Source: Planctomycetota bacterium (GTDB lineage Bacteria > Planctomycetota > UBA1135 > UBA2386). Taken from it: 8,596 nucleotides of DNA. The stretch covers positions 1-8,596 of the forward strand of contig QJVU01000509.1 in assembly GCA_003235605.1 (NCBI GenBank), in the 5' to 3' direction. The notes beneath the pieces were generated by a model. That model had not been told where the DNA came from. It saw only the letters and a program-made list of their open reading frames with translations, and searched no databases. Positions 1-8,596 of this stretch are shown here, in pieces (the first letter of the stretch is position 1; every line of letters starts with the position of its first letter). A program made the translations under genes and the position numbers.

Positions 1-669
1 ACAGATCTGAGCTTCGAGGACTTCAAGCCGGAGTCGGAGATGGCCGACCTGGCGTTCGACACCACCTACACGGTCACCAAGCGGTTCCAGCCAAGCTACG
101 ACTTCTTCGTTGCCAAGAAGGATGACGACTACTGGGTCAAGTGCAGGGCGGTCTATCGGGGGCCGGACATCAAGAAGGTAGCCACGATCAAGGGTGACGA
201 GAAGAAAGAGGACACCGAGCGCAAGGACAAGTTGATCGAAGGCGCGAAGGAGGTGGACCGCTTCAACGGCCGTCACCAGAGCTGGGTCTACAAGGTCTCG
301 TCATGGACCGCCCAGAACATGACCAAGAAGTTCGATGACCTGGTGGAGGAGGTCATCACCGCCTCTCACATCCTCATCGGTTATGAGGGAGCCGAGAGGA
401 GCGAGGTCAAGGGGCGCACGAAGGAGGAGGCCAAGAAGTTGGCGGAGGAGCTCCTCGTCAAGGTCAGGTCCGAACCCGACAAGTTCGGCGAGTTCGCCAC
501 GAAGCACTCCGACGGGCCCTCGAAGGACAAGGCGGGGGATCTCGGCGAGTTCAACCGCGACAAGATGGAGAAGCCCTTCACCGAAGCTGCGTTCAAGCTG
601 AAGGTCGGGGAGATCTCCGACGTGGTGGAGACCAAGTTCGGCTTCCATATAATCAAGCGGACGAAATAG
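1..669 (+). CDS. Parvulin-type peptidyl-prolyl isomerase with a DUF4340-like N-terminal region (5' partial)
   Basis: The frame is open from base 1, so the gene starts upstream; the ATG at 40 is probably internal. About 222 residues are visible. Residues about 120-221 form a PpiC/parvulin domain: it opens with ASHILI, contains an HSDGPS segment and GDLGEF, then KPFTEAAF, VGEISDVVET and the terminal GFHIIK strand. Parvulins catalyse cis/trans isomerisation of prolyl bonds and usually act as folding helpers. The preceding ~118 residues are charged and soluble, with strand-like blocks (YDFFVAKKDDDYWVK, SWVYKVSSWTA) and a KKFDDLVEE ending. These resemble the C-terminal half of DUF4340 proteins, which often lie next to Gld-type ABC transporter genes; this assignment is my inference. 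No signal peptide can be judged because the N-terminus is missing. The stop lies 47 bases before the senA start, so co-transcription is plausible. The PPIase call is firm, the N-terminal call weak. Confidence 0.85.
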   Translation, partial: TDLSFEDFKPESEMADLAFDTTYTVTKRFQPSYDFFVAKKDDDYWVKCRAVYRGPDIKKVATIKGDEKKEDTERKDKLIEGAKEVDRFNGRHQSWVYKVSSWTAQNMTKKFDDLVEEVITASHILIGYEGAERSEVKGRTKEEAKKLAEELLVKVRSEPDKFGEFATKHSDGPSKDKAGDLGEFNRDKMEKPFTEAAFKLKVGEISDVVETKFGFHIIKRTK

Positions 670-684
670 ACAAGATGCCCCGCG

Positions 685-712
685 GGACGTCTTCCGTACG
701 GGGAAGATGTCC
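685..712 (+). promoter_or_regulatory. Hairpin covering the senA ribosome binding site
   Basis: Bases 685-695 (GGACGTCTTCC) pair with 702-712 (GGAAGATGTCC). This gives an 11-bp stem with a single G-U pair and a six-base loop at 696-701. The right arm includes most of the purine-rich GGGGAAG (700-706) that would serve as Shine-Dalgarno for the ATG at 717. No T-run follows, so it is not a standard intrinsic terminator. A translational control element is one reading, an RNA processing or attenuation site another. The pairing is seen directly; the function is inferred. Confidence 0.5.
700..706 (+). promoter_or_regulatory. Ribosome binding site that supports the senA start at 717
   Basis: GGGGAAG lies 10 bases before the ATG at 717. 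The alternative upstream ATG at 675 has no purine-rich site: it sits 5 bases after the previous stop and would add 14 residues with no family resemblance. Most of this site lies in the right arm of the hairpin at 685-712. Confidence 0.5.
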
Positions 713-716
713 TGTC

Positions 717-2015
717 ATGGTTTCCACAGAGCAGATCCTGGATTGGCTTGTTGACGCAAACCAGCGCACACATGCCGTGTATCTGGATCTCTCCGAAGAG
801 CAGCAGATCGGTCCGCAGATTCAGATCGTCAATCCGCCGCGGTGGGAGGTCGGTCACGTGGCGTGGTTCACCGAGAACTGGGTGCTCCGCCATGCCCTGG
901 GCAGGGAGCCCATCCTGGCAAACTGCGATGCGTGGTACGACTCGATCGCTATCGCCCATCACCGTCGCTGGGTCCTGGACCTCCCGACCTGGGATGAGGC
1001 GCACCGCTACCTCGACGAGGTCGACAAGATCGTAGCAGAAGAGCTGGTGGCTCACCCCGACAACAAGAAGCTGCGCTACTTCGCGCGCTACGCAATCTAC
1101 CACCACGACATGCACAACGAGGCTTTTGCCTACACGCGGCAGACATTGGGCTACCCACCTCCGCCCTGCCTGCCGTCTGCCGAACATTCTCCTGTGCTGC
1201 AGATCGGCGACAAGCCGCCAGGGGATCGGAACTTCCCCGCCGGGACCATCATGGTGGGCGCCAGCAGGGATGACGACTTCGTGTTCGACAACGAGAAGTG
1301 GGAGCATCGGATTGCCTACGACGAGTTCGCCATGTCCTGTTCCACCGTGACCCAGCAGGACTTCCTGGAGTTCGTGGAGGACGGCGGCTACGAGAAACAG
1401 TCCTGCTGGGATGTGGAGGGTCGGAACTGGCTGGAACAGTCTGGCGCCAAGCACCCGGTCTATTGGCGCCGCGGCGCCGACGGCAGCTGGCAGAGGCGTT
1501 GGTTTGATCGCTTGCTACCCCTCGATCCGGTTCTTCCGGTCGTCCACGTGAGCTGGCACGAGGCCAACGCCTTCTGCCGCTGGGCGGGAAGGCGCCTGCC
1601 GACCGAGGTGGAATGGGAGGTGGCAGCAGCCGCGGTTGGACCGGACTGCGATGCCGGCAAGCGCCGTTATCCCTGGGGGAATGCGCCTTGTGGACCGCAG
1701 CATGCCAACCTGGACTGGCAGAACGCGGGTTGTGTCCCGGTCACCGCCTACCCGCAGGGTACATGTCCCGCAGGGGTGCAACAGCTGCTCGGCAACGTCT
1801 GGGAATGGACCAGCAGCGCGTTCCTGCCGTACCCGGGGTTTGTGCCGGATCCCTACAAGGACTACTCCGAGCCCTGGTTCGGGACACACAAGGTTCTCCG
1901 CGGAGGTGCTTGGTGCACCATGTCCAGGATGATGCGCAACACCCTGCGCAACTTCTATGAACCGCACCGCCGCGATGTGTGGGCGGGGTTTCGCACGTGC
2001 AAGGCGTCCGCATGA
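717..2015 (+). CDS. senA: Selenoneine synthase SenA-like (EgtB/SUMF1-family non-heme iron enzyme)
   Basis: This 432-residue protein has an N-terminal DinB-type helical domain (about 1-150) and a C-terminal FGE-sulfatase/EgtB domain (about 185-430). The iron triad of EgtB enzymes is visible as H47 (VGHVAWF) and H129/H133 in an HX3HXE motif. The C-terminal domain carries VSWHEANAFCRWAGRRLPTE, GNVWEWT, VLRGGAW and the ending WAGFRTCKA. EgtB joins gamma-glutamylcysteine to hercynine; SenA uses a selenosugar on the same scaffold to make selenoneine. Three signatures match SenA, as I recall it, better than classical EgtB: the YDSIAIAHHRRW stretch after the first histidine, AFAYTRQTLGYPPP after the HX3HXE motif, and the FYEPHRRDVWAGFRTC end. 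The next gene is a SenB-type glycosyltransferase overlapping by ATGA, which strongly supports the call. The product is probably cytosolic, with no signal peptide. A divergent EgtB or another sulfoxide synthase is the alternative. Confidence 0.85.
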   Translation: MVSTEQILDWLVDANQRTHAVYLDLSEEQQIGPQIQIVNPPRWEVGHVAWFTENWVLRHALGREPILANCDAWYDSIAIAHHRRWVLDLPTWDEAHRYLDEVDKIVAEELVAHPDNKKLRYFARYAIYHHDMHNEAFAYTRQTLGYPPPPCLPSAEHSPVLQIGDKPPGDRNFPAGTIMVGASRDDDFVFDNEKWEHRIAYDEFAMSCSTVTQQDFLEFVEDGGYEKQSCWDVEGRNWLEQSGAKHPVYWRRGADGSWQRRWFDRLLPLDPVLPVVHVSWHEANAFCRWAGRRLPTEVEWEVAAAAVGPDCDAGKRRYPWGNAPCGPQHANLDWQNAGCVPVTAYPQGTCPAGVQQLLGNVWEWTSSAFLPYPGFVPDPYKDYSEPWFGTHKVLRGGAWCTMSRMMRNTLRNFYEPHRRDVWAGFRTCKASA

Positions 2016-2971
2016 AGATCATGATCGTCACGCCGGTTTCCCCGGAGTCGACGCGTGGCAACAGTGTCACGGCCCGGCGCTGGCGTGACATGCTCGTGGA
2101 TCTGGGCCACGACGTTGAACTCGATAGTGCACTGACGGACGAGACCTGTGACCTGCTCATCGCGCTGCACGCCGAACGCAGCCATGACGCCATTGCCAGA
2201 TTCCACGATGCCGTCCCGGAGAAACCGGTTGTCGTGGCAATGACCGGCACGGATCTCTATTTGGATCTTCCGGCGGGCTCATCGCGGGCACTGGAGTCCA
2301 TCGAGGTCGCCGAGCGAGTCATCGTTCTACATCCGTGCGCATTCGAAGCGCTACCGGAGACAGCCCGTGGCAAGGCCCGCCTCGTGATCCAGTCTGCCAC
2401 ACCGACCTCCCGAACACCCACGACGCATGGGCCGAGGTTCGCCATCTGTGTGTTGGCCCACGTGCGCAGAATCAAGGATCCGCTTCTCGCGGCCCGTGCC
2501 GCACGCCGGTTGCCCCGGGACTCGAGGATCCACGTGACGCTTGCCGGCAGTGTGTTGGAGGAAGACATGAAGAGCGAGATCGAGAGCGAAGTCGCAGAGA
2601 ACTCCCGTTTCACCTGGCTGGGCGAGCTGTCCAACGACCAGGCTCGCGACCTCGTGGCTTCGTCGGACATGCTGGTAATGAGCTCCGAGCTGGAGGGCGG
2701 CGCCAACGTGATCAGTGAGGCGCTGGCCTGCAACGTCGCTGTCCTGGCATCACGAATCCCCGCGGCGATCGGCATGCTGGGCGCCGACTATCCGGGTCTT
2801 TTCGAGGTGGGGGACGAAGGGTCGCTTGCAGGCCTTCTGCAGCGCGCAGAGAGCGACAGAGCGTTCATGGACGCACTGCAGGAGCACTGCCAGGCCGTGG
2901 CTTCGCTGGTGGATCCCCGGCGCGAGCGATCGGCCCTGGCCGGCCTACTCACGGAGCTGCGGCAGCCCTAG
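2012..2971 (+). CDS. senB: Selenosugar synthase SenB-like GT-B glycosyltransferase
   Basis: This 319-residue protein has the two-Rossmann layout of GT-B, GT4-like enzymes. It opens with a strand and loop, KIMIVTPVSPESTRGNSVTA. It then has DLLIALHAERS and VVVAMTGTDLYLDL in the N-terminal half. The C-terminal half has CVLAHVRRIKDPLLAARAA and an EX7E nucleotide-sugar motif at E228/E236 (EGGANVISE), then LASRIPAAIGMLGADYPG. These blocks match what I recall of SenB, which transfers a sugar from a UDP-sugar to selenophosphate to give the selenosugar used by SenA. The start was placed at 2012 because the protein then begins with the Rossmann strand and the ATG overlaps the senA TGA (ATGA), implying translational coupling. 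The in-frame ATG at 1979 would add 11 unrelated residues. Function is inferred from family and context; an ordinary GT4 glycosyltransferase is the alternative. Confidence 0.85.
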   Translation: MKIMIVTPVSPESTRGNSVTARRWRDMLVDLGHDVELDSALTDETCDLLIALHAERSHDAIARFHDAVPEKPVVVAMTGTDLYLDLPAGSSRALESIEVAERVIVLHPCAFEALPETARGKARLVIQSATPTSRTPTTHGPRFAICVLAHVRRIKDPLLAARAARRLPRDSRIHVTLAGSVLEEDMKSEIESEVAENSRFTWLGELSNDQARDLVASSDMLVMSSELEGGANVISEALACNVAVLASRIPAAIGMLGADYPGLFEVGDEGSLAGLLQRAESDRAFMDALQEHCQAVASLVDPRRERSALAGLLTELRQP

Positions 2972-2975
2972 CCCG

Positions 2976-3695
2976 ATGCGGGTGATCAGCTACAACCTGC
3001 ACAAGGGCGTACGTCGAGGACAGCGCGATATCCTTGCCGACGCGATCGAGGCTATCGCACAGCGCAAGCCCGACATCCTCTTGTTGCAGGAGGTCTTTCA
3101 CGGCGCCGAGGATGTCGTCAAGCAATGCCACTTCGTGACCGAGATCATCGGCCACGAGTTCATCTTCGGGCCCAATGTCTTCCACAGCCGCGGGTGTCAC
3201 GGCAACGCGACGTTCTCGAATCTCCCGATCGCCCGCGGCCTGAACATCAACATAAGCGAGTCGTTCTTGGAGAGGCGTGGCATCCTGCATGCCCGGTTGG
3301 ATGCCGGCGATCGGACCATCGTGGTGTTGAACACGCACTTCAGCCTGACGGGAAGACAGCGCAGGCGACAGTGGCACAAGCTACAGCGCGTGCTCCCAAA
3401 CGATCGGTCCCACGCCATCCTCGTATGTGGCGACTTCAACGACTGGTCGGGCGCGCTCGACAGGCGGGCCCGAGCCCACGGCAAGCTACACAATGCGCTC
3501 TGGGCACTGCCCAAACGACTGCGGCGCAGCTTTCCCTCGTGGCGCCCCGTTGTGGCCATCGACAGGATCTACTACCGGGGGTTCAGGACCAGACATGTCC
3601 ACGTGCTGGACGGCGACCCCTGGAGGCGGCTCTCGGATCACCTGCCCGTGGAAGCGGACCTGGAGCTCGAGCCCTCCCCTCACATCGGGGAGTAG
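2976..3695 (+). CDS. Endonuclease/exonuclease/phosphatase (EEP) family protein, YbhP-like
   Basis: This 239-residue protein is a complete EEP domain with all metal and catalytic motifs in order: N7 (SYNLHKG), E39 (LLLQEV), NATFSNLPI (77-85), H121 (LNTHFSL), GDFN at 152-155, D196 (AIDRIYYRG) and SDH at 220-222. EEP enzymes are metal-dependent phosphoesterases acting on nucleic acids, phospholipid head groups or inositol phosphates. The FPSWRPVVAIDRIYYRG segment resembles the E. coli YbhP type, whose substrate is not settled. There is no signal peptide or membrane segment. The gene starts 4 bases after the senB stop and lacks a good Shine-Dalgarno of its own, so it is probably translated by coupling in the same operon. 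Its last 16 bases overlap the end of the convergent Usp gene. Family assignment is firm; substrate and any tie to selenium chemistry are unknown. Confidence 0.88.
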   Translation: MRVISYNLHKGVRRGQRDILADAIEAIAQRKPDILLLQEVFHGAEDVVKQCHFVTEIIGHEFIFGPNVFHSRGCHGNATFSNLPIARGLNINISESFLERRGILHARLDAGDRTIVVLNTHFSLTGRQRRRQWHKLQRVLPNDRSHAILVCGDFNDWSGALDRRARAHGKLHNALWALPKRLRRSFPSWRPVVAIDRIYYRGFRTRHVHVLDGDPWRRLSDHLPVEADLELEPSPHIGE

Positions 3696-4627
3696 TGGAA
3701 GTCCTCTGGTTTGACAGCCAGCAGGCAGCACGGGATGTCAGGCAGCAGCCGCTCAGCGGTGTCACCTACCAGGTAGCGCTGCATCCCGGAGCGACCCACG
3801 ATCCCCATCACGAGAAGGCTGGCGTTGTAGCCAGTGACCGAGCTCCAGATGACGTTCTCCGGGTTGCCGGTCTCGACGTGCACGTGCGGTGTGGACTGCA
3901 GGCACATGTCTTCCATGACCTTGGAGAGCTGCTCACCGAGAGCGCGCCGCGCGTTGACTTTCTTTTCCTGATGCTCCCGCAGGACGAGGTCTTTGGCATA
4001 GCCCGCCCTGTACCACCGGCCTTCATACCAGTTCGGTACCGCGTGCACGATGTGAACTTCGCTCTTGTTCCAGCAGGCCCACGACAGCCCGTGCCTGAGA
4101 ACCGGTTCACTGATCGGCGTAAGGTCGCTGGCTATCACGATGGTCTCGTATTGAGGTCGGGGTTGATGCTGCACGACCCAGACGGTGCAGGGCGCAAAAT
4201 GGGCAACGCGCTTGGATGTGCTCCCCATCACCGTACGCGAGAAGCTGGAGCGTTTCCGAGTGCCTACGATCAGGAGATCGTGGTTGTCGGTATGTACCTT
4301 GTTGCACAACTCCTTCCAGGGTGGACCGAAGAGGAACTCCCAGCCAGCGTCGAGGTTGTTGGCGAGCGCGCTGTTCACGAGCTTGTCCATCTCACGGCGA
4401 ATCGCCGGGAGCACCGTGTCTTCGTCACTCTCCGCTGCTTCGCGTTCGGCAGCGGTTTCGGGGTGGGCCTCGAATGACGTCACGAAGGTGATGCGCGAGC
4501 CTTCGACCTGGGCCAGATGTACGGCTCTGTCGACGGCCTCCTTGGAGTCGGGGGTCAGCGCTTCACCCGGAGAAGCCCAGCCTTCCCGAAACTGCACCCC
4601 CACCAAGATGTTGTTGTACTTGAGCAT
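3680..4627 (-). CDS. Tandem-domain universal stress protein (UspE-like)
   Basis: This 315-residue protein has two Usp domains (about 4-153 and 158-310), the layout and length of E. coli UspE. Domain 1 starts NNILVGVQF and ends with a nucleotide-binding-like loop, G122-TR-K-X9-G135-S136, in which the second glycine of the usual GX2GX9G(S/T) is lysine. Domain 2 starts YETIVIASDLT and ends MGIVGRSGMQRYLVGDTAER, which has the GX2GX9G spacing with D after the last glycine, then LLAVKPEDF as in UspE. Usp proteins are cytosolic stress and dormancy factors, some binding ATP; the altered loops make ATP binding here uncertain. A strong Shine-Dalgarno precedes the start. The gene follows the beta-CASP gene on the same strand after 79 bases and probably shares its transcript. 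Its 3' end overlaps the EEP gene tail to tail. Confidence 0.9.
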   Translation of the reverse strand: MLKYNNILVGVQFREGWASPGEALTPDSKEAVDRAVHLAQVEGSRITFVTSFEAHPETAAEREAAESDEDTVLPAIRREMDKLVNSALANNLDAGWEFLFGPPWKELCNKVHTDNHDLLIVGTRKRSSFSRTVMGSTSKRVAHFAPCTVWVVQHQPRPQYETIVIASDLTPISEPVLRHGLSWACWNKSEVHIVHAVPNWYEGRWYRAGYAKDLVLREHQEKKVNARRALGEQLSKVMEDMCLQSTPHVHVETGNPENVIWSSVTGYNASLLVMGIVGRSGMQRYLVGDTAERLLPDIPCCLLAVKPEDFHYSPM

Positions 4628-4706
4628 CGAGCCTCCTTTGACACTAGAGCGACGACCTCGTCAACGACCTACGGCAGAGTGCGTATCCTACATCATGGCG
4701 ATCCGC
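4628..4706 (-). other. Spacer between the beta-CASP and Usp genes
   Basis: These 79 bases separate two co-directional genes. Apart from the Usp Shine-Dalgarno at 4632-4639, I see no convincing promoter hexamers and no hairpin with a T-run. GACGACCTCGTC gives only a weak 4-5 bp stem. An internal promoter is possible but not supported. Confidence 0.4.
4632..4639 (-). promoter_or_regulatory. Strong ribosome binding site of the UspE-like gene
   Basis: On the minus strand the sequence reads AAAGGAGG, ending four bases before the ATG at 4627. This is a near-perfect Shine-Dalgarno, much better than those of the neighbouring genes. It fits a gene that must be translated strongly and independently of the upstream beta-CASP gene. 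Confidence 0.7.
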
Positions 4707-6086
4707 TCATCCGAGCCGAAACTCCTCCCGGTAGACCGGCACGTCTACCCGCCGAAAGCCGACGTCGATCAAGTGCTCCCGGAACGTGATCGCAGGATCT
4801 TCTTCTCCGTGTACGACGAACACTCGTCTCGTATGAGCGGCCAAATGTCGGAGGTTCTGGATCAGCTCTTTCCAGTCCGCATGGGCAGAGAGACCGTTCA
4901 TCTTCCGGACCTTGCAGCGGACGCGATAGCGTTCGCCGAAAACCGATACGTGCTCGTGTCCTTCGACAAGCCGACGGCCCAGGGTCCCCTGTGCCTGGTA
5001 GCCGACGATCAGAACGCAGTCTTCTGGTCTCGAAAGGCTGTGCTTCAGGTGATGCAGCACCCGACCACCCTCGCACATTCCAGATGAAGAGATGATTACG
5101 CCGTTCCTGACATTGTTGAGTCCCTTGCTCTCCTCGACGTCGGCAACGTACCGAACACCATCAAAGAACGGATTCCTTCCGGAAGAGAGCATGTCGCGAA
5201 CACTCTCGTTGAGTACGTCGCGGTGACGCGCCATGATCTTCGTGGCCTTCGTACTCATGGGGGAATCCACGAACACCGGCGTGTTTGGAATACGACCTGC
5301 CGCCATCAACCTGTGAAGAAAGAACAGGATGTTCTGGGTTCGCCCCACCGAGAAAGCCGGAACCAGGACGCGGCCTCCATCCCGCATCTCCTCCTGGAGG
5401 ATCCGTTCCAGATCCGTCTCGAGATCCACGTTATCCGGGTGGAGGCGGTCGCCGTACGTGGACTCGGAAACGAGGATGTTGCACGGCGGTAGCTTCTCCG
5501 GAGGGCGGAGGATCGGGAGGGCTCTGCGCCCGTGATCGCCTGTGAACCCCAGGGTCAGGCTGCCTTTCTTCGCTTGAACGTCGAGGACGACCTGCGCCGA
5601 TCCGAGAATGTGTCCCGCGTCGAGGAAACGTGCCTTGATGCCGGGCGCAACCTCGAAACCCTCGTGGTAGGGAAGCCCGCGCACCTGCCGCAGGGTCTGC
5701 TCGACGTCGGCAATCTCATACGCCGGCTGGAAGCGATGTCCTTTCTTGCCCAGGTAACGGGCATCTGCCGCCTGCAGGTGGGCGGAGTCTGCCAACATGA
5801 TGCCCAGCAGGCTCTTGGTAGGATCGGTACAGTAGATCGGTCCTCGGTAACCCATGCGGACGAGGCGCGGCAGCGAGCCCGAGTGGTCAATGTGCGCATG
5901 GGAGAGGACGACTGCGTCGATCTTGTCGGGGTCGAGGGGCAGACTCGTGTTCAGCTTGTTGGAAACCTGTCGAGGACCCTGCACCATGCCGCACTCCAGC
6001 AGGATCCTGCGGTCGTCGACCGTGAGAAGGTGCTTGCTGCCGGTAACCTGTCGCGCAGCCCCCAGGAACTGGATCGAGATGGGCAT
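4707..6086 (-). CDS. Beta-CASP metallo-beta-lactamase RNase-like protein (CPSF73/YSH1-type)
   Basis: This 459-residue protein has the full beta-CASP nuclease plan. Motif 2 is H63-X-H65-X-D67-H68 (SHAHIDHSG). Later metallo-lactamase ligands are H159 (LDAGHILGSA), D184 (FTGDHG) and H426 (FVVHGEE). The beta-CASP cap lies between them, with motif A E208 (SESTYG), PAFSVGRTQ, ISSSGMCEGGRVLHHL and motif C H402 (NGLSAHADW). The family cleaves RNA as endonuclease and/or 5'-3' exonuclease with two zinc ions; bacterial members of this stand-alone type are cytosolic and mostly uncharacterised. No KH domain precedes the lactamase fold. The start is firm because MPISIQFLGAARQVTGS is the usual family N-terminus. 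No Shine-Dalgarno is visible upstream. The gene is divergent from the APH/P-loop gene and upstream of the Usp gene. All ligands are intact, so it should be active; its RNA targets are unknown. Confidence 0.9.
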   Translation of the reverse strand: MPISIQFLGAARQVTGSKHLLTVDDRRILLECGMVQGPRQVSNKLNTSLPLDPDKIDAVVLSHAHIDHSGSLPRLVRMGYRGPIYCTDPTKSLLGIMLADSAHLQAADARYLGKKGHRFQPAYEIADVEQTLRQVRGLPYHEGFEVAPGIKARFLDAGHILGSAQVVLDVQAKKGSLTLGFTGDHGRRALPILRPPEKLPPCNILVSESTYGDRLHPDNVDLETDLERILQEEMRDGGRVLVPAFSVGRTQNILFFLHRLMAAGRIPNTPVFVDSPMSTKATKIMARHRDVLNESVRDMLSSGRNPFFDGVRYVADVEESKGLNNVRNGVIISSSGMCEGGRVLHHLKHSLSRPEDCVLIVGYQAQGTLGRRLVEGHEHVSVFGERYRVRCKVRKMNGLSAHADWKELIQNLRHLAAHTRRVFVVHGEEDPAITFREHLIDVGFRRVDVPVYREEFRLG

Positions 6087-6148
6087 GAGGGGTCGACATA
6101 ATAGGAAGGTCCCGTAGAGAAAGAGCAGAGAGAAACCGGAGAGAGGAG
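6087..6148. promoter_or_regulatory. Divergent promoter region with overlapping -10-like elements
   Basis: This 62-base gap separates two divergent genes, so promoters for both must lie in or near it. CATAAT (6097-6102, + strand; 5 of 6 to TATAAT) has a weak -35-like TCGAGA at 6074-6079 with a 17-base spacer. The same AT-rich island read on the minus strand gives TATTAT (6098-6103, also 5 of 6), with no good -35. The rest of the rightward leader (6116-6148) is almost pure purine. The hexamers are seen; promoter activity is inferred. Confidence 0.4.
6138..6143 (+). promoter_or_regulatory. Ribosome binding site of the APH/P-loop gene
   Basis: GGAGAG lies five bases before the ATG at 6149. It sits at the end of a GA-rich leader, and a second GGAG (6145-6148) abuts the start codon directly. 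The first has the usual spacing and supports the chosen start. Confidence 0.5.
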
Positions 6149-7765
6149 ATGGACCTCGAACTGCTGATCGAGCAACTGAGCCGCCCGCAGGCCTTTCCCG
6201 GCCTTCCGGGACCGGTGCGCCACCTGGAGACCCACATCTCGGTGCTCTTCTTCGTCGGCGGATTCGTGTACAAGGTCAAGAAGCCCGTCCAGTTCAGCTT
6301 CCTCGATTCTCGCAGCCTCGAGCAAAGGCTCCACTACTGCAAGGAGGAGGTGAGGCTGAACAGCTGTCTGGCGCCGTCGATCTACCTCGGCGTCGTGCCG
6401 ATCTGTCCTGGTGCCGACGGCAGCTTGGTGGTCGAGGGCGAAGGGAATGCCGTCGAATACGCCGTCAAGATGCGAGAGCTCCCCGAGCATCGCATGCTGA
6501 CCAACCTGCTTGCAGCGGGAGACATCGAAAACCAGAAGCTCCGCGACATTGCCGCCGTCCTTGCAAGATTCCACCGAGAGGCGGCAACCGGCCCAGGGGT
6601 GGACGAGCATGGCACTCCGGAGGCCGTTGGTCGCAACGCGCTCGACAACTTCCACGAGACCCGCAGCTTTGCGGAGCCCGGACAAGGAAGGACGATCTCA
6701 CCGACGCTGCATGGTTTCCTGGAGCACACGACCCGGGAGTTTCTGGAGGGCAACGCCGATCTGTTCCTCCGGAGAGTTCGAGATCGGCGGATTCGCGAGG
6801 GCCATGGCGATCTTCATGCTGGAAACATCTGCATCTTGAAGAATCCAGGGGGCGGCCAGCACCGGGTCATCATCTACGACCGCATCGAGTTCTCCGCTGC
6901 CTTCCGGTGTGGCGACGTCGTCAACGATCTGGCTTTCCTGCTCATGGACCTGGATCGGATGGGCTATGCGGCATTCTCGGGCTTCCTGCTCCAGGAGTAC
7001 CTCGGTCTGGCCCGCGATCCAGAGGCATCCGAAGTCGTGGGCTTCTACAAGACGTACCGGGCCATGGTGCGGGGTAAGGTGGCCTGCCTGAGGCTGGCAC
7101 AGGTAGAAGATCCGGACGGTTCGGAGGTCAACGCCGCCAAGGCGCAGGCTGCCGAGTATTTCTACCTGGCCGCCTCGTACGCGTTGTCCCCGGCGTTGAT
7201 CCTCACTTGCGGACCGCCTGCTTCCGGAAAGAGCTGGCTTGCCCAACAGGTGGCGCAGCCTCTCAGGGCAAGAGTGCTCAACAGCGATCGCGTGAGGAAG
7301 CGGTTGGCTGGGCTCGCACCGACCGCTTCAGCCAAAGCTCCCTTCGGACAGGGTATCTACGGCAAGGAGTGGACCCGCAAGACCTACGCAGCACTGCTCG
7401 CGGTGGCCGAGGAGACAATACGCCACGGCAGAACCGTAATCGTGGACGCGGGGTTCCGCACGGCGTCGCAGCGGCTACCATTCCTGGAGTTGTCTCGCCG
7501 GTCGGGTATTCCCCTCTTGCTGCTGGAGGTGGATGCGTCCGAAAACACTCTCCGACGACGACTCCGCGAGCGGGACCAGGGCGAGGGCGAAGTCTCGGAT
7601 GCCGATCTGAGCATCCTGGATCAAGTGCTGGCCGGGTTCGAGCGCCCCGAGGAGGTGGCGCAGCACCAGCGCTTCTTGTGGAAGGGAGAGGGAGACCCAG
7701 AAGAGGCGGTTGCGAACGTGGTCGACGGACTGGTACGATCGGCGCGCAAGAGCTCCACTCGATGA
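6149..7765 (+). CDS. Two-domain kinase-like protein: APH-type phosphotransferase plus P-loop (AAA_33/zeta-like) domain
   Basis: This 538-residue protein has an aminoglycoside-phosphotransferase-like N-terminal half. It carries VYKVKKPVQFSFLD near residue 40, the catalytic loop H219-GD221-LHAGN226, and D244 followed by IEF and DVVNDLAFLLMDLD. The C-terminal domain (about 348-535) begins with Walker A G355-PPASGK361-S362. It continues LNSDRVRKRLAGL, TVIVDAGFRTASQR and an arginine-rich lid (ENTLRRRLRERD), as in small P-loop kinases such as polynucleotide kinase, gluconokinase or zeta toxin. This fusion is a recognised family, usually annotated as bifunctional aminoglycoside phosphotransferase/ATP-binding protein, and real antibiotic modification is unproven. 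Both active-site sets look intact. It is divergent from the beta-CASP gene, and the YbaK-type gene begins 4 bases after its stop, so the two likely form an operon. The substrate is unknown; the Usp and RNA/tRNA neighbours suggest a stress role. Confidence 0.88.
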   Translation: MDLELLIEQLSRPQAFPGLPGPVRHLETHISVLFFVGGFVYKVKKPVQFSFLDSRSLEQRLHYCKEEVRLNSCLAPSIYLGVVPICPGADGSLVVEGEGNAVEYAVKMRELPEHRMLTNLLAAGDIENQKLRDIAAVLARFHREAATGPGVDEHGTPEAVGRNALDNFHETRSFAEPGQGRTISPTLHGFLEHTTREFLEGNADLFLRRVRDRRIREGHGDLHAGNICILKNPGGGQHRVIIYDRIEFSAAFRCGDVVNDLAFLLMDLDRMGYAAFSGFLLQEYLGLARDPEASEVVGFYKTYRAMVRGKVACLRLAQVEDPDGSEVNAAKAQAAEYFYLAASYALSPALILTCGPPASGKSWLAQQVAQPLRARVLNSDRVRKRLAGLAPTASAKAPFGQGIYGKEWTRKTYAALLAVAEETIRHGRTVIVDAGFRTASQRLPFLELSRRSGIPLLLLEVDASENTLRRRLRERDQGEGEVSDADLSILDQVLAGFERPEEVAQHQRFLWKGEGDPEEAVANVVDGLVRSARKSSTR

Positions 7766-7769
7766 GACG

Positions 7770-8264
7770 ATGATCGCCAAGAAGCTCCGCGACTTCCTCG
7801 ACAGGAAACACGTCCGATACGTGACGATCAGCCATTCGCCGGCCTATACCGCGATGGAGACAGCCCATGCGGCCCACGTCCGTGGCAAGGAGATGGCGAA
7901 GACCGTCATCGTGAAGCTGGATGGCAGGATGGTGATGTTGGTGCTGCCGGCGTCCTACCGCATGTACCCGGACCTCCTGCGAGATGCGCTCGGGATCGAT
8001 ACGGTTGAGCTGGCGGGGGAAGCGGAGTTCGCAGCGAGGTTTCCGGGATGTGAGCCGGGAGCAATGCCGCCGTTCGGCAACCTCTATGACATGGACGTGC
8101 TCGTAGATCAGGCATTGGCAGAGGACGAGGAGATTGCATTCAACGCGGGAAGCCACTCCGAGCTGATGCGGATGTCCTGGCTGGACTACGAGGAGCTCGT
8201 GAAGCCGACGCTTGGAACTTTCTCCTTCAAGCTCACTCCCGAGCTGGGTCACGCCGACTCGTGA
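7770..8264 (+). CDS. YbaK/ProX-type aminoacyl-tRNA deacylase
   Basis: This 164-residue protein is a single YbaK-like domain. Family features include YTAMETAHAAHV (26-37), the conserved lysine K44 in AKTVIVKLDG, LVLPASYRM, MPPFGNLYDMDVLVD and FNAGSHSELMRM near the end. Such free-standing editing domains hydrolyse mischarged tRNAs, for example Cys-tRNA(Pro) or Ala-tRNA(Pro), and protect translation fidelity in the cytosol. The length is normal for the family. The start at 7770 gives the usual short N-terminus (MIAKKLRDFLD). The in-frame ATG at 7710 would overlap the preceding gene by 56 bases and add 20 unrelated residues. Only four bases separate it from the kinase gene, with no strong Shine-Dalgarno, so coupled translation is likely. 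Family membership is firm; which tRNA it edits cannot be told from sequence. Confidence 0.88.
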   Translation: MIAKKLRDFLDRKHVRYVTISHSPAYTAMETAHAAHVRGKEMAKTVIVKLDGRMVMLVLPASYRMYPDLLRDALGIDTVELAGEAEFAARFPGCEPGAMPPFGNLYDMDVLVDQALAEDEEIAFNAGSHSELMRMSWLDYEELVKPTLGTFSFKLTPELGHADS

Positions 8265-8276
8265 CTACCTACTATG

Positions 8277-8298
8277 CACCAGAACACCTGGCTGGTGT
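8277..8298 (+). repeat. Nested inverted repeat between the YbaK and Usp genes
   Basis: CACCAG (8277-8282) pairs with CTGGTG (8292-8297) around a nine-base loop. Alternatively, ACACC (8284-8288) pairs with GGTGT (8294-8298) around a five-base loop. The two stems exclude each other because they share the right arm. No T-run follows, so it does not look like an intrinsic terminator. It lies about 47 bases before the next ATG, where an operator for the downstream usp gene could sit. The function is unknown. Confidence 0.35.
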
Positions 8299-8344
8299 GC
8301 TAACATGCGCCACGTCCCCGGCCAGGTAAGGTTGTCGAATCCCC

Positions 8345-8596
8345 ATGAACATCCAGACCATCCTGGTGCCTTGTGACTTCTCCCACAACTCCATGGCGGG
8401 TGTCGACTATGCCCGGGATCTTGCGAGGAAGTTCAAGGCCAAGATCGTCCTGGCCCATGTCTCGCCGACCGCCGAGCGGCTCGTGATCTATGGTCCGCCA
8501 CCGGCCCTCCTCCCCAGGGATCTGGAGGATGCGGTCATGGAGGGGGTCGAGCGGGGCTTTGCCGAGATGCGAGAGCGCCTTGGCGCCTCGGACGAC
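8345..8596 (+). CDS. Universal stress protein (3' partial)
   Basis: The frame is open from the ATG at 8345 to the window end, giving 84 residues. The N-terminus MNIQTILVPCDFSHNS is a typical Usp first strand and loop, with the aspartate that contacts adenine in ATP-binding members. It is followed by AGVDYARDLARKFKAKIVLAHVSP (helix, then second strand) and a long helix with DLEDAVMEGVERGFAEM. The nucleotide-binding glycine loop lies beyond the window, so neither ATP binding nor a second Usp domain can be judged. A Shine-Dalgarno-like AAGG (8328-8331) is rather far from the ATG (13 bases). It is the second Usp gene in the window and is clearly distinct in sequence from the tandem-domain one. 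An 80-base gap separates it from the YbaK gene, enough for its own promoter. Confidence 0.85.
   Translation, partial: MNIQTILVPCDFSHNSMAGVDYARDLARKFKAKIVLAHVSPTAERLVIYGPPPALLPRDLEDAVMEGVERGFAEMRERLGASDD

Follow-up and report, generated by a model that had tools for sequence, protein, structure and literature searches.

The stretch of DNA analysed here (the window; 8,596 nucleotides) carries a senA–senB gene pair that is real and well supported and is predicted to encode the final two enzymes of the route to selenoneine, a selenium antioxidant. Judged from sequence, the pair is very probably a selenoneine module of the standard kind, with no selenophosphate synthetase gene linked to it. The predicted SenA scored 488.3 bits on the NCBI SenA equivalog model (NF041186; cut-off 420), and the predicted SenB scored 345.5 bits on the SenB equivalog model (TIGR04348; cut-off 300). 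Among related loci it is ordinary for senC to be absent locally, and a SelD from another site in the genome is favoured over another chalcogen donor.

Gene order in the window

The two genes overlap in an ATGA, with the start codon of senB lying on the stop codon of senA (Table 1), which suggests that their translation is coupled. The ATG of the following gene, an EEP-family member, follows the senB stop codon at a distance of 4 bp. Given the overlap and this short spacing, senA, senB and the EEP gene probably form one operon. The EEP gene is a neighbour of senB that is probably transcribed together with it; relatives of the EEP gene were found at E 1e-6 at only two of the 80 SenB loci described below (L058 and L073), approximately 2.3 kb from senA. 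The first-pass annotation had given the coordinates of the pair, the overlap of its genes and the identities of the two flanking genes correctly. It was also right that no senC is present locally, as none of the eight window genes scanned matched SelD models or SelD-like Pfam domains. An Rfam scan of the window returned zero families at threshold. Among the listed relatives of the beta-CASP gene with a named source organism, nine of ten were from planctomycetes and one was from Pseudohongiellaceae. The source of the window is probably an uncultured planctomycete.

Table 1. Genes and selected residues of the window, in order of position.
Feature	Position	Strand	Remark
PpiC-type peptidyl-prolyl isomerase (PPIase) gene, 3' part	1–669	+	before senA
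senA, selenoneine synthase, 432 aa	717–2015	+	ATG 717, TGA 2013–2015
SenA His47, iron ligand	855–857	+	His in 77/77 aligned rows
SenA H129-H-D-M132-H133, iron ligands H129 and H133	1101–1115	+	His in 77/77 rows
SenA Tyr383, pocket position	1863–1865	+	Tyr in 72/77 rows; Met in OvsA chain 8u41
SenA Asn412-Phe413, pocket	1950–1955	+	Asn 75/77; Phe 60/77, Tyr 11/77; Gln-Ala in 8u41
senB, selenosugar synthase, 319 aa, GT-B fold family	2012–2971	+	ATG 2012, TAG 2969–2971
ATGA, senB start on senA stop	2012–2015	+	sequence
SenB Asn17, Thr20 (V. paradoxus N20, T23)	2060–2071	+	invariant 95/95
SenB Cys146	2447–2449	+	Cys 68/95, TGA 1/95 (L032); Val in V. paradoxus
SenB Arg152, Lys155 (V. paradoxus R155, K158)	2465–2476	+	invariant 95/95
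SenB Glu228 (V. paradoxus E231), in EGGANV	2693–2695	+	invariant 95/95
EEP-family (endonuclease/exonuclease/phosphatase) gene	2976–3695	+	PF03372 64.3 bits; ATG 2976
Universal-stress-protein gene	3680–4627	-	
Beta-CASP gene	4707–6086	-	
AAA_33-domain gene	6149–7765	+	
tRNA-editing-domain gene	7710–8264	+	

Assignment of SenA and SenB

The window SenA fell below the cut-offs of both the EgtB model TIGR03440 (319.9 bits; cut-off 360) and the OvoA model (149.9 bits; cut-off 400). It contained an FGE-sulfatase domain (PF03781, 166.8 bits), and its N-terminal part is weakly DinB-like, the DinB_2 score of 22.8 bits lying below the cut-off of 24.8. The start at position 717 coincided with the starts of the close homologues P0002 and P0003. 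The triad H47/H129/H133 named in the first-pass annotation was intact, and in the alignment of 77 rows the three-histidine iron site and the pocket residues Y383, N412 and F413 were the same as in Variovorax paradoxus SenA. Position 132, just before the last iron-binding histidine, was Met in 69 of the 77 rows, including the window, V. paradoxus SenA and OvsA; three rows had Thr and the five EgtB rows had Gln.

Duplicate loci (L081, L082, L087, L089 and L092) and fragments with fewer than 350 aligned residues were removed before tree construction. In the resulting maximum-likelihood tree of 76 rows, the window SenA was placed within a 71-row SenA/OvsA clade with the EgtB rows outside (100/99), in line with the SenA-type placement anticipated from the flanking signatures. 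Inside this clade it belonged to a 7-row clade (99/99) together with four database proteins of 69–76% identity and the SenAs of two Planctomycetota MAGs (L004 and L036). A quick tree joined the window group to V. paradoxus SenA (95). This closer join is unstable, since it is missing from the careful tree, in which the bootstrap had not settled. In single-sequence comparisons the best-scoring solved structure was OvsA (316 bits), ahead of V. paradoxus SenA (259 bits). The score gap is general, as all listed SenA open frames except that of L051 likewise scored higher on OvsA than on the V. paradoxus SenA pieces.

For SenB, the runner-up model was another glycosyltransferase with 115.3 bits, and phmmer gave 175 bits against the solved SenB 8jjq. 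The best named relative was from a Planctomycetota MAG (67%); in 392 sampled Planctomycetota genomes, the matches listed included no SenB-length match above 48% identity. Residue counts were based on 95 SenB sequences including the window, seven loci having been dropped beforehand as duplicates. All five V. paradoxus SenB residues studied in the available part of PMC10891094 (N20, T23, R155, K158 and E231), of which N20 and T23 are tied there to donor selectivity, had invariant counterparts in this set (Table 1). The window SenB reads EGGANV and so departs from the motif EGGAHV given for a SenB-like set in the same available part of PMC10891094. The His of that motif is not family-wide, as Asn occupied the position in at least 90% of 21 aligned SenBs. 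The first-pass assignment to the SenB type was borne out by the family model and the five conserved residues rather than by a tree.

Several relatives had an in-frame TGA within senB. Four of them shared one site just behind a QS motif: two were from Latescibacterota (L018 and L069, the latter from the same genome as L107) and two were from the Planctomycetota sample (L093/L104 in genome G406, and L101 in G316). This site lies approximately 15 codons before the position of window Cys146, a residue that is located nine residues before the catalytic Lys and is absent from V. paradoxus SenB. In L032, from Poribacteria, the in-frame TGA was located exactly at the Cys146 position, which is Cys in 68 of the 95 SenBs. 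In L008 and L102 a TGA occurred elsewhere in SenB. In a phylum sample of 64 genomes, five had a full-length SenB and two of these five had the TGA. The 60 bases from the TGA are predicted to fold into a hairpin with a three-base loop in L093, L101 and L018 (GGA, GGA and GGG, respectively); a small-loop hairpin was less clear in L069 and L032. We take these three-base-loop hairpins to resemble bacterial selenocysteine signals.

By sequence, senB in some of these relatives resembles a selenoprotein gene. A role of the Cys or Sec in catalysis by the Cys-type SenBs, including that of the window, is conceivable, for example in taking over or holding the selenium of selenophosphate, although we regard it as rather unlikely. 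The SenB literature covered, which was available in part, describes no such Cys or Sec chemistry for the studied SenB. The passages covered make no mention of a Sec-containing SenB, which may nevertheless be in print. If the Cys/Sec reading were true, the way in which SenB handles selenium would have to be examined afresh.

selD and egtD in genomes with SenB

Searching genome contigs with the SenB alignment yielded at least 512 stretches encoding relatives, of which the best 80 loci were kept. A senA match was present in 57 of these. Among the senA loci that were well flanked (5 kb or more either side of senB), a selD-like gene was found in nine of 36 and none in 27 of 36, as judged within the fetched stretch of at most 10 kb per side. 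A strict SelD motif had zero matches in the best 80 loci; a looser motif matched at 12, from which blastp led to two more (L048 and L072). At the genome level, selD exceeded the cut-off in 49 of the 50 SenB genomes examined (L001–L050 of the best 80 loci), compared with two of 14 named control genomes. The sole exception was a 3.0 Mb MAG (G037). The best selD match contained one in-frame TGA in 43 of the 49 genomes, as expected for a selenocysteine-containing SelD.

With linkage in nine of 36 loci and presence in 49 of 50 genomes, an unlinked selD is the usual arrangement in this set. Linkage to senC or selD does not define the senA–senB pair, given the 27 well-flanked loci that lack it, so the premise that a pair without senC is unusual did not hold. 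A search for genes that overlap selD led to the discovery of the sen cluster (PMC9814287). The first-pass statement that known sen loci also carry senC, and with it the expectation of a local copy, reflects this discovery beside selD. SelD and SenC are named as one activity in the available parts of PMC10891094 and PMC11448449. In sampled Planctomycetota, selD was detected in 18 of 20 genomes with SenB versus 19 of 30 lacking SenB (one-sided p = 0.034), the sets being non-random: the former were 20 high-scoring SenB genomes, and the latter combined 20 genomes without a match and 10 with weak matches. Of the two SenB genomes counted as lacking selD, G437 was 0.5 bits below the cut-off, with the match cut at a contig end. 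Since selD is common in sampled Planctomycetota anyway, the enrichment with SenB is modest.

Matches to egtD were found in 43 of the 50 SenB genomes (L001–L050), 38 of them over the cut-off, compared with zero of 14 control genomes over the cut-off. An egtD match was present in each of the 37 genomes whose locus contains senA (33 above the 290.9-bit cut-off and four at 278–288 bits) and in six of the 13 others, one of these (G031) having no more than a fragment and weak matches. The one-sided Fisher p value was 1.7e-5; the class lacking senA includes loci truncated at a contig end, L025 among them. An egtD-like gene was located inside the fetched locus in 22 of the 57 senA loci, and 11 of these 22 were on the same strand and began less than 100 bases from the end of the senB match. 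Within the 7-row SenA clade of the window, L036 had senA, senB and egtD in a row, and the genomes of both L004 and L036 (G004 and G036) had selD and egtD over the cut-off. The egtD pattern across senA genomes and the gene row of L036 point to hercynine as the substrate of SenA.

Predicted pathway and alternative readings

In the proposed pathway, selenophosphate would come from a SelD whose gene lies outside the window, and no other chalcogen donor would be required. As judged from family membership and conserved residues, SenB would join the selenium to the sugar of a UDP-sugar and cleave off the phosphate, giving a selenosugar. SenA, an iron enzyme, would then attach the selenosugar to hercynine at its imidazole ring; the hercynine would presumably be provided by an EgtD from another genomic locus. 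The resulting selenoxide would lose the sugar and be reduced to selenoneine. The SenB and SenA reactions have been shown for the V. paradoxus enzymes, according to the available parts of PMC10702425, PMC10891094 and PMC10903977.

Three other readings were weighed. An ordinary ergothioneine EgtB beside an unrelated GT4 glycosyltransferase would be compatible with the score of 319.9 bits of the window SenA on the EgtB model and with the name EgtB given by one source to a relative of 73% identity (P0003). That score is nevertheless below the cut-off, the tree sets the protein apart from EgtB, and position 132 is Met, not Gln; the neighbouring protein passes the SenB model, with the next glycosyltransferase model at approximately 115 bits. 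This reading has next to no probability and is refuted as far as sequence goes by the cut-offs, Met132 and the tree. Use of another chalcogen donor, by which SenB would make a thiosugar and SenA ergothioneine, would explain why the window lacks a selenophosphate synthetase gene. Against it stand the near-universal selD among the 50 SenB genomes and the behaviour of V. paradoxus SenB, which discriminates 10–20-fold against thiophosphate, with a SenC that does not use sulfide (available part of PMC10702425). The five residues checked are the same in the predicted window SenB, and on these three grounds the donor reading was rejected as highly improbable.

Very unlikely as well is the reading of the window SenA as a selenoxide synthase of the OvsA type, with histidine as its substrate and an ovoselenol-like compound as the product. 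OvsA was the top-scoring solved structure for the window SenA and sits on a long branch within the 71-row clade that the two share. However, the score gap in its favour is shared by the listed SenA frames other than L051, egtD stands directly behind senB in L036, and the OvsA pocket is Met/Gln/Ala in chain 8u41, compared with Tyr/Asn/Phe in the window and V. paradoxus SenA. In OvsA chain 8ux5, unlike 8u41, these positions are Tyr/Asn/Phe; presumably 8ux5 carries changes and 8u41 is the wild type. An ovoselenol synthase was rejected on these pocket residues. The selenoneine module remains the preferred reading.

Several known systems resemble the window in part. The senABC selenoneine cluster of V. 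paradoxus DSM 30034, reportedly described by Kayrouz et al. in 2022, shares senA and senB with the same checked residues and the same predicted reactions. It differs in having senC, whereas the window lacks senC/selD and has the EEP gene in third position, and its SenB has EGGAHV and a Val where the window SenB has EGGANV and Cys146. The locus of the Planctomycetota MAG L036 is alike in its tandem senA–senB, its place in the same SenA clade and a fetched contig without selD, with selD elsewhere in the genome; its third gene is egtD instead of the EEP gene. OvsA (ovoselenol; chains 8u41 and 8ux5) shares the Met before the last iron-binding histidine in addition to the clade, and differs in the pocket of 8u41. 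EgtB sulfoxide synthases (4x8b and 6o6l) have the same fold family and three-histidine iron site, but carry Gln in place of Met132 and fall outside the SenA/OvsA clade.

With this pair, the predicted producers of selenoneine gain a further lineage, probably within Planctomycetota. Linkage to senC marks the pathway poorly: had loci of this kind been sought among the neighbours of selD, 27 of the 36 well-flanked ones would have gone unnoticed.

In-frame TGA codons in SenB genes

In-frame TGA codons were present in the SenB (selenosugar synthase) genes of several of the genome loci collected, L018 and L069 from Latescibacterota, L093 (the same gene as in L104) and L101 from Planctomycetota and L032 from Poribacteria. 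The codons fell at two sites close to the active-site lysine, and in L032 the TGA occupied the position held by cysteine in most SenBs. In three of these genes the bases after the TGA contained a small-loop hairpin. Judged from sequence, the TGA-containing SenBs of the three phyla are probably selenoproteins.

Coordinates of features at SenB loci and in the window
Locus	Feature	Position	Strand
L018	in-frame TGA in SenB gene	9602	
L069	in-frame TGA in SenB gene	10388	
L093	in-frame TGA in SenB gene (same as L104)	1885	
L104	in-frame TGA in SenB gene (same as L093)	3721	
L101	in-frame TGA in SenB gene	2030	minus
L032	in-frame TGA in SenB gene	10433	
L058	SelD-like open frame beside senB	10968-13232	
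L073	SelD-like open frame beside senB	10965-13232	
L076	SelD-like open frame beside senB	1985-4261	
L071	open frame with SenB and SenA matches	9961-12198	
L014	senA, senB, egtD-like and EgtB genes	8670-14548	
Window	beta-CASP gene	4707-6086	minus

Apparent gene fusions and neighbouring genes

The SenB and SenA matches of L071 both lay inside a single open frame of 745 aa, an apparent SenB-SenA fusion. The SelD-like frames of L058, L073 and L076 (754-758 aa) probably carry an additional fused domain, since they are about twice the usual length; open frames at the selD matches of genomes G011, G012, G025, G038 and G050 measured 741-766 aa. In L014, the predicted enzymes for selenoneine and ergothioneine adjoin one another within 6 kb, and the EgtB gene product scored 552 bits against the solved Cabther EgtB.

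The 25 kb Methylorubrum populi plasmid pMPOP01 (NC_010727.1, L096) carried annotated, divergent senB and senA, the end of senA being overlapped by 4 bases by an IS6-family transposase gene. Its SenA frame lacked residues at the C-terminal pocket columns of the SenA alignment, and selD was not among the 16 features listed for the plasmid, a table that may be incomplete.

The beta-CASP protein of the window matched the type VII 'Cas14' NCBIfam model with 390.9 bits, well short of the cut-off of 800. Nine of its ten organism-named relatives among the matches listed were planctomycete MBL-fold or metallo-beta-lactamase family proteins, which leaves no grounds for labelling it a CRISPR gene.

SenB loci without senA

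Among the best 80 of at least 512 SenB-relative stretches, 52 loci had at least 5 kb on both sides of senB, and a senA match was absent from 16 of these (L005, L011, L012, L026, L027, L038, L043, L045, L062, L063, L072, L074, L075, L077, L078 and L079). L005, counted here, gave a short senA match under looser settings. A selD-like gene lay near senB in three of the 16 (L027, L045 and L072). egtD was absent from 7 of the 50 genomes searched, and all seven belonged to the 13 whose SenB locus showed no senA. SenB of the senA-less loci possibly serves other selenosugar pathways.
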